NCBI RefSeq assembly: GCF_003991205.1
Contig: NZ_RXOZ01000037.1
Coordinates: 62,001-126,000 of the forward strand
Reading direction: 5' to 3'
DNA: 64,000 bases
Source: Georgenia sp. SYP-B2076
GTDB lineage: Bacteria > Actinomycetota > Actinomycetes > Actinomycetales > Actinomycetaceae
Shown: one piece after another, positions 1 through 64,000 of the stretch
Layout of the letters: each line of letters begins with the position of its first letter
How positions within the stretch are numbered: position 1 is the stretch's first letter
Made by a program: the position numbers and the translations under genes
Notes under the pieces: generated by a model
Databases searched by the model: none
The model's input: the letters and a program-made list of their open reading frames with translations, nothing else
Told to the model about the DNA's origin: nothing

Positions 1-882
<882 letters not shown>

Positions 883-886
<4 letters not shown>

Positions 887-2061
887 CTGGCATCACGAGC
901 CTGCGCGAGCTCCTGACCAGGAACCTGCGCCAGAGCGGCATCTACATCGCCTTCGTGCTCATCGTGGGGCTGTTCACCATCCTGACCGGTGGCGTGCTCC
1001 TGAGCCCGGGCAACATCACCAACCTCGTCCTGCAGTACTCCTACATCCTCATCCTGGCCATCGGCATGGTCATCGTGATCATCGGTGGGCACATCGACCT
1101 CTCCGTCGGCTCGGTGGTGGCGCTCACCGGCGCCGTCTCTGCCGTCCTCGTCATCCAGAACGGGATGCCGTGGTGGGTCGGGGTGCTCGCCGCCCTGGGC
1201 ACGGGGCTGCTCGTCGGCGTGTGGCAGGGCTTCTGGGTCGCCTACGTCGGGATCCCCGCCTTCATCGTCACCCTCGCCGGCATGCTCATCTTCCGCGGGC
1301 TGACCCTGCAGGTGCTCCACAACATCTCGCTCTCGCCGTTCCCGGGGCAGTACCAGAGGATCGCGAGCGGCTTCCTCAACGGGCTCCTCGGGGGCCAGGG
1401 GGTCGACATCTTCACGCTGCTCATCGCCGCCATCGCGGTCGTGGGCTACGCCGTGAACTCGTTCCGGCACCGTCAGGCGCGCCTGCGGTACAAGCAGCCC
1501 GTCGAGGCGATGCCGCTGTTCATCCTCAAGGTGGTGGCCATCGCGATCGTCGTGATGCTGTTCGCCTACCAGCTCGCGCGCAGCCGTGGCCTGCCCATCG
1601 TGCTCATCCTCCTGGCTGTGCTGATCCTCGCGTACAGCCTCGTGACCACCAAGAGCGTCTTCGGCCGGCACGTCTACGCGATCGGGGGGAACCTCAGCGC
1701 GGCCATGCTCTCGGGCGTGAAGGTCCGAAAGGTCAACTTCTGGATCTTCGTCAACATGGGCCTGCTCTCCTCCGTCGCGGGCATCGTCTACTCCTCCCGC
1801 TCGAACGGGGCTCAGCCAGCGGCGGGCAACATGTTCGAGCTCGACGCGATCGCCGCCGCGTTCATCGGCGGTGCGGCCGTCACGGGCGGGGTGGGCACGG
1901 TGGTCGGCGCCATGGTCGGTGGTCTGATCATGGCGGTGATGAGCAACGGCATGCAGCTCATGGGCATCGAGCAGTCCGTCCAGGCCGTGGTCCGTGGTCT
2001 CGTGCTGCTGCTGGCCGTGGCCTTCGACGTCTACAACAAGCGGCGCGCCGGCACGCGCTGA
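883..2061 (+). CDS. mmsB: Sugar ABC transporter permease (MmsB/GguB family)
   Basis: A 392-residue integral membrane permease of the BPD_transp_2 (ribose/xylose-type) family and partner of the upstream ATPase. It is almost entirely hydrophobic, with about ten membrane segments. The family-typical GGHIDLSVGS motif is near residues 67-76. A hydrophilic Arg-rich loop near residue 200 separates the two halves. The ATG overlaps the stop of the ATPase. The extended C-terminal membrane half resembles multiple-monosaccharide permeases rather than RbsC. A hairpin follows the stop. The periplasmic binding protein probably lies upstream of the window. Confidence 0.9.
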
Positions 2062-2082
2062 GCCGCCGAACGACCAAGGGCA

Positions 2083-2120
2083 CCCGGTGGCCGACCTCGA
2101 GGAAGGGGACGGCCACCGGG
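2083..2120. terminator. Hairpin terminator between mmsB and trkA
   Basis: CCCGGTGGCCG (2083-2093) pairs perfectly with CGGCCACCGGG (2110-2120) across a 16-nt loop. It lies between two convergent genes and has no T-tract, as is usual for high-GC actinobacteria, so it may serve both strands. Confidence 0.6.
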
Positions 2121-2174
2121 CGCCGGCGTGCCCCCGGGCGACGGCGGGTGCGGTCGGCGCTGGGGGCTGCCCCT

Positions 2175-2843
2175 CTACGGCCGGTGCGCGAAGCGCTCCA
2201 GCAGGTTGGTGTCGCCGCTGACGATGAGGAGGTCGTCCGCCCCGACCAGCGTGTCCTCGGTGGCGTACTCGAACGGCTCGCCCGGCGGCTTCACACCGAT
2301 CACGGTGATGCCGTAGCGCTCGCGGACCTTCGACTGGCCCAGGGTGAAGCCGTGCGTCTCGCGCGGCGGGCGCATCTTGACGATGGTGAACCCGTCCTCC
2401 ATCTCGATGTAGTCGAGCATCTTGCCCGAGACCATGTGGGCGACGCGCTGGCCGGCGTCGTACTCGGGGTAGACGACGTGGGTCGCGCCGATGCGGCGCA
2501 GGATGCGCCCGTGCTCGGCGCTGATCGCCTTGGCCCAGATCTGGGGCACCTCCATGTCCACGAGGTTGCCGGTGATGAGCACCGACGCCTCGAGCGAGGT
2601 GCCCACCCCCACGACCGCGACGGGGAACTCCTCCGCGCCGAGCTGCTCGAGGGCCTCGGGGTTGGTGGCGTCCGCCTCGACGAGCGGGAGCCGGGTGGAC
2701 CACTGCTGGACCAGGGCGGGGTCCTTTTCCACCGCGAGGACCTCGCGGCCGAGCTTCTCCAGGGTGGCGGCCATCGCCGACCCGAACCGGCCGAGGCCGA
2801 TCACGAGTACCCCTGAGTCCTTGGACTCTGCCTTCTCTGCCAT
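2175..2843 (-). CDS. trkA: Potassium channel regulatory subunit TrkA/KtrA
   Basis: A 222-residue cytoplasmic RCK protein that gates the TrkH/KtrB-type potassium translocator. The Rossmann nucleotide-binding motif VIGLGRFGSAMA is near residue 14. Acidic residue E38 (AVEKDP) at the end of strand 2 suggests NAD(H)/ATP binding. A C-terminal RCK_C domain covers about 140-220. The ATG is preceded by AAGGAG at good spacing. The frame stays open upstream but that part is shadow coding of trkH. It lies 101 nt downstream of trkH on the same strand, so the two are probably co-transcribed. Confidence 0.93.
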   Translation of the reverse strand: MAEKAESKDSGVLVIGLGRFGSAMAATLEKLGREVLAVEKDPALVQQWSTRLPLVEADATNPEALEQLGAEEFPVAVVGVGTSLEASVLITGNLVDMEVPQIWAKAISAEHGRILRRIGATHVVYPEYDAGQRVAHMVSGKMLDYIEMEDGFTIVKMRPPRETHGFTLGQSKVRERYGITVIGVKPPGEPFEYATEDTLVGADDLLIVSGDTNLLERFAHRP

Positions 2844-2944
2844 CACATCTCCTTGGTGGGGCCGCGGCGGACGTGCGCCGCGGCCCGGCCGGTTGCTCGG
2901 TGGTTCGTGCGTGGCCGCGCTGCCATTGTGGCCCCGGGGCGCCG

Positions 2945-4324
2945 TCAGCCGATGATCGGCCGCTCGTGGGGCATGCGGATGACCCGCCTGCGCTCGCGCA
3001 GCGCGAGGGCCGCGGCGACCGTGATGGTGCCGGTGCGCCCGGCGAACATCAGGACGGTGAGGACGTACTTCCCCGAGTCGGGCAGCCCGGGCGTGATACC
3101 GGTGCTGAGGCCGCAGGTCGCGAACGCGGAGATCACCTCGAAGAGGATCACGTCCAGCCTCAGGTCGGTGACCATGAGGAGCAGCAGCGTCGACACGCCT
3201 ACGAGGGTCGCGCCGATGAACGCCACCGACACGGCCAGGCGCACGGTCGACGAGCCGATCCGCCGGCCGAAGGCCTCGATGTCCCGGTCGCCGCGCGCCT
3301 CGGCCACGATCGCCAGCAGCAGGACGGCGAGGGTCGAGACCTTGATGCCGCCCGCGGTCGAAGCGCTCCCGCCGCCGACGAACATCAGCGCGTCGGTGAA
3401 GAACCAGGTCGCCTCGCGCATGTCGCCGACGTCGACCGTGGAGAGCCCCGAGGAGCGCGGCGTCATCCCGTGGACCATGCTCGCCAGGATCTTCTCGTCG
3501 AAGGGCAGACCCGCCAGGGTGTCCCGGTTCGTCCACTCGAACAGGGCGAACACGAGCATCGCGACGACCGCGAGGCCGCCGGACGTCACCAGCGTCAGCT
3601 TGGCGTGGAGCGTCCACTTCTTCGGCGTGCGCCACAGCCGCGCGACGTTGAGGATCACGGGGAAGCCGATGGCGCCGATGAAGGTGCCGACCACGATGGG
3701 CAGGCCCAGCCACCAGTCGCCGACGAACGGCGTCAGGCCGCCCTCGATGATGACGAAGCCGGCGTTGTTGAAGATGCTCAGCGCCATGAACACGCCGTGC
3801 CACAGCGACTGCCCGAGCGACTCGCCGAGCGTGAGGAACCGCGGCACCAGGATCAGGGTCAGGGCGCCCTCGACCGTCAGCGACGCGACCAGTACGGCCC
3901 GGACGAGGGTGCCGACCTCACCCAGCCGGGTGGTCTTGGTCTCCGACGCCGCGAGCATCCGCTGGGTCAGGCCGATCCGGCGGGAGACCGCGAGGCCGAG
4001 GATCGAGGCCAGCGTCATGACGCCGAGGCCACCGATCTTGATGCCCACCAGGACCACCGCCTGGCCGAGCGGCGACCAGTACGTGGCGGTGTCCACGGTG
4101 GTCAGGCCGGTCACGCACACGGCCGACGTGGCGGTGAAGAGGGCGTCGATGAACGGCGCGCGATCCCCCGAGGCGGTGGCTGCGGGAAGGGAGAGCAGCG
4201 CCGTCTCGACGGCGATGATCGAGGCGAAGACCAGCAGCGCGAGACGTGCGGGGGAGGACCGGGCGATGTGGTCCAGCCAGTCGCGCGCCGCGCTCAGCGT
4301 GCCCGGGACCACATCCGTCGCCAC
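2945..4324 (-). CDS. trkH: Potassium uptake protein TrkH/KtrB
   Basis: A 459-residue membrane subunit of a Trk/Ktr potassium uptake system. All four pore-loop selectivity segments are visible: VCVTGL, NNAGF, PRSSGLST and ATCGLSTGIT, each carrying the key glycine. I chose the GTG at 4324 because the residues before it (from 4570) are Arg/Pro-rich low complexity and unlike the family. No convincing ribosome site is present, so the start is uncertain. The length from 4324 matches KtrB (about 450). It pairs with trkA downstream. Confidence 0.9.
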   Translation of the reverse strand: MATDVVPGTLSAARDWLDHIARSSPARLALLVFASIIAVETALLSLPAATASGDRAPFIDALFTATSAVCVTGLTTVDTATYWSPLGQAVVLVGIKIGGLGVMTLASILGLAVSRRIGLTQRMLAASETKTTRLGEVGTLVRAVLVASLTVEGALTLILVPRFLTLGESLGQSLWHGVFMALSIFNNAGFVIIEGGLTPFVGDWWLGLPIVVGTFIGAIGFPVILNVARLWRTPKKWTLHAKLTLVTSGGLAVVAMLVFALFEWTNRDTLAGLPFDEKILASMVHGMTPRSSGLSTVDVGDMREATWFFTDALMFVGGGSASTAGGIKVSTLAVLLLAIVAEARGDRDIEAFGRRIGSSTVRLAVSVAFIGATLVGVSTLLLLMVTDLRLDVILFEVISAFATCGLSTGITPGLPDSGKYVLTVLMFAGRTGTITVAAALALRERRRVIRMPHERPIIG

Positions 4325-4551
4325 GAGGACTTCCCTTCCCACGCGCCCTCGGCACGGCTCGACCCCACGCCCGCGGCGCCAGCCCGCGGCGCAGGCGCGG
4401 GCCACGCCCACCTTGGCACAACGTCCGCCTCGCCCGCGCACGCTGGCGTGCGTCCGCGCACGTGGCGGGGCCGCACGGCAGCGCGACGGCGCAGGCCGGA
4501 CGATCCGCCGCCGGCTTGTGGTGACGGTCACGGGCACGCGCCGCCGCCCGC

Positions 4552-4557
4552 TACGGT
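4552..4557 (+). promoter_or_regulatory. Candidate leaderless -10 (TACGGT) of acuC
   Basis: TACGGT ends 5 nt before the ATG at 4563, so transcription would begin at or within a base or two of the start codon. There is no Shine-Dalgarno sequence. Confidence 0.45.
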
Positions 4558-4562
4558 GAGGC

Positions 4563-5741
4563 ATGCCCACCGATGCGCTGCTGGTCTGGTCCGAGGACCT
4601 CGTCAGCTATAACTTCGGCCTCGGTCATCCCATGGCGCCGGTCCGGCTGATGCTCACGCACCGCCTCCTGGGCGACCTGGGGATCCTCGACCTGCCCGAG
4701 CTGCGGCTGGCCCCGGCCCCCGTGGCCAGCGACGCCGAGCTCGCCCTGGTGCACACCCCCGACTACGTCGCAGCCGTGCACGAGGCGGAGGCGGACGGCC
4801 ACCCCCGGCCGCAGTTCGGGCTCGGCGACGACGACACGCCCGTCTTCGGCCAGGTCCACACCGCGTCGGCGCGGATCGTCGGCTCGACCCTGACCGCGGC
4901 CCAGGCCCTCTGGCGGGGGGACGTGACGCGTGCCGTGAGCGTGGCGGGGGGCATGCACCACGCCATGCCCGGCCGCGCGTCGGGGTTCTGCGTCTACAAC
5001 GACGCCGCCGTCGCCATCTCGTGGCTGCTCGGGCAGGGCGCGCGCGTGGCCTACGTCGACATGGACGCGCACCACGGCGACGGCGTCGAACGCACCTTCT
5101 GGGACGACGACCGCGTGCTGACCGTCTCCGTCCACCAGCACCCGGGCAGCCTCTTCCCCGGCACCGGGTACGCCCAGGACATCGGCTCGGCGGGCGCCCG
5201 CGGGACCGCCGCCAACGTCGCGCTGCCGCCGGGGACGTCCGACGCCGCGTGGCTGCGCGCCATCGAGGCGGTCGCCGTGCCCCTGGTGCGCGAGCACGCG
5301 CCCGACGTCCTCGTCACCCAGCACGGCTGCGACTGCCACGGGCGGGACCCGCTCGCCCAGCTGGACGTCTCCGTCGACGCCCAGCGCGCCGCGGCCCTGA
5401 TGATGGCCGGGCTCGCCGACGAGCGCCCGCCGGGACGCTGGCTGGCGCTCGGCGGCGGAGGCTACGAGGTGGTGGGGGTCGTGCCGCGCGCCTGGGCGCA
5501 CCTGGTCGCCATCGTCGCCGGGCACCCGATCGACCCGGCCACGCCCGTGCCGGAGGCGTGGCGCGCGCGGGTGCACGACCTTGCGGACGTGACCGCGCCG
5601 GAGACCATGAGCGACGGGCGCGACGGGACGTATCCCCGGTTCGCGGACGGTTTCAACCCGGATGACGCCGTCGACCGGGCGATCATGGCCACCCGTCAGG
5701 CGGTGTTCCCGTGGCACGGGCTGGATCCGCTGCTCGACTGA
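4563..5741 (+). CDS. acuC: AcuC-like histone deacetylase-family hydrolase
   Basis: A 392-residue arginase/deacetylase-fold zinc hydrolase. The paired active-site histidines are in GGMHHAMPG (about residue 130). The zinc ligands are in VDMDAHHGDG (about 166-175) and QHGCDCHG (about 253-260). The catalytic tyrosine is in GGGGY (about 297-301). AcuC proteins deacetylate acetyl-CoA synthetase and so regulate acetate use; that role is inferred from the family. It is a single gene transcribed divergently from trkH, with a 238-nt gap that holds nothing else I recognise. Confidence 0.88.
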   Translation: MPTDALLVWSEDLVSYNFGLGHPMAPVRLMLTHRLLGDLGILDLPELRLAPAPVASDAELALVHTPDYVAAVHEAEADGHPRPQFGLGDDDTPVFGQVHTASARIVGSTLTAAQALWRGDVTRAVSVAGGMHHAMPGRASGFCVYNDAAVAISWLLGQGARVAYVDMDAHHGDGVERTFWDDDRVLTVSVHQHPGSLFPGTGYAQDIGSAGARGTAANVALPPGTSDAAWLRAIEAVAVPLVREHAPDVLVTQHGCDCHGRDPLAQLDVSVDAQRAAALMMAGLADERPPGRWLALGGGGYEVVGVVPRAWAHLVAIVAGHPIDPATPVPEAWRARVHDLADVTAPETMSDGRDGTYPRFADGFNPDDAVDRAIMATRQAVFPWHGLDPLLD

Positions 5742-5802
5742 GGCCCGGGCGCCGTTCCCGCACGGCGAACGAACGCTGTTTCCACGCGGCCCCGATTACC
5801 CC

Positions 5803-5838
5803 TATATTTCGCTCTGGAGAAGCCCGCCATGTTGGCGG
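5803..5838 (+). promoter_or_regulatory. Promoter and 5' leader inverted repeat of the small HTH gene
   Basis: TATATT (5803-5808) is an unusually AT-rich -10 for this genome. About 15 nt downstream, CCGCCA (5824-5829) and TGGCGG (5833-5838) form a 6-bp inverted repeat with a 3-nt spacer. It would be in the transcribed leader, as an operator or a hairpin, just ahead of the AAGGA ribosome site. Confidence 0.45.
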
Positions 5839-5859
5839 CACGAATAAGGACGGGTGGAC

Positions 5860-6075
5860 ATGGCTGAGCAGCAAGGGCCGCCGCGGTTTCTCACCGTCGC
5901 CGAGGTCGCCGAGCTCATGCGGGTGTCCAAGATGACGGTGTACCGCATGGTGCACGCCGGCGAGATGCCCGCCGTGCGCATGGGTCGTTCGTTCCGCGTG
6001 CCGCAGGCCGCCGTCGAGCATCTGATCAGCCAGGGGCTCGGCGACTGGGGGCAGGCGTCGGCCGGCGGCCGGTGA
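5860..6075 (+). CDS. Small excisionase-type helix-turn-helix protein
   Basis: A 71-residue MerR-like/excisionase-family DNA-binding protein. The motif FLTVAEVAELMRVSKMTVYR (residues 10-29) is the helix-turn-helix, followed by the GEMPAVRMGRSFRV wing. It resembles M. tuberculosis Rv0500A and, more distantly, BldC. The ATG at 5860 was preferred over GTG 5854 because AAGGA lies 9 nt upstream of the ATG. It sits directly before the bS22 gene, a conserved actinobacterial pairing, which suggests a housekeeping role in transcription rather than phage excision. Confidence 0.85.
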   Translation: MAEQQGPPRFLTVAEVAELMRVSKMTVYRMVHAGEMPAVRMGRSFRVPQAAVEHLISQGLGDWGQASAGGR

Positions 6076-6146
6076 GCGGGTAGAATCTCTGTGTTCTGCG
6101 CGCGGCCGCCCGCCCCGCGCCCCGCGATCAACCCTGTGAGGTCCCT

Positions 6147-6245
6147 ATGGGCTCAGTCATCAAGAAGCGCCGCAAGCGCATGTCGAAGAAGAAGCACCGC
6201 AAGCTGCTTCGTAAGACGCGTCACCAGCGTCGTAACAAGAAGTGA
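6147..6245 (+). CDS. Small ribosomal subunit protein bS22 (AURKAIP1/COX24 domain)
   Basis: A 32-residue, extremely basic protein beginning [19 protein letters not shown] and ending RRNKK. This is close to identical to the actinobacterial bS22 found at the decoding region of the small ribosomal subunit in mycobacteria. A GAGG ribosome site precedes the ATG. A -10-like TAGAAT lies at 6081-6086. It is short enough to be missed by routine gene calling, but the sequence is diagnostic. Confidence 0.93.
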
Positions 6246-6249
6246 CGCC

Positions 6250-6300
6250 GGCGCCCCACGGGGCGCCATGACGGCAGGCCCGGCCCCAGCGCCGGGCCTG
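6250..6300. terminator. Double hairpin terminator between bS22 and HAD genes
   Basis: Two hairpins lie in tandem. GGCGCCCC/GGGGCGCC (6250-6257 with 6260-6267) and CAGGCCCGG/CCGGGCCTG (6275-6283 with 6292-6300) separate convergent genes and could stop transcription from both sides. Confidence 0.6.
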
Positions 6301-6308
6301 AGCCGTCT

Positions 6309-7124
6309 TCAGGGCCGCGCCCGCACCCGCCGCAGGAGCGCCCGCGCCACGATGGAGACCGCCCACGCGGTGCCCGCCCAGCTGGCCGAGCGGGCCCCGG
6401 CGCGCAGGTCCTGCTTCACCGACCGCCGTCGGCGGCGGAAGTCCCGCACCGGCCAGCCCACCTCCGCGGCGTGCAGGCGCAGCCGCGGCTCCGGGTTGAT
6501 CGCGCAGGGATGCCCGACGGCGCCCAGGATCGGCACGTCGTTGATCGAGTCGCCGTAGGCGTACGAGCCGCCCAGGTCGATGCCCCGCGCGGCGGCGAGC
6601 TCGCGCACGGCCGCCTCCTTGCCCGGCCCGTGCAGCATCGTCCCGGTCAGCTTGCCGGTGTAGTGACCGTCGGTGGCCTCCATGCGCGTGGCCAGCGCGC
6701 CGGTGGCGCCCAGGCGCCGGGCCAGCAGGTCCGCGATCTCGGTCGGGGTGGCCGTGATCAGCCAGACCTCGTGGCCGGCGTCGAGGTGGGCCTGCAGAAG
6801 GGCACGGGTGCCGGGGAAGACCCGGTGGCCGAGCACCTCGTCGTAGACCTCCTCGCCGATCGAGATGATCTCGGCGACCGAGCGGCCCTCGATGAGGCGC
6901 AGGGCGCGTTCCTTGATGGCCGCGATGCGCAGCAGGTTCTCGCCCAGGACCGCGTAGGCCACGGAGTGCCGCGCGGCGAAGAGGATGTCGCGCAGGCCGA
7001 AGAAGCCGCGCCGGTAGAGCTCGCGGGCCAGGTGGTACGCGCTCGCGCCCCGGATGATGGTGTTGTCGACGTCGAAGAAGGCCGCGACGTGGTCGGTGGC
7101 GGCCTCTACCTCGGGTCGTGGCAC
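6309..7124 (-). CDS. HAD-IB family phosphatase (SerB1-like)
   Basis: A 271-residue haloacid dehalogenase phosphatase. The nucleophile motif DVDNT is at residues 18-22. Motif II is in LITAT. Motif IV is in YGDSINDVPIL near residue 190. The family includes phosphoserine phosphatase and the cell-envelope CicA/SerB1 group; the substrate is not evident. The Arg-rich C-terminus may be membrane-peripheral. GTG 7124 was chosen because TAGGCT on the minus strand ends 6 nt before it, consistent with leaderless expression. It is divergent from the glutaredoxin gene. Confidence 0.88.
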   Translation of the reverse strand: MPRPEVEAATDHVAAFFDVDNTIIRGASAYHLARELYRRGFFGLRDILFAARHSVAYAVLGENLLRIAAIKERALRLIEGRSVAEIISIGEEVYDEVLGHRVFPGTRALLQAHLDAGHEVWLITATPTEIADLLARRLGATGALATRMEATDGHYTGKLTGTMLHGPGKEAAVRELAAARGIDLGGSYAYGDSINDVPILGAVGHPCAINPEPRLRLHAAEVGWPVRDFRRRRRSVKQDLRAGARSASWAGTAWAVSIVARALLRRVRARP

Positions 7125-7130
7125 CCGGCC

Positions 7131-7161
7131 AGCCTAACGGCGCCCCGCGCCCGCGTAGGGT
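7131..7161. promoter_or_regulatory. Divergent leaderless -10 elements (HAD gene / glutaredoxin)
   Basis: In a 44-nt intergenic gap, TAGGCT on the minus strand (7131-7136) lies 6 nt before GTG 7124. TAGGGT on the plus strand (7156-7161) lies 7 nt before ATG 7169. Neither gene has a ribosome site, and the two promoters are close enough to interfere with each other. Confidence 0.45.
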
Positions 7162-7168
7162 CGTGGCC

Positions 7169-7453
7169 ATGGACGACACTGGAGCGGCGGCGCCCGCGGG
7201 CGGGACTGGCGGCGGATCCCGGGTGGTCCTCTACGGACGCGCCGGCTGCCACCTGTGCGACCAGGCCAGGACGATGCTCCTTGGCCTGCGCGAGGCGACG
7301 GGGGAGGGCTTCGAGGAGGTCGACATCGACGCGGACCCCGCCCTGCGCGAGAAGTACGGCGAGCTCGTCCCCGTCGTCACGGTCGACGGGGTGCAGCAGG
7401 GCTACTGGCGCATCGACGCCGGGCGTGTGCGCGCGGCGCTCGGGCGCGGCTGA
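7169..7453 (+). CDS. Glutaredoxin-like protein
   Basis: A 94-residue thioredoxin-fold protein with a CHLC active site at residues 27-30 (GRAGCHLC) and the cis-proline in LVPVVTVDG. This is the DUF836/glutaredoxin-like group typical of actinobacteria (compare Rv0508), which often sits beside the HAD gene as here. ATG 7169 was preferred over upstream in-frame starts because they would run into the divergent gene. The specific electron donor or client is unknown. Confidence 0.85.
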   Translation: MDDTGAAAPAGGTGGGSRVVLYGRAGCHLCDQARTMLLGLREATGEGFEEVDIDADPALREKYGELVPVVTVDGVQQGYWRIDAGRVRAALGRG

Positions 7454-7472
7454 CCTCGCGGCGACGGCGGGA

Positions 7473-7538
7473 CACGACGGCGGCGCCGGGACGCCACGAC
7501 GGCGGCGCCGGGACACCACGACGGCGGCGCCTGGTGCA
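7473..7538. repeat. 22-bp period tandem repeat (three units)
   Basis: The core CACGACGGCGGCGCC recurs at 7473, 7495 and 7517 with a 22-bp period. The third unit supplies the left arm of the adjoining terminator hairpin. It lies just downstream of the glutaredoxin stop, and no coding function is apparent. Confidence 0.75.
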
Positions 7539-7550
7539 GGCACCGCCGTC
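7520..7550. terminator. 14-bp stem terminator between glutaredoxin and yceI
   Basis: GACGGCGGCGCCTG (7520-7533) pairs with CAGGCACCGCCGTC (7537-7550) with one wobble and a 3-nt loop. It lies between convergent genes. Confidence 0.65.
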
Positions 7551-7607
7551 GGTGGGTGCGGCCGCGTCCGTGCGGCCGGCCGGGTCGGGTCCGAGGACCC
7601 GGGTGAC

Positions 7608-8150
7608 TCAGGCCTCGGTGACCGGGTTGGCCTCGACCTCGAGCGAGATCTTGATCTTGTCGCCCACCAGGAAGCCGCCGGTCTCCATGGCCGCGTTCCA
7701 GGTGAGGCCGAACTCCTTGCGGGAGATCTCGGTGCCGGCGGAGAAGCCGATACGGGGGGCGCCGAAGGCGTCGACGACGGAGCCGTTGAACTCGGTCTCC
7801 AGCGTGACGGGCTTGGTCACGTCGTTGATCGTGAGCTCGCCGACGATCTTGAACTCCTCGCCCGCACCCTCGATGCCGGTGGTCACGAACGTCCAGGTCG
7901 GCTTGCTCTCCGCGTCCCAGAAGTCGGCCGAGCGCAGGTGGCCGTCGCGGTTCGCGTCGCCGGTGTTGATCGACGAGGCGTCGATGTTCACGGTGGCCTT
8001 CGAGTCCGCGAAGTTCTCGGCGACGACGATGGTGCCGTCGACCTTCTCGAACTTGCCGCGCACCTTGGAGATGCCGGCGTGGCGGACGGTGAAGCCGACG
8101 TCGGTGTGCGAGGCGTCGATGACGTAGGTGCCAGCGGGGATCGAGCTCAT
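7608..8150 (-). CDS. YceI family lipid-binding-like protein
   Basis: A 180-residue protein with the YceI beta-barrel signature. The N-terminal segment GTYVIDASHTDVGFTVRH is typical, and the GDANRDGHLRSADFWD motif is present near residues 64-79. YceI proteins bind polyisoprenoid or other amphipathic lipids. No signal peptide is seen, so this member is cytoplasmic. GGAGGAACC precedes the ATG. It is divergent from a MarR regulator with a clear promoter and operator between them, so it is probably a regulated stress gene. Confidence 0.93.
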   Translation of the reverse strand: MSSIPAGTYVIDASHTDVGFTVRHAGISKVRGKFEKVDGTIVVAENFADSKATVNIDASSINTGDANRDGHLRSADFWDAESKPTWTFVTTGIEGAGEEFKIVGELTINDVTKPVTLETEFNGSVVDAFGAPRIGFSAGTEISRKEFGLTWNAAMETGGFLVGDKIKISLEVEANPVTEA

Positions 8151-8175
8151 GGTTCCTCCGAGGGGATCGAACAAG

Positions 8176-8193
8176 TAGTTGACGATTGAACTA
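8176..8193. promoter_or_regulatory. MarR-type operator
   Basis: TAGTTGACGATTGAACTA is an 18-bp palindrome with 7-bp arms and one mismatch per arm pair. It overlaps the -10 and transcription start of the yceI promoter, so binding would block yceI. The adjacent divergent marR product is the likely ligand-responsive repressor. Confidence 0.65.
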
Positions 8194-8220
8194 TATACTG
8201 GGCGGGTGTGGTCTGCGCAA
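8192..8220 (-). promoter_or_regulatory. yceI promoter
   Basis: On the minus strand, TTGCGC (8220-8215) and TATATA (8197-8192) are separated by exactly 17 nt. This is close to the sigma-70-type consensus and much more AT-rich than its surroundings. Confidence 0.65.
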
Positions 8221-8358
8221 GTGATCCCGCCCACGGGTATCAGAGCCTGAGACGGTCCCGCCCGCGATGTCCGTCGCGGGGCTGGGCACGGTGCGCGCGG
8301 CCGTACGACGATGGTGAGTGACCAACCGGCGCCCCGGGCGCCGAGGAGGGTGAGACAC

Positions 8359-8886
8359 ATGTCCGCACCGACGCAGCCGGCGACGCGCTGGCTCGACGCC
8401 GACCAGCAGCACAGCTGGCGCCAGCTCCTGCGGGGTTCGGCCCAGCTTTTCGACGACATCAACCGCGACCTCGAGGAGCGGTCGGGGCTCTCGCTCAGCG
8501 AGTACGAGGTGCTCGTCCGGCTCACGGAGGCGGAGGGCCGGACGATGCGCATGTCCGTCCTCGCGTCCGAGCTCGTGCACTCCCGCTCGCGCCTGACGCA
8601 CACCGTCCGGCGGATGGAGAGCGCCGGGCTGGTGGAACGTCGCACCTGCTCCGACGACCGGCGAGGGGTCAACTGCACCCTCACCGACGCCGGGTTCGAC
8701 CGCCTCGTGGCCGCGGCGCCCGGCCACGTCGACTCCGTCCGCGCGCGGCTGGTGGACCGGATCACGCCCGAGCAGATGCACCAGCTCGGCGAGATCATGG
8801 CCGTCTTCGCCGACGACGGCGAGACGGCGCACGCGCCGGGGGACGGCGCGCCGTCCGGCACCAGCGCGGACGCCGGGGACGAGTAG
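8359..8886 (+). CDS. MarR family transcriptional regulator
   Basis: A 175-residue winged-helix regulator. The recognition helix region MSVLASELVHSRSRLTHTVRRME is near residues 56-78 and the wing RTCSDDRRGVNCTLTDAG is near 87-104. The C-terminus is a disordered acidic tail. ATG 8359 has GAGGAGGG upstream; the alternative at 8311 lacks a ribosome site. It is divergent from yceI, and the palindrome at 8176-8193 is its probable operator. Confidence 0.9.
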   Translation: MSAPTQPATRWLDADQQHSWRQLLRGSAQLFDDINRDLEERSGLSLSEYEVLVRLTEAEGRTMRMSVLASELVHSRSRLTHTVRRMESAGLVERRTCSDDRRGVNCTLTDAGFDRLVAAAPGHVDSVRARLVDRITPEQMHQLGEIMAVFADDGETAHAPGDGAPSGTSADAGDE

Positions 8887-8916
8887 GGCCCGGTCCGCCC
8901 GGTTCGCTGAGTTTGC

Positions 8917-8922
8917 GACACT
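8917..8922 (+). promoter_or_regulatory. Candidate leaderless -10 (GACACT)
   Basis: GACACT ends 6 nt before the ATG at 8929, and there is no ribosome site. It fits the nAnnnT pattern seen before many genes here. Confidence 0.35.
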
Positions 8923-8928
8923 GGGGTC

Positions 8929-9612
8929 ATGCAGCGAACGACGGTCCACCTCATGCGGCACGGCGAGGTGCACAACCCCGACGGCGTCCTGTACGGGCGC
9001 ATGCCCGGCTACCGGCTCTCCGCGCGCGGCCAGGAGATGGCGGCGCGCGTCGCCGAGGTGCTCCACGCCGCGGGCCACGACATCCGCGCCGTCGTCGCGT
9101 CCCCGCTCCAGCGGGCCCAGGAGACGGCACGCCCCACGGCGAGCGCCTACGGGCTCGAGGTCGGTACCGACGAGCGCCTCATCGAGGCCGCGAACCGCTT
9201 CGAGGGCGTCGCGGTCAACAAGAACCGCGCCGTCCTCGCGCACCCGCGCTACTGGCCGTCCTACGTCAATCCCTTCCGGCCCAGCTGGGGCGAGCCCTAC
9301 CGCTCGCAGGTGGCCCGCATGAGCGGGGCGATCTCGGACGCGCTCACGCGCGCCGACGGCGGTGAGGTCCTGCTCGTGAGCCACCAGCTGCCGATCTGGT
9401 CCACGCGCCTCTTCCTCGAGCGCCGCCCGCTCGCGCACGACCCGCGCCGGCGCCAGTGCTCGCTGGCCTCGCTCACGTCGCTGACCTTCGACGGGCGGCG
9501 GCTGGTCGGGCTGAGCTACTGGGAGCCCGCCGGGGAGCTGCTCCTCGGCGCGTCGGACATGGTGCCCGGGACCTCGGCCGCCGCCGAGAACGACGGCGGG
9601 GCGCTCGCGTGA
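8929..9612 (+). CDS. Histidine phosphatase family protein
   Basis: A 227-residue phosphoglycerate mutase-like phosphatase. The catalytic RHG is at residues 10-12 (LMRHGEV). The second basic patch ASPLQRAQETA is near 60. The second catalytic histidine is in LLVSHQLPIW near 150. The substrate is unknown. It directly precedes the resA-like gene with a 4-nt overlap (GTGA), an arrangement seen in many actinobacteria (compare Rv0525-Rv0526), so it is expressed with the cytochrome c genes. Confidence 0.88.
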   Translation: MQRTTVHLMRHGEVHNPDGVLYGRMPGYRLSARGQEMAARVAEVLHAAGHDIRAVVASPLQRAQETARPTASAYGLEVGTDERLIEAANRFEGVAVNKNRAVLAHPRYWPSYVNPFRPSWGEPYRSQVARMSGAISDALTRADGGEVLLVSHQLPIWSTRLFLERRPLAHDPRRRQCSLASLTSLTFDGRRLVGLSYWEPAGELLLGASDMVPGTSAAAENDGGALA

Positions 9613-10277
9613 GCGGGGACGGCGCACGGGCGACGCGCACGCAGGGCGCCCAGGCCGGGCGCCCCCCGGGGGCTCAGGCCGGGCGCCCCCGCGGCGCGCG
9701 GGCGCGGGTGCTGCTGGCCGCCGTCGTCGCCGCGGTGCTGCTCGCGGCGGGCTGCGCCCCGGGAGGCGCGTCCGGCGACCCCGGCTCGGTCAACGGCGGC
9801 TACGTGGCGGGGGACGGGTCCTTCGCCACCTGGCCCGAGGCCGACCGCGGCGACCCGGTGGAGCTGACCGGCACGAGCTACGAGGGCGACCAGATCGACG
9901 TCGCCGACTGGCGCGGCGACGTCACCGTGCTCAACTTCTGGTACGCGGCGTGCCCGCCGTGCCGCGCCGAGGCCCCCGACCTGGCGGCCGTCCAGCACAA
10001 CTACGCGGCCCAGGGTGTGCACCTGCTCGGGATCAACCCGCGCGACGACGTCGGCACCGCCCAGGCCTTCGAGCGCACCTTCGACATGCCCTACCCCTCG
10101 CTGCACGACTCGGGCGCCCGCGGCGTCGCGGCGCTGGAGGGTCTGGTGCCGCTGCAGGCCATGCCGTCCACCGTCGTGCTCGACCGTGACGGGCGGGTGG
10201 CGGCCCGGGTGCTCGGGCAGGCGGACCCCACGATCCTGCGCGGGCTCATCGACGACGTCCTGGCCGAGGGGGCCTGA
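9609..10277 (+). CDS. resA: TlpA/ResA-like thioredoxin lipoprotein
   Basis: A 222-residue exported thiol-disulfide reductase. After a basic leader and a hydrophobic stretch, the lipobox LLAAGC places the lipid-modified cysteine at residue 49. The active site is AACPPCRAEAP near 115-118. ResA-type proteins reduce the apocytochrome c CxxCH cysteines before haem attachment. The start GTG overlaps the upstream stop. It is the first gene of the resA-ccdA-resB-ccsB System II set. Confidence 0.88.
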   Translation: MSGDGARATRTQGAQAGRPPGAQAGRPRGARARVLLAAVVAAVLLAAGCAPGGASGDPGSVNGGYVAGDGSFATWPEADRGDPVELTGTSYEGDQIDVADWRGDVTVLNFWYAACPPCRAEAPDLAAVQHNYAAQGVHLLGINPRDDVGTAQAFERTFDMPYPSLHDSGARGVAALEGLVPLQAMPSTVVLDRDGRVAARVLGQADPTILRGLIDDVLAEGA

Positions 10278-10283
10278 GGCGCG

Positions 10284-11057
10284 GTGGACCAGATCGCCGA
10301 GCTCTTCCAGCGCACCGTCGTCGACGGCTCCATGCTCGCGGCGCTGCCCGTGGCCATGGTGGCCGGGCTCGTCTCCTTCGCCTCTCCGTGCGTGCTGCCG
10401 CTGCTGCCCGGATACGTCGGGTACCTCGGCGGCATGGTCGGCACCACGACCGGCGGCGCGGGCGCCCGGAAGGGCTCCGGCGGCGGGCGGCTGCTGGTGG
10501 GGGTCCTGCTCTTCGTCGCCGGGTTCAGCGCGGTGTTCGTGGGCCTCAGCCTGGCCTTCTCCTGGGTCGGCATCGCCCTGACCCCGTGGATCGGCACCAT
10601 CATGCGGGTGCTGGGGGCGGTCGTGATCCTCATGGGCCTGGCCTTCATGGGGGCGGTGCCCTTCCTCCAGCGGGACCGGCGCATCCACGCCACCCCCCGC
10701 GGCGGGATGTGGGGCGCGCCGGTGCTCGGCGTCGTCTTCGGCCTCGGGTGGGCCCCGTGCATCGGCCCGACGCTGGCGGCCGTGCTCACCCTCTCCCTCG
10801 GCGGCGCGGACCCCGCGCGCGGCGTGGCGCTCGCGGTGGCGTACTGCCTCGGGCTCGGGGTCCCGTTCGTGGTCCTGGCCATGGCCTTCTCCCGGTCCCG
10901 GCGGGTGCTGGGCTTCCTGCGCCGGCACCGGCTGCTCATCCAGCGGCTGGGGGGCGCCCTGCTGGTGCTGCTGGGCATCGCGCTCGTCAGCGGGGTGTGG
11001 GGCACCTTCTCCAACTATCTCCAGGGCCTCGTCCTGAACTTCGAGCCGGTGGTGTGA
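10284..11057 (+). CDS. ccdA: Cytochrome c biogenesis protein CcdA
   Basis: A 257-residue six-helix membrane thiol transporter of the DsbD/CcdA family. Both reactive cysteines are visible in FASPCVLPLLPGY (about residue 36) and GLGWAPCIGP (about 155). It passes reducing equivalents from cytoplasmic thioredoxin to the ResA-like lipoprotein. The GTG start lies 6 nt after the upstream stop, and its stop overlaps the resB start. Confidence 0.93.
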   Translation: MDQIAELFQRTVVDGSMLAALPVAMVAGLVSFASPCVLPLLPGYVGYLGGMVGTTTGGAGARKGSGGGRLLVGVLLFVAGFSAVFVGLSLAFSWVGIALTPWIGTIMRVLGAVVILMGLAFMGAVPFLQRDRRIHATPRGGMWGAPVLGVVFGLGWAPCIGPTLAAVLTLSLGGADPARGVALAVAYCLGLGVPFVVLAMAFSRSRRVLGFLRRHRLLIQRLGGALLVLLGIALVSGVWGTFSNYLQGLVLNFEPVV

Positions 11058-12832
11058 GCGTGGCCAAGCTGCGGACGAACGAGAACGACCCGACGAACCT
11101 GAGCTCCAAGGCGGGCCTGGGCGACGAGGCCGCGCCGGGGGACTCCCGAACCTCGGGCGGGTCCGGCGGCGGCCCCGGCGTGGAGGTGCCCGCCCTGGGG
11201 CTGCGGGGCTGGCTGCGCTGGACGTGGCGCCAGCTCACCAGCATGCGCGTGGCCATCATGCTGCTGCTGCTCATGGCCGTGGCGGCGCTGCCCGGCTCGT
11301 TCTTCCCGCAGGACCCGCAGAACCCCGCGAAGGTGGCCCAGTACCAGCTCGACCACCCCTCCCTGGCGCCGTGGCTCGAGCGGCTGGGCCTCTTCGACGT
11401 CTACGGCTCGCCCTGGTTCGCGGCGATCTACCTGCTGCTGTTCACCTCGCTGATCGGCTGCATCGTGCCCCGCATCGCCGTGCACTGGCGGGCGCTGCGG
11501 GCGCAGCCGCCCCGGGTGCCGCGCACGTTCACCCGGTTCCCGGTGCGCGCCGAGCGGGTGGTCGACGCGACCGCCGCCGACGCGACCGACGCCGTCAGGG
11601 CGGCGCTGAGGGGCCGCTACCGCGCGGCGGTCACGCCCGACGGGATCACGGCGGAGCGCGGGTACCTGCGCGAGACCGGCAACATCGTCTTCCACCTCTC
11701 GCTCGTCGGCATCCTCCTGTCGCTGGCCGCCGGCCAGCTCTTCAGCTACCGGGGCCAGGCGGTCGTGGTGGAGGGGCAGTCCTTCGCCAACTCCGTCGTC
11801 GCGTACGACTCCTTCGACCCCGGCACCCTGTTCGACCCGGGCTCGCTCGAACCCTTCACCTTCACGCTGAAGAAGTTCGAGTCCGAGTTCAACGCCGTCG
11901 CCCAGGCCCGGAACTTCACCGCGCACATGGAGGTCAGGGAACCGGACGGGTCCACCCGGGCGGAGCTCCTCAAGGTCAACCACCCGATGACGGCCGGCGG
12001 CGCGAACGTCTACCTCTCCGGCAACGGGTACGCCCCGGTGATCACCGTGCGCGACGGCGCCGGCGAGGTCGCGTTCTCCGGGCCGGTGCCGTTCCTGCCC
12101 GAGGACGGCGTCTACACCTCCCGGGGCGTCGTCAAGGTGCCCGACGTCAGCCCCGGCCAGGAACAGCTCGGGCTGACCGGCGCCTTCCTGCCCACCGCCG
12201 TCGCGGAGCCGGACGGCTCCGGCGTGCGCTCCGTGTACCCCCAGCCCGACGCACCGCTCCTCGCGCTGACCGCCTGGGCGGGCGACCTCGGGCTCGACGG
12301 CGGCGTCCCGCAGAACGTCTACGTCCTGGACACGGACGCCATGCGGCAGCTGTACGAGCCCGCCGCCGACGGCTCGCCCGGCTCCGCCGAGGGCGGCCAG
12401 GCGCCCGTCACCCTCTTCCTCGCGCCCGGGCAGACGGTCGACCTGCCCGAGGGGCTCGGGTCGGTGACGTTCGACTCCCTCCCGCGGTTCGCGGCCCTCG
12501 ACCTGCGGTACGACCCGTCGCTGCCGTTCCTGCTGACCTTCGCCGTCACCGCGATGGTCGGGCTGTTCGGTTCGTTGTTCGTCCCGCGCCGGCGCCTGTG
12601 GGTGCGCCTGACCGCGCGGCCGGGTGGCGGCACCGACGTCTCCGCCGCGGCGCTCGCGCGCGGCGACGACCCCGCGCTCGGCAGGGACCTGGAGCGCGTG
12701 ATGTCCGCGGCGGGGCCCGCGAGGCACAATGAGACCGCTGAGACCACCGCGGCAGGCCGTCCGGGCGCACCGGACCGGGCCGAGGCGGTAGGGACAACCG
12801 CCGGCGCGCTGCCGGCCCAGGAAGGACACTGA
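11054..12832 (+). CDS. resB: Cytochrome c biogenesis protein ResB
   Basis: A 592-residue ResB subunit of the System II haem-handling and ligation complex. It has a hydrophilic Gly/Ser-rich N-terminus, three early membrane segments, a large extracytoplasmic domain (about 190-490) and a final membrane helix with FVPRRRLWVR. GTG 11054 overlaps the ccdA stop; GTG 11060 is an equally possible start. The C-terminal 60 residues are low complexity. Its stop overlaps the ccsB ATG. Confidence 0.92.
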   Translation: MSVAKLRTNENDPTNLSSKAGLGDEAAPGDSRTSGGSGGGPGVEVPALGLRGWLRWTWRQLTSMRVAIMLLLLMAVAALPGSFFPQDPQNPAKVAQYQLDHPSLAPWLERLGLFDVYGSPWFAAIYLLLFTSLIGCIVPRIAVHWRALRAQPPRVPRTFTRFPVRAERVVDATAADATDAVRAALRGRYRAAVTPDGITAERGYLRETGNIVFHLSLVGILLSLAAGQLFSYRGQAVVVEGQSFANSVVAYDSFDPGTLFDPGSLEPFTFTLKKFESEFNAVAQARNFTAHMEVREPDGSTRAELLKVNHPMTAGGANVYLSGNGYAPVITVRDGAGEVAFSGPVPFLPEDGVYTSRGVVKVPDVSPGQEQLGLTGAFLPTAVAEPDGSGVRSVYPQPDAPLLALTAWAGDLGLDGGVPQNVYVLDTDAMRQLYEPAADGSPGSAEGGQAPVTLFLAPGQTVDLPEGLGSVTFDSLPRFAALDLRYDPSLPFLLTFAVTAMVGLFGSLFVPRRRLWVRLTARPGGGTDVSAAALARGDDPALGRDLERVMSAAGPARHNETAETTAAGRPGAPDRAEAVGTTAGALPAQEGH

Positions 12833-13848
12833 TGCCGGAGAGCAACCTCGGTCAGCTGAGCACGCTGCTGATCTACGGCGCGATGGCCGCCTACATGGTG
12901 GCGCTCGTCGCGTTCGCGATCGACCTCTCGGGCCTGCGGGACCGCGGCCCGGAGGGGCGCCGGCGCCGGGCGGTGGGGATCGCCATGTCTACGACGTGGC
13001 TCGGCGCGGGCCTCCATCTCGTGGGCGTCGCCACCCGTGGCATCGCGGCCGGGCGGGTGCCCTGGGCCAACATGTACGAGTTCTCGATCCTCGCCACCCT
13101 CGTGGCGGTCGCGATCTTCCTCGCGCTGCAGCGGGGCCGTGACCTGCGGATCCTGGGCACGTTCGTGGTCGGGCCGGTGCTGCTCATGCTCGGCGTCGCC
13201 GTCTCGGTGCTGTACGTGCGCGCCGACGGCGTGCAGCCGGCCCTGCAGAGCTACTGGCTGGTGATCCATGTCTCGATCGCGACGGCGGCGGTCGGTGTCT
13301 TCGGCATCGCGGCCATGCTCTCCGCGGTCCAGCTGGTCCAGGAGCGCGCCGAGCTCCGGCGCGGCCGGGAGGCGGAGGCGGGCGCCGGTGACCTGGCGCT
13401 GGTCGGCTCCGCCGGCGCCGCGACGGCGGGTGCGGCGCACGCCGTCGCCGGCCGTGGCGGCAGCGGCGCCGCGGGCGCGCCCAGCGGCGCGGGACGCCCG
13501 GGCTTCTGGGGCAGGGTTCTGGAGGTCGTGCCCTCGTCCGCGGAGCTGGAGCGGATCTCGTTCCGCCTCAACGCCGTCGGCTTCATGATGTGGACCTTCA
13601 CCGTCATCGCCGGCGCCATCTGGGCGGAGCACGCCTGGGGCCGGCCGTGGGGCTGGGACCCCAAGGAGGTCTGGTCCTTCGTGATCTGGGTGGTCTACGC
13701 CGCCTACCTGCACGCCCGCGCCACCCGCGGGTGGGAGGGGCGGCGCGCCGCCTACCTGTCGCTGTTCGGGTTCGTGTGCATCCTCGGGAACTACTTCGTC
13801 GTGAACCTGCTGTTCAACGGCCTGCACTCCTACAGCGGGATCGGGTAG
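12832..13848 (+). CDS. ccsB: Cytochrome c assembly protein CcsB/CcsA (ResC)
   Basis: A 338-residue haem-handling membrane protein. The tryptophan-rich WWD motif WGRPWGWDPKEVWSF is near residues 268-282, with haem-ligand histidines around it. A central Ala/Gly-rich insertion (about 180-225) is a species-specific linker. It ends the System II operon. The stop codon lies in an 18-bp tandem duplication that provides a second in-frame TAG. Confidence 0.92.
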   Translation: MPESNLGQLSTLLIYGAMAAYMVALVAFAIDLSGLRDRGPEGRRRRAVGIAMSTTWLGAGLHLVGVATRGIAAGRVPWANMYEFSILATLVAVAIFLALQRGRDLRILGTFVVGPVLLMLGVAVSVLYVRADGVQPALQSYWLVIHVSIATAAVGVFGIAAMLSAVQLVQERAELRRGREAEAGAGDLALVGSAGAATAGAAHAVAGRGGSGAAGAPSGAGRPGFWGRVLEVVPSSAELERISFRLNAVGFMMWTFTVIAGAIWAEHAWGRPWGWDPKEVWSFVIWVVYAAYLHARATRGWEGRRAAYLSLFGFVCILGNYFVVNLLFNGLHSYSGIG

Positions 13849-13869
13849 CCCAGCGGGATCGGTTAGCCC
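13834..13869. repeat. 18-bp tandem duplication across the ccsB stop
   Basis: AGCGGGATCGGGTAGCCC (13834-13851) is followed directly by AGCGGGATCGGTTAGCCC (13852-13869), one mismatch apart. Because 18 is a multiple of 3, the second copy supplies a back-up in-frame stop six codons on. Confidence 0.8.
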
Positions 13870-13939
13870 GCCGCCGGCGGCCGTGCCGGCGGTCCGCCCC
13901 CGCGGCCCCTCGGCTCGCCCGTGGCGGGCCGCCCGTGGC

Positions 13940-13995
13940 CTACTCGCTCGTGGCCTACTCGCTCGCGCCGGTCTCCGCGGCTACTCGCTCGTGCC
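13940..13995. repeat. Three copies of a 15-mer containing the PLDc_N gene stop
   Basis: CTACTCGCTCGTGCC (13981-13995) holds the stop of the minus-strand gene. Near-copies CTACTCGCTCGCGCC (13955-13969) and CTACTCGCTCGTGGC (13940-13954) lie just downstream of that stop. Confidence 0.75.
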
Positions 13996-14547
13996 GGTCC
14001 TCGCGTCCGGGTCCACGGTGCCCTGCTCGCCCTCGTCGGCGACACGCTCGTCGTCCTTGCGGGGATCCGCCGGGCCGTGGTCCGAGGCGCGCTGCGCCCG
14101 TTCGGGACCGAGGCGCCCCTTGGGGGACTCGCGGAGACCGCCCGAGGTGGCCCCCTGGCCGTTCTGGTCCGGGTGACCCTTGCCCCCGTTCCCGGTGCGA
14201 CCTTCCTTGACGGCCCGGCGCCGTTCCCGTGCCGTGCGGCGACGCTCGGCCTCCAGCCGGGCGAGGAACTCCGGGTCGTCGTCGGGGGCCACCGGGCCGC
14301 GGCGCCGGGCGGGTGGTGCGGTCCACGGCCCCGGCCGGGTCCCGCTCTGCTGCGCCGCCTCGGCCCTGGCGATCCTGCTGATGACGAGCCACGCCAGCGC
14401 GCCGAGGCCCGGGAACACCAGGATGAGGACCACCCAGAGCGCCTTGGGGATCCCGGCCGGCATGGAGTCCTCAGGGGTGCGCACACAGTCGATGAGGGCG
14501 TAGATGATGACCGCGAGCAGAAGGATCACGGGGAGAAGTTTTCCCAT
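13981..14547 (-). CDS. PLDc_N domain membrane protein
   Basis: A 188-residue protein. The first about 65 residues form two membrane helices with the PLDc_N (phospholipase D nuclease N-terminal-like) pattern ALIDCVRTPEDSM ... LVFPGLGALAWLVISR. The rest is charged and low complexity, with no catalytic HKD motif. Function is unknown; such proteins are common actinobacterial membrane proteins. TACCCT on the minus strand ends 6 nt before the ATG, suggesting leaderless expression. Confidence 0.8.
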   Translation of the reverse strand: MGKLLPVILLLAVIIYALIDCVRTPEDSMPAGIPKALWVVLILVFPGLGALAWLVISRIARAEAAQQSGTRPGPWTAPPARRRGPVAPDDDPEFLARLEAERRRTARERRRAVKEGRTGNGGKGHPDQNGQGATSGGLRESPKGRLGPERAQRASDHGPADPRKDDERVADEGEQGTVDPDARTGTSE

Positions 14548-14553
14548 GCCCCA

Positions 14554-14627
14554 AGGGTAATCGGGCTGGGAAGCGGTGGACGCCCGAGGGGGCGCCCGGC
14601 GGGCCGGCGGCGCCGGCGCCGTAGTGT
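14554..14627. promoter_or_regulatory. Divergent leaderless -10 elements (PLDc_N / DUF4229)
   Basis: Minus-strand TACCCT (14554-14559) ends 6 nt before ATG 14547. Plus-strand TAGTGT (14622-14627) ends 6 nt before ATG 14634. Neither start has a ribosome site. Confidence 0.5.
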
Positions 14628-14633
14628 GGGGGG

Positions 14634-15170
14634 ATGCGTCTGCTCGTGTACACCGCCCTCCGGCTGGTGATGGTCCTCGCCGCCGCCGGCGTCCTGTACG
14701 TGCTGGGGATGCGGTCCTGGTTGCTGTGGGTGACCGCCATCGTGCTCGGCGCGCTGGTCTCGTTCCTCGTGCTCAAGCCGCAGGGCCAGGCCGCCGCCCA
14801 GGTGATCTCCGAGTACAGCCCCCTGCGCGAGCAGCGGCCGACGTTCTCCCCCCGGGTGGAGCAGGACGCGGCCTACGAGGACGCGCTCCTCGACGAGCGC
14901 GCCGACGGGCCGGACGAGCCCGGGCCGGAGGAGACCGGGCCGGGTGCCGATCCCGCCCGTGGCGCCGCACCCGCCCGCGAGGGCTCGCCGGCGGAGGGCA
15001 GCTCGCTAGAGCGCGAGCCCGACGCCGAGCAGCAGCCCGTAGCCCAGCTCGAGGAGCCCCGTGTCGCGCAGGACCACGATGAGGTCGCGGCCGACGGCGC
15101 CCCCGAGCACGATGCGGCTCAGGCGGACCGCCCACGGGACGAGGACCAGCACCAGCAACGCCCACGGTGA
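14634..15170 (+). CDS. DUF4229 membrane protein with extended tail
   Basis: A 178-residue protein. Two N-terminal membrane helices (residues about 5-45) and the conserved LRLVMVLAAAG and LKPQ region match DUF4229, which usually ends at 90-130 residues. The acidic C-terminal tail runs 165 nt into the 3' end of menA on the other strand. The tail may be a frameshift product: CTAG at 15006-15009 is the menA stop and, one base out of frame, would also stop this gene. Function unknown. Confidence 0.7.
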   Translation: MRLLVYTALRLVMVLAAAGVLYVLGMRSWLLWVTAIVLGALVSFLVLKPQGQAAAQVISEYSPLREQRPTFSPRVEQDAAYEDALLDERADGPDEPGPEETGPGADPARGAAPAREGSPAEGSSLEREPDAEQQPVAQLEEPRVAQDHDEVAADGAPEHDAAQADRPRDEDQHQQRPR

Positions 15171-15875
15171 CTGCAGCGCGCAGGCCACGCCGAGCACGAC
15201 CGGCAGCCAGATCATGGCGACGTAGGTCCAGCGTGCGCCGCGCTCCCCGAGGCGCACGGCCATCGTCGTCTTCCCCACCCGGGAGTCCGTGGGGATGTCC
15301 CGGATGTTGTTGACCATGAGCAGCGCGCAGGCGATGAGGCCCACCCCGACGGCGCCCGCCCAGGCCATCCAGGACACCTCCAGCGCCTGGGTCCAGGTGG
15401 TGGCGAGCGTGGCCATCAGCCCGAAGAAGACGAAGACCCCCACCTCGCCGAGGCCCATGTAGCCGTACGGGTGCTTGCCCCCGGTGTATCCCCACGCCGC
15501 CAGGAGGGCGGCGGCCCCCGCGGCGAGGAGCCACCACGAGCCCGACGCCGCGACCAGGCCGACGCCCAGGAGGCCGCCGACGCCGAGGCTGACGAGCGCC
15601 GCCCGCTTCACCGTCGCCGGCGTCGCCTTCCCGCCGCCGGTGAGCCGCGGCGGGCCGGTGCGGACGTCGTCGGTGCCCCGGATCCCGTCCGAGTAGTCGT
15701 TGGCGAAGTTCACCCCGATCTGCAGCGCGAGGGCGACGCCCGCGGCCAGCAGCGCCCGGCCTACCGATGCCTGGCCCAGGCCCACGGCCGCGCCCGTGCC
15801 GATGAGCACGGGCGAGATGGCGGCAGGCAGGGTGCGCACGCGCGCGCCCTCGAGCCAGTCGGTCAGGGTGGCCAT
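15006..15875 (-). CDS. menA: 1,4-dihydroxy-2-naphthoate polyprenyltransferase
   Basis: A 289-residue UbiA-family membrane prenyltransferase that joins the polyprenyl tail to 1,4-dihydroxy-2-naphthoate to make demethylmenaquinone. The first Mg-diphosphate motif NFANDYSDGIRGTDD is near residues 55-69 and the second NNIRDIPTD is near 192-200. About nine membrane helices are seen. A GGAG element precedes the ATG and a -10-like TATCCT lies about 60 nt upstream. The likely tail donor enzyme is encoded at 47604. Confidence 0.94.
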   Translation of the reverse strand: MATLTDWLEGARVRTLPAAISPVLIGTGAAVGLGQASVGRALLAAGVALALQIGVNFANDYSDGIRGTDDVRTGPPRLTGGGKATPATVKRAALVSLGVGGLLGVGLVAASGSWWLLAAGAAALLAAWGYTGGKHPYGYMGLGEVGVFVFFGLMATLATTWTQALEVSWMAWAGAVGVGLIACALLMVNNIRDIPTDSRVGKTTMAVRLGERGARWTYVAMIWLPVVLGVACALQSPWALLVLVLVPWAVRLSRIVLGGAVGRDLIVVLRDTGLLELGYGLLLGVGLAL

Positions 15876-16006
15876 GGGACTCCGTCGAGGTCGGGGGCGG
15901 CCCGGTGGGAAGGACCGGGCAAAGGGGGACGATCAAGGATAGTGGCGTGCCGGCCGGCCCGGCGTCCGCGCCTCGGCCGCCGTCGGCGCCGCGCCGTGGG
16001 CCAGGC

Positions 16007-17368
16007 CTAGCGTCCGCGGCTGCCCTCGTCCGCCGTCGGTGGTGCGCCGTGGACGTGACGCTCGACGCCGGAGCCGTGCGGCTCGCGCAGCGCGGCCTCG
16101 GCGATGCGGGCCGACGCGATCCGGTCCACCTTCCCCGGGCCGCGCTCGGCCAGCCGCGGCACCACCACCAGCGCCCGCGGGGCCTGGGCGCTGTCGAGCC
16201 GGGCGGCGACGAGCGCGCGCAGCTCGGCGAGGGCCGGGGCGGCGGCCCCCGGCGCGACGGTGAGGACGGCCGTGACCAGCTCGCCCCACTCGTCGTCGGG
16301 CACCCCCACGACGACCACCTGACCGACGCCCGGGTGCTCGTGCAGGACCCGCTCGACGGCGCCGGGGGAGACCTTCACGCCGCCGGTGTTGATGAGGTCG
16401 TCCATGCGGCCGAGTACGACCAGCCGGGCGGCCTGTCCCGGGGCGGAGTGCTCGAGCCGGCCCCGGTCCGACGTGCGCAGCCACCGGACCCCGTCCGCGG
16501 TGGTGAAGGCCGCCTCGTCCGCGGCCGGGTCGTCGAGGTACCCGGAGGCGAGCACGGGCCCGCTGATCTCCACGCGCTGGTCCGTGGTGCGGACCGTCAC
16601 GCCCGGCAGCGGCACGCCGTCGTAGACGCACCCGCCGCCCGTCTCGGTCATGCCGTAGGTCGTCACGACGCGCAGGCCCGCGTCGCGGGCGCGGCCGAGG
16701 GTGTGTAGCGCCGACGCGGCACCACCGACGAGGATCGCGGCGAGGCGCCGCAGTGCCGCGACGGCGTCGTCGCCGGCGTCGAGGACGCGCACCAGCTGGG
16801 TCGGTACGAGGGACAGGTACCCGGGGACGTCGGCGCGCATGGTGCGGGCGGCGCCGGCCAGCGACTCGGCGTCGAAGCCGCCGGTGGTGTCCAGGACCAC
16901 GGGCTCGGTGCCGGCGAGCGCGGACCGCACCAGGACCTGCAGGCCGGCGACGTGGTGGCTCGGGACGGCGAGGAGCCACTGGCCGGGCCCGGCCAGCCGC
17001 TGCTCCGTCGCGCGCGCCGACGCGGCCAGCGACCGGGCGCTCAGGGCGACCAGGTGCCCCCGGCCCGTCGTGGAGCCCGACGTCTGCAGGATCACGGCCG
17101 TGCCGCCGGGGACCGGGCGCCGCAGCCGGCCGCGGACCTCGGTGAGCACGTCGGTGCCGGACCGGTCGGGGCTGTGGGGGACGAGGATGCGCGCGTCGTC
17201 GCCGAGGACGACCCCGCGCAGCGCCCCCAGGAGCGCCGCGACCTCCCGCGGGTGCGTGCCGCCGGGGACCGGCTCGAGCCCCGCAGCCAGGGCGCCGGGG
17301 TCGCGGCCTTCACGCCCGGGCGACGACGGGGCGGGCGGGTCCTTCGGCGGCACGGCGTGGCTGGTCAC
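16007..17368 (-). CDS. menE: o-Succinylbenzoate-CoA ligase
   Basis: A 453-residue adenylate-forming ligase that activates o-succinylbenzoate with ATP and CoA. The AMP-binding P-loop TSGSTTGRGH is near residue 95. YGMTETGGG (A5) and the TSDRGR aspartate (A7) follow. The C-terminal lysine is in ERGPGKVDR (A10). It is shorter than typical acyl-CoA ligases at the N-terminus, as in actinobacterial MenE. GTG 17368 has TACCCT 6 nt upstream and no ribosome site. Confidence 0.92.
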   Translation of the reverse strand: MTSHAVPPKDPPAPSSPGREGRDPGALAAGLEPVPGGTHPREVAALLGALRGVVLGDDARILVPHSPDRSGTDVLTEVRGRLRRPVPGGTAVILQTSGSTTGRGHLVALSARSLAASARATEQRLAGPGQWLLAVPSHHVAGLQVLVRSALAGTEPVVLDTTGGFDAESLAGAARTMRADVPGYLSLVPTQLVRVLDAGDDAVAALRRLAAILVGGAASALHTLGRARDAGLRVVTTYGMTETGGGCVYDGVPLPGVTVRTTDQRVEISGPVLASGYLDDPAADEAAFTTADGVRWLRTSDRGRLEHSAPGQAARLVVLGRMDDLINTGGVKVSPGAVERVLHEHPGVGQVVVVGVPDDEWGELVTAVLTVAPGAAAPALAELRALVAARLDSAQAPRALVVVPRLAERGPGKVDRIASARIAEAALREPHGSGVERHVHGAPPTADEGSRGR

Positions 17369-17374
17369 CGAACC

Positions 17375-17396
17375 AGGGTAGGTCGGCCACTAATGT
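17375..17396. promoter_or_regulatory. Divergent -10 elements (menE / DUF3048 gene)
   Basis: Minus-strand TACCCT (17375-17380) lies 6 nt before GTG 17368, giving a leaderless menE transcript. Plus-strand TAATGT (17391-17396) would start a transcript with a leader of about 27 nt for the lipoprotein gene. Confidence 0.45.
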
Positions 17397-17429
17397 GAGC
17401 GTCATCTCCCCGTCAGAGAGCAGACAACG

Positions 17430-18566
17430 ATGAGCACCCCGACCCCGGACCGTTCCCCCGCTGGGGCGGCCGGTCCGCGCGGCGATCGCCGGCGCCCGTG
17501 GCGGCGTGGGCGGGTGGGCGTGGCGTTCGTCGTCGGCGTGGCGCTGGCGCTCGCCGCCTGCTCGCCGTCGACCCCGGAGCCAGAGCCGTCGACGACGACG
17601 ACCCCGGCCGTGGATCTCGCGAAGAAGGCGCGGCCCGCGCCGCTGCCCGCGCGGTGGCCGCTGACGGGCGTGGCCGGGGAGGTCACCCCCCGCCCGGCGC
17701 TCTCGGTCAAGATCGAGAACTCGGCGGCGGCGCGCCCGCAGACGGGCCTCGAGGACGCGGACGTCGTCTGGGAGGAGATGGTCGAGGGTGGGATCACGCG
17801 GTTCAACGCCGTCTACCACTCCGCCGTCCCGGACGTGCTCGGGCCGGTGCGGTCGGTGCGTCCGATGGACGCGGCCATCTCGGGCCCGCTCGGCGGGGTG
17901 ATGGCCTTCTCCGGCGGGCAGCCCCAGTTCGTGCAGCAGATCCGCGACGCCGGCCTGCAGGTCCTCAGCAACGACGAGGGCGTCCGCGGGCTGTACCGGG
18001 TGAAGTTCAGGCGCGCGCCGCACAACGTCTACGGCTCCGGCCCCGACCTCCTCGCCCAGGCGGACGGCGCGCACAGCGCGCCGCCGGCGGAACAGCTGCG
18101 TCACGCCTGGGATGCGGCGTCCGCGAGCGCGGTGAAGGCGGGGACGCCGGCGTCGAGGATCGTCCTGGCGTTCCCCAGCGCCGCGCCAGGGTGGACCTGG
18201 GACGGGGCGGCAGACGCCGGCCGCGGCGGCGGGCCGGGCGTCTGGGCACGCGACGAGCGCGGCGCCGCGCAGGTCTCCGCCGACGGTGTGCGCATCGTGG
18301 CCACGAACGTCGTGGTGCTGCGCGTCCAGGTGGTCGACACGGGCGCCCGCGACCCCGCGGGCCTCCCGGTCCCGGAGACGGTCCTCACCGGCAACGGACA
18401 GGCCTTGGTCGCCACCGGCGGCAAGGTCCTGGAGGGCACCTGGTCCAAGGCCGGCACGCGCGACCCGCTCGCGCTCACCGCGGCCGACGGCACCCCGCTC
18501 ACGATCGCTCCGGGGAACACGTGGATCGAGCTCGTGCCGGTCAACGGCGGCGTGACGGTCCAGTAG
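17430..18566 (+). CDS. DUF3048 domain lipoprotein
   Basis: A 378-residue exported lipoprotein. A basic leader and hydrophobic core end in a lipobox with cysteine near residue 44 (ALAACSPS), followed by a Thr/Pro-rich linker. The body shows DUF3048 features: LSVKIENSAAARPQTGLEDADVV and GITRFNAVYHS near 90-130, and GPVRSVRP. The C-terminal half matches the DUF3048_C partner domain. Related YerB proteins are of unknown function, probably at the cell surface. It is divergent from menE and convergent with menB. Confidence 0.85.
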   Translation: MSTPTPDRSPAGAAGPRGDRRRPWRRGRVGVAFVVGVALALAACSPSTPEPEPSTTTTPAVDLAKKARPAPLPARWPLTGVAGEVTPRPALSVKIENSAAARPQTGLEDADVVWEEMVEGGITRFNAVYHSAVPDVLGPVRSVRPMDAAISGPLGGVMAFSGGQPQFVQQIRDAGLQVLSNDEGVRGLYRVKFRRAPHNVYGSGPDLLAQADGAHSAPPAEQLRHAWDAASASAVKAGTPASRIVLAFPSAAPGWTWDGAADAGRGGGPGVWARDERGAAQVSADGVRIVATNVVVLRVQVVDTGARDPAGLPVPETVLTGNGQALVATGGKVLEGTWSKAGTRDPLALTAADGTPLTIAPGNTWIELVPVNGGVTVQ

Positions 18567-18620
18567 ACGGGGCCAGGGAGTCGGACCCCCACCGAGGAAC
18601 CCTCACACACATCATCACTG

Positions 18621-19589
18621 TCAGTAGTAGTACGGGAACGTCGACCAGTCCGGGTCGCGGCGCTCGAGGAAGGCGTCGCGTCCCTCGACCGCCTCGTCGG
18701 TCATGTACGCGAGGCGGGTGGCCTCGCCGGCGAAGACCTGCTGACCGGCCAGGCCGTCGTCGGCCATGTTGAAGGCGAACTTGAGCATGCGGATCGCCTG
18801 GGGCGACTTCGTGGCGATGATCCGCGCGTACTCGAGCGCCAGGGGCTCGAGGTTGTCGTGGTCGGTGACCTCGTTGACGACCCCCCACCGCTCGGCGTCC
18901 TCGGCCGAGTACTCGCGGGCGAGGAAGAAGATCTCCCGGGCGCGCTTGTCCCCGATCTGGCGGGCGAGGAGGCCCGACCCGTACCCGGCGTCGAAGGAAC
19001 CCACGTTGGCGTCCGTCTGCATGAACTTCGCGTGCTGCCGTGAGGCGATCGAGAGGTCGCACACCACGTTGAGGCTGTGGCCGCCTCCCGCGGCCCACCC
19101 GGGGACCGCCGCGATGACGACCTTGGGCATGGTGCGGATCAGCCGCTGGACCTCGAGGATGTGCAGGCGCCCTGCCCGTGCGGGGTCGATCTGCTCGCGG
19201 CGCTGGGCCACCGGCGCCTCGTCGTCTGCCCCCTCGGCCTCATAGCGGTAGCCGTCCCGGCCGCGGATGCGCTGGTCGCCGCCGGAGCAGAACGCCCAGC
19301 CGCCGTCCTTCGGGCTCGGGCCGTTGCCGGTGAGGATGACCGCGGCGACGTCGGAGGTCATCCGGGCGTGGTCCAGGGCGCGGTAGAGCTCGTCGACGGT
19401 GTGCGGGCGGAAGGCGTTGCGCACCTCGGGGCGGTCGAACGCGATGCGGACGACGGGCAGGTCGCGCTCCTCGGTGCCCGAGCGGTCGACCCCGCGGTGA
19501 TAGGTGAGATCGGTGAAGCTGAACCCGGCGACCTCCCGCCATGCCGTCGGGTCGAAGGTCTCGGACACGGGGGAGGGGATCTCGCTCAC
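18621..19589 (-). CDS. menB: 1,4-dihydroxy-2-naphthoyl-CoA synthase
   Basis: A 322-residue crotonase-family enzyme that cyclises o-succinylbenzoyl-CoA. The oxyanion and active-site segments are GPSPKDGGWAFCSGGDQR, PGWAAGGGHSLNVVCDLSIAS and QTDANVGSFDAGYGSG. The C-terminus FPYYY is typical of MenB, where it contributes to the neighbouring subunit. GTG 19589 has minus-strand TAGGGT 6 nt upstream and no ribosome site. Confidence 0.94.
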   Translation of the reverse strand: MSEIPSPVSETFDPTAWREVAGFSFTDLTYHRGVDRSGTEERDLPVVRIAFDRPEVRNAFRPHTVDELYRALDHARMTSDVAAVILTGNGPSPKDGGWAFCSGGDQRIRGRDGYRYEAEGADDEAPVAQRREQIDPARAGRLHILEVQRLIRTMPKVVIAAVPGWAAGGGHSLNVVCDLSIASRQHAKFMQTDANVGSFDAGYGSGLLARQIGDKRAREIFFLAREYSAEDAERWGVVNEVTDHDNLEPLALEYARIIATKSPQAIRMLKFAFNMADDGLAGQQVFAGEATRLAYMTDEAVEGRDAFLERRDPDWSTFPYYY

Positions 19590-19595
19590 GGCCTC

Positions 19596-19601
19596 ACCCT
19601 A
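19596..19601 (-). promoter_or_regulatory. Candidate leaderless -10 (TAGGGT) of menB
   Basis: Minus-strand TAGGGT ends 6 nt before the GTG start at 19589. It is the same arrangement as menE, menC, menF and menG. Confidence 0.45.
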
Positions 19602-19654
19602 ACTGCGGTGGCGACGCCCCCAGCGAGCCGGCCGTGCGCCGCCCGACTGCCGCG

Positions 19655-21430
19655 TCAGAAGGGTGGAGCGTCGTCGTCGCCCTCGCCCTCGCCGTCGTCG
19701 GCCGATCCGGAACGATCGGCCGGTGGAGGGACCGGCTCGGCGTCGCGCTTGCTGGCCCGCCAGGGGAGGACGGTGGTGGAGCCGTCGAGCTCTCGCCGGT
19801 ACGTGCGGCCGGTGAGGCGCGAGGTCCACTCGAACACGCCGTGGGCGAACTGCCGTACCCGGAAGTCGCCCATGGTCTTGATCAGGTGGTCCGTGTCGCA
19901 GGCCGCACCGAGGTTCGTCAGCGCGGTGGGTCCGCCGCGGCCGAACGGGATCGTGTGGTCGAGGTCGCAACGGCTGGCCGGGGTGCCGCAGCCGGGCAGC
20001 ACGCACGTGCCGTCACGCGCCCGCACGATCTCGGCGAGACCCAGCGGGACCCGGTAGCGGGTGCGGCCGACGTCGAGCACGGTGCCGCTGAGCGGGTCGG
20101 TGACGAGGCGTCTCCAGACGCCGCCCAGCGCCAGTGCACGGGCCGAGGCGGGGTCGATCGGGCCGTAGCCGTGGAGGTCGCCCGGTTCGCCGCCGCCCAT
20201 GAGCGTCGAGAGGGGCACCGTGACGTTGACCTGTACCGGCACCCCGCCCACGGTGCCGATGGGAAAGGTCTCGGCAGGCGCCGGACGGCGCTTCGGCCGT
20301 GGGCCGGACGCATCGGGACGGTCAGCCGGGTCCGCCGCGGCACCAGGTGCGGGGTCTGCGGCCACGACGGTGCCCGGCCGGCCCCCGATCCACCCTTGCA
20401 CCAGTGCGTCGGCCCCCACGGCGGCGAGGATGTCGGCGCGCAGCTGGTCGCTGGTCCTTCGGTCGCCGGCGTTCTTCGCCGAACGGGCCCCGGCATCGAG
20501 GGCCAGGTCGAGCGCGATCGCGTCCTCCGCCGGCAGCACGGCGAACATGGACGCCATGCCGTCCGGCAGGGCGCGCGGGTGGCAGACGCGTCGCTTGTCG
20601 CGTGCAGACCGGTGGCGCCGCTCGGCCTCGTGATGGTCGACGGCGATGAGTGCCCTGCTCAGGTCCCTCGTCAGCTGCCGGTGAGTCCGCCCCAGAGCGC
20701 CAGGGAGGACGACGTCCTCCACGGCGGTGCTCACCGGCAGCGGCAGGTCTTCGAGCGCCTTGGCGATGATCTGGGCCTTGCCCGGGTCGATCGCCCCGCG
20801 GCGGAGCGCTTCCCCGGTGGCCATGAGCGGGCCGGCGAGGAGGCTGCCGGTGCGCACCAGGGTCGAGGCCGCCTGTCGGCTGGTCCCCTGCCTCATCGCG
20901 ACTTCCGTGGCCACCACGAGGAGCGCGGTGTCGGCCGTATGGTCCCGGCTCGCCCGCTCGAGGAGCTCCGCGGCCGCCTCGCCGCGACGCGCATGGGCCC
21001 ACGCGAGCAGCCGGGACCAATGGGCGATGAGCTCGACGAGGTCGCCGGCGTCCTGGCCCTCCGGGTCGACTCCGTCGATGGTCTGGGCGAGGTCGAGCCC
21101 GACGAGCGGGGCTGCCGAGTCCAGGATGTCGCCGAGGCTGGCCGGATCGGCGAGCGGGGTGGGCGAGGTCGCGGCTACGGGGGCTGTGGGTGGTTCGGGC
21201 TCGGCCGGGGCCGTGGGGGTCTCCGGCGCCGCGACCACCTCAGGTGGTTCCGGCCGGACGGTCCGGGCGCGACGCGCCCCGTGGTGCCGCTTGCCGGGGT
21301 GGTCGACCGAGTGGCGGTGGAGGGCGGTGAGCATGAGGACCTCCAGCGGGCTGGGACGCTCGCCGGCCTCCGCCGGGGGCGCCTCCGCGGCGTCGTCCTG
21401 CGGTCCTGGGTTCCACACCATGTCGAACAT
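19655..21430 (-). CDS. DUF222 and HNH endonuclease domain protein (13E12-like)
   Basis: A 591-residue protein of the actinobacterial DUF222-HNH family, the group that includes the mycobacterial 13E12 repeat proteins. DUF222 spans roughly residues 90-400. The HNH domain is near 475-530 with CVLPGC, the DLDHTIPFGRGGPT core and CDTDHLIK, so metal and catalytic residues are intact. The tail is acidic. The nuclease role is inferred, and biological function is unclear in the family. It interrupts the men genes, carries a LexA-like box at its start and appears leaderless. Confidence 0.88.
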   Translation of the reverse strand: MFDMVWNPGPQDDAAEAPPAEAGERPSPLEVLMLTALHRHSVDHPGKRHHGARRARTVRPEPPEVVAAPETPTAPAEPEPPTAPVAATSPTPLADPASLGDILDSAAPLVGLDLAQTIDGVDPEGQDAGDLVELIAHWSRLLAWAHARRGEAAAELLERASRDHTADTALLVVATEVAMRQGTSRQAASTLVRTGSLLAGPLMATGEALRRGAIDPGKAQIIAKALEDLPLPVSTAVEDVVLPGALGRTHRQLTRDLSRALIAVDHHEAERRHRSARDKRRVCHPRALPDGMASMFAVLPAEDAIALDLALDAGARSAKNAGDRRTSDQLRADILAAVGADALVQGWIGGRPGTVVAADPAPGAAADPADRPDASGPRPKRRPAPAETFPIGTVGGVPVQVNVTVPLSTLMGGGEPGDLHGYGPIDPASARALALGGVWRRLVTDPLSGTVLDVGRTRYRVPLGLAEIVRARDGTCVLPGCGTPASRCDLDHTIPFGRGGPTALTNLGAACDTDHLIKTMGDFRVRQFAHGVFEWTSRLTGRTYRRELDGSTTVLPWRASKRDAEPVPPPADRSGSADDGEGEGDDDAPPF

Positions 21431-21438
21431 ACGTACAA
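21423..21438. promoter_or_regulatory. LexA/SOS-box-like site over the DUF222 start
   Basis: On the minus strand TTGTACGTATGTTCGA matches the mycobacterial SOS consensus core GAACRNRYGTTYG with one mismatch. It covers the predicted transcription start and first codon. Some mycobacterial 13E12-family genes are LexA-regulated, which supports the reading. Confidence 0.5.
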
Positions 21439-21465
21439 ACTACCGACATGTGACACACCGCACAA
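21437..21465 (-). promoter_or_regulatory. Promoter of the DUF222-HNH gene
   Basis: Minus-strand TTGTGC (21465-21460) and TAGTTT (21442-21437) are separated by 17 nt. The -10 ends 6 nt before the ATG at 21430, predicting a leaderless transcript. Confidence 0.55.
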
Positions 21466-21557
21466 GGGTCTAGGCGCACCGTGTGGATGCCGAGCCTGCT
21501 GCGCTGCTGACCGCCCCTCGAGGTGGCGGAGGTGCCCGCAGTTCGGCGGCCCGCTAC

Positions 21558-21571
21558 GGTACGTCCGTACC
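21558..21571. promoter_or_regulatory. Candidate TetR operator before sugE
   Basis: GGTACGTCCGTACC has 6-bp perfect arms around a 2-bp centre, about 20 nt upstream of the sugE start. A TetR gene is the next gene in the operon, so autoregulation is plausible. Confidence 0.5.
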
Positions 21572-21591
21572 ACTATCTGAAGGAGATCATC

Positions 21592-21918
21592 ATGGCCTGG
21601 CTCATCCTCATCGGCTCGGGCGTCCTGGAGGCGGGATGGGCGCTCAGCCTCAAGGCCTCCGACGGGCTCAGCCGCCTCTGGCCCAGCGTGTCGTTCGTCG
21701 TGCTGACGGTCGTCAGCCTCCTGGGCCTCAGCTACGCACTGCGCACCCTCCCCGTCGGTACCGCATACGCGGTGTGGACGGGCATCGGGGCCAGCGTCAC
21801 GGCGGTGGTGGGCATGGCGGTCCTCGGCGAGAGCGTCTCAGTGCTCAAGCTCGTCTCCCTGGTCCTCATCGTCGCGGGGATCGTCGGCCTCAACCTCGCG
21901 GAGAACGCAGCCTCATGA
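21592..21918 (+). CDS. sugE: SMR family transporter, SugE/Gdx type
   Basis: A 108-residue four-helix small multidrug resistance protein. The essential membrane glutamate is E13 ([12 protein letters not shown]). The sequence resembles the guanidinium-exporter (Gdx/SugE) branch: [17 protein letters not shown] and [20 protein letters not shown] precedes the ATG. Gdx proteins exchange guanidinium for protons; some SugE relatives export quaternary ammonium compounds. No guanidine riboswitch is evident upstream, so control is probably by the adjoining TetR protein. Confidence 0.9.
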
Positions 21919-22499
21919 CCGTGGGCTCCAAGGGGGAGCGCCGGCGGAGCGCCCTCGTCGAGGCGGCGGCCGCCATCGTGCTCGCCGAGGGGCCGGCCGC
22001 GGTCACCCACCGGGCCGTAGCCCAGCGCGCGGGCTGCTCACTCTCTGCCACCACCTACTACTTCGGGGGGCTGGAGGACCTGCTCGGCGCCGCCGGGAGC
22101 CTCCTCGTGGGTCGCTGGGCCGAGCAGGCCGAGCGGGTGCTCGACCGGCTCCGCACGCCGGGCCCCACTGGCGCCGGTCGCCCGCCCGACCGGCCCACCG
22201 ACGTGCCCGCGCCGGAGATCGCCGCGGCCGTGCTCGACGCGCTGCTGCCCGGCCCCGGCCAGGTCCGGGGCCACTACCAGCAGCTCCTCGCCGCAGGCGG
22301 CACGCCCGCCGTCGCCCGCGCCTACCGTGCCGGCCGCGAGCGCCTCGACGCGGCCGTCGGCGGGATCCTCACGCTCCTGGGCAGCCGATGCCCCCCGGCG
22401 CTCGCGGTCGCCGTGGTCGACGGCGCGGTGGTGAGCGCCCTGAGCGAGGGCGGCGACGTCCGCAAGACGGCCACCGACCTGCTGGGACACGTCGTGTAG
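21915..22499 (+). CDS. TetR family transcriptional regulator
   Basis: A 194-residue one-component repressor. The N-terminal helix-turn-helix [20 protein letters not shown] is near residues 29-48. The ligand-binding C-terminal half is Ala/Leu-rich and not assignable to a subfamily. Its ATG overlaps the sugE stop, so the pair is co-translated and it most likely regulates sugE through the palindrome at 21558-21571. Confidence 0.88.
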
Positions 22500-22510
22500 G
22501 TGCGGCCTCC

Positions 22511-22516
22511 TATCCT
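22511..22516 (+). promoter_or_regulatory. Candidate leaderless -10 (TATCCT) of menC
   Basis: TATCCT ends 7 nt before the ATG at 22524, with no ribosome site in between. Confidence 0.45.
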
Positions 22517-22523
22517 GGCCACC

Positions 22524-23513
22524 ATGTCCGCCACGCTCGCCGCCCGACACCTCCCGCAGGTTCGCGCCGTCTACTCGACGCCCCTTCGCACCCGGTTCCG
22601 TGGGATCACGGTGCGCGACGGCGTGCTGCTGCGCGGCGACGCCGGCTGGGGCGAGGTCTCGCCCTTCTGGGACTACGGCGCCGCGGAGTCCGCCGCCTGG
22701 CTGCGCGCGGGCCTCGAGGCCGCGGAAGAAGGCTGGCCGCCGGCCGTCCGGGCCAGCGTCCCGGTCAACGTGACCGTCCCCGCCGTCGGCCCCGAGCAGG
22801 CCGCCCGGATCGTCCTCGGCTCCGGCGGGTGCATGACGGCGAAGGTCAAGGTCGCGGAGCCGGGCCAGTCCCTGGGCGACGAGCAGGCCCGGCTCGAGGC
22901 CGTGCGCGACGCCCTCGGCCCAGAGGGCAAGATCCGGGTCGACGCGAACGCCGCCTGGGACCTGGAGACGGCGACGTCGCGGCTGGGCCACCTCGACCGC
23001 GCGGCCGGCGGCCTCGAGTACGCCGAGCAGCCGTGCGCCGCCGTCGCCGATCTCGCGGCCCTCCGCCGGCGGACCGATGTGCTCATCGCCGCGGACGAGT
23101 CGATCAGGCGTGCCGAGGATCCGCTCGCCGTGCGCCGGGCCGAGGCCGCGGACGTCGTCGTCCTCAAGGTCCAGCCCCTCGGCGGCGTGCGCGCGTGCCT
23201 GCGCCTGGCCGAGGAGATCCAGCTTCCCGTGGTCGTCAGCTCGGCACTGGAGAGCTCCGTCGGGATCGCGGCCGGCCTCGCGCTCGCGGCGGCGCTGCCG
23301 GACCTGCCGTACGCCTGCGGGCTCGCCACCGTGCACCTGCTCGAGCGCGACACCGTCCCCGACCCCCTGTTGCCCGTGGACGGCCGGATCGGGGTGCGCC
23401 GCCCCGCGCCGACGCCGCAGACACTCGCGTCCGCGCGCGCCGGCGGCGACGTCGCCGTGCGGTGGGACGACCGTCTGTCCGAGATGGCCGGCCACCTCGG
23501 AGCAGGTCGATGA
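22524..23513 (+). CDS. menC: o-Succinylbenzoate synthase
   Basis: A 329-residue enolase-superfamily dehydratase that converts SHCHC to o-succinylbenzoate. The catalytic KxK is in TAKVKV (K106 and K108). The metal ligands are in [15 protein letters not shown] and AADES. The second lysine is in [13 protein letters not shown] 22524 was preferred over the in-frame GTG at 22500 because of the -10 just before it. The stop overlaps the menD ATG. Confidence 0.92.
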
Positions 23514-25276
23514 GCGCGAGCATCGGCGACGGCGCCGCGGTTGAGCCCTCGACGGCGACCGCGCACCAGCTCGTGACCGCACTCGTGGCGCACGGGGTGC
23601 GCGACGTCGTCCTGGCCCCCGGCTCGCGCAGCGCCCCGCTCGCCTACGCGCTGCAGGCGGCCGAGGACGCCGGGTGGCTGCGCCTGCACGTGCGTGTCGA
23701 CGAGCGCGTCGCCGGCTTCGTCGCCCTGGGCCTCGCGCGCGCCCCCGCCGAGGACGGGCGCGCCGCCGCCGAGGACGGGGGCGCCTGCCGCCCCGTCGCG
23801 GTCGTGACCACCTCCGGGACCGCCGTCGCGAACCTGCACCCCGCGGTGCTCGAGGCCTCCCACTCGGGAGCGCCGCTCGTCGTGCTCAGCGCCGACCGCC
23901 CGCACGAGCTGCGCGGCACCGGCGCGAACCAGACCACCGACCAGGTGGGCATCTTCGCCTCGGCGACGCGGTACGCCGTCGACCTGCCCGCCGGGGCCGC
24001 GGGCGGGTCCGCGCTGGACCAGGTCGTCACCAGGGCGCTCGCCGCCGCGCGGGGCCTGCGGTCGAACGACCCGGGCCCCGTGCACCTCAACGTCGCGCTG
24101 CGCGACCCGCTCGCCCCGGCGGCGCGGTGGCGCCCCGGGCGGCCGCCCGCCCCGCGCGACGTCGTGGCACCGGCGGGGCGCCCCGCCGCGGAGGCGCTGC
24201 GGCGGGGTCCGCGCACGGTCGTCGTGGCCGGGGACGGCGCGGGCCCCCGCGCCCGACAGCTCGCGGAGGCGGCGGGATGGCCGCTGCTGGCCGAGCCGAC
24301 CTCGGGCGCCCGTGCCGGGGACCACGCCATCGGCCCCTACCGGCTGCTCCTGTCCGAGCCCGCGCTCGGCGGCGCGATCGAGCGGGTCGTCCTGTTCGGC
24401 CATCCGACACTGTCCCGGCCGGTGAGCACGCTGCTCGCGCGCCCGGATGTCGAGGTGGTCGTCGTCGCCCCGCGGGGACTGTGGACCGACGTCGCGGGGA
24501 CGGCGGCCCGCGTGGTGGGCGACGTGCTGCCGCCCGCGGCGCGCGTCCCGGCGGACGCGGCCTGGCTGGACCGCTGGCGCCTGGCCGACCAGGCCGCGCG
24601 GGCCGCGATCGACAAGCTCGTGCTGGACGCCCGCCGGCCGCTGGACGGGCTCCTGCTCGCCCGTCGCGTCGCGGACGCGGCCGGCCGGCCCGGCGACGGA
24701 CCGGACATCCTGGTCCTCGGCTCCTCCAACACGGTGCGCGACCTCGACCTGGCCGCCGCGCCATGGGATGCGGCCGCGGCCCCGACGGTGCTCGCCAACC
24801 GCGGGCTGGCGGGCATCGACGGAACCATCGCCACGGCCACCGGCGTCGCTCTCGGCACCGGGCGGCCCGTGCGCGCGGTGATGGGAGACCTGACGTTCCT
24901 CCACGACGCCGGGGCGCTGCTGCGCGGCACGCTCGAGCGGGAGGTGGACCTGCAGGTGGTGGTGCTCAACGACGCCGGCGGCGGGATCTTCTCCACGCTC
25001 GAGCACGGGGCGCCGGAGCGGGCCGCCCAGTTCGAGCGGATCTTCGGCACTCCTCAGGCTGTGGACCTCGCGCAGCTCGCCACCGGCTACGGGGCGCGCC
25101 ACGTGCTCGTCGAGGACGGCGAGCAGCTGCGCGCCCTGTTCGCGGGTGCCATGCGGGGCCGCAGCGTCGTCGAGGTCCGGGTCGACAGGTCCGGGCTCAG
25201 GGCCGAACGAGGGCGGCTCGGGGCGGAGGTCGCCTCGGCCGTCGGCGGTGCGCTGCGCGGCGTGGCCGCCCGCTGA
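23510..25276 (+). CDS. menD: SEPHCHC synthase MenD
   Basis: A 588-residue thiamine-diphosphate enzyme that adds the succinic semialdehyde unit from 2-oxoglutarate to isochorismate. The N-terminal domain has [13 protein letters not shown] and the family-typical [17 protein letters not shown], where the glutamate activates ThDP. The C-terminal ThDP/Mg site is visible as [12 protein letters not shown] about 25 residues before [14 protein letters not shown]. It is translationally coupled to menC. Confidence 0.94.
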
Positions 25277-25465
25277 TCGGCCCCGCGCCCGGTGGCGCCG
25301 GGCGCGGGCCGGGGCCCGCGGCACCGGCGTCCGAACGCCGGCGCGGCGCCCGGGGACGGCTCGCGCCCGCGCCGACGGCGTCCCAGGATGTTCTCAGGAT
25401 TCGCCAAGGTGCCCGTCAGGTCGCTGGGGTTACCTGGTGGCACCAACAGGTACACGGAGGACACG

Positions 25466-27019
<1,554 letters not shown>

Positions 27020-27029
27020 CGGGGCGCGC

Positions 27030-27058
27030 TCAGCCGCGGCGGGTCACGCCGCGGCTGA
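27030..27058. terminator. 12-bp stem terminator after htrA
   Basis: TCAGCCGCGGCG (27030-27041) pairs perfectly with CGCCGCGGCTGA (27047-27058) around a 5-nt loop, 11 nt after the htrA stop. Confidence 0.7.
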
Positions 27059-27073
27059 CGGTCCGACGATCGG

Positions 27074-27115
27074 CCACCGCCACCGCCACCGCCACCGCCA
27101 CCGCCACCGCCACCG
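27074..27115. repeat. CCACCG hexanucleotide microsatellite, seven units
   Basis: Seven perfect head-to-tail CCACCG units occupy the gap between the convergent htrA and menF genes. The run is non-coding, so copy number could vary freely. Confidence 0.95.
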
Positions 27116-27177
27116 ACCCGGGGTCGGTGTGGGCCCTGGGGTGCCGGCGGCCCCCGGCGCAGCGGCGCCCGGGCGCC

Positions 27178-28560
27178 TCAGGGCCGCAGGGCCTCGCGCA
27201 TCGGGCTGAGCTTCGCCTCGGACTCGGCCAGCTCGGCCTCGGGGTCGGAGGCGGCCACGACGCCGCAGCCGGCGAACAGCCGCATCTCGCGCGGGTCGGC
27301 GGTGGAGATCTGCCCGGAGCGCAGGGCGATGCCCCACTCGCCGTCGCCGTCCGCCCCGATCCAGCCCACCGGACCCGCGTAGCGGCCGCGGTCCATCTTC
27401 TCGGCGCCGGCGAGGATCGCGGTGGCGTCCTTGGTCGGCGTCCCGCCCACCGCGGCGGTGGGGTGTAGGGCGGCGGCCAGCGCCAGGCTCGACGGCCCCA
27501 GCCCGTCCGCCCCGTGCGACGTGTAGGTGCTGGGGTGTCCCAGGGCCCCGTCCACCACGCCGGTGACGTCGCTGGCCAGGTGCATGACGTTGGGCAGGTG
27601 GAGGACGAAGGGCGCGTCGGGGACGTTGATGCTGGCGCAGTACGGCCGCAGGGCCCGGACGAGGGAGGCGACCGCGAGCTCGTGCTCCTCGAGGTCCTTC
27701 GACGACCGCGCGAGCTCGGCCGCGCGGCGCAGGTCGTCGGCGTCGTCGCCGGTGCGCTGGATCGTCCCCGCGAGGACGCGGCACGCGGCCAGTCCCTTCT
27801 CGCGGCGCACCAGCAGCTCGGGCGTGGCGCCGAGCAGGTGGTCGACGGCGAACGTCCAGCAGGCCGGGTAGTCCGCCGCGAGGTGACGCAGGAGGTGGCG
27901 CAGGTCCACCGGCGCCTCGGCGCGGGCGATCACGTCGCGCGCCATCACGACCTTCGCGACCTCGCCCGCCTTGATCCTCGCCACGACCTCCGCGACCGCC
28001 GTGCGCCACTCGCGGGTGGTGAGGGACCCGTCCGCGAAGGTCACCGCCCCGGGGGCGGTGACGGCGGTGGGGGTCGGCAGGGCGGGCGCGGTGACCGCGG
28101 CGGCGCTGTCATGGGCGGCGGAGACGGTCGTCAGCCAGCAGCGCCCGTCGCGGCGCCCGACGACGGTCTGGGGCACCACGAGCACGCCGCCCGCGTCCGA
28201 GTCGGCGGAGAAGGCGAAGGACCCGAAGGCCACGGCGCCCGTTCCCGGCAGCCCCACCTCATTCTCGACCGTCATCCGGGCGACGACGCGCGACCACTCG
28301 GCGTCGGCGGCGCGGATGCGCCCGGGCCCGTCGGTCTCGATGCGGAGCGCCTCGCCCCAGCCGACGAGGCCCTCGTCGCGCCGCACCCAGGAGAACGTGC
28401 GCACCGGGTCCGAGGACGGCAGCAGCGCGAGGAGGTCGGGCACGTCGTCGATCTCGACGGTGCGCACATGGAGGGCAGGGGAGGGCGCGCGGGCGGCGTC
28501 ACCGGGCTCGGGGCGGGGCTCGTGCACGCTCGTGGCGGCGCTCGGGTGGGTCGTGGGCAT
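27178..28560 (-). CDS. menF: Isochorismate synthase
   Basis: A 460-residue chorismate-utilising enzyme that feeds the menaquinone pathway. The C-terminal chorismate-binding domain (about 195-455) shows [35 protein letters not shown] and [14 protein letters not shown]. Isochorismate synthases for siderophores or salicylate share this fold. The context among menD, menG and menE makes a menaquinone role most likely. The ATG has minus-strand TATTGT 7 nt upstream and no ribosome site. Confidence 0.9.
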
Positions 28561-28567
28561 CAGGCCC

Positions 28568-28608
28568 ACAATAGGCCCGGTGCGCACCGGCGGCGGACCT
28601 GGGATGAT
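28568..28608. promoter_or_regulatory. Divergent leaderless -10 elements (menF / menG)
   Basis: The 54-nt gap holds minus-strand TATTGT (28568-28573), 7 nt before the menF ATG, and plus-strand GATGAT (28603-28608), 6 nt before the menG ATG. The two start sites would be about 55 nt apart. Confidence 0.45.
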
Positions 28609-28614
28609 GGCGCC

Positions 28615-29310
28615 ATGAGCCGAGCAAGCCTGGAGAAGAAGCCGCGCGAGGTCGCCGGGATGTTCGACGGCGTGGCCAAGCGCTACGACGTCACCAACGA
28701 CGTCCTCTCCCTCGGGCAGGACCGCATCTGGCGGGTGGCGACCCGCAAGGCTGTCGCGGCCCGCCCGGGCGACCGCGTGCTCGACCTCGCGGCGGGCACC
28801 GGGACGTCCTCGGAGGAGTACGCCGACGGCGGGATCGACGTCGTCCCCTGTGACTTCTCGACCGGGATGATGGCCGTGGGCAAGCGTCGGCGGCCCGACC
28901 TGCCGTTCGTGGCCGGCGACGCGACCGCGCTGCCCTTCGCCGACGGCAGCTTCGACGCCGTGACGATCTCCTTCGGCCTGCGCAACGTCGTGGACACCGA
29001 CCGGGCCCTGCGCGAGATGCTGCGCGTGACACGGCCGGGCGGCCGGCTCGTCGTGTGCGAGTTCTCCCGGCCGACGCTGGCGCCCTTCCGGAAGGTCTAC
29101 GAGACCTACATCGGCCAGGTGCTGCCCCGGATGGCCTCGCTCGTCTCGTCGAACACGGACGCGTACCGGTACCTGACAGAGTCCATCATCAGCTGGCCCG
29201 CGCAGCGCGAGCTCGCCGGGATGCTGCAGCGCGCCGGGTGGAGGCAGGTCGCGTACCGCAACCTGTCCGGCGGCATCGTCGCGTTGCACCGGGCCGTCCG
29301 GCCGGCCTGA
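28615..29310 (+). CDS. menG: Demethylmenaquinone methyltransferase
   Basis: A 231-residue SAM-dependent UbiE/MenG methyltransferase that makes menaquinone from demethylmenaquinone. Typical UbiE features are [20 protein letters not shown], the SAM motif [12 protein letters not shown] (about 59-70), [17 protein letters not shown] and [11 protein letters not shown] 28615 is the first plausible start after the divergent menF. A 22-bp direct duplication begins right after the stop. Confidence 0.94.
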
Positions 29311-29355
29311 CGGCGGCGCGAGCCGCACCGGCCCGGCGGCGCGAGCCGCACCGGC
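29311..29355. repeat. 22-bp direct duplication after the menG stop
   Basis: A 22-bp unit with core GGCGCGAGCCGCACC starts at 29311, the first base after the menG stop, and recurs at 29334 with a 1-nt spacer. Confidence 0.75.
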
Positions 29356-29433
29356 GTGGCGCGGGCGCCCCACTACCACCCGCACCAGGATGACCAGGGA
29401 CAATGGTCCCGGTTGCCCGGTCGCGAACCGTCC

Positions 29434-29452
29434 TTAGGGTGGCCTAACAAGA
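29434..29452. promoter_or_regulatory. IdeR/DtxR-like iron box upstream of menJ
   Basis: TTAGGGTGGCCTAACAAGA matches 14 of 19 positions of the DtxR/IdeR consensus, including the TTAGG and CTAAC cores. It lies about 20 nt upstream of a -10-like TAGAAT (29472-29477), near its -35 region. Confidence 0.4.
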
Positions 29453-29539
29453 CGACGCAAGACCCGAATCGTAGAATCCGTGTCATACGGGACGATGTGG
29501 GCCCCGTCACTTCCGTGAGCATAGACGTTGGGAGCAAGT

Positions 29540-30835
29540 GTGCGTGCTGGTGCGGGCGCCGATGCCGACGTCATCGTCGTCGGCGCAGGCCCGGGGGGAG
29601 CGGCCACCGCCCACTACCTCGCCCAGACGGGGCTCGAGGTGCTGGTGCTGGAGAAGGGCACCTTCCCGCGCGACAAGGTCTGCGGCGACGGCCTGACGCC
29701 GCGCGCCGTGGCCGAGCTCATCCGCATGGGCGTGCCCACGCCCGAGTCGGACGGGTGGATCCGCAACTGGGGCCTGCGCACGTACGGCGGCGGGCACCGG
29801 ATCGAGATCCCGTGGCCCGAGCTCGCCGAGATGCCCAGCTACGGCCTCGCGCGCTCCCGGATGAACCTCGACGAGACGCTGGCCCGGCATGCCGCGGCCT
29901 CGGGCGCCACGGTCATGGAGGGCGTGGCGGTGACGGGCCCGGTGCGCCACGAGCGCTCCGGCCGCATCCAGGGCGTCACGGCGCGGCAGGTGGACGCAGG
30001 TGGCCGCAAGAGCGGCGAGGAGCTCACCTTCCGCGCGCCGCTCGTCGTCGACGCCGGCGGGGTCTCCGCCCGCCTCGCCACCTCGATGGGCATCGAGAAG
30101 AACATGAACCGGCCCATGGGCGTGGCCGTGCGCACCTACTTCCGCTCGCCGCGCCACGACGACCCGATGATGGAGTCGCACCTGGAGCTGTGGGACGGCA
30201 AGCCGGGGGAGTCCAACCTCATGCCGGGCTACGGCTGGGTCTTCGCCCTGGGCGACGGGACGGTCAACGTCGGCCTGGGGTCGCTCAGCGCCACGGCCCG
30301 CCCGACGAAGCTCGACTACAAGGGCCTCTTCGCGACCTGGATGCGCAACGCCCCCGCCGAGTGGGAGCTCACGCCGGAGAACCACGTCGGCGAGCTGCGC
30401 AGCGCCGCGCTGCCGATGGCGTTCAACCGCAAGCCGCACTACACGCAGGGCCTGCTGCTCGTGGGGGACTCGGGCGGGATGGTCTCGCCGTTCAACGGCG
30501 AGGGCATCGCCTACGCGATGCAGTCCGGCCGCATCGCCGCCGACGTCATCTCCCAGGCGCTCGCCCGTCCCGCGCACTACCAGCAGGAGAAGGCGCTGCG
30601 GACCTACCCCAGGATCCTGGCGCACGAGCTGGGTGGCTACTACACCCTCGGGCGCGCCTTCGCCCACCTCATCGAGCGGCCGGAGATCATGCGGCTGTGC
30701 GTGAAGCACGGGCTGCCCCGCCGCACGCTGATGCGGTTCGTCATGAAGCTCCTCTCGGACGGGTTCGACCGCCGGGACGGCGACTGGATGGACCGCCTGA
30801 TCACGGCGCTGACGAGGATGGCACCTGCCTCATGA
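29540..30835 (+). CDS. menJ: Menaquinone reductase (geranylgeranyl reductase family)
   Basis: A 431-residue FAD-dependent reductase that saturates an isoprene unit of the menaquinone tail. The dinucleotide-binding motif VVGAGPGGAATA is near residues 11-22. Also present are KVCGDGLTPRAV, the FAD-ribityl segment GDSGGMVSPFNGEGI near 312 and the family C-terminal region. Related enzymes act on phytyl or archaeal lipid chains; the men context and resemblance to Rv0561c favour MenJ. GTG 29540 has GGGAG 5 nt upstream. It lies directly before the nuo operon. Confidence 0.88.
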   Translation: MRAGAGADADVIVVGAGPGGAATAHYLAQTGLEVLVLEKGTFPRDKVCGDGLTPRAVAELIRMGVPTPESDGWIRNWGLRTYGGGHRIEIPWPELAEMPSYGLARSRMNLDETLARHAAASGATVMEGVAVTGPVRHERSGRIQGVTARQVDAGGRKSGEELTFRAPLVVDAGGVSARLATSMGIEKNMNRPMGVAVRTYFRSPRHDDPMMESHLELWDGKPGESNLMPGYGWVFALGDGTVNVGLGSLSATARPTKLDYKGLFATWMRNAPAEWELTPENHVGELRSAALPMAFNRKPHYTQGLLLVGDSGGMVSPFNGEGIAYAMQSGRIAADVISQALARPAHYQQEKALRTYPRILAHELGGYYTLGRAFAHLIERPEIMRLCVKHGLPRRTLMRFVMKLLSDGFDRRDGDWMDRLITALTRMAPAS

Positions 30836-30879
30836 CAAATCGGACGGCGTGGGTGGTCAACGTCGTGCACCCATGCCCT

Positions 30880-30918
30880 TACGCTGGCAGTGAGAGGTTC
30901 GTCATGGACGTCTCTCAC
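30880..30918 (+). promoter_or_regulatory. nuoA leader: -10 and inverted repeat
   Basis: TACGCT (30880-30885) is a possible -10. Its start site would coincide with GTGAGAG (30890-30896), which pairs perfectly with CTCTCAC (30912-30918) across 15 nt. The left arm overlaps the ribosome site of a 13-codon upstream ORF. Confidence 0.4.
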
Positions 30919-30945
30919 CGCACCATTCCGACGGAGGAACGATGA
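30904..30945 (+). CDS. Possible 13-residue leader peptide upstream of nuoA
   Basis: A short ORF encodes [13 protein letters not shown]. It has a GAGAGG ribosome site 6 nt upstream, and its stop overlaps the nuoA ATG (ATGA), so it would couple to nuoA translation. Its start lies in the loop of the inverted repeat at 30890-30918. It might instead be chance; conservation in relatives would decide. Confidence 0.3.
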
Positions 30946-31304
30946 CGAACCCGTACGTGCCGCTGCTCGTCATGATGGGTGTCGCCGCAGCCATGGCCAT
31001 CGGCGGCCTCGGCGCGAGCGCGCTCATCGGGCCGCGGCGCTACAACCGCGTGAAGGTGGCCAACTACGAGTGCGGCATCGAGCCCACCCCTCGCGCGCCC
31101 CAGGCCGGCCGGTTCCCGGTCAAGTACTACCTGGTCGCCATGACCTTCATCATCTTCGACATCGAGGTGGTCTTCCTCTACCCGTGGGCGGTGGCGTTCT
31201 CCGAGCTCGCCGCCTTCGGCCTGGTGGCCATGCTCGGCTTCATCTTCCTGATCACGGTGCCCTTCGTGTACGAGTGGCGCCGCGGCGGGCTCGAGTGGGA
31301 CTGA
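30942..31304 (+). CDS. nuoA: NADH-quinone oxidoreductase subunit A
   Basis: A 120-residue membrane subunit of complex I with three helices. It has the conserved [12 protein letters not shown] and [27 protein letters not shown] segments, the latter carrying the acidic residues of the proton-path connection. GGAGG precedes the ATG. It is the first gene of a complete nuoA-N operon in the standard order. Confidence 0.96.
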
Positions 31305-31315
31305 GGGACGCGCAC

Positions 31316-31870
31316 ATGGGTATCGAGGAGAAGGCACCGGCCGGGTTCATGCTCACGACGGTCGAGAAGATCGTCGACTGGAGCCGCGGCACGTCCCAGT
31401 GGCCGGTGACGATGGGGCTGGCCTGCTGCGCCATCGAGATGATGGCGGCCGGCACGCCGCGTTTCGACATCGCCCGGTTCGGCATGGAGGTCTTCCGCGC
31501 CTCCCCGCGCCACGCGGACCTGATGATCGTCTCGGGCCGCGTGAGCCACAAGATGGCCCCCGTCGTCCGCGCCATCTACGACCAGATGGCCGAGCCCAAG
31601 TGGGTCATCGCCATGGGCGTGTGCGCGTCCTCCGGCGGGATGTTCAACAACTACGCCGTCGTCCAGGGCGTGGACCACATCCTCCCCGTGGACATCTACC
31701 TGCCCGGGTGCCCGCCCCGGCCGGAGATGCTCATCAACGCGATCCTCGAGCTGCGCAAGCAGATCAAGTCCTCCCCCCTCGGCGTCAACCGCGAGAAGGC
31801 GGTCCGCGCCGCGGAGGAGGCGGCTCTCGCCGCCACGCCGACCCACCAGATGAAGGGCCTGCTGGCGTGA
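31316..31870 (+). CDS. nuoB: NADH-quinone oxidoreductase subunit B
   Basis: A 184-residue peripheral subunit carrying the terminal [4Fe-4S] cluster N2 next to the quinone site. The tandem cysteines in LACCAIEM, the cysteine in [10 protein letters not shown] and the one in PGCPPRPE are all present. A charged, Ala-rich tail extends beyond residue 160. The stop overlaps the nuoC GTG. Confidence 0.96.
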
Positions 31871-32676
31871 GCGACCGCAACGACGAGAAGCAGTCCGCGG
31901 CCGACGCGGCGCAGCCGGGCAAGGTGAGCGCGGAGGTGGGGCAGAGCCCCACCGCCGGCGCCGCCGAGGCCGGCGCCCAGAACATCCCCGCCGGCCCGCG
32001 GGGCGGCCGCACGCAGCTCGAGATCGTCGCGACCCGGCACGGGCTCTTCGGTGCCGAGGACTCCGGCGACACCTCCGGCATGGGCGGCCTGGTCAGCGTC
32101 ATCGCCATGCCCCCCGCGTCCGAGCGGCCCTACGGCGGCTGGTTCGACGAGGTCGTCGACGTCCTGACGGAGGTGCTGGGCACGCAGGGGCTGGACGCGG
32201 ACGCCGTCATCGAGAAGGTCGTGGTGGACCGCGGCGAGCTGACGATCTTCGTCGCCCGCGAGCACATCGACACCGTCTGCCGGGCCCTGCGCGACGACCA
32301 GGACCTGCGGTTCGAGCTGTGCCTCGGCGTCTCCGGGGTGCACTACCCCCAGGACGCCGGCCGCGAGCTGCACGCCGTCTACCACCTGTTCTCCGTCACG
32401 CACGCCCGGCAGCTGCGCCTCGAGGTCGCCTGCCCCGACGCGGACCCGCACATCCCCACCGTGGTGGACACCTACCCCGGCAACGACTGGCACGAGCGCG
32501 AGACGTGGGACCTGTTCGGCATCGTCTTCGACGGTCACCCCTCGCTCGCCCGCACCGCGCTGCCCGACGACTGGGTCGGCCACCCGCAGCGCAAGGACTA
32601 CCCGCTCGGCGGCATCCCCGTGGAATACAAGGGAGCGGTCATCCCACCGCCCGACAACCGGAGGTCGTACCGCTGA
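31867..32676 (+). CDS. nuoC: NADH-quinone oxidoreductase subunit C
   Basis: A 269-residue connecting-module subunit. The conserved core runs from about residue 80 to the end: [40 protein letters not shown] and the final [11 protein letters not shown]. The first 55 residues are a Gln/Ala/Gly-rich low-complexity extension absent from most bacterial NuoC. The GTG overlaps the nuoB stop. NuoC and NuoD are separate here, not fused. Confidence 0.95.
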
Positions 32677-34025
32677 TGACCGCGTCCACCAACGCCATGC
32701 CGCACGCCGCCGGGCCGGCCGGCGAGGCCCCCGGCGCGCCCGAGTTCGTCGCCGACGGCGGGGACTGGGCCGAGATCGCCGCCGAGGCGGAGCGTCTCGG
32801 CCAGGAGCGCATCGTCGTCAACATGGGACCGGTGCACCCCTCCACGCACGGCGTGCTCCGGCTCATCCTCGAGATCGACGGCGAGAGCATCCGCGAGCTG
32901 CGCGTGGGCACCGGGTACCTCCACACGGGCATCGAGAAGAACATGGAGTTCCGCAGCTGGACCCAGGGGGTGACGTTCTGCACCCGCATGGACTACGTCG
33001 CGCCGTTCTTCCAGGAGGTCCCCTACTGCCTGGGCGTGGAGAAGCTCCTCGGGATCACCGACGAGATCCCCGCGCGCGCCACGCTCATCCGGGTCCTGCT
33101 CATGGAGCTCAACCGCATCTCCTCCCACCTCGTGGCGATCGGCTCGGGCGGCAACGAGCTCGGCGCCACGACGATGATGACGGTCGCCTTCCGCGGCCGC
33201 GAGGACATCCTGCGCATCTTCGAGCGCATCTCCGGGCTGCGCATGAACCACGGTTTCATCCGCCCCGGCGGGGTCGCCCAGGACCTGCCGCCCGGCACCA
33301 CCGACTACATCCGCGAGCTCCTGCCCAACATCCGGCTCTCCGTCAAGGAGCTGCAGGACCTCGCCGCCGAGAACCCCATCTTCAAGATGCGGCACATCGA
33401 CGTCGGCTACATCTCGCTCGCCGGCGCGATGGCGCTGGGCCTGACGGGCCCGTGCCTCCGGGCGGCCGGCCTGCCGCTGGACATGCGCAAGGTCCAGCCC
33501 TACTGCGGCTACGAGACGTTCGACTTCGACGTCCCGGTCCGGGACAAGTCCGACGCGTACAACCGGGTCATGCTGCGCTTCGAGGAGTGCTACGAGTCCC
33601 TCAAGATCGTCGTCCAGGCGCTCGACCGGCTCGACGCCACGCCCGGACCGGTCATGGTGGCCGACAAGAAGATCGCCTGGCCCGCGCAGCTGTCCATCGG
33701 CCCCGACGGGCAGGGCAACTCCCTCGAGCACATCAAGGAGATCATGGGCACCTCCATGGAGTCCCTGATCCACCACTTCAAGCTGGTGACCGAGGGCTTC
33801 CGGGTGCCGGCCGGGCAGGTCTACCAGGCCGTCGAGCACTCCAGGGGCGTCATGGGCGTCCACCTCGTCTCCGACGGCGGGACCCGGCCCTACCGGGCGC
33901 ATTTCCGCGACCCGTCCTACTCCAACCTCCAGTCCACGGCGATGATGACCGAGGGCGGCATGATCGCCGACGTCGTCGTCGCCCTGGCCTCGATCGACCC
34001 CGTCCTGGGAGGGGTGGACCGCTGA
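32676..34025 (+). CDS. nuoD: NADH-quinone oxidoreductase subunit D
   Basis: A 449-residue subunit related to [NiFe] hydrogenase large subunits, forming the quinone cavity with NuoB. It has [15 protein letters not shown] with the quinone-site histidine and loop, [10 protein letters not shown] and the C-terminal [10 protein letters not shown]. About 45 N-terminal residues are variable. The ATG overlaps the nuoC stop by one base (TGATG). Confidence 0.96.
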
Positions 34026-34902
34026 TGAACGAGACCTACGCGCCCGAGGCCGACGCGCGCCTGCGCACCGAGGCGGCGCAGATCGTCGCCCGGTACCCCG
34101 ACCCGCGGTCGGCCCTGCTGCCGATGCTGCACCTGGTCCAGTCCGAGGACGGCTACGTCTCCGCGCGCGGCATCGCGCTGTGCGCCGACCTGCTCGACCT
34201 CAGCCGTCCCGAGGTCTCCGCCGTGGCGACCTTCTACAGCCAGTACAAGCGCCACCCGAACGGCGAGTACACCGTCGGCGTGTGCACCAACGCCCTGTGC
34301 GCCGTCATGGGCGGGGACATCATCTGGGACCGGCTCACGGACCACCTGGGCATCGGCAACGACGAGACCACCGCGGACGGCCGGATCACCCTCGAGCAGG
34401 TCGAGTGCAACGCCGCGTGCGACTACGCGCCCGTGGTGATGGTGAACTGGGAGTTCTTCGACAATCAGACGCCGACGTCGGCCGTGGACCTCGTCGACCA
34501 GATCGCCGCCGGCGTGCCCGTGCACCCCACCCGCGGGGCCGACACCGTCGCGACGTTCAAGGAGATCTCGCACGTCCTCGCCGGCTTCGAGGACGGCCGG
34601 GCCGACGAGGGACCGGGCGCGGGGGAGGCCACGCTGCTGGGCCTGCGCATGGCGCGCGAGAACGGCTGGACCGCGCCCCGCGTGGTGCCGGGCGCGCCGG
34701 CGGAGCCCGACGAGGAGCCCGCCGCCCAGTCGCCCGCCGACGCGAAGTCGCCCGGAGCGGCGCCCGCCGCCGACGTCGCCGCCGCGGCGGCCGCCGGCAC
34801 GGCGCCCGTCGGGCGCGAGCAGTCCAGCGCCGAGCGCAAACCCACCACCGAGTCGGACGTCTCGCCAGAGCCGATCCGCGATGAGGGCAAGGGGAACGTC
34901 CA

Positions 34903-34906
<4 letters not shown>
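34025..34906 (+). CDS. nuoE: NADH-quinone oxidoreductase subunit E
   Basis: A 293-residue subunit holding a [2Fe-2S] cluster (N1a). The thioredoxin-like core (1-165) has CTNALC and ECNAACDYAPVVMVN, giving the four cysteine ligands. Residues from about 185 onward are an Ala/Pro/Glu-rich tail, so the protein is far longer than the usual about 160-250. The tail may be a flexible linker. Its stop overlaps the nuoF ATG. Confidence 0.95.
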
Positions 34907-36224
<1,318 letters not shown>

Positions 36225-36228
<4 letters not shown>

Positions 36229-38864
36229 CCGCCACGACAGAACGCTCCACCGCCGCCGCGGTGGAGCTGCACACGGTGACCGTCGACGGCGTCGAGGTCC
36301 AGGTGCCGGGGGGCACCCTGGTCATCCGCGCCGCCGAGAAGGCCGGCATCCAGATCCCCCGCTTCTGCGACCACCCCCTCCTCGAGCCTGCGGGCGCGTG
36401 CCGGCAGTGCCTCGTGGATGTCGCCACCCCGGACCGCGAGGGCAACCTCCGGGCCATGCCCAAGCCGCAGGCCTCCTGCACGCTCGAGGCGACGCCCGGC
36501 ATGGTCGTCAGCACGCAGCACACGTCCGAGGTCGCCGAGAAGGCCCAGCGCGGGATCATCGAGTTCCTCCTGATCAACCACCCGCTCGACTGTCCCGTCT
36601 GCGACAAGGGCGGCGAGTGCCCGCTGCAGAACCAGGCCATGAGCAACGGGCGCGCGACCTCCCGGTTCGACGGCGTCAAGCGGACCTTCCCCAAGCCGCT
36701 GAAGATCTCGTCGCAGATCCTGCTCGACCGGGACCGCTGCGTCCTGTGCCAGCGCTGCACCCGGTTCTCCGCGCAGATCGCCGGCGACGCGTTCATCGCC
36801 CTGCAGGGACGCGGCGGCGGCACGCCCCGCAGCGAGGTCCACGGCCTCAACGGCTCGCAGATCGGCACGTTCGACGAGCACGTCCTCCACTTCGCCCCCA
36901 CGGGGGAGGAGGGCCCCGTCGTCCCGGCCACGGACCTCACCGGGCCCGACGGGCGCCCCGGCGTCGTGGGCGCGCTCGCGTCAGGGCCCCTCGGCGTGGC
37001 GGAGCAGGACACCTCCGGGCGTCCCTTCTCCTCCTACTTCTCCGGCAACACCATCCAGATCTGCCCCGTGGGCGCGCTGACCTCCGCGGCCTACCGCTTC
37101 CGCGCGCGGCCTTTCGACCTGGTCTCCACCGCCTCCGTGGCCGAGCACGACGCCGGCGGCTCCGCGATCCGCGTGGACCACCGCCGCGGCGTGGTCGTGC
37201 GCCGCCTCGCCGGCGAGGACGCCGACGTCAACGAGGAGTGGATCACCGACAAGGACCGCTTCGCCTTCCCCTGGCAGAGCGCGCCGGACCGCCTCACCGT
37301 CCCCCTCGTGCGGGACGCCCAGACGGGCGAGCTCGTCCCCACCAGCTGGTCGGACGCGCTCGACGTCGCCGCCCGCGCGCTCACGGAGGCCACCCGGGCC
37401 GGCGGCGTCGGCCTGCTGCCCGGCGGCCGCCTGACCCTGGAGGACTCCTACGCCTGGTCGAAGTTCGCCCGCGTCGTGCTCGGCACCAACGACGTCGACC
37501 ACCGCGCCCGCGCGCACTCCGCCGAGGAGGCGCAGTTCCTCGCCCACCACGTGGCCGCCACCGGCCTGGGCGTGACCTTCTCCGACCTGGAGCGCGCGGG
37601 CCAGGTGCTGCTCGTGGGCCTGGAGCCCGAGGACGAGTCCGGCACGATCTTCCTGCGGCTGCGCAAGGGGATGCTCGCCGGCGGCGTGCAGGTGGCCACC
37701 CTGGCCCCGTTCGCCACGCGCGGCAGCACCAAGATGCGGGCCCAGCTCGTGCCCGCCGCCCCCGGCACCGAGCCGGAGGTCCTCGGCGCGATCACGGCCG
37801 GCGCCGCCGACGACGCCCTCGCCGGGCTGGCCGAGCGGCTCGCCGCGCCGGGCGCGGTCATCCTCGTGGGCGAGCGGGCGGCGGGCGTGCGCGGCACGCT
37901 CTCGGCCGTCTCGGCCCTCGCCGAGCGCACCGGCGCCCGCCTGGCGTGGGTGCCCCGCCGCGCGGGGGAGCGCGGCGCCGTCGACGCCGGCCTCCTACCG
38001 GGCCTGCTGCCCGGCGCCCACCCCGTCGCTGATCCGGTCGCCCGCGTCGACGTCGCCACCGTGTGGGGCGTCGAGCGCGTGCCGTCGACGCCGGGCCGCG
38101 ACCTCACCGGGATCCTCGCCGCCGCGCGCGACGGCGAGCTGGGCGCCCTGGTGGTCGGCGGCCTCGAGCCGCTCGACCTGCCCGACCCGGCGCTGGCCCG
38201 CGCGGCCCTGGCGGCGGCGGGCTTCGTGCTCCAGCTGGAGGTGCGCCGCTCCGAGGTCAGCCGCTACGCCGACGTCGTGCTGCCCGTGGCGCCGCCCGTG
38301 GAGAAGGCCGGCAGCTTCGTGAACTGGGAGGGACGGGTGCGGCCCTTCGGGCAGGTCCTCGTCTCCCGGGCCCGCTCCGACCGGCAGGTCCTCGCCGCCC
38401 TGGCGGACGAGATGGGCACCGCCCTGGGGCTGGACGAGCTGTCCGCCACCCACGCCGAGCTCACCGAGCTCTACGGCTGGGAGGGGCGCCGCCCCGACGC
38501 CCCGGCCGCCGCGGCGGCGCCGCTCCCCGCGCCCGGCGCGGGGCAGGCCGTGCTCGCGACGTGGAAGTTGCAGCTCGACTCCGGGCGCGGGCAGGACGGC
38601 GAGCCGCACCTCGCCGGCACCGCGCACCGCCCCGTCGCGCGCGTCGCCCCGGCCACGGCCGCCTCGCTCGGCGTCGCCGACGGCGAGCCGGTCACCGTCG
38701 CCGGCCCCGCCGGCGCGATCACCCTGCCGCTGCAGCTGACCACGATGCCCGAGCACGTGGTGTGGCTGCCGCAGAACTCACCCGGGTCGAGCGTGCTGGA
38801 CGCGCTCGGCGTGGGCGCCGGCGCCGTCGTCGGCGTCACGGCCACGACGAAGGAGATCCGGTGA
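36225..38864 (+). CDS. nuoG: NADH-quinone oxidoreductase subunit G
   Basis: An 879-residue iron-sulfur subunit of the complex I peripheral arm. An N-terminal [2Fe-2S] domain ([16 protein letters not shown]) is followed by the cluster motifs [14 protein letters not shown] and [12 protein letters not shown] long molybdopterin-oxidoreductase-like region follows, which is catalytically inactive in this family. The C-terminal 150 residues resemble a molydopterin dinucleotide-binding domain and are Ala/Gly-rich. The ATG overlaps the nuoF stop. Confidence 0.95.
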
Positions 38865-40219
38865 CCACGCTGCTCGCCTCCGCGGCGCCGACCGCGGACT
38901 TCAGCCACGACGTGTGGTGGCTCTGGGTCCTCAAGGCCGTCGGGATCCTCGTGTTCCTCCTCGTGTCGGTGATCATGGCCCTGTGGGTCGAGCGCCGCGG
39001 CCTGGGCCGGATGCAGACCCGCCTCGGCCCGAACGTCTCCGGACCGCTGGGCCTGTTCCAGGGGATCGCGGACGCCCTCAAGCTCGTGCTCAAGGAGGAC
39101 ATCAACCTCAAGGGCGCGGACCGGTTCCTCTACCACCTGGGCCCGTTCATCGCGGCCTTCGCGTCCTTCATGGTCTACGCGGTGCTGCCCTTCGGGCCCG
39201 AGGTGAGCCTGTTCGGCCGCACCACGCCGCTGCAGCTGACCGACATGCCCGTCGCCGTGCTCTACATCCTGGCGGTCACCTCGCTCGGGGTGTACGGCCT
39301 GGTCCTCGGCGGATGGTCGTCGAACTCCACGTACCCGCTGCTCGGCGCCGTGCGGTCGTCCGCGCAGGTCATCTCGTACGAGCTGGCCATGGGCCTGTCG
39401 CTGGTGAGCGTCTTCCTCGTGTCGGGGTCGATGTCCACCTCGCAGATCGTCAGCTCCCAGACCCAGCTGTGGTGGGGCCTCGCCCTGCTGCCCGCCTTCG
39501 TCATCTACTTCATCTCCATGGTCGGCGAGGTCAACCGCCTGCCCTTCGACCTCCCTGAGGCCGAGGGCGAGCTCGTCGCCGGCCACATGACCGAGTACTC
39601 GTCCATGAAGTTCGCGTGGTACTACCTCGCCGAGTACATCAACATGTTCAACGTCTCCGGGGTGGCCACCACCCTGTTCCTCGGCGGCTGGCGGGCCCCG
39701 TGGCCGCTCTCCGCCGTCGGCGACGGCGTCCTGAACACCGGCTGGTGGCCGGTGCTGTGGTTCGTCGTCAAGGTCTGGATCCTCATGTTCGTCATGATCT
39801 GGATCCGCGGCACGCTCCTGCGCTTCCGCTACGACCAGTTCATGAAGCTGGGCTGGAAGGTCCTCATCCCCGTCGCGCTGGCGTGGCTCGTCGCGGTCGC
39901 CGTCGTGCAGGGGGTGCGCCAGTTCACCGACACGGACCTGACGACCATGCTGCTGTGGATCGCCGGGGCCTTCCTGGTGCTCATGGTCGCGCTGCTGGTC
40001 TGGCCCGAGAAGAAGCCCGAGGAGCAGGCGCCGGCGACGGCCGCCCGCCCCGACATCATCGCGCCCACGTCCGACTTCGACGCCTTCGCGGGCGGCTACC
40101 CCGTGCCGCCGCTGCCGGGGCAGACCCTGCCGCCGTCGCCACGCCGTGCCCGACGCGAGGCCGCCGCGGCGGCCGCCGGGGCGCCGTCCACCACCCACAA
40201 GGAGGGTCAGGATGTCTGA
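38861..40219 (+). CDS. nuoH: NADH-quinone oxidoreductase subunit H
   Basis: A 452-residue membrane subunit of complex I at the quinone entry and the first proton path. The conserved cytoplasmic loops are [16 protein letters not shown], the [10 protein letters not shown] segment and [19 protein letters not shown] with the key acidic residues. A hydrophilic tail of about 70 residues follows the last helix and is longer than in most species. The GTG overlaps the nuoG stop. Confidence 0.96.
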
Positions 40220-40928
40220 GGAGAGCTCCCCCCGGGAGGAGGGGAAGGCCGTCGGCCGGCGCGGCAAGCGGCGCGGCGAGGTCGAGAAGTTCGACCCGGC
40301 GCGCCTGGGCCCGGCCGAGAAGGGGCCGGTCGGGAAGCTCTTCGCCCCCGTCGCCGGCTTCGGTGTGACGATCTCCTCGATGTTCCGCCCGGTCGTGACC
40401 GAGCAGTACCCGTTCGAGAAGGTCCCCACGCAGCCGCGCTACCACGGCCGCCACCAGCTCAACCGCTACGCGGACGGGCTGGAGAAGTGCATCGGGTGCG
40501 AGCTGTGCGCCTGGGCGTGCCCGGCCGACGCCATCCTGGTGGAGGCCGGCGACAACACCCCGGAGGCGCAGTACTCCCCGGGCGAGCGGTACGGCCGCGT
40601 CTACCAGATCAACTACCTGCGCTGCATCTTCTGCGGGCTGTGCATCGAGGCGTGCCCCACGCGCGCCCTGACGATGACGAACGAGTACGAGCTCGCCGGG
40701 CCGAGCCGCGAGGGGCTGATCTTCGAGAAGCAGGACCTGCTCGCGCCCATGCTCGAGGGCATGCTCGCCGCCCCGCACCCGATGGCCGAGGGCACCGACG
40801 ACGACGACTACTACCGTGGCGAGGTCGGCGGGCCCAGCGAGGGACAGGTCGAGTGGGTGCGTGAGCGCCGGCCGAGCGACCCCACCCTGCGCACCGTCCG
40901 CGTGGCCACCTCCGGGGGGACGAAGTGA
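40212..40928 (+). CDS. nuoI: NADH-quinone oxidoreductase subunit I
   Basis: A 238-residue 8Fe ferredoxin-like subunit carrying clusters N6a and N6b. Two CxxCxxCxxxCP motifs are present: [12 protein letters not shown] near residue 94 and [12 protein letters not shown] near 138. A basic N-terminal extension of about 35 residues may sit on the membrane surface. The ATG lies inside the end of nuoH, giving an 8-nt overlap. Confidence 0.96.
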
Positions 40929-42001
40929 GCGCGCTCGCCCTCGCCCTGCCCGCGGCGGCCCAGCCGCCGGCGGCCTTCTCCACCGGCGAGACGGTGCTGT
41001 TCTGGGTCCTCGCCCCGATCATGGTCCTCGCCGCCCTCGGGCTGCTGTTCTCCCGGCGGGCGGTGCACGCCGCGATGAGCGTCGTGCTCGTCATGGTGTG
41101 CCTGGCGTTCCTCTACGTCGCGCAGGACGCCCCGTTCCTCGGCGCCGCCCAGGTGGTCGTCTACACCGGCGCCATCATGATGCTGTTCCTGTTCGTCCTC
41201 ATGCTCGTGGGCGTGGACTCCTCCGACTCGCTGCACGAGACCATCCGCGGCCAGCGCTGGGTCGCCGTCCTCGTCGGCGCGGGCCTGCTCCTGGTCCTCG
41301 CGGGCGTCGCGGTCTCGGCCACGATGCCGGACCCCGCCGGCCTGACCGCCGCGAACGCCGACACCAACCCGGTGGGCGTCGCCCGGCTGATCTTCTCCGA
41401 CCACGTCTTCACCATGGAGATCACCGGCGCGTTGCTCATCACCGCCGCGCTCGGCGCGGTCACGCTGACCCACAACGAGCGCATCCGCCCGCGCGTGACG
41501 CAGACCGATCTCGCCGAGGCCAAGATGCGCGCCTACGCCGCGGGCCGGGGCCGCATCAACCAGCTGCCCGCGCCCGGCGTCTACGCCCGGTCCAACGCCG
41601 CCGACCTGCCCGCGCTCTCCGCGGCCGGCGAGCCCATCGTCTCCTCCGTGCCGCGGGTGCTGCGCATCCGCGGCCAGGAGCGCACCATCGCGGACGTCAG
41701 CCCTGAGACCGTCGAGGCCATCGCCCGCGCGAGGTCGGGCGAGACCGGCGCGGGGCTGCACGGCGGCGACGCCACCCGCGCCGTCGGCCAGGCGGCGATG
41801 CCCGGCATGCGCGGCGAGGCGCCACCGGTGCCCCGCGTGCCCGGCAGCCCGGGGGCCACCGCCGGGGAGGTCGCGGCCGTCCGGCCCGGCGACGCCGCCG
41901 GGACCGGGTTCGCCGGCGAGGACGCGGACGCCCACCAGGGCGACGGCGCGGACGGCGCCGCGCGCGTCGCCACCGAGGGTTCCACGAAGGAGCAGGGATG
42001 A
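40925..42001 (+). CDS. nuoJ: NADH-quinone oxidoreductase subunit J
   Basis: A 358-residue membrane subunit. The five-helix core occupies residues 1-185, with the conserved [22 protein letters not shown] segment that includes the pi-bulge helix. From about residue 205 on it is an Ala/Gly/Pro-rich hydrophilic tail, making it much longer than the usual about 170-280. The GTG overlaps the nuoI stop, and its own stop overlaps the nuoK ATG. Confidence 0.95.
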
Positions 42002-42297
42002 GCCTCGTCAACTACCTGGTGCTGGCGTCGGTCATCTTCGCCATCGGCGCCACGGCCGTGCTCGTGCGGCGCAACGCGATCATCGCCCTGCTGGGGGTCG
42101 AGCTCATGCTCAACTCCTCGAACCTGGTGCTGGTGACCTTCTCGCGGCTGCACGGCAACCTCACCGGCCAGGTCGTCGCCTTCTTCGTCATGGTGGTCGC
42201 CGCCGCCGAGGTCGTCGTGGGCCTGGCGATCATCGTGTCCATCTTCCGAACTCGCAGGTCAGCGTCGGTCGACGACGTCAACCTCCTGAAGCACTGA
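41998..42297 (+). CDS. nuoK: NADH-quinone oxidoreductase subunit K
   Basis: A 99-residue three-helix MrpC-like subunit of the proton-pumping arm. The conserved membrane glutamates are in [14 protein letters not shown] and [11 protein letters not shown]. The ATG overlaps the nuoJ stop. Length and sequence are standard. Confidence 0.96.
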
Positions 42298-42307
42298 CGG
42301 GGTACGC

Positions 42308-44308
42308 GTGAGCGCCACCATGTTGGGTTCTCTTTCCATGCCCGCGGCACTGGCCGCCGGTGTGCCCGCCGGCCTGCCCGCGGCGGTGACGGCCGGGCCC
42401 GCCCCGGCCACAGGCGTCGCCGCGCTCGCGTGGCTCCTCGTCGCGATCCCGCTGCTCAGCGCGGGCGCGCTGCTCGTCGCCGGGCGGCGGGCGGACCGCT
42501 GGGGCCACTGGGTCGGCGTCCTCGCCTCGGCCCTCAGCTTCGTCGTCGGGCTCGGCGTGCTGGTCCAGCTCCTCGGCCTGCCGGCCGCCGAGCGGGCCCT
42601 GCGCGTGCACCTGTTCAGCTGGATCCCCGCCGGGAACCTCGACATCGACGCGGCCCTGCTCCTGGACCCGCTGTCGATCACCTTCGTGATGCTCGTGACC
42701 TTCGTGGCCACGCTCATCCACATCTACTCCGTGGCCTACATGGAGCACGACGTCGACCGGCGCCGGTTCTTCGCCTACCTCAACCTCTTCGTCGCCTCGA
42801 TGCTGCTCCTGGTCCTCGCGGACAGCTACGCGCTGCTCTTCGTCGGCTGGGAGGGCGTCGGCCTGGCCTCCTACCTGCTCATCGGGTTCTGGAACTACCG
42901 CACCGACTACGCCGTCGCCGCGAAGAAGGCGTTCGTGATGAACCGCGTCGGGGACGTCGGCCTGCTGCTCGCGATGGGCGTGATGTTCGCGGCCTTCGGG
43001 GCCGTGGACTTCGCCACGGTGCTCGGCGCGGCCGGCGGCGCGGGGGAGGGCGTGCTCACCGCCATCGGGCTGCTCCTCCTCCTGGCCGCATGCGGCAAGT
43101 CGGCTCAGTTCCCGCTCCAGGCCTGGCTCGGGGACGCCATGGCCGGCCCCACGCCCGTCTCTGCCCTCATCCACGCCGCGACCATGGTCACGGCCGGGGT
43201 CTACCTCGTGGTGCGCTCGGGCCCGCTGTTCACCGGCGCCCCCACCGCGCTCCTCGTGGTCTCCATCGTCGGCGCGATCACCCTGCTGTTCGGCGCCATC
43301 GTCGGCTGCGCGAAGGACGACATGAAGAAGGTGCTCGCCGCCTCGACCATGTCCCAGATCGGGTACATGATGCTCGCCGCCGGGCTCGGCCCCATCGGCT
43401 ACGCCCTGGCGATCTTCCACCTCGTCACCCACGGGTTCTTCAAGGCCGGCCTGTTCCTCGGCGCCGGGTCCGTCATGCACGGCATGGACGACCGGGTGGA
43501 CATGCGCGGCTTCGGGGGCCTGGCCCGGTACATGAAGGTCACTTGGGTCACCTTCGCCCTCGGGTGGCTGGCGATCCTGGGGATCCCGCCCCTGTCCGGG
43601 TTCTTCAGCAAGGACGCCATCATCGAGGCCGCCTTCGTGGGCGAGGGCTGGCAGCCCTGGGTCCTCGGCACCGTCGCCCTGGTCGGCGCCGGCATCACCG
43701 CGTTCTACATGTCGCGGCTGTTCTTCATGACCTTCCACGGCAAGGCACGCTGGGAGAGTGCCGGCGAGGCGCAGGTGCACCCGCACGAGGCCCCGGCGCT
43801 CATGACCGTCCCCATGGTGATCCTGGCCATCGGGTCCGTGGCGCTGGGCGGGCTGCTCGCGGCGGGCGGGGGGTTCGCCAGCTGGCTGGAGCCGGTGACC
43901 GGGCACGCCGAGCACGGCGAGCCGGTCCTGCCCGCGACGGTGATCGTCGCGGCGACCCTGGTGCTCGTCGTCCTCGGCGCCGGGCTGGCGTGGCGCATGT
44001 ACGGCGCGGCCCCGGTGCCGGTGGCCGCCCCGCGGGGCACGGTCCTCACGCGCGCCGCGCGCGCCGACCTGTACCAGGACGCCGTCAACGAGGGCGCCTT
44101 CATGCGGCCGAGCCAGTACCTGGCCCGCTCGCTGGTCTACGCCGACTCCGCCGTCGTCGACGGCGCCGTCATGGGGGTCGCGCGCTCGACCGCCGGGCTC
44201 GGCGGGGTGCTGCGCCGGTACCAGAACGGGTACGTACGCTCCTACGCCGCGCTGATGCTCACCGGGGTCGTCCTGGCCCTGGTCGTCGTCCTCGCCTCTC
44301 GCGTGTAG
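42308..44308 (+). CDS. nuoL: NADH-quinone oxidoreductase subunit L
   Basis: A 666-residue antiporter-like proton-pumping subunit. The core includes [18 protein letters not shown] with the key glutamate, [41 protein letters not shown] with its lysine/histidine pattern, and the lateral-helix region at the C-terminus. The GTG follows nuoK by 10 nt. Alternative ATG codons at 42320 and 42338 are possible. Confidence 0.95.
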
Positions 44309-44335
44309 AGCCGAGAGGAACAGGTAGAGGAAACC

Positions 44336-46027
44336 ATGGAACTCAACAACGACGCCGCGCTCCCGTGGCTCACCCTGCTCATCGTCGTGCCGCTCGTGGC
44401 CGCCGTCGTGCTGTGGCTGGTCCGGCCGCTGCACCGGGTGGCCCGGCCCTACGGCCTGGCCGTGTCGCTGCTGGTGCTGGTCGGCGCGGTGGCGATGGCG
44501 ACCCAGTTCGACGTCGCCGCGGCCGGCCGGCAGCAGTTCACCGAGGTGGCCGGGTGGATCCCGCAGCTGGGCGTCTCCTACGCCGTCGGCGTCAACGGCC
44601 TCGGCCTGGTGATGGTGCTCCTGGCGGTCTTCCTCGTGCCGGTCGTGCTGCTGGCCGCCTGGCGCGAGCAGGAGGTGGTGCCCGACGGCGCCGTCCTCGT
44701 GCGGCGCCAGATGGGGTTCGTCGCGCTGGTGCTCTCGCTCGAGGCGCTCATGGTCGCGGTCTTCGCCGCCCGTGACGTCTTCCTGTTCTACGTGCTCTTC
44801 GAGGCCATGCTCGTGCCGGTGTACTTCCTCATCGGCAACTACGGCGGGCCGAGGCGGCGCACGGCCGCGCTGAAGTTCCTGCTGTACTCCCTCGCCGGCG
44901 GCCTGATCATGCTCGTGGGCGTGGTCGCGCTCTACCTGGCCGGCCCCGGCGGCGACCAGGGCTTCCTCGTGGACAACCTCGTGGGCAACCTCAAGATGTC
45001 GGCCACCACCGAGCGCCTGCTGTTCCTCTCCTTCTTCATCGCCTTCGCGATCAAGGCGCCGATGTGGCCGGTCCACACGTGGCTGCCCGACGCCGCGCAG
45101 CAGTCCACCCCCGGCACCTCCACCCTCCTGGTGGGCGTGCTGGACAAGGTGGGCACCTTCGGGATGATCACGCTGTGCCTGCCGCTGTTCCCGGCAGCGT
45201 CCCGGTGGGCCGCGCCGGTCATCATCGTCCTGGCCCTGGTCTCGATCATCTACGGCGGGCTCGTCGCGGTCGGCCAGAAGGACCTCATGCGCCTGGTGGC
45301 GTTCACGTCCGTGAGCCACTTCGGCTTCATCGTGCTGGGCATCTTCGTGCGCGACCAGGTCGCCCTGACCGGCGCGATGGTCTACATGGTCGCCCACGGC
45401 GTCTCGACCGCCGCGCTGTTCCTGGTCTCCGGGTTCCTCACGCGCCGCGGCGGCACCCAGCAGATCCCCGCGTACGGCGGCATGCAGCGGGTGACGCCGG
45501 TGCTCGCCGGGACGTTCCTCGTCTCCGGCCTCGCCACCATCGCGCTGCCGGGGCTGAGCGGGTTCGTGCCCGAGTTCCTCGTGCTGCAGGGCACCTTCCG
45601 CGTCTCCATCCTCGCGGCCTGCGTGGCCGTCCTCGGCGTGATCATCGCCGCCCTGTACATCCTGTTGCCCTACCAGCGGATCTTCACCGGGCCGAAGCTC
45701 CCCGAGCTGGCCCGCACCCCGGACCTGAACGGGCGCGAGAAGTGGGCCCTCGCGCCCCTGGTGGTGGCGATGCTCGCGCTGGGCTTCTACCCGGCCCCGG
45801 TCATCGACGCCGTCACCCCGGTGGCGCAGGGCGTGGCCCTGGACCAGCCCAGCAGCGTCGACCCGTCCGCCGCGCCCGGGCTCCTTCCGCCCGCGGGGAC
45901 GGCCACCGCCGACGCCCCGCTCGGCGCCCCCGCGGCCGCGACGCTCGTCGCGGCCGGCGAGGGCACCTCCCGCGGCGGCGCGGACAGCGCCGCCCGCACC
46001 GTCGCCATCGAGGGGATCGCCAAGTGA
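44336..46027 (+). CDS. nuoM: NADH-quinone oxidoreductase subunit M
   Basis: A 563-residue antiporter-like subunit. It shows FYVLFEAMLVPVYFLIGNYGG with the conserved glutamate, the MWPVHTWLPDAAQQSTPGTS motif and the KDLMRLVAFTSVSHFGF motif. The C-terminal about 60 residues are Ala/Gly-rich and non-membrane. An AGAGG element precedes the ATG. The stop overlaps the nuoN GTG. Confidence 0.96.
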   Translation: MELNNDAALPWLTLLIVVPLVAAVVLWLVRPLHRVARPYGLAVSLLVLVGAVAMATQFDVAAAGRQQFTEVAGWIPQLGVSYAVGVNGLGLVMVLLAVFLVPVVLLAAWREQEVVPDGAVLVRRQMGFVALVLSLEALMVAVFAARDVFLFYVLFEAMLVPVYFLIGNYGGPRRRTAALKFLLYSLAGGLIMLVGVVALYLAGPGGDQGFLVDNLVGNLKMSATTERLLFLSFFIAFAIKAPMWPVHTWLPDAAQQSTPGTSTLLVGVLDKVGTFGMITLCLPLFPAASRWAAPVIIVLALVSIIYGGLVAVGQKDLMRLVAFTSVSHFGFIVLGIFVRDQVALTGAMVYMVAHGVSTAALFLVSGFLTRRGGTQQIPAYGGMQRVTPVLAGTFLVSGLATIALPGLSGFVPEFLVLQGTFRVSILAACVAVLGVIIAALYILLPYQRIFTGPKLPELARTPDLNGREKWALAPLVVAMLALGFYPAPVIDAVTPVAQGVALDQPSSVDPSAAPGLLPPAGTATADAPLGAPAAATLVAAGEGTSRGGADSAARTVAIEGIAK

Positions 46028-47589
46028 GCACGTTCGTCGCCCCGTCAGTCGACTGGGCCGCGCTGACACCGGTCCTCCTCGTCCTGGGCGCCGCCGTCGT
46101 CGGCGTGCTCATCGAGGCCTTCGTGCCGCGGGGGAGCCGCCGGCCGGCCCAGCTGATCCTCGGCCTGCTGGCTACCGCCGCCGCGCTCGTCGCGGTGGTG
46201 TGGCGCTGGACCGTCGTGCAGGACACGGGCCCGCGCGAGCTCGTCTCCGGCGCGCTGATCGAGGACGGCCCCGCGCTGGCCGTCCAGGCGATCCTCGCCC
46301 TGTTCGGGCTGCTGGCCCTCCTCGTCATCGCCGACCGCACCGAGTCCGGCGAGGGCGCGTTCGTCGCCCAGGCCGCCACCCGGCCCGGCTCCACCGACGA
46401 GGCCGACGCCACGCGCGCCGGGATGGCGCAGACCGAGGTCTTCCCGCTGACCCTCTTCACGCTCGCCGGCATGATGGTCTTCGCCGCCGCCGGGGACCTC
46501 CTCACGCTGTTCGTCGCGCTCGAGGTGCTCTCCCTGCCGCTGTACGTCCTCTCCGGCCTGGCGCGTCGCCGTCGTCTCCTCTCGCAGGAGGCTTCGCTGA
46601 AGTACTTCCTGCTCGGGGCCTTCGCCTCGGCGTTCGTGATCTTCGGCATCGGGCTGCTGTACGGCTACTCCGGCACCGTCCGCCTGTCCGGCCTCGCGCA
46701 GTCCGTCCCCGCCACCGCGGGCATGGACTGGCTGCTGCTGGCCGGCGTCATCATGGTGCTCACCGGCCTGCTGTTCAAGGTCGGCGCGGTGCCGTTCCAC
46801 GCGTGGACGCCCGACGTCTACCAGGGCGCGCCCACGCCCATCACCGGGTTCATGGCCGCCGCGACGAAGATCGCGGCCTTCGCCGCGCTGCTGCGCTTCG
46901 TCTACGTGGTGCTGCCCGGCATGAGCTGGGACCTGCAGCCGGTGATGTGGGTCATCATCATCCTCACCATGCTCGTCGGCACGGTGCTCGGCATCGTCCA
47001 GACGGACATCAAGCGGATGCTGGCGTACTCGTCCATCGCGCACGCCGGGTTCGTGCTCATCGGTGTGATGTCGCTGCGCAGCGCGGGCATCTCCGGTGTG
47101 ATCTTCTACCTCCTCGCCTACGGCCTGGCCACCGTCGGCGCCTTCGCCCTCATCACGCTCGTGCGCGAGCGCGACACCGCCGGCAACGTCACCGGCGAGG
47201 CCACCCACCTCTCCCAGTGGGCCGGGCTGGGACGACGCAGCCCGGCCGTCGCGGTCGGGATGGTGATCTTCCTGCTCTCCTTCGCGGGCATCCCGCTCAC
47301 GGCCGGTTTCATCGGGAAGTTCGCGGTCTTCTCCGCGGCGGTCGACGGCGGCGGCGCCGTCCTGGTCGTCCTCGCGGTGCTCGCCTCGGCCGCGACGGCG
47401 TTCTTCTACGTCCGGCTCGTGGTGCTGATGTTCTTCACCGAGCCCGACGGGGAGACCACGGCCGTCGTGTCCTCCGAGGGGCTGACCTCGGTCGCGGTGG
47501 CGGTCTGCGTGGTGGGCACCGTGCTCCTGGGCGTGCTGCCCGGACCGGTCCTCGCGCTGGCCGACCAGGCGGCGGTGTTCCTTCCTTGA
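46024..47589 (+). CDS. nuoN: NADH-quinone oxidoreductase subunit N
   Basis: A 521-residue antiporter-like subunit, the last of complex I. The segments FVALEVLSLPLYVLSG, LLFKVGAVPFHAWTPDVYQGAP and TDIKRMLAYSSIAHAGF are diagnostic. The GTG overlaps the nuoM stop. The polyprenyl synthase gene begins within about 15 nt, so it is probably part of the same transcript. Confidence 0.96.
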   Translation: MSTFVAPSVDWAALTPVLLVLGAAVVGVLIEAFVPRGSRRPAQLILGLLATAAALVAVVWRWTVVQDTGPRELVSGALIEDGPALAVQAILALFGLLALLVIADRTESGEGAFVAQAATRPGSTDEADATRAGMAQTEVFPLTLFTLAGMMVFAAAGDLLTLFVALEVLSLPLYVLSGLARRRRLLSQEASLKYFLLGAFASAFVIFGIGLLYGYSGTVRLSGLAQSVPATAGMDWLLLAGVIMVLTGLLFKVGAVPFHAWTPDVYQGAPTPITGFMAAATKIAAFAALLRFVYVVLPGMSWDLQPVMWVIIILTMLVGTVLGIVQTDIKRMLAYSSIAHAGFVLIGVMSLRSAGISGVIFYLLAYGLATVGAFALITLVRERDTAGNVTGEATHLSQWAGLGRRSPAVAVGMVIFLLSFAGIPLTAGFIGKFAVFSAAVDGGGAVLVVLAVLASAATAFFYVRLVVLMFFTEPDGETTAVVSSEGLTSVAVAVCVVGTVLLGVLPGPVLALADQAAVFLP

Positions 47590-47603
47590 GTACCGTGCCT
47601 TCC

Positions 47604-48608
47604 GTGACTACCTCCATGCTCCCCCTGGGCGACTCCGCGCTCGAGGAGCGGCTCCTGCCGCTCCTGTCCGACGTCGAGACCCGGCTCCGCGCGGCCGTCG
47701 TCGGCGCGGACGAGCTCGTCGACGCCCCGGCCGCCCACCTCGCCGCCGCCGGCGGGAAGCGGCTGCGCCCCCTGCTCACCCTGCTGACCGCCGAGCTCGG
47801 CGGGGGCAGCAACGAGCAGGTGCTCCGCGCCGCCGTCGCGGTCGAGCTGACCCACCTCGCCACGCTCTACCACGACGACGTCATGGACTCCGCGCCCGTG
47901 CGCCGCGGCGCTCCCGCCGCCCACGAGGTCTGGGGCAACTCCGTGGCCATCCTGACCGGGGACCTGCTCTTCGCGCGGGCCTCGCAGCTGGTCGCCTCCC
48001 TCGGCGCCCACGCCGTGCTCGTGCACGCGGAGACCTTCGAGCGGCTGTGCCTGGGCCAGCTCCACGAGACCCTCGGGGCCGCCGACGGCGAGGACCCCGT
48101 GGAGCACTACCTGGGCGTGCTGGCCGACAAGACCGGCTCGCTCATCGCCGCGTCGGCGCGCTACGGCGCCACCTTCTCCGGGGCCTCGGACGAGGTCGCG
48201 GAGATCCTCGCGCGCTACGGCGAGAAGGTCGGCGTCGCGTTCCAGCTCGCCGACGACGTCATCGACCTCTCCGCCGACGCCGCCACCACCGGCAAGACGC
48301 CCGGCACGGACCTGCGCGAGGGCGTGGACACCATGCCCGTGCTCCTACTGCGCCAGCGGGCCGCAGCCGGCACCCTGGACGACGACGGCGCCGCCGTCCT
48401 CGGCCGCCTCGGCGCCGACCTCCGCTCCGACGACGCGCTGCGCTCCGTCGTCACCGGCCTGCGCAACCACGAGGTGGTCGCCCAGGCGCGCGAGCTCGCC
48501 GGGACCTGGGCCGCCGACGCCGTCGCCGAGCTCGAGCCGCTGCCGGCGGGGGAGATCAAGGACGCGCTGGGCACCTTCGCGGGGATGCTCGTCGACCGCA
48601 TGGCCTGA
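47604..48608 (+). CDS. Long-chain polyprenyl diphosphate synthase
   Basis: A 334-residue all-trans prenyltransferase, the likely maker of the menaquinone tail. Both aspartate-rich motifs are present: YHDDVMD near residue 90 and QLADDVID near 215. The GGKRLRP motif is near 49 and the lysine in ADKTGSL near 172. It resembles GrcC1/HepT/IspB-type synthases; chain length cannot be read from sequence. Starts at GTG 47595, GTG 47604 or ATG 47616 are all possible and no ribosome site decides. It sits directly after nuoN. Confidence 0.88.
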   Translation: MTTSMLPLGDSALEERLLPLLSDVETRLRAAVVGADELVDAPAAHLAAAGGKRLRPLLTLLTAELGGGSNEQVLRAAVAVELTHLATLYHDDVMDSAPVRRGAPAAHEVWGNSVAILTGDLLFARASQLVASLGAHAVLVHAETFERLCLGQLHETLGAADGEDPVEHYLGVLADKTGSLIAASARYGATFSGASDEVAEILARYGEKVGVAFQLADDVIDLSADAATTGKTPGTDLREGVDTMPVLLLRQRAAAGTLDDDGAAVLGRLGADLRSDDALRSVVTGLRNHEVVAQARELAGTWAADAVAELEPLPAGEIKDALGTFAGMLVDRMA

Positions 48609-48625
48609 CGGGTGGCCAGCACCCG
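48609..48625. terminator. Weak hairpin after the polyprenyl synthase gene
   Basis: CGGGTG (48609-48614) pairs with CACCCG (48620-48625) around a 5-nt loop, starting at the base after the stop. It is short and only a candidate terminator for the nuo transcript. Confidence 0.35.
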
Positions 48626-48642
48626 GGCGGCGCCGGATCGCG

Positions 48643-48672
48643 CCCGGCCGGCACCCGGCCGGCACCCGGCCG
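48643..48672. repeat. 11-bp tandem repeat next to palindromic element A
   Basis: CCCGGCCGGCA occurs at 48643 and 48654, with a partial third copy at 48665, ending 2 nt before the 66-bp palindromic element. Confidence 0.7.
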
Positions 48673-48674
48673 AC

Positions 48675-48740
48675 GAGGTAGAACAGTTGCGGTGAGCTAG
48701 GAGATTTGAACCTTCTATCTCGCCGCGACTGTTCTATCTC
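48675..48740. repeat. 66-bp four-half-site palindromic element, copy A
   Basis: Four 9-mers related to GAGATAGAA lie at 48675, 48694 (forward), 48713 and 48732 (reverse), each separated by exactly 10 nt. The half-sites are GAGGTAGAA, GAGCTAGGA, TTCTATCTC and TTCTATCTC. The element can fold into a 28-bp stem (23 matches) with a 10-nt loop. A second copy at 50027 matches 52 of 66 positions in the same orientation, with one gene between them. Confidence 0.9.
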
Positions 48741-48870
48741 GGGCGGCCATCCAACGGAATGTCGTTGGGCGGCGCCGCGTGCGGGTGCCCACCCACTGGG
48801 CGCCTGTGTGCACAGCGTGGATCGCGCTCACCGATCCACAGTCCAACCCGGCGGGCGACCGGCCGGCGAC

Positions 48871-48876
48871 CACGAT
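48871..48876 (+). promoter_or_regulatory. Candidate leaderless -10 (CACGAT)
   Basis: CACGAT ends 6 nt before ATG 48883, and no ribosome site is visible. It is one of the weaker members of the leaderless set. Confidence 0.3.
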
Positions 48877-48882
48877 CAGCGC

Positions 48883-49983
48883 ATGGCCTTACAGATCCTC
48901 CCGCGTCCGCTGCCACAAGTCACCTTCTCGCGGGACGTGGGCGCCGACGCCATCCGCCCAGAACATCGATCGGGCGAGCTGGTGCGGGTTCGGTCGGGCG
49001 CCTACATCCACGACGTTCCCGACGCGGCGCCCTGGCAGCGGCGCGAGCGTGAGGCCCTGGGCCGGTGCGTCGCCGTCGCTCGCCAACTGACATGCGAGTT
49101 CGTCTTCAGCCACATCTCTGCCGCCCTGATCCACGGCTGCTGGATCTGGCAGCTGGACGACAAGACGCACATCACCCAACCTCTCAACCCCAGCACCGGC
49201 AGCTCTGCGGACGTTCGGCGCCATGTGGCCGAGGTGCCGCCCGGTGATGTCGTCGTCGTCAACGGGCTGCGGGTCACCGCCCTGGTGCGCACGATCGAGG
49301 ACTGTGCGCTGACGATGCACCCGCGTGACGCTCTGGTCATCGCGGACAGTGCTCTACGCATACTTGCCGCGCCGAGTCGTCGAGAACGTGCCAACGCCGC
49401 GGGTCGCGTCGAGCGGGTGCGACGGGAACTGGTCGAGAGGCTCGCTCGCAAACCGGGCGCTCGTGGGATCGTGCGTGCCCGCGCCGTCGTCAAGTACGCG
49501 GATGCGTTCTCGGAGTCAGCGTGGGAGACCGTGCTGCGCTGGATCGCGGTCTCCCGCGGCCTTCCGGCGCCGGTGACCCAGTACCGCGTCGTCACACACC
49601 GCGGCACGTACTTCAGCGACCTGGCGTGGACCTTCCGTACGGTGGATCCCGGCGGCCGGACGCTTCGGGAGTGGACCCTCCACGTGGAGTTCGACGGCCG
49701 GATCAAGTACGCCAACGGCGGCGCCGACGCCTCACGTGCCATGGTCGACGAGAAGCTCAGGGAGGATGCGATCCGTGCGCTCGGGGACGATGTGCGCCGG
49801 TTCGACCAGGGTGATGTGCGAGACGAGGAAGGCACCTTCCGGCGACTGCGTGCGGCGTTCCCGGCGGCGATGGTCACGGCGCTCCGCCCGGTCGCCGGCC
49901 TGATGGTGCCCGGAGGCCCCGAGGCCCGGAGACGGCCCCGTCACGCGAGTCCGGGAACACCCGGCCACCAAACGCCGCGCTGA
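48883..49983 (+). CDS. PD-(D/E)xK nuclease-like protein with AbiEi-like N-terminus
   Basis: A 366-residue protein. Residues about 15-60 resemble the winged-helix start of AbiEi-type proteins (ELVRVRSGAYIHD). The middle has VRTIEDCALTMHPRDALVIADSALR. Residues about 205-320 look like the DUF559/Vsr-type restriction-endonuclease fold: ESAWE, FSDLAW, HVEFDGRIKY (E, D and K) and EKLREDAIRALGDDVRRF. Codon use is less GC-biased than neighbouring genes, suggesting acquisition. It is alone between two copies of a 66-bp palindrome. Nuclease activity is inferred; no toxin partner is adjacent. The start may extend to 48706, but that would run into element A. Confidence 0.7.
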   Translation: MALQILPRPLPQVTFSRDVGADAIRPEHRSGELVRVRSGAYIHDVPDAAPWQRREREALGRCVAVARQLTCEFVFSHISAALIHGCWIWQLDDKTHITQPLNPSTGSSADVRRHVAEVPPGDVVVVNGLRVTALVRTIEDCALTMHPRDALVIADSALRILAAPSRRERANAAGRVERVRRELVERLARKPGARGIVRARAVVKYADAFSESAWETVLRWIAVSRGLPAPVTQYRVVTHRGTYFSDLAWTFRTVDPGGRTLREWTLHVEFDGRIKYANGGADASRAMVDEKLREDAIRALGDDVRRFDQGDVRDEEGTFRRLRAAFPAAMVTALRPVAGLMVPGGPEARRRPRHASPGTPGHQTPR

Positions 49984-50026
49984 CCCGTGGAGGTGGCGGG
50001 CGGGCGTGGATCTGGCTGCACCTGGC

Positions 50027-50092
50027 GAGGTAGAAGAGTTGCGGCGAGTCAGGGCGTTTGAAGGTTCTAGCTCGGCGCAAACGTTCTATCTC
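50027..50092. repeat. 66-bp four-half-site palindromic element, copy B
   Basis: Half-sites GAGGTAGAA (50027), GAGTCAGGG (50046), TTCTAGCTC (50065) and TTCTATCTC (50084) keep the same 10-nt gaps as copy A. The outer half-sites are identical to copy A and the inner ones have drifted. It lies 43 nt after the stop of the nuclease-like gene. Confidence 0.9.
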
Positions 50093-50196
50093 GGCGGGGT
50101 GGGCCGCGGGGCCGCGCCTGATGCCGACGGCGATCTCGCCCACCGGCGTCGTGATGCTGAGCGCGTCTCCGGCCCGCCACCACGACGCTGGGCGCC

Positions 50197-50228
50197 ACGT
50201 CAGGCGCGAGTGCTGTACGTCAGGCGCG
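50197..50228. repeat. 12-bp direct repeat across the rarD stop
   Basis: ACGTCAGGCGCG occurs at 50197-50208 and 50217-50228. The second copy contains the minus-strand stop codon of rarD. Confidence 0.7.
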
Positions 50229-51290
50229 CGCCCACCGCGGGCGGCTGCGCACGCCGTCGAGGGTGAGGATCGCGATGGCCGCCCACACCAGGGCGAAGCC
50301 GGCCCACCGCTCCGGCGGCATCGGCTCGTGGAAGACGAGCACACCCACGAGCAGCTGGAGCACCGGGGTGATGTACTGCAGCATGCCCACCACGCTGAGC
50401 GGCAGGCGGCGGGCTGCGGCGCCGAAGAGCAGCAAGGGGACGGCGGTCAGCGGGCCCGAGACCGCGAGGAGCACCATGTGCGAGACCCGCTCCGGCCCCG
50501 CCGCGCCGAAGGTGCTGGCGCCGGACTGCGCCAGCCACAGCAGGTAGGCCACCGCCACGGGGAACAGCACCGTCGTCTCCACCGCCAGGCCGGGCAGGGC
50601 GGCCACAGTGCGCCCCACCCGGTTCTTCACCAGCCCGTAGAGCCCGAAGGTCACCGCGAGGCTCAGCGCGATCCACGGCAGCTCCCCGTAGCCGACGACG
50701 ATGACGACGACGGCGAGCCCGCCCACCGCGGTCGCCACCCACTGCAGCGGCCGCAGGCGCTCGCCCAGCACCGCCACGGCGAGCAGCACCGTCACGAGCG
50801 GGTTGATGAAGTACCCCAGCGCCGCGTCGACCGTGTGGCCCGAGTTGACGCCGTAGACGTAGATGAGCCAGTTGGCGGCCACCAGCACCCCGGCGAGCGC
50901 CAGCGTGGCCAGCGTGCGCGGCCGGCGCAGCGCCCGCGCGTACGGGCGCATCTGCCGGGTCAGGAGCAGCGCGAGCAGGCAGAAGCCGAGGCTCCAGGCG
51001 GCCCGGTGCGCCACGATCTCGACCGCGCCGGCGGGCTCGAGGAGGCGGAAGTACAGCGGGAACGCGCCCCAGAGGAGGTAGCAGCCCAGGCCGAGCGCCA
51101 GCCCCACGCGGTCCATTCCCGGACGCGCCGCGGGCCCCGCGTCGGCGGCGGCCGGTGCGTCGGTGGGCGGGGCGGGCGCGGCGGGCCGCGCGTCGGTGGC
51201 TCCGCCGTCGTGCGCCGCGGCGTCGCCCCGTCCGGTGGGGCCGGGGGCGAGCGGGCCCGGGGAGGCGGGGGGCGTGCGCGGACGATTCAC
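50220..51290 (-). CDS. rarD: RarD-type EamA family transporter
   Basis: A ten-helix drug/metabolite-superfamily permease of the RarD (chloramphenicol-sensitive) branch. The conserved start is GLGCYLLWGAFPLYFRLLEPAGAVEIVAHRA, with ALGYFINPLVTVLLAVAVLGERL further on. The substrate is unknown. GTG 51290 gives 356 residues with a 58-residue Pro/Ala-rich N-terminus, and minus-strand CAGAGT lies 7 nt before it. ATG 51116 gives the family-typical 298 residues but has no ribosome site. Confidence 0.85.
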   Translation of the reverse strand: MNRPRTPPASPGPLAPGPTGRGDAAAHDGGATDARPAAPAPPTDAPAAADAGPAARPGMDRVGLALGLGCYLLWGAFPLYFRLLEPAGAVEIVAHRAAWSLGFCLLALLLTRQMRPYARALRRPRTLATLALAGVLVAANWLIYVYGVNSGHTVDAALGYFINPLVTVLLAVAVLGERLRPLQWVATAVGGLAVVVIVVGYGELPWIALSLAVTFGLYGLVKNRVGRTVAALPGLAVETTVLFPVAVAYLLWLAQSGASTFGAAGPERVSHMVLLAVSGPLTAVPLLLFGAAARRLPLSVVGMLQYITPVLQLLVGVLVFHEPMPPERWAGFALVWAAIAILTLDGVRSRPRWARA

Positions 51291-51324
51291 GCGCCCCACT
51301 CTGGCACCGCGGGCGCCCGGAGCG

Positions 51325-51561
51325 TCAGAGGCGTTCGAGCCGCGAGCTGTCGAGCGCCACGCGGCGCACGTCGCCGTTGCCGAAGTCCACGAGGACGGCA
51401 CGTGCGCCGTCCAGCGCGATGACCTTGCCGAGGCCGTGGCGCTCGTGGGAGACCTGCGCACCCACCGGGATGGGCACCGCCAGGGCGTCCGCGGCCTCAC
51501 GGGCGGCGTTGAACGGGCTGCTCGGGAGATAGGGGCGGTTTCCGGCGCGGGGGGTGGCCAT
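51325..51561 (-). CDS. Small Tudor/SH3-like protein resembling the PcrA C-terminal domain
   Basis: A 78-residue protein whose second half (VGAQVSHERHGLGKVIALDGA and VLVDFGNGDVRRVALDSSRLERL) resembles the RNA-polymerase-binding Tudor-like C-terminal domain of UvrD/PcrA helicases, but stands alone. The first half is a short, possibly disordered segment. An in-frame ATG at 51600 would add 13 residues; 51561 was preferred as the conserved-looking start. Function unknown. Confidence 0.65.
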   Translation of the reverse strand: MATPRAGNRPYLPSSPFNAAREAADALAVPIPVGAQVSHERHGLGKVIALDGARAVLVDFGNGDVRRVALDSSRLERL

Positions 51562-51751
51562 GGCCCCATCCTCCTCCCCGCGGACTCGGATGGGAACCAA
51601 ACCGCCCCACCTCCCAGGGCCCGACGGGCCGCGTGAACGAGGTCACCGGTCCGGGAGGGGGCGCGGCGTCCTAGACTGGTCGCTGGACTTTGGCCCCGGT
51701 GCGCGCACGCGCGGTCCGCCTCGCCCCCCGCACCCCTGATGAGAGGTACTT

Positions 51752-53158
51752 GTGACCAGCTCCCGCCCGCTCAGCGTGGCGCTCGTGGGTGCCGGCCCTG
51801 CCGGCATCTACGCCGCCGACATCCTGTCCAAGTCAGGGCTGGAGGTGAGCATCGACCTCTTCGAGCGGCTGCCCGCCCCGTTCGGGCTGGTGCGCTACGG
51901 CGTCGCCCCCGACCACCCCCGCATCAAGCAGATCATCGTGGCCCTGTACAAGATCCTCCAGCGCGGGGACGTCCGCCTCATCGGGAACGTCGACGTCGGC
52001 ACGGACGTCTCGCTCGCCGAGCTGCAGCGCCACTACGACGCGGTCATCTTCTCCACCGGCTCCGACCGCGACGCCCCTTTGAACATCCCCGGGATCGACC
52101 TGCCGGGCAGCTACGGCGCCGCGGACTTCGTCTCCTGGTACGACGGCCATCCCGACGTCCCGCGGACCTGGCCGCTGGAGGCCAAGGAGGTCGCGGTGGT
52201 CGGGGTGGGCAACGTCGCGCTGGACGTGGCGCGCATGCTCGCCAAGCACGTCGAGGACCTCATGCCCACGGAGATCCCGCCCAACGTCGTGGAGGGGCTG
52301 CGCGCCAGCCCCGTCACGGACGTCCACGTGTTCGGGCGCCGCGGCCCGGCGCAGGTGAAGTTCACCCCCCTCGAGCTGCGCGAGCTCGGCAAGGTGCCCG
52401 ACGTCGACGTCATCGTCTACGACGAGGACTTCCAGTTCGACGAGGGCTCCGAGGAGGCCATCCGCGCCTCCAACCAGACCAAGCAGGTGGTCAAGACCCT
52501 CATGGACTGGACCCTCAAGGAGGAGTCCGACCGGACCGCGTCGCGGCGCATCCACCTGCACTTCCTGCACCGCCCGGTGGAGGTCCTGGGCGCGGACAGG
52601 GTCGAGGGGCTGCGCACCGAGCGCACCGAGCTCGCCGGCGACGGGAGCGTCCGCGGGACCGGGGAGTTCGTCGACACGCCCGTGCAGGCCGTGTACCGGG
52701 CGGTGGGCTACTACGGCTCGCCCGTGCCGGACCTGCCCTTCGACGAGCGCGCCGGCGTCATCCCCAACACCGAGGGCAGGGTCATCGGCGAGGACGGGAC
52801 GTACCTGCGCGGCGTGTACGCGACGGGCTGGATCAAGCGGGGGCCGGTGGGCCTGATCGGCTCGACGAAGTCCGATGCCCAGCAGACCATCGCGCACCTG
52901 GTCGAGGACGCCGAGGCGGGCCTCCTCCACGCCCGCACGGACGACGAGTCCGCCGTCGGCCACGACGCGATGCTCCAGGCGCTGGAGGAGGCGGGCGTGC
53001 GCTACACCACGTGGCAGGGCTGGGAGCTGCTCGACGCCTTCGAGCGGTCCCTGGGCGGGGCGTACGACGGCATCGAGCGCGAGCGCGTCAAGGTCGTCCA
53101 GCGCGAGACCATGACGGCGATCTCCCGCGGCGAGGAGCACGACGGCCGGCTCCTCTAG
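51752..53158 (+). CDS. fprA: Ferredoxin/adrenodoxin-NADP+ reductase (FprA type)
   Basis: A 468-residue two-dinucleotide flavoprotein that transfers electrons between NADPH and ferredoxins. The FAD motif VALVGAGPAGIYAADIL starts near residue 9. Characteristic segments are RLPAPFGLVRYGVAPDHP and, for NADP binding, VAVVGVGNVALDVARML near 148. The C-terminal FAD contact GWIKRGPVGLIGSTKSDA is near 354. GAGAGG precedes the GTG, and TAGACT at 51672-51677 may be the -10. Confidence 0.93.
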   Translation: MTSSRPLSVALVGAGPAGIYAADILSKSGLEVSIDLFERLPAPFGLVRYGVAPDHPRIKQIIVALYKILQRGDVRLIGNVDVGTDVSLAELQRHYDAVIFSTGSDRDAPLNIPGIDLPGSYGAADFVSWYDGHPDVPRTWPLEAKEVAVVGVGNVALDVARMLAKHVEDLMPTEIPPNVVEGLRASPVTDVHVFGRRGPAQVKFTPLELRELGKVPDVDVIVYDEDFQFDEGSEEAIRASNQTKQVVKTLMDWTLKEESDRTASRRIHLHFLHRPVEVLGADRVEGLRTERTELAGDGSVRGTGEFVDTPVQAVYRAVGYYGSPVPDLPFDERAGVIPNTEGRVIGEDGTYLRGVYATGWIKRGPVGLIGSTKSDAQQTIAHLVEDAEAGLLHARTDDESAVGHDAMLQALEEAGVRYTTWQGWELLDAFERSLGGAYDGIERERVKVVQRETMTAISRGEEHDGRLL

Positions 53159-53326
53159 CCGTCCGGCCCCGCACGGCCGCTCGCGCGCCGGCCTCTCGCG
53201 GGGCCGGGCCGGGCGCCGCGGCCCGGGGTGCCACGCGGGCCGGGGAACCGCCGGCCCGCGGCGGGCGTTGGACCAGGTGGCGGGGACCCGTGCGGGGCCG
53301 CCGACCCGAGACCAGGAGAGCCCAGG

Positions 53327-54193
53327 ATGAACGACCGGCACCACAACGGCATCAAGACCACGCTGCTCTTCGCCGCGATGTGGGCCATCCTCCTGGCCAT
53401 CGGCGGCGTGGTCGCCAACGGGACCGGCAGCTCCATGTTCATCTGGCTGTTCGCCGGCATCGGCCTCGTCACGACGTTCTACAGCTACTGGAACTCCGAC
53501 AAGCTCGCCATCCGCGCCATGGCCGCGCGGCCGGTGAGCGAGGCGGAGGCCCCCGGGTACTACGCCATCGTCCGCGAGCTGGCCACGGCCGCGCGCCAGC
53601 CGATGCCCCGCCTGTACATCTCGCCCACCGCGCAGCCCAACGCCTTCGCGACGGGCCGCAACCCGCGCAACGCCGCCGTGTGCTGCACCGAGGGCATCCT
53701 CCGGCTCCTCGAGCCCCGCGAGCTGCGCGGGGTCCTCGGGCACGAGCTCATGCACGTGTACAACCGCGACATCCTGACGTCGTCGGTGTCCGCGGCCTTC
53801 GCCGGGCTCATCACGTCGGTGGCCCAGTTCCTCATGTTCTTCGGCGGGGGCCGCGACCGCAACGCCAACCCGCTGGCGCTCATCGCGACGGCGCTGCTCG
53901 CCCCGATCGCCGCGTCCCTCATCCAGCTGGCGATCTCCCGCACGCGGGAGTTCGACGCCGACGAGGACGGCGCGCAGCTCACCGGCGACCCGCTCGCCCT
54001 CGCCTCGGCGCTGCGCAAGATCGAGCGCGGCGCCGAGGCGCGACCCCTCACGCCGAGCCAGCCGCTGGAGAACGTCAGCCACATGATGATCGCCAACCCG
54101 TTCCGCGGGCGCGGCGGGCTCGGCCGGCTGTTCGCGACGCACCCGCCGATGGGGGAGCGCATCGCCCGGCTGGAGCGCATGGCGGGGTACTGA
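53327..54193 (+). CDS. htpX: Membrane zinc protease HtpX
   Basis: A 288-residue M48 metalloprotease of the cytoplasmic membrane that degrades misfolded membrane proteins. It has two N-terminal membrane helices, the zinc site HELMH near residue 139, two further helices and the third zinc ligand in EFDADEDGA near 207. AGGAGAG lies upstream of the ATG. The neighbouring yajQ and the upstream prenyl synthase recall the mycobacterial order grcC1-htpX-Rv0566c. Confidence 0.94.
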   Translation: MNDRHHNGIKTTLLFAAMWAILLAIGGVVANGTGSSMFIWLFAGIGLVTTFYSYWNSDKLAIRAMAARPVSEAEAPGYYAIVRELATAARQPMPRLYISPTAQPNAFATGRNPRNAAVCCTEGILRLLEPRELRGVLGHELMHVYNRDILTSSVSAAFAGLITSVAQFLMFFGGGRDRNANPLALIATALLAPIAASLIQLAISRTREFDADEDGAQLTGDPLALASALRKIERGAEARPLTPSQPLENVSHMMIANPFRGRGGLGRLFATHPPMGERIARLERMAGY

Positions 54194-54239
54194 CGGGGTC
54201 GTCCGGGCCGGCGGCCGGGCGGTGGGCTAGGCGGTCGGG

Positions 54240-54267
54240 CGCGGACGGCGGGCGCCGGCCGTCCGCG
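54240..54267. terminator. Hairpin terminator between htpX and yajQ
   Basis: CGCGGACGG (54240-54248) pairs perfectly with CCGTCCGCG (54259-54267) around a 10-nt loop, between convergent genes. Confidence 0.6.
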
Positions 54268-54272
54268 TGACG

Positions 54273-54770
54273 TCAGCGGTAGTTGGTGAACTGCAGCGCC
54301 GCGTCGATGTCCTCGGCGCCCTTGAGCAGGGTGATGACCTCCTGGAGCTCGTCGCGGCTCTTCGACGTCACCCGCACCTCGTCCCCGGTGATCTGCGTCT
54401 TGACGCCCTTGGGGCCCTCCTCGCGCACCAGCTTGGTGATCTTTTTCGCATTTTCCTGGCTCAGGCCCTCCTTGAGGGTGCCCACCAGGCGGTACTCCTT
54501 GCCGGACGGCTTGGGCTCGCCGTCGCCGGTGTCGACCGCCTTGAGGGAGATCCCGCGCTTGATGAGCTTGGACTGGAGCACGTCCAGGACGGCCTTGACC
54601 CTCTCGGCGGAGTTGGCCGCCATGGTGATCGTGTCTCCCGCCAGCGTCACGGAGGCGCCGACGCCCTTGAAGTCGTAACGCTGGGAGATCTCCTTGGCGG
54701 CCTGGTTGACGGCGTTGTCCACCTCCTGGTGGTCCACCTTGCTGACGATGTCGAAGGACGAATCGGCCAT
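54273..54770 (-). CDS. yajQ: YajQ family nucleotide-binding protein
   Basis: A 165-residue cytoplasmic protein with two RNP-like domains: [23 protein letters not shown] at the start and RYDFKG near 33, both hallmarks of YajQ. Members bind nucleotides, and in some species cyclic di-GMP. ATG 54770 has AAGGAG at 6-nt spacing, which decides the start over the ATG at 54776. Confidence 0.94.
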
Positions 54771-54910
54771 GAGCACTCCTTGGTCGTGGGTGGTGCGGGC
54801 GCGCGGGCGGAGGCGCGGCGCGGGCGTGTGTGACCATCGTCGCGCACGCCGCGGTTCACGAGCACCCGCAAGTTGTTGCTATCGTTCCATCTGCACCTTC
54901 CGAGGTGTGA

Positions 54911-54992
54911 GGCGAGTTGCCCGAGCGGCCAAAGGGAGCTGACTGTAAATCAGCCGCGGAATGCTTCGCAGGTTCGAATCCTGCACTCGCCA
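54911..54992 (+). tRNA. tRNA-Tyr (GTA)
   Basis: The acceptor stem GGCGAGT/ACTCGCC, a class II variable arm, the T-loop GGTTCGAATCC and the anticodon loop ACTGTAAAT are all present. The 3' CCA is not encoded. Confidence 0.95.
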
Positions 54993-55093
54993 CGGACCGG
55001 CCCATCACCTGCGCAAGCGGTGGTGGGCCGCCGTCATCTCCGGGCCCGCCCCGAGGCCCCGCCAGATCGCCTCCCGCCCGCAGGCGCCGACGC

Positions 55094-55099
55094 CAGAAT
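55094..55099 (+). promoter_or_regulatory. Candidate leaderless -10 (CAGAAT)
   Basis: CAGAAT ends 6 nt before the ATG at 55106, with no ribosome site. Confidence 0.4.
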
Positions 55100-55105
55100 G
55101 GGCGG

Positions 55106-55993
55106 ATGACCGAGATCACCGGTTGGCGGCGCCTCATCGGCCACCGGGGAACGTTCCTGGCCACTCTCGACCTGTGGTCGCCCGAGCGCGCCGGCAGGAC
55201 GCGTCACCTGCAGCCCGGGTTCCGGGCGCTGTGGTCGCTCGAGGGTGCCAACGGCGAGCCCGCGATCCAGGAGGGCCCGCTCGACCTCGTCGAGGCGCGA
55301 AGCCTGGCGCCGGGGAGCACCGGCAACGTGCTCATCCACCCGATGTGGCCCGAGGCGTGGCGGGGGGTCGACGCGGGTGCCACCTTGACGCTCCTCTCCC
55401 GGAGCCGGCACCGGCGAGTGATCGGGGAGGCGACCGTCCTCGAGCGCCGGGGTGTTCCCGCGTCGGCGCCGCCGAACCTCGAGCCGTTCGAGGAGACGCC
55501 GGCGCGAGCGCGCCTGCGCGCCGTGGCCGGCGCGCCGCCGGCCAGGTCCGTCGCGGCGCCGCCCACCGTGACCGTCGGGACGGTGACGTTGCCGCTGCTG
55601 AGCTCGTCCTGGGGCGACCCCGCGGACCGGCACGAGAATGCTCCCCGGTCCAGGACCGAGGAGGCCGACCTCGCGGCACGCCTGCCGACGATCAGGCTCG
55701 ACCGCGGCGCGCCGGTGCTGATGACGGTGACCGACGCGGATTTGGCGGTCTCCGGCGAGATCGCGTACTTCTCCGGGATCGACCCCGACGGCATCCCCGC
55801 GGGGGACCGTCTGGACGTGCACCGTGACAGCCGCTCCCTGCTCCGCGGCGTCGAGCGTGTCGTGGGCGGCGCGTGGTCCCTTCGCATCCCCGCGCCCGGC
55901 GGCGCGAAGGCGGTCGTCGTCAGCCTCACCTTCGCACCGGGGGCGCCGGCCGCGCCGGCCAACCTCGCCTCCTGGGGCTTCCGCCTTCCATGA
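55106..55993 (+). CDS. Hypothetical protein with possible EF-Tu-like barrel
   Basis: A 295-residue soluble protein I cannot assign. The N-terminal 120 residues (GFRALWSLEGANGEPAIQEG, GNVLIHPMWPEAWRGVDAG, RVIGEATVLERR) have the spacing of an elongation-factor-like beta barrel, which is a weak guess. The C-terminal half (VLMTVTDADLAVSGEIAYFSGIDPDG) may be a second beta domain. There is no signal peptide or membrane segment. It lies alone between tRNA-Tyr and tRNA-Thr. Confidence 0.7.
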   Translation: MTEITGWRRLIGHRGTFLATLDLWSPERAGRTRHLQPGFRALWSLEGANGEPAIQEGPLDLVEARSLAPGSTGNVLIHPMWPEAWRGVDAGATLTLLSRSRHRRVIGEATVLERRGVPASAPPNLEPFEETPARARLRAVAGAPPARSVAAPPTVTVGTVTLPLLSSSWGDPADRHENAPRSRTEEADLAARLPTIRLDRGAPVLMTVTDADLAVSGEIAYFSGIDPDGIPAGDRLDVHRDSRSLLRGVERVVGGAWSLRIPAPGGAKAVVVSLTFAPGAPAAPANLASWGFRLP

Positions 55994-56154
55994 GTCCCCG
56001 CACGACGGTCCGTCCCGTCGGTGCCGCACGGCAGCGGCGTCCCGGAGGGCCGGCCGCCGGTGCGGCAGAGCGGCTCACAGGCCCGTGAATCCCCGTCGTT
56101 CCGGGCGAGATCCGGGCTGTGACGTGACTCACGGCCGGAAGTGGCCGATCGGAT

Positions 56155-56184
56155 TTCACCTTCCGGCGGGGGTCCATGTAGGCT
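56155..56184 (+). promoter_or_regulatory. Candidate promoter for tRNA-Thr
   Basis: TTCACC (56155-56160) and TAGGCT (56179-56184) are 18 nt apart and end 10 nt before the mature tRNA-Thr. The following tRNA-Met and rpmG may be co-transcribed. Confidence 0.45.
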
Positions 56185-56194
56185 CGTCCGCGCT

Positions 56195-56267
56195 GCCCCG
56201 ATAGCTCAGTCGGCAGAGCGTCTCCATGGTAAGGAGAAGGTCAAGGGTTCGATTCCCTTTCGGGGCT
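56195..56267 (+). tRNA. tRNA-Thr (GGT)
   Basis: The acceptor stem is GCCCCGA/TCGGGGC, with D arm AGCTCAGTCGGCAGAGC, anticodon stem TCTCC/GGAGA around ATGGTAA (anticodon GGT) and T arm GGGTTCGATTCCC. CCA is not encoded. Confidence 0.95.
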
Positions 56268-56326
56268 CTGGCCTTCGGGCCGCCGGCGGTACCGCAGGTT
56301 CGGTACGCTGGTGGCTCGAAGGACGC

Positions 56327-56403
56327 GGCGGGGTAGCTCAGTTGGCGAGAGCGCACGACTCATAATCGTGAGGTCGCGGGTTCGAGCCCCGCCCCCGCTA
56401 CCA
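56327..56403 (+). tRNA. tRNA-Met (CAT, elongator type)
   Basis: The acceptor is GGCGGGG/CCCCGCT with one G-U pair. The anticodon stem CACGA/TCGTG encloses CTCATAA (anticodon CAT). The T arm is GCGGGTTCGAGCCCCGC and the CCA end is encoded. The D-loop and acceptor fit an elongator rather than an initiator tRNA. Confidence 0.93.
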
Positions 56404-56461
56404 AGCAAGACGACGAAGCAGCCGATTGGCCGCTCGCACGAGTTGAACGTGAGGAACTGCC

Positions 56462-56629
56462 GTGGCCAAGTCAACCGATGTCCGCCCCAAGATCACCCTC
56501 GCCTGCGAGGTGTGCAAGGAGCGCAACTACATCACCAAGAAGAACCGTCGGAACAACCCCGACCGTCTCGAGCTGGCCAAGTACTGCCCGCGCTGCAACG
56601 CCAAGACGACGCACCGCGAGACCCGCTGA
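56462..56629 (+). CDS. rpmG: 50S ribosomal protein bL33
   Basis: A 55-residue ribosomal protein starting at [23 protein letters not shown] and ending KTTHRETR. It retains the zinc-binding pairs CEVC and CPRC, so it is the C+ (zinc-containing) form rather than the zinc-free paralogue induced in zinc starvation. GAGGAA precedes the GTG. Its place after tRNA-Thr and tRNA-Met and before hadA/hadB-like genes is conserved in actinobacteria. Confidence 0.95.
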
Positions 56630-56652
56630 CCTCCTCGGCCACGCCACTGCCC

Positions 56653-56658
56653 TAGGCT
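56653..56658 (+). promoter_or_regulatory. Candidate leaderless -10 (TAGGCT)
   Basis: TAGGCT ends 6 nt before the ATG at 56665, with no ribosome site. Confidence 0.5.
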
Positions 56659-56664
56659 GGGGCG

Positions 56665-57138
56665 ATGACCGAGAGCAGCACCCGCCCCACCGGCGTCGAC
56701 AAGACGCTCGTGGGGCGTTCTTATGCCCCGACGGAGACCTACGAGGTCTCCCGCGTGAAGATCGCCGAGATGGCCGCCGCCACGGGCGCCACGCACCCCG
56801 CGCACACCGATCCCGATGCGGCCTGGGCCCTGGGATACGCCGACGTCGTCGCCCCGCCCACCTTCGCCGCCGTCGTGGCGCAGCGGGCCGAGCAGGCCTA
56901 CGTGGCCAGCCCCGAGGCCGGCATCGACTTCTCCCGCGTGGTCCACGCCGAGGAGCGCCTGACCCACCACCGCCCCATCGTCGCCGGGGACCGGCTGCGC
57001 ACCACGGTCCACGTGGACAAGATCCTCGAGCGCGCCGGCATCACCCTGGTGACCACGCGCGCGGAGATCGCCGACGACGCAGAGGCCCCCGTGTGCACCG
57101 TCCTGTCCACCCTCGCCGTGCGGGGGGAGGGCCGATGA
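56665..57138 (+). CDS. MaoC-like dehydratase, HadA/HadC type
   Basis: A 157-residue hot-dog-fold protein with the FAS1-dehydratase/MaoC N-terminal pattern: YEVSRVKIAEMAAATGATHPAHTD and YADVVAPPTFAAVVAQ. In mycobacteria HadA and HadC are the substrate-binding partners of the catalytic HadB in (3R)-hydroxyacyl dehydration. Here no second non-catalytic partner follows, so this resembles a two-subunit version. Its stop overlaps the next ATG. Confidence 0.85.
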   Translation: MTESSTRPTGVDKTLVGRSYAPTETYEVSRVKIAEMAAATGATHPAHTDPDAAWALGYADVVAPPTFAAVVAQRAEQAYVASPEAGIDFSRVVHAEERLTHHRPIVAGDRLRTTVHVDKILERAGITLVTTRAEIADDAEAPVCTVLSTLAVRGEGR

Positions 57139-57596
57139 GCGCGCAGACCCCGTCGTCCGACGACTTCCAGCCCGAGCGGCCCGTGCTCGCCGAGCTCGAG
57201 GTGGGGCAGGAGCTCTTCACGCGCACGTACGCGATCGACCGCGCGCTCCTGGTGCGCTACGCCGGGGCCAGCGGGGACTTCAACCCGATCCACTACAACG
57301 AGCGCGTCGCCCGCGAGGTCGGCCTGCCCGGCGTCATCGCGCACGGCATGGCGACCATGGGGCTGGCGGCCTCCGCCGTCGAGGACTGGGCCGACGACCC
57401 CGGCGCCGTCACCGAGTACGGGGTGCGCTTCACCCGGCCGGTGGAGGTGCCCGACCCGGGCACCGCCGAGATCGAGGTCGTCGGACGAGTCGGCGCGCTG
57501 GACCTGGCCGCCGGCTCGGTCCGCGTGGACCTGGCCGTGACCTCGGGTGGCGCGAGCGTGCTGGCCAAGGCGCAGGCCGTCGTCCGCCTCGCGTGA
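57135..57596 (+). CDS. MaoC-like dehydratase, HadB type (catalytic)
   Basis: A 153-residue hot-dog hydratase with the catalytic hydratase-2 motif GDFNPIHYN near residues 48-56 and GVIAHGMATMG near 70. It probably forms a heterodimer with the upstream protein and dehydrates 3-hydroxyacyl thioesters. The ATG overlaps the upstream stop, and its stop overlaps the MFS gene start. Confidence 0.87.
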   Translation: MSAQTPSSDDFQPERPVLAELEVGQELFTRTYAIDRALLVRYAGASGDFNPIHYNERVAREVGLPGVIAHGMATMGLAASAVEDWADDPGAVTEYGVRFTRPVEVPDPGTAEIEVVGRVGALDLAAGSVRVDLAVTSGGASVLAKAQAVVRLA

Positions 57597-58969
57597 GCGG
57601 CGGCGCCACGGCCGCGCCGGTGACCGACCGGCGGGCCAACCGGGCGGCGTGGGCGACCTTCGCCGTCTTCGCCCTCAACGGGCTGGTGTTCGCGAACTGG
57701 GTCTCCCGGTTCCCGGCGGTGCGTGACGCCCTCGACCTGAGCCCGTCCCGGCTCGGCATGCTGCTGCTCGTCGGCTCCCTGGGCTCCGTGGTGGCGCTGC
57801 CCCTGACAGGGGCCGTGGTCCAGCGGCTCGGGACCGCACGCACGGCCGGCCTGGCGGCGACCCTCAACGTCGGCTGCTTCGCGCTGGTCGCGCTGGCCGT
57901 CGGCGCCGGTGAGATCGCCTGGCTGGTGCCGGCGCTGTTCGTCGCGCAGGTGGGCATCGCCGCATGGGACGTGGCGATGAACATCGAGGGCGGGGCCGTC
58001 GAGCGGGCGCTCGGACGGGCGATCATGCCGCGGTTCCACGCGGGCTTCTCCCTGGGCACCGTGGCCGGGGCCGGGATGGGCGCGCTGGCCGCCTGGGCGG
58101 GGATCTCCGTGACCGTCCACCTCCTGTGCGTCCTCGCCCTGATCTGGGTGGCGGTGCTGGTGTGCCTGCGCGGCTTCCTGCCCGAGCAGCCGGTGCCGCC
58201 GGCTCCGCGGTCCCCGCGCTCCGGCGAGCCCGGCCGGGGCGCGCGCCGCGGCGGCCTGCGGCAGGCGCTCTCGGCGTGGACCGAGGCCCGCACCCTGCTC
58301 ATCGGCGGCGTCGTGCTCGCCGCGGCCCTGACCGAGGGGGCCGCCAACGACTGGCTCGCGCTCGCCGTCGTGGACGGCTTCGACCAGCCCGACGCCGTGG
58401 GCGCGGCCGGCTTCGGGATCTTCGTCGCCGCCATGACGGGCATGCGGCTCGCGGGCACCAGCCTCCTCGAGCGGTACGGCCGGGTGCCGGTCCTGCGGCT
58501 GTGCTCGGTCCTGGCCACGGTGGGCCTGGTGACCTTCGCCCTCGCCCCCTGGCTCGGCCTCGCGGTCGCCGGCGCCGTGCTGTGGGGCGTGGGGGCGGCC
58601 CTCGGGTTCCCCGTCGGCATGTCCGCGGCCAGCGACGAGCCGCTGCGCGCCGCCGCCCGCATCTCCGTCGTCTCCTCCATCGGCTACACCGCCTTCCTGG
58701 CCGGCCCCCCGCTGCTGGGCCTGCTGGCCGAGCACGTGGGCTACCGCCACGCCCTCCTGGCGATCGCCGTCCCGCTGGTCCTGGGGATCGTGCTGACGCC
58801 CGCCGCCCGGCCGATCGGGCCCGCGGGAGCCCGCCCTCCCGCCGTGGGGCCCGGCGCTCGCGCCGCCGAGCCGGGCGCTCCCGGCCCCGGCGTTGGCGCG
58901 CCCGGCCCCGGCGTCGCCGTGCCGGGCGCGGGCGATGTCACAGGACGCGGGGCAGGCTCCCGGCCGTAA
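57593..58969 (+). CDS. MFS transporter
   Basis: A 458-residue major facilitator with 12 predicted membrane helices. The family motif between helices 2 and 3 is only weakly recognisable. The first segments (AFALNGLVFANWVSRFPAVRDALDLSPSRLGMLLLVGSLGSV) resemble the FucP/YdhP-like group of putative exporters. The tail after residue 415 is a Gly/Pro/Ala repeat (APGPGV units). The substrate is unknown. The GTG overlaps the hadB-like stop. Confidence 0.85.
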   Translation: MSGGATAAPVTDRRANRAAWATFAVFALNGLVFANWVSRFPAVRDALDLSPSRLGMLLLVGSLGSVVALPLTGAVVQRLGTARTAGLAATLNVGCFALVALAVGAGEIAWLVPALFVAQVGIAAWDVAMNIEGGAVERALGRAIMPRFHAGFSLGTVAGAGMGALAAWAGISVTVHLLCVLALIWVAVLVCLRGFLPEQPVPPAPRSPRSGEPGRGARRGGLRQALSAWTEARTLLIGGVVLAAALTEGAANDWLALAVVDGFDQPDAVGAAGFGIFVAAMTGMRLAGTSLLERYGRVPVLRLCSVLATVGLVTFALAPWLGLAVAGAVLWGVGAALGFPVGMSAASDEPLRAAARISVVSSIGYTAFLAGPPLLGLLAEHVGYRHALLAIAVPLVLGIVLTPAARPIGPAGARPPAVGPGARAAEPGAPGPGVGAPGPGVAVPGAGDVTGRGAGSRP

Positions 58970-58972
58970 CCT
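58967..58972 (+). promoter_or_regulatory. Candidate leaderless -10 (TAACCT) of murB
   Basis: TAACCT ends 6 nt before the GTG at 58979, with no ribosome site. Confidence 0.5.
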
Positions 58973-58978
58973 GGACGG

Positions 58979-60169
58979 GTGACTGACATCCTCGACCCCC
59001 TCACGCCCGCGGCGACCCCCCTCGCAGCCGGCAGCACGTTCCCCGGGGGCGCGCCGACGCTCGCGGAGCTGACCACCCTGCGCGTCGGCGGCCCGGTGCG
59101 CGAGTACGTCGAGGCACAGACCGAGGCGGAGCTCGTCAGCGCCGTGCGGGCCGCGGACGACGCGGGCGCCGCGCTCCTCGTCCTGGGCGGGGGATCCAAC
59201 CTGCTGGCCTCCGACGCGCCCTTCGACGGCGTCGTCGTGCGGGACGCCCGGCGCGCCATCGACGGCGTCGGGGACGACGCGTGCGCCGGCGCGAGCCTCA
59301 CGGTCCCCGCGGGCCAGCCCTGGGACGACGTCGTCGCCACCGCCGTCCAGGAGGGCTGGATGGGCGTCGAGGCGCTCTCCGGCATCCCCGGGTCGGCCGG
59401 CGCGACGCCGGTGCAGAACGTCGGGGCGTACGGGCAGGAGGTCGCCGAGACGCTCTCCTCCGTGCGGGTGTACGACCGGCTCGAGCGGCGCACCCGGATG
59501 TTCGCCGTCGGGGAGCTCGGCCTGGGCTACCGCACCTCCCTCCTCAAGCGATCCCTCGCCGACACCGCCGCCGGGGGCGGGCGCACCTGGGGGCCCACCG
59601 GGCGGTACGTGGTCCTGGAGGTGAGCTTCCAGCTGCGCCTTGCCACCCTCTCGGCGCCCGTGCGCTACCCCGAGCTCGCCCGGACGCTGGGGATCGACGT
59701 CGGCCGCCGCGTGCCCGCCGCGGACGTGCGGGCCGCCGTGCTCGAGCTGCGCCGCGGCAAGGGCATGGTGCTGGACGCCGCCGACCACGACACGTGGTCG
59801 GCCGGCTCCTTCTTCACGAATCCCCTGATGAGCGTCGCGGAGGCGGACGCGCTGCTGCCCGCCGACGCGCCCCGCTACCCCGTGGCGGACCACACTGCGA
59901 TCCACCAGATCGGTGGCAGCGCCCCCGTCGTCGAGGACCTCGTCAAGACCTCGGCCGCCTGGCTCATCTCCCACGCCGGGTTCGAGAAGGGGTTCGGCCT
60001 CGGCGCCCCGGCCAGCCTCTCGACCAAGCACGCCCTCGCGCTGACCAACCGGGGCGGCGCCACCGCGGAGGACCTCCTGGCGCTGGCCCGCGCCGTCCGC
60101 GAGGGGGTCCGGGCCGCCTACGGCATCGAGCTGATCCCCGAGCCGGTGCTGCTGGGCGCCGCGCTCTAA
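58979..60169 (+). CDS. murB: UDP-N-acetylenolpyruvoylglucosamine reductase
   Basis: A 396-residue FAD enzyme that reduces UDP-GlcNAc-enolpyruvate to UDP-MurNAc in peptidoglycan synthesis. Characteristic segments are TTLRVGGPVREYVEA, LVLGGGSNLL, GIPGSAGATPVQNVGAYGQE, YRTSLLKR and the catalytic serine region SAGSFFTNPLM. The final motif is KHALALTNRGGATAEDLLAL. Extra residues between domains 2 and 3 place it with the long actinobacterial (type I) form. Confidence 0.95.
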   Translation: MTDILDPLTPAATPLAAGSTFPGGAPTLAELTTLRVGGPVREYVEAQTEAELVSAVRAADDAGAALLVLGGGSNLLASDAPFDGVVVRDARRAIDGVGDDACAGASLTVPAGQPWDDVVATAVQEGWMGVEALSGIPGSAGATPVQNVGAYGQEVAETLSSVRVYDRLERRTRMFAVGELGLGYRTSLLKRSLADTAAGGGRTWGPTGRYVVLEVSFQLRLATLSAPVRYPELARTLGIDVGRRVPAADVRAAVLELRRGKGMVLDAADHDTWSAGSFFTNPLMSVAEADALLPADAPRYPVADHTAIHQIGGSAPVVEDLVKTSAAWLISHAGFEKGFGLGAPASLSTKHALALTNRGGATAEDLLALARAVREGVRAAYGIELIPEPVLLGAAL

Positions 60170-60181
60170 CCCCCCGGCCGC

Positions 60182-60221
60182 CGAGCGGTCAAGTACTCGC
60201 ACGCGAGTACTTGACCGCTCG
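60182..60221. terminator. Perfect 19-bp palindromic terminator between murB and add
   Basis: CGAGCGGTCAAGTACTCGC (60182-60200) is perfectly complementary to GCGAGTACTTGACCGCTCG (60203-60221) with 2 nt between them. A G/T-rich stretch follows. It lies between convergent genes and could act on both strands. Confidence 0.75.
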
Positions 60222-60241
60222 ACGTGTGTGTGGGGGGTGTG

Positions 60242-61303
60242 TCAGTGCGTGGCCGCGCGCTCGCGGGCGGTCTCGTCCGCCGGGTCCGGCGTGGCCAGCC
60301 AGGCGTCGACGTCCGCCAGCATCGCGGCCTTCGACGCCGGCGAGGCGAGCGACGCGTTGATCGAGCTGCGCGCCAGCCGGGCGAGTGCCGCGTCGTCCAG
60401 GCCGTGCACGTCCCGGGCAATGCGGTACTGGTCGTTCAGGCGCGAGAGGAACAGCAGGGGGTCGTCGGCGCCCAGGGCCACCTCCGCGCCGGCGTCGAGG
60501 AGCGCAGCGAGGGGCACGTGCGCCGTGTCGGCGTAGACGCCGAGGGAGACGTTCGAGGCCGGGCACACCTCCAGCGCGATGCCCGCGTCCACGATCTTGG
60601 CCAGCAGGTCGGGGTCCTCCGCGGAGCGCACCCCGTGCCCCAGGCGCGCGGGCTTGAGGTGGGCGACGACGTCGCGCACGTGCTCGGGCCCCAGCAGCTC
60701 GCCGCCGTGGGGGACCGCCGCCAGCCCCGCGTTCCGCGCGATGTTGAACGCCGGCGCCCAGTCGGCCGTGTTCCCCCGCCGCTCGTCGTTGCTGAGTCCG
60801 AACCCGATGACCTGGCCGGGCCCGTGCCCTGCGTGCGCGGCCGCGAGGCGCGCCAGGGTGCGCGCGTCGAGGGGATGGCGGGTCCGGGAGGCGGCGACGA
60901 TCACCGCGACCTGCACGCCCGTGGCGGCGCTGGCCAGCCGGGCCTCGTCCACGACGATCTCCAGCGCCGGGGTGATCCCGCCGACGTACGGGGCGTAGGA
61001 GGTCGGGTCCACCTGGATCTCCAGCCGGCGCGAGCCCTCCGCGGCGTCGTCCTCGGCCGCCTCGCGCACGATCCGGCGCATCGCGGCCTCGGACCGCACC
61101 ACGGCGCGGGCGGCGTCGTAGGAGCGCTGGAACCGGAACCAGCCGCGCTGGTCCGCCGGCACGTGCAGGGGGTCCGCGTCGAGCAGGTGCTCGGGGACCC
61201 GGAGCCCCTGCTCGGCGCCCATCTCCGCCAGGGTGGACAGGCGCATGGAACCGGTGAAGTGCAGGTGCAGGTGCGCCTTCGGCAGGCTTGCAAGGTCACG
61301 CAT
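60242..61303 (-). CDS. add: Adenosine deaminase
   Basis: A 353-residue zinc amidohydrolase of the adenosine/AMP deaminase family. Zinc ligands are in KAHLHLHFTGSM (about residue 9). Substrate and metal residues are in AVPHGGE, RLGHGVR and LGADDPLLF. The third segment reads GADDP, where adenosine deaminases commonly have two adjacent aspartates, as here. Adenine deaminases are close relatives, so the base specificity is inferred. Minus-strand CAGACT ends 7 nt before the ATG. Confidence 0.88.
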   Translation of the reverse strand: MRDLASLPKAHLHLHFTGSMRLSTLAEMGAEQGLRVPEHLLDADPLHVPADQRGWFRFQRSYDAARAVVRSEAAMRRIVREAAEDDAAEGSRRLEIQVDPTSYAPYVGGITPALEIVVDEARLASAATGVQVAVIVAASRTRHPLDARTLARLAAAHAGHGPGQVIGFGLSNDERRGNTADWAPAFNIARNAGLAAVPHGGELLGPEHVRDVVAHLKPARLGHGVRSAEDPDLLAKIVDAGIALEVCPASNVSLGVYADTAHVPLAALLDAGAEVALGADDPLLFLSRLNDQYRIARDVHGLDDAALARLARSSINASLASPASKAAMLADVDAWLATPDPADETARERAATH

Positions 61304-61310
61304 CCTGACG

Positions 61311-61390
61311 AGTCTGCCACCGGCGCCGCGGCACCCGCGCCGCCGGTCCGGCGCCGACCGGCCGGTCCCGGCGCCGGCGTGGTCCACACT
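61311..61390. promoter_or_regulatory. Divergent leaderless -10 elements (add / APH-like gene)
   Basis: Minus-strand CAGACT (61311-61316) lies 7 nt before ATG 61303. Plus-strand CACACT (61385-61390) lies 6 nt before ATG 61397. Confidence 0.4.
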
Positions 61391-61396
61391 GGTGCC

Positions 61397-62674
61397 ATGA
61401 GCGTTCCAGTCGCCGCCCTCCACGAGCCGGCTGACGTCGCCCTGCTCACCGGGCCCGAGGCGGGCTCGATGCTCGCGGGCGCGCTCGAGGGGGAGGGCAG
61501 CCGGCTCGTCGCCTGGCACGTGCACACCGTGCACCACCGCCCGGGGGCGGGCGTGACCGTCGGCTACACCGCCACCGTCGAGCGGGAGATGCCCGGCGAG
61601 CCGGCGCCGCTGCGCACCGAGGAGTACCTGTGCGCGACCACCGCGCGGCTGAGCCAGGGGCCCGGCCCAGGCCTGGTCCGGTTCGAGCAGCCCGACGGCG
61701 GCCCCATCGTGCACATGTGGCGCCACCCGGCCGACCCGGAGCTGCCCGCGCTGCCCGTGGCCTGCGACGCCGCCGCGCTGACGCGGCGCCTCGGCGCGCC
61801 CGTGACCGTGGAGCTCCTCGCCTACCGGCCCACCCGCCGGGCGGTGCTGCGGGTCCGGCGCACCGACACGCCCACGACGACGGCGTACCTGAAGGTGGTG
61901 CGCCCCTCGGGCACCCGGGTCTTCGCCGACCGCCACCGCCTGCTCACCCAGGCCGGTGTCCCGGCGCCCGCCGTGCTGCGGGCCGACGACGACGGTCTCG
62001 TCCTGCTCGGGGAGGGGCAAGGGACACCGCTGTCGAACCTCCTGGCCCGCGGGCTCGGGCCGGACGCGGAGGCCGTGCTCGCCGCCCTGCTCGCCACGCT
62101 CGACGCCCTGCCCGAGGACGTGCTGGACCTGCCGCGACGGCCCGCCTGGTCCGAGCGGGCCCAGCACTACGCCCACGCCGCCGCCACGGTGCTGCCCGAC
62201 CACGCGGACCGTGCGCGGGCGCTCGCGGACGGCGTCGACGCGCTCATGGCCGACTCGCACCCCGGGCCGGTGGTCCCCTCGCACGGGGACTTCTACGAGG
62301 CCAACGTGCTCATGGACCCCCGCGCGGGCGCCGTGGGCGTCACAGCGCTGCTCGACGTCGACGCCGTCGGCCCGGGCCACCGCGTCGACGACCTGGCGTG
62401 CCTGCTCGGCCACATCAGCGTGCTGCCGCACCTCGCCCCGACCACCTACCCCCACGTGCCCGACCTCCTCGAGGCGTGGACCCGTGCCTGCGAACGCCTG
62501 GTGGACCCGGTCGCCCTGCACGCGCGCTGCGCGGGCGTCGTCCTCTCGCTCGTCGCCGGCGCCCGCCGCACGGACGGCGGCGCGTGGCGGTCGGACGCCG
62601 AGGGTCGCCTGGCACGGGCGGAGGCGTGGCTGGCCCGCGGGCGCGAGACGCTCGCCCAGCGCGGCCCGCACTAG
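61397..62674 (+). CDS. Phosphotransferase-fold (APH family) protein
   Basis: A 425-residue protein of the aminoglycoside phosphotransferase/choline kinase fold. The C-terminal catalytic segments are PSHGDFYEANVLMDP near residue 295 (Brenner-type HxDxxxxN) and LLDVDAVGPG near 320 (the DFG-like aspartate). An N-lobe lysine is probable in TAYLKVVRPSG. The first about 150 residues form an extra domain. The substrate is unknown; it should not be taken as a resistance gene. Confidence 0.8.
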   Translation: MSVPVAALHEPADVALLTGPEAGSMLAGALEGEGSRLVAWHVHTVHHRPGAGVTVGYTATVEREMPGEPAPLRTEEYLCATTARLSQGPGPGLVRFEQPDGGPIVHMWRHPADPELPALPVACDAAALTRRLGAPVTVELLAYRPTRRAVLRVRRTDTPTTTAYLKVVRPSGTRVFADRHRLLTQAGVPAPAVLRADDDGLVLLGEGQGTPLSNLLARGLGPDAEAVLAALLATLDALPEDVLDLPRRPAWSERAQHYAHAAATVLPDHADRARALADGVDALMADSHPGPVVPSHGDFYEANVLMDPRAGAVGVTALLDVDAVGPGHRVDDLACLLGHISVLPHLAPTTYPHVPDLLEAWTRACERLVDPVALHARCAGVVLSLVAGARRTDGGAWRSDAEGRLARAEAWLARGRETLAQRGPH

Positions 62675-62757
62675 CGCGCACACCGCCGGCCGGGCGGCGG
62701 CGCCCGTCGCGCGCGCCCGCATGACCACACCGCACCGCACCGGGAGGGGACCCAAGG

Positions 62758-63654
62758 ATGATCGCCGTTGTCGGGCCAGGAGCCGTGGGTGGGCTGCTCG
62801 CCGCCGTGCTGCACCGGGCGGGGGAGGAGGTCGTCGCCGTGGCGCGCGCGGGGACGGCCGAGCGGCTGGCGGCCGACGGCATCGTCGTGCGCTCCGAGAA
62901 GTTCGGGAGCTGGACGGCGCACGTGCCGGTCTCCCGCACGGTCCCGGACGGCTCCGCCGTCGTGCTGGCGGTCAAGGCCTACGGCCTCGCGGACGTCCTC
63001 CCCGAGCTGCGGCGGGCGCAGCCGGCCGAGATCCTCGCGCTCCTGAACGGTGTGGGCCACGCCCGCACGCTCCGCGACGCCGGGCTCGCCCACGTAGCGT
63101 GCGCGTCGATCCAGGTCGAGTCCACCCGGGAGGGAACCGTCGTCGTCCACAAGGGCAACTACGCGATCGTCACCGTCCCCGACGACGCCGACGGGTGGCG
63201 CACCACCGACGCGCTGCGGCGGGCGGGGGTGAGCGTGCGCACGGGCGGGACGGAGAACGAGGTGCTGTGGCGCAAGCTGGGCTTCCTCGCACCGACGGCG
63301 CTGCTGACCAGCTGGGCCGACCTGCCGATCGGCCCCGCGCTGGCGCACGACCCCGCGACGACCGCGGGCGTGGTGGCCGAGGTCGCGGCCCTGGCCTCCG
63401 CCGAGGGCCGGCCCCTCGACGGCGAGACGCTCGACGCCTCGCTGCGCAGGCTGCCCCCCACGCTGCAGTCCTCCCTCCAGCGCGACATGCGCCGGGGCGG
63501 TGCCAACGAGCTCGAGGCGCTCGGCGGGGAGCTCGTGCGGCTCGGGGCGAGCCGCGGAATCCCCACGCCCACGATCGCGCGGGTCGTCGCCGGCCTGCAG
63601 GCGCGGGCCGCGGGCGGCGCCGAGCGCGCAGGCGGCCCGCGGCTCAGCGGGTGA
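62758..63654 (+). CDS. Ketopantoate reductase family protein
   Basis: A 298-residue NADPH-dependent PanE/ApbA-like reductase. The dinucleotide-binding GPGAVGG is at residues 6-12. Catalytic-lysine-region and family motifs are AVKAYGLADVL near 78 and ENEVLWRKLGFLAPTALLTS near 165. The C-terminal domain ends in a Gly/Ala-rich tail. PanE-like paralogues are common, and a pantothenate role is not shown by neighbours. CCAAGG precedes the ATG. Confidence 0.82.
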   Translation: MIAVVGPGAVGGLLAAVLHRAGEEVVAVARAGTAERLAADGIVVRSEKFGSWTAHVPVSRTVPDGSAVVLAVKAYGLADVLPELRRAQPAEILALLNGVGHARTLRDAGLAHVACASIQVESTREGTVVVHKGNYAIVTVPDDADGWRTTDALRRAGVSVRTGGTENEVLWRKLGFLAPTALLTSWADLPIGPALAHDPATTAGVVAEVAALASAEGRPLDGETLDASLRRLPPTLQSSLQRDMRRGGANELEALGGELVRLGASRGIPTPTIARVVAGLQARAAGGAERAGGPRLSG

Positions 63655-63762
63655 CGTCGACCAGGCCGATGCCCACACCATGAGGTCGTAGCCCACGGTG
63701 TGGGCACCGGTCCCCATCTCTTCATGCGCCCATCGTGGCGCTGGCAGAGGAGACGAAGACGA

Positions 63763-63804
63763 GACACGGCCGGGGCCGCCCCGCGGGGCGGCCCCGGCCG
63801 TGTC
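63763..63804. terminator. 20-bp perfect stem terminator
   Basis: GACACGGCCGGGGCCGCCCC (63763-63782) pairs perfectly with 63785-63804. It lies between the convergent reductase and aminotransferase genes and is one of the strongest hairpins in the window. Confidence 0.75.
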
Positions 63805-63822
63805 GTGGCGGAGGCGGGTGCG

Positions 63823-64000
63823 TCAGGCGAGCAGCTCCTGGATGCGGCCGACGCCCTCGGCCAGGTCCTCGTCGCCCAGCGCGTAGCTCAGCCGCAGGAA
63901 CCCGCTGGGGCCGAAGGCCTCGCCCGGCACGACGGCGACCTCGACCTCCTCGAGGATCAGGGCCGCCAGCTCGGCGGACGTGGTGGGGGTGCGACCGCGG
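63823..64000 (-). CDS. Pyridoxal-phosphate aminotransferase, C-terminal end
   Basis: The last 59 residues of a class I/II aminotransferase, cut by the window edge. The minus strand reads [33 protein letters not shown] and GRIQELLA-stop. The GxxFG and RLSYA segments carry the conserved substrate-carboxylate arginine (FLRLSYA). This is consistent with aspartate aminotransferase (AspC/AspB). Confidence 0.85.

Follow-up and report, generated by a model that had tools for sequence, protein, structure and literature searches.

Why should a lone gene be enclosed by two copies of the same palindrome, and do the protein and the palindrome belong together? We analyzed this question in a stretch of 64,000 nucleotides (hereafter the window; C37:62001-126000) from a genome of 4.28 Mb, in which the following features were located:

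47613..48608, plus strand: polyprenyl synthetase gene, the left host neighbour; in 8/8 congeners the EamA gene is 4 to 251 bp away
48674..48742, no strand: element A, the upstream bracket, whose four half-sites, two in each direction, follow a 19-bp lattice; also recovered by a whole-genome search
48675..48683, plus strand: half-site 1 of A, GAGGTAGAA
48694..48702, plus strand: half-site 2 of A, GAGCTAGGA
48713..48721, minus strand: half-site 3 of A, GAGATAGAA on the minus strand
48732..48740, minus strand: half-site 4 of A, GAGATAGAA on the minus strand
48883..49983, plus strand: family gene for a 366-aa protein with an AbiEi-like N-terminus and a PD-(D/E)XK-like C-terminal domain (open reading frame and homologue alignment)
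50026..50094, no strand: element B, the downstream bracket, oriented as A and 80% identical to it
50027..50035, plus strand: half-site 1 of B, GAGGTAGAA
50046..50054, plus strand: half-site 2 of B, decayed, GAGTCAGGG
50065..50073, minus strand: half-site 3 of B, GAGCTAGAA on the minus strand
50084..50092, minus strand: half-site 4 of B, GAGATAGAA on the minus strand
50220..51098, minus strand: gene for an EamA-family transporter, the right host neighbour, convergent with the polyprenyl synthetase gene (start codon uncertain, possibly further right)

Elements A and B are direct copies of one another, the 80% identity extending across 69 nt; in the 66-position span used by the first-pass annotation, re-measurement returned the 52 matching positions and the common orientation that it had given. 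Element A is an imperfect palindrome (inverted repeat) whose 33-nt arms are 82% complementary. The half-sites of both elements, two forward and two reverse, are related to GAGATAGAA, and their starts (48675, 48694, 48713 and 48732 in A; 50027, 50046, 50065 and 50084 in B) are spaced by exactly 19 bp. A and B have identical outer half-sites, as had been claimed. The description of each copy as four half-sites with a 19-bp period held for A, but not for the second forward site of B (GAGTCAGGG), which is badly decayed and leaves three good half-sites in that element. The pattern GAGNTAGAA-N10-GAGNTAG had 3 matches in the window compared to a mean of 0.00 across 100 window shuffles. A chance repeat was ruled out by the absence of matches in these shuffles and by the bracketing, described below, of 49 of 80 family loci and none of 311 control genes. 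On the reading of open reading frames, A and B enclose a single plausible gene (48883-49983, its start codon picked via homologue alignment), in agreement with the lone gene of the first-pass annotation.

We examined the protein encoded by this gene together with its relatives. PADLOC AbiEi models matched the window protein and all seven congeneric homologues (8/8), which supports the AbiEi-like N-terminus proposed earlier. Alignment A2 contained 73 members, i.e., the window protein and the proteins of 72 of the 80 loci (L052, L053, L056, L064, L065, L092, L096 and L107, with shorter matches, were left out), and Pfam matches among them were to AbiEi_4 (10), MTES_1575 (6), AbiEi_1 (4) and DUF559 (3). 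MTES_1575 is a restriction-enzyme-like Pfam family. By itself, the window protein matched no Pfam model with E below 0.05 and nothing in NCBIfam. Seven residues (R136, E215, D246, E269, G272, K275 and R293) were invariant in 73/73 members, with a spacing that presumably fits a PD-(D/E)XK active site. The Pfam matches of relatives to MTES_1575 and DUF559, together with the invariance of E215, D246, E269 and K275, suggest that the window protein is probably a nuclease and uphold the PD-(D/E)XK-like domain of the first-pass annotation. No Y1/HUH transposase model was present among the Pfam matches of the 73 members, and no strand-transfer domain, transposase or integrase was recognized by Pfam in them. 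An HxH motif was absent from the invariant or nearly invariant positions of the alignment; a loose H-hydrophobic-H tripeptide occurred somewhere in 30/73 members. A profile search of solved structures gave only one match, which was at chance level (E 0.95). Values of dN/dS ranged from 0.17 to 0.37 in 10/10 pairs of the family gene, indicating that it is under purifying selection.

Next to the homologues, the arrangement seen in the window recurred. The best 80 of at least 429 relatives detected in a collection of 84,980 species were used, and approximately 600 bp on either side of the gene were compared in both orientations at 80 loci (79 plus the window; L034, whose upstream sequence was too short, was left out of these counts and of the internal-repeat scan below). 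A score above 30 was found for 49 of the 80 family loci and for 0/311 other genes called, by a crude method, at those loci, and the suggestion that the element might be placed at random relative to this gene family did not come true. When upstream and downstream sequences were taken from different loci, 10/790 pairs exceeded 30, all 10 within one genus. At a threshold of 22.4 the corresponding numbers were 57/80 family loci, 7/311 other genes and 18/790 cross-locus pairs, and shifted windows in the same loci, scored for direct repeats only, exceeded it in 14/361 cases, the largest score being 34.2. After the stop codons of L032, L054, L062 and L070 were corrected (a correction used for this count and for the half-site-gap counts, but not for the 80-locus, shifted-window, internal-repeat or protein-pair counts), 57 of 81 loci scored above 25 and 24/81 had no pair at threshold, with L034 scored as a miss. 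Among congeneric loci, L018, L021, L022, L026 and L027 were flanked by paired repeats of other sequences, as was a broken paralogue on contig C23 of the window's own genome; L019 had a non-palindromic 34-bp pair, L015 had a short pair only, and inspection of the flanks revealed no pair at L016, L017, L020, L023 and L024. Thus, the palindrome-gene-palindrome bracket is a rule of this family across Actinobacteria, each lineage having its own element.

A single element sequence shared widely was ruled out. A half-element scan of the 84,980 species found nothing (the window's own genome possibly lies outside this collection), and the paired-half-site pattern of the window had 0 matches in 58 other relatives, 8 of them congeners. 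With no match to the window element in these searches and a recurrent bracket, the sequence is lineage-specific and the architecture general.

The architecture was then analyzed in the 57 loci with scores above 22.4 by scanning internal-repeat offsets of 13 to 31. Internal repeats with at least 8 of 9 matching bases were present in 47 upstream and 44 downstream elements, and the offset was 19 or 20 bp in 41/47 and 41/44 of them, respectively. Shuffled elements gave a mean best match of 6.0 to 8.0 of 9, so that in the longest elements the repeat match by itself carries little weight; the signal of the lattice is that the offsets cluster at 19 and 20 bp, rather than the quality of the match. In 45/57 loci the upstream element was more palindromic than all 50 of its own shuffles. 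At least six half-sites were found in 50/57 loci, and 149 of 331 successive half-site gaps were 19 or 20 bp, a count in which the motif was picked for maximum occurrences and which had no shuffle control. The common layout on each side is forward-forward-reverse-reverse. Four Isoptericola loci (L048, L049, L053 and L056) have brackets made of tandem arrays, with forward half-sites on one side of the gene and reverse half-sites on the opposite side, suggesting that the lattice is the broader feature and the palindrome one form of it. The 40 complete elements extracted from two Cellulosimicrobium genomes (19 + 21, many of them orthologous) each had one 19-bp and one 20-bp arm, and the element therefore has polarity there. 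A typical element is approximately 65 to 75 bp long; the listed sequences have no common tag across loci, and none is a repeat of 20 to 40 bp with a GTAG or CGTC tag.

Copies of the elements were also found away from the family gene. Six were identified in the window's own genome: A, B, one on C8, one on C12 and two on C33. One of the solo elements is located between genes for chorismate mutase and an AMP-binding enzyme, and one beside an Indigoidine_A-family gene. An element tied only to the family gene was ruled out, as four of these six copies stand apart from it. The Cellulosimicrobium half-site pair matched 20, 10, 22 and 4 times in the four genomes using it and 0 times in Oerskovia, and the reversed pattern had no matches. 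Whole-element searches gave 66-67, 34-44, 74-75 and 27-29 matches. As a palindrome is matched on both strands, and as these counts take in the brackets and some matches other than elements, we estimated the number of elements at about 14 to 37 in each Cellulosimicrobium genome. The Promicromonospora pattern had 49 matches in Promicromonospora citrea and 9 and 2 in two related genomes; the genome with 2 matches (G066) has a different bracket. Extraction from P. citrea yielded 25 complete elements, the two brackets among them. The Pseudonocardia half-site pair matched 6, 18 and 9 times in three genomes with that bracket and 0 times in three with another bracket. Gordonia soli had three matches, two at coordinates flanking the gene and one solo, and four other genomes had 0.

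The positions of 63 elements from the two Cellulosimicrobium genomes and P. citrea were examined further: 23 were between codirectional genes, 21 between convergent genes and 2 between divergent genes, 3 were at edges, and 14 were inside predicted genes, compared to 1097 of 1260 random positions inside genes (crude gene calls). The median distance to a 3' end was 17 bp (44 measured). Solo copies are thus mostly between genes, near 3' ends. In C. funkei, 13 of the 17 places fetched were orthologous to an element place in C. cellulans (one of the 13 being the gene's own), suggesting a considerable age for many solo elements. Two other Cellulosimicrobium genomes lacked, at the same place, one element that both of these species have. 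In P. citrea, spacers vary among elements, and the two arms of one element agreed at 7.00 of 9 positions versus 5.29 when shuffled, above all 2000 shuffles, which suggests either fold-back copying or selection for a hairpin.

The window site itself offered evidence of gain. It is empty in 8/8 congeners, in which only 4 to 251 bp separate the polyprenyl synthetase gene from the convergent EamA gene, and the first-pass alternative that genomes lacking the gene keep both elements as terminators did not come true, the eight congeners having no elements there. As this site is empty and the paired-half-site pattern is absent from the congeners, the simplest reading is that palindrome, gene and palindrome were gained as a unit in the lineage of the window; the alternative is eight losses. 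Congeneric homologues occupy other places. Neither a target-site duplication nor a transposition intermediate was seen, in comparisons with relatives too distant for exact insertion borders. The window protein had no match in plasmid and phage collections, and alignment A1 had none in viral contigs and PHROGs; carriage by a phage or plasmid was ruled out by the lack of matches in these searches.

We further compared how protein and element change. Of the 1596 pairs among the 57 loci, 1592 were alignable, and elements were alike (score above 25) in 19/32 protein pairs with at least 60% identity and in 0/1560 below. Synteny was also observed for 16 of these 19 pairs, so shared descent explains much of the likeness. 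Pairs at or above 60% identity without a common element numbered 13 of 32 (e.g., L068 and L083, at 71%). One element was common to L059, L073 and L084, and another to L069 and L093, despite unlike flanks. A case of the opposite kind was found in Geodermatophilaceae, where L069, L092 and L106 lie between the same neighbours and L071 has the same right-hand neighbours (its contig ends on the left). Despite the common neighbours, the element scores of the listed pairs were only 12.2 to 12.8, and in three pairs measured at this place the family gene was 49 to 56% identical compared to 80 to 93% for its neighbours, suggesting that the gene and both brackets either changed together in place or were replaced together. 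The family gene was less conserved than the median neighbour in 12/12 measured pairs (15 were tried, three of which gave no value). Taken from these comparisons, the half-site appears to follow the protein, with specificity matched between gene and brackets. Identity in same- versus different-element pairs was 0.65 versus 0.45 for the N-terminus and 0.73 versus 0.62 for the nuclease part; this may fit the N-terminus as the half-site reader, although the pairs are not independent and we rest no weight on it.

We conclude with moderate confidence that the window carries a single unit of a system that resembles REP/RAYT but is based on an unrelated enzyme, in which the protein reads its own half-sites and spreads or maintains them. 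For the family as a whole, we lean slightly towards a second, independently evolved bacterial REP system, in which each actinobacterial AbiEi-nuclease fusion is the partner of its own half-site array or palindrome, spread or maintained by nuclease action and repair, their specificities drifting in concert. The unit would be palindrome, gene and palindrome. The AbiEi-like part would read a half-site of approximately 9 to 10 bp that recurs at intervals of 19 to 20 bp on either side of the gene, in most cases in the order forward-forward-reverse-reverse; this part is a likely half-site binder given that AbiEi and Rv2827c bind inverted repeats at their own promoters, as described in the available text of PMC7319586. 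The PD-(D/E)XK-like part would nick or cut at the half-sites, or process the palindrome hairpin. Repair or replication through the break would then copy either the palindrome alone, giving a solo element at another intergenic site, or the palindrome with the gene, giving a new unit. Half-site binding, nuclease-like action on the half-sites and protein-driven copying are what we infer from the patterns above. The route by which a copy would reach a new place counts against this reading, in that no strand-transfer domain was recognized. We also counted against it the 24 of 81 loci that lacked a pair, the five congeneric loci without one, the restriction to the best 80 of at least 429 relatives, the 13 of 32 close protein pairs without a common element, the synteny of 16 of the 19 pairs with one, the lack of any target-site duplication or transposition intermediate, the age of many solo elements, the absence of relatives in plasmid, viral-contig and phage collections, and the shifted windows that exceeded 22.4.

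The unlike brackets between the same neighbours in the four Geodermatophilaceae records might also be expected of a resident protein coevolving with its sites, and many solo elements are kept at orthologous places. Both observations are compatible with a chromosomal autoregulator of AbiEi type that binds both brackets, perhaps looping or insulating the gene, with the solo copies as its regulon or as chromosome-organizing sites, no mobility, and a nuclease-like fold that serves something else. AbiEi-type antitoxins do bind inverted repeats at their own promoter, and the two pairs, or four sites, of Rv2827c resemble one bracket (PMC7319586, in its available text). However, the sites of AbiEi and Rv2827c are at promoters only as far as that text describes them. 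Divergent gene pairs, between which promoters would be expected, enclose just 2 of the 63 solo elements, compared to 15 of the 125 intergenic spaces at the loci concerned. The invariance of the putative nuclease residues in all 73 members also speaks against such a regulator, and the presence or absence of the unit and the sharing of elements at non-syntenic places (L059 with L073 and L084; L069 with L093) point to movement. We consider this explanation unlikely.

Movement of another kind would be provided by a homing or gene-drive unit, in which solo palindromes of other genomes or strains are cleaved by the nuclease and homologous recombination copies the unit into the cut, the palindrome being the homing site and the solo copies landing pads. 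In form, the unit is indeed a single palindrome interrupted by a gene, cognate solo sites occur in the same genomes, and congeneric homologues are found at places other than that of the window. However, the empty sites of the eight congeners contain no element-like sequence (the best half-element match had 13 to 15 mismatches of 27) and show no sign of a split element, and a nuclease that cut its own brackets would excise its own gene unless restrained, which makes homing improbable. Ordinary terminators or hairpins at gene ends, unrelated to the protein, are a very improbable explanation: the palindromes do lie near 3' ends, often between convergent genes, and the arms within P. citrea elements agree as pairing requires, but the same sequence on both sides of one gene, tracking the protein and missing where the half-site differs, is left unexplained, several Isoptericola brackets are tandem arrays rather than palindromes, and a terminator-like hairpin stays at the Cellulosimicrobium site without the element.

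How does the REP/RAYT-like reading compare to known systems? In the available text of the cited reports, a RAYT gene is flanked by two REPs, with coevolution, fast evolution and a link to the abundance of the cognate REP (PMC2817692); REPINs are inverted REP doublets that form hairpins (PMC3116915); and REPs mostly occupy the spacers of unidirectional or convergent gene pairs, near 3' ends (PMC3733652). Each of the RAYT features listed has a parallel here. The likeness to RAYTs and REPs noted in the first-pass annotation held on most tests run, i.e., the recurrent bracket, the dispersed palindromes, the fast evolution of the gene and the empty sites. Made from a single locus, that annotation did not cover the lineage-specific element sequence, the solo copies or the tandem arrays of some relatives. 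As in REP/RAYT systems (REPtrons), REPINs and TIRtrons, the gene lies between two palindromes (49/80 loci above 30, some with tandem arrays), and the elements, like REPINs, are inverted repeats that could fold into hairpins. As in REP/RAYT systems, cognate palindromes are dispersed, mainly intergenic and near 3' ends (Gordonia soli having one solo match only), gene and repeat coevolve, and the gene evolves faster than its neighbours. In contrast, the actinobacterial protein was not recognized as an HUH/Y1 (IS200/IS605-type) tyrosine transposase, the defining feature of RAYTs, and the elements are mostly approximately 65 to 75 bp on a 19/20-bp lattice rather than GTAG/CGTC repeats of 20 to 40 bp. 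The known dedicated enzyme of REP palindromes is an HUH tyrosine transposase, CGTC REPs being reported without a dedicated one (PMC3733652, in its available text). The actinobacterial system parallels the REP system in behaviour but is not a member of it, lacking the defining feature of RAYTs.

Other known systems resemble parts of the unit. Type IV toxin-antitoxin systems of the AbiEi/Rv2827c type share the AbiEi-like N-terminus, and the Rv2827c operator is composed of two inverted pairs, i.e., four sites (PMC7319586, in its available text). Unlike in AbiE systems, however, no toxin gene (AbiEii nucleotidyltransferase) is present between the brackets of the window unit, and the family differs from AbiEi and Rv2827c in its nuclease-like C-terminus and in having sites on both sides of the gene and elsewhere in the genome; the available text of PMC7319586 describes nothing equivalent to the downstream bracket or the solo copies. 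PD-(D/E)XK nucleases of the DUF559 and MTES_1575 families probably share the C-terminal domain with its invariant acidic and lysine residues, but differ in lacking the fusion to an AbiEi-like part and a cognate repeat family, and the window protein itself has no match to them. The ends of Tn7-type transposons are arrays of transposase binding sites. Site arrays are likewise present at both ends here, inverted in several Isoptericola loci; unlike in Tn7-type elements, no transposase or integrase was recognized, the window unit carries no cargo, and no target-site duplication was seen. We found no description of such a system in the open PMC literature; preprints and most subscription journals lie outside this scope, and a prior description is possible.

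An unrelated nuclease-like family appears to have a REP-type partnership in many actinobacterial genera. If true, this would give a function to a gene family, the window member of which goes unnamed in Pfam and NCBIfam, and would explain a class of actinobacterial intergenic palindromes. As the sequence next to each gene reveals its half-site, the family would also be a ready system in which to follow how dozens of sites and the protein that reads them shift their specificity in step.

Homologues of the window gene were bracketed by repeats of several forms. One example involved a paralogue in the same Georgenia genome, which is frameshifted and present in two pieces (L011 and L012, 59 and 64% identity to the window gene); its brackets are a 67-bp direct repeat whose sequence differs from that of the window element. 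The homologue of a congener (L019) had a bracket pair with no obvious palindrome. In Actinomyces ruminicola (L055), the gene was bracketed by a 142-bp direct repeat with 92% identity, unusually long for such high identity, and this pair possibly reflects a recent event. Two of these features, and the best-preserved copy of the element found away from the gene, are as follows.

C23:226845-227700, frameshifted paralogue of the window gene, own genome
L019:1325-1358 and 2664-2697, bracket pair, 34-bp direct repeat with one mismatch
C33:163986-164054, best-preserved solo element, own genome, seen within L009:9940-10100

In the C33 copy, further half-site-like sequence flanks the palindrome on either side, as if the array had extended outwards. 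A different solo-element place, in Cellulosimicrobium (L194, L245-L247), contained a conserved hairpin (GGGCCCGGRACC/GGTYCCGGGCCC) located 3' of the upstream gene, shortly ahead of the element position, and all four genomes kept it, with the palindrome present or absent.

At four Isoptericola loci (L048, L049, L053 and L056), both brackets were formed by a GCGAGGTAG-like half-site in tandem with a 20-bp period, forward on the upstream side and reverse on the downstream side. Its core is similar to the window core, GAGGTAG, yet the L048 and L049 proteins shared only 33 to 37% identity with the window protein. The reading frame upstream of a more distant congeneric homologue (L023) contained tandem repeats, with a repeated peptide, GPACERSLCCHGQG; similar but less clear repeats preceded L024. 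These repeats are perhaps another form of upstream array.
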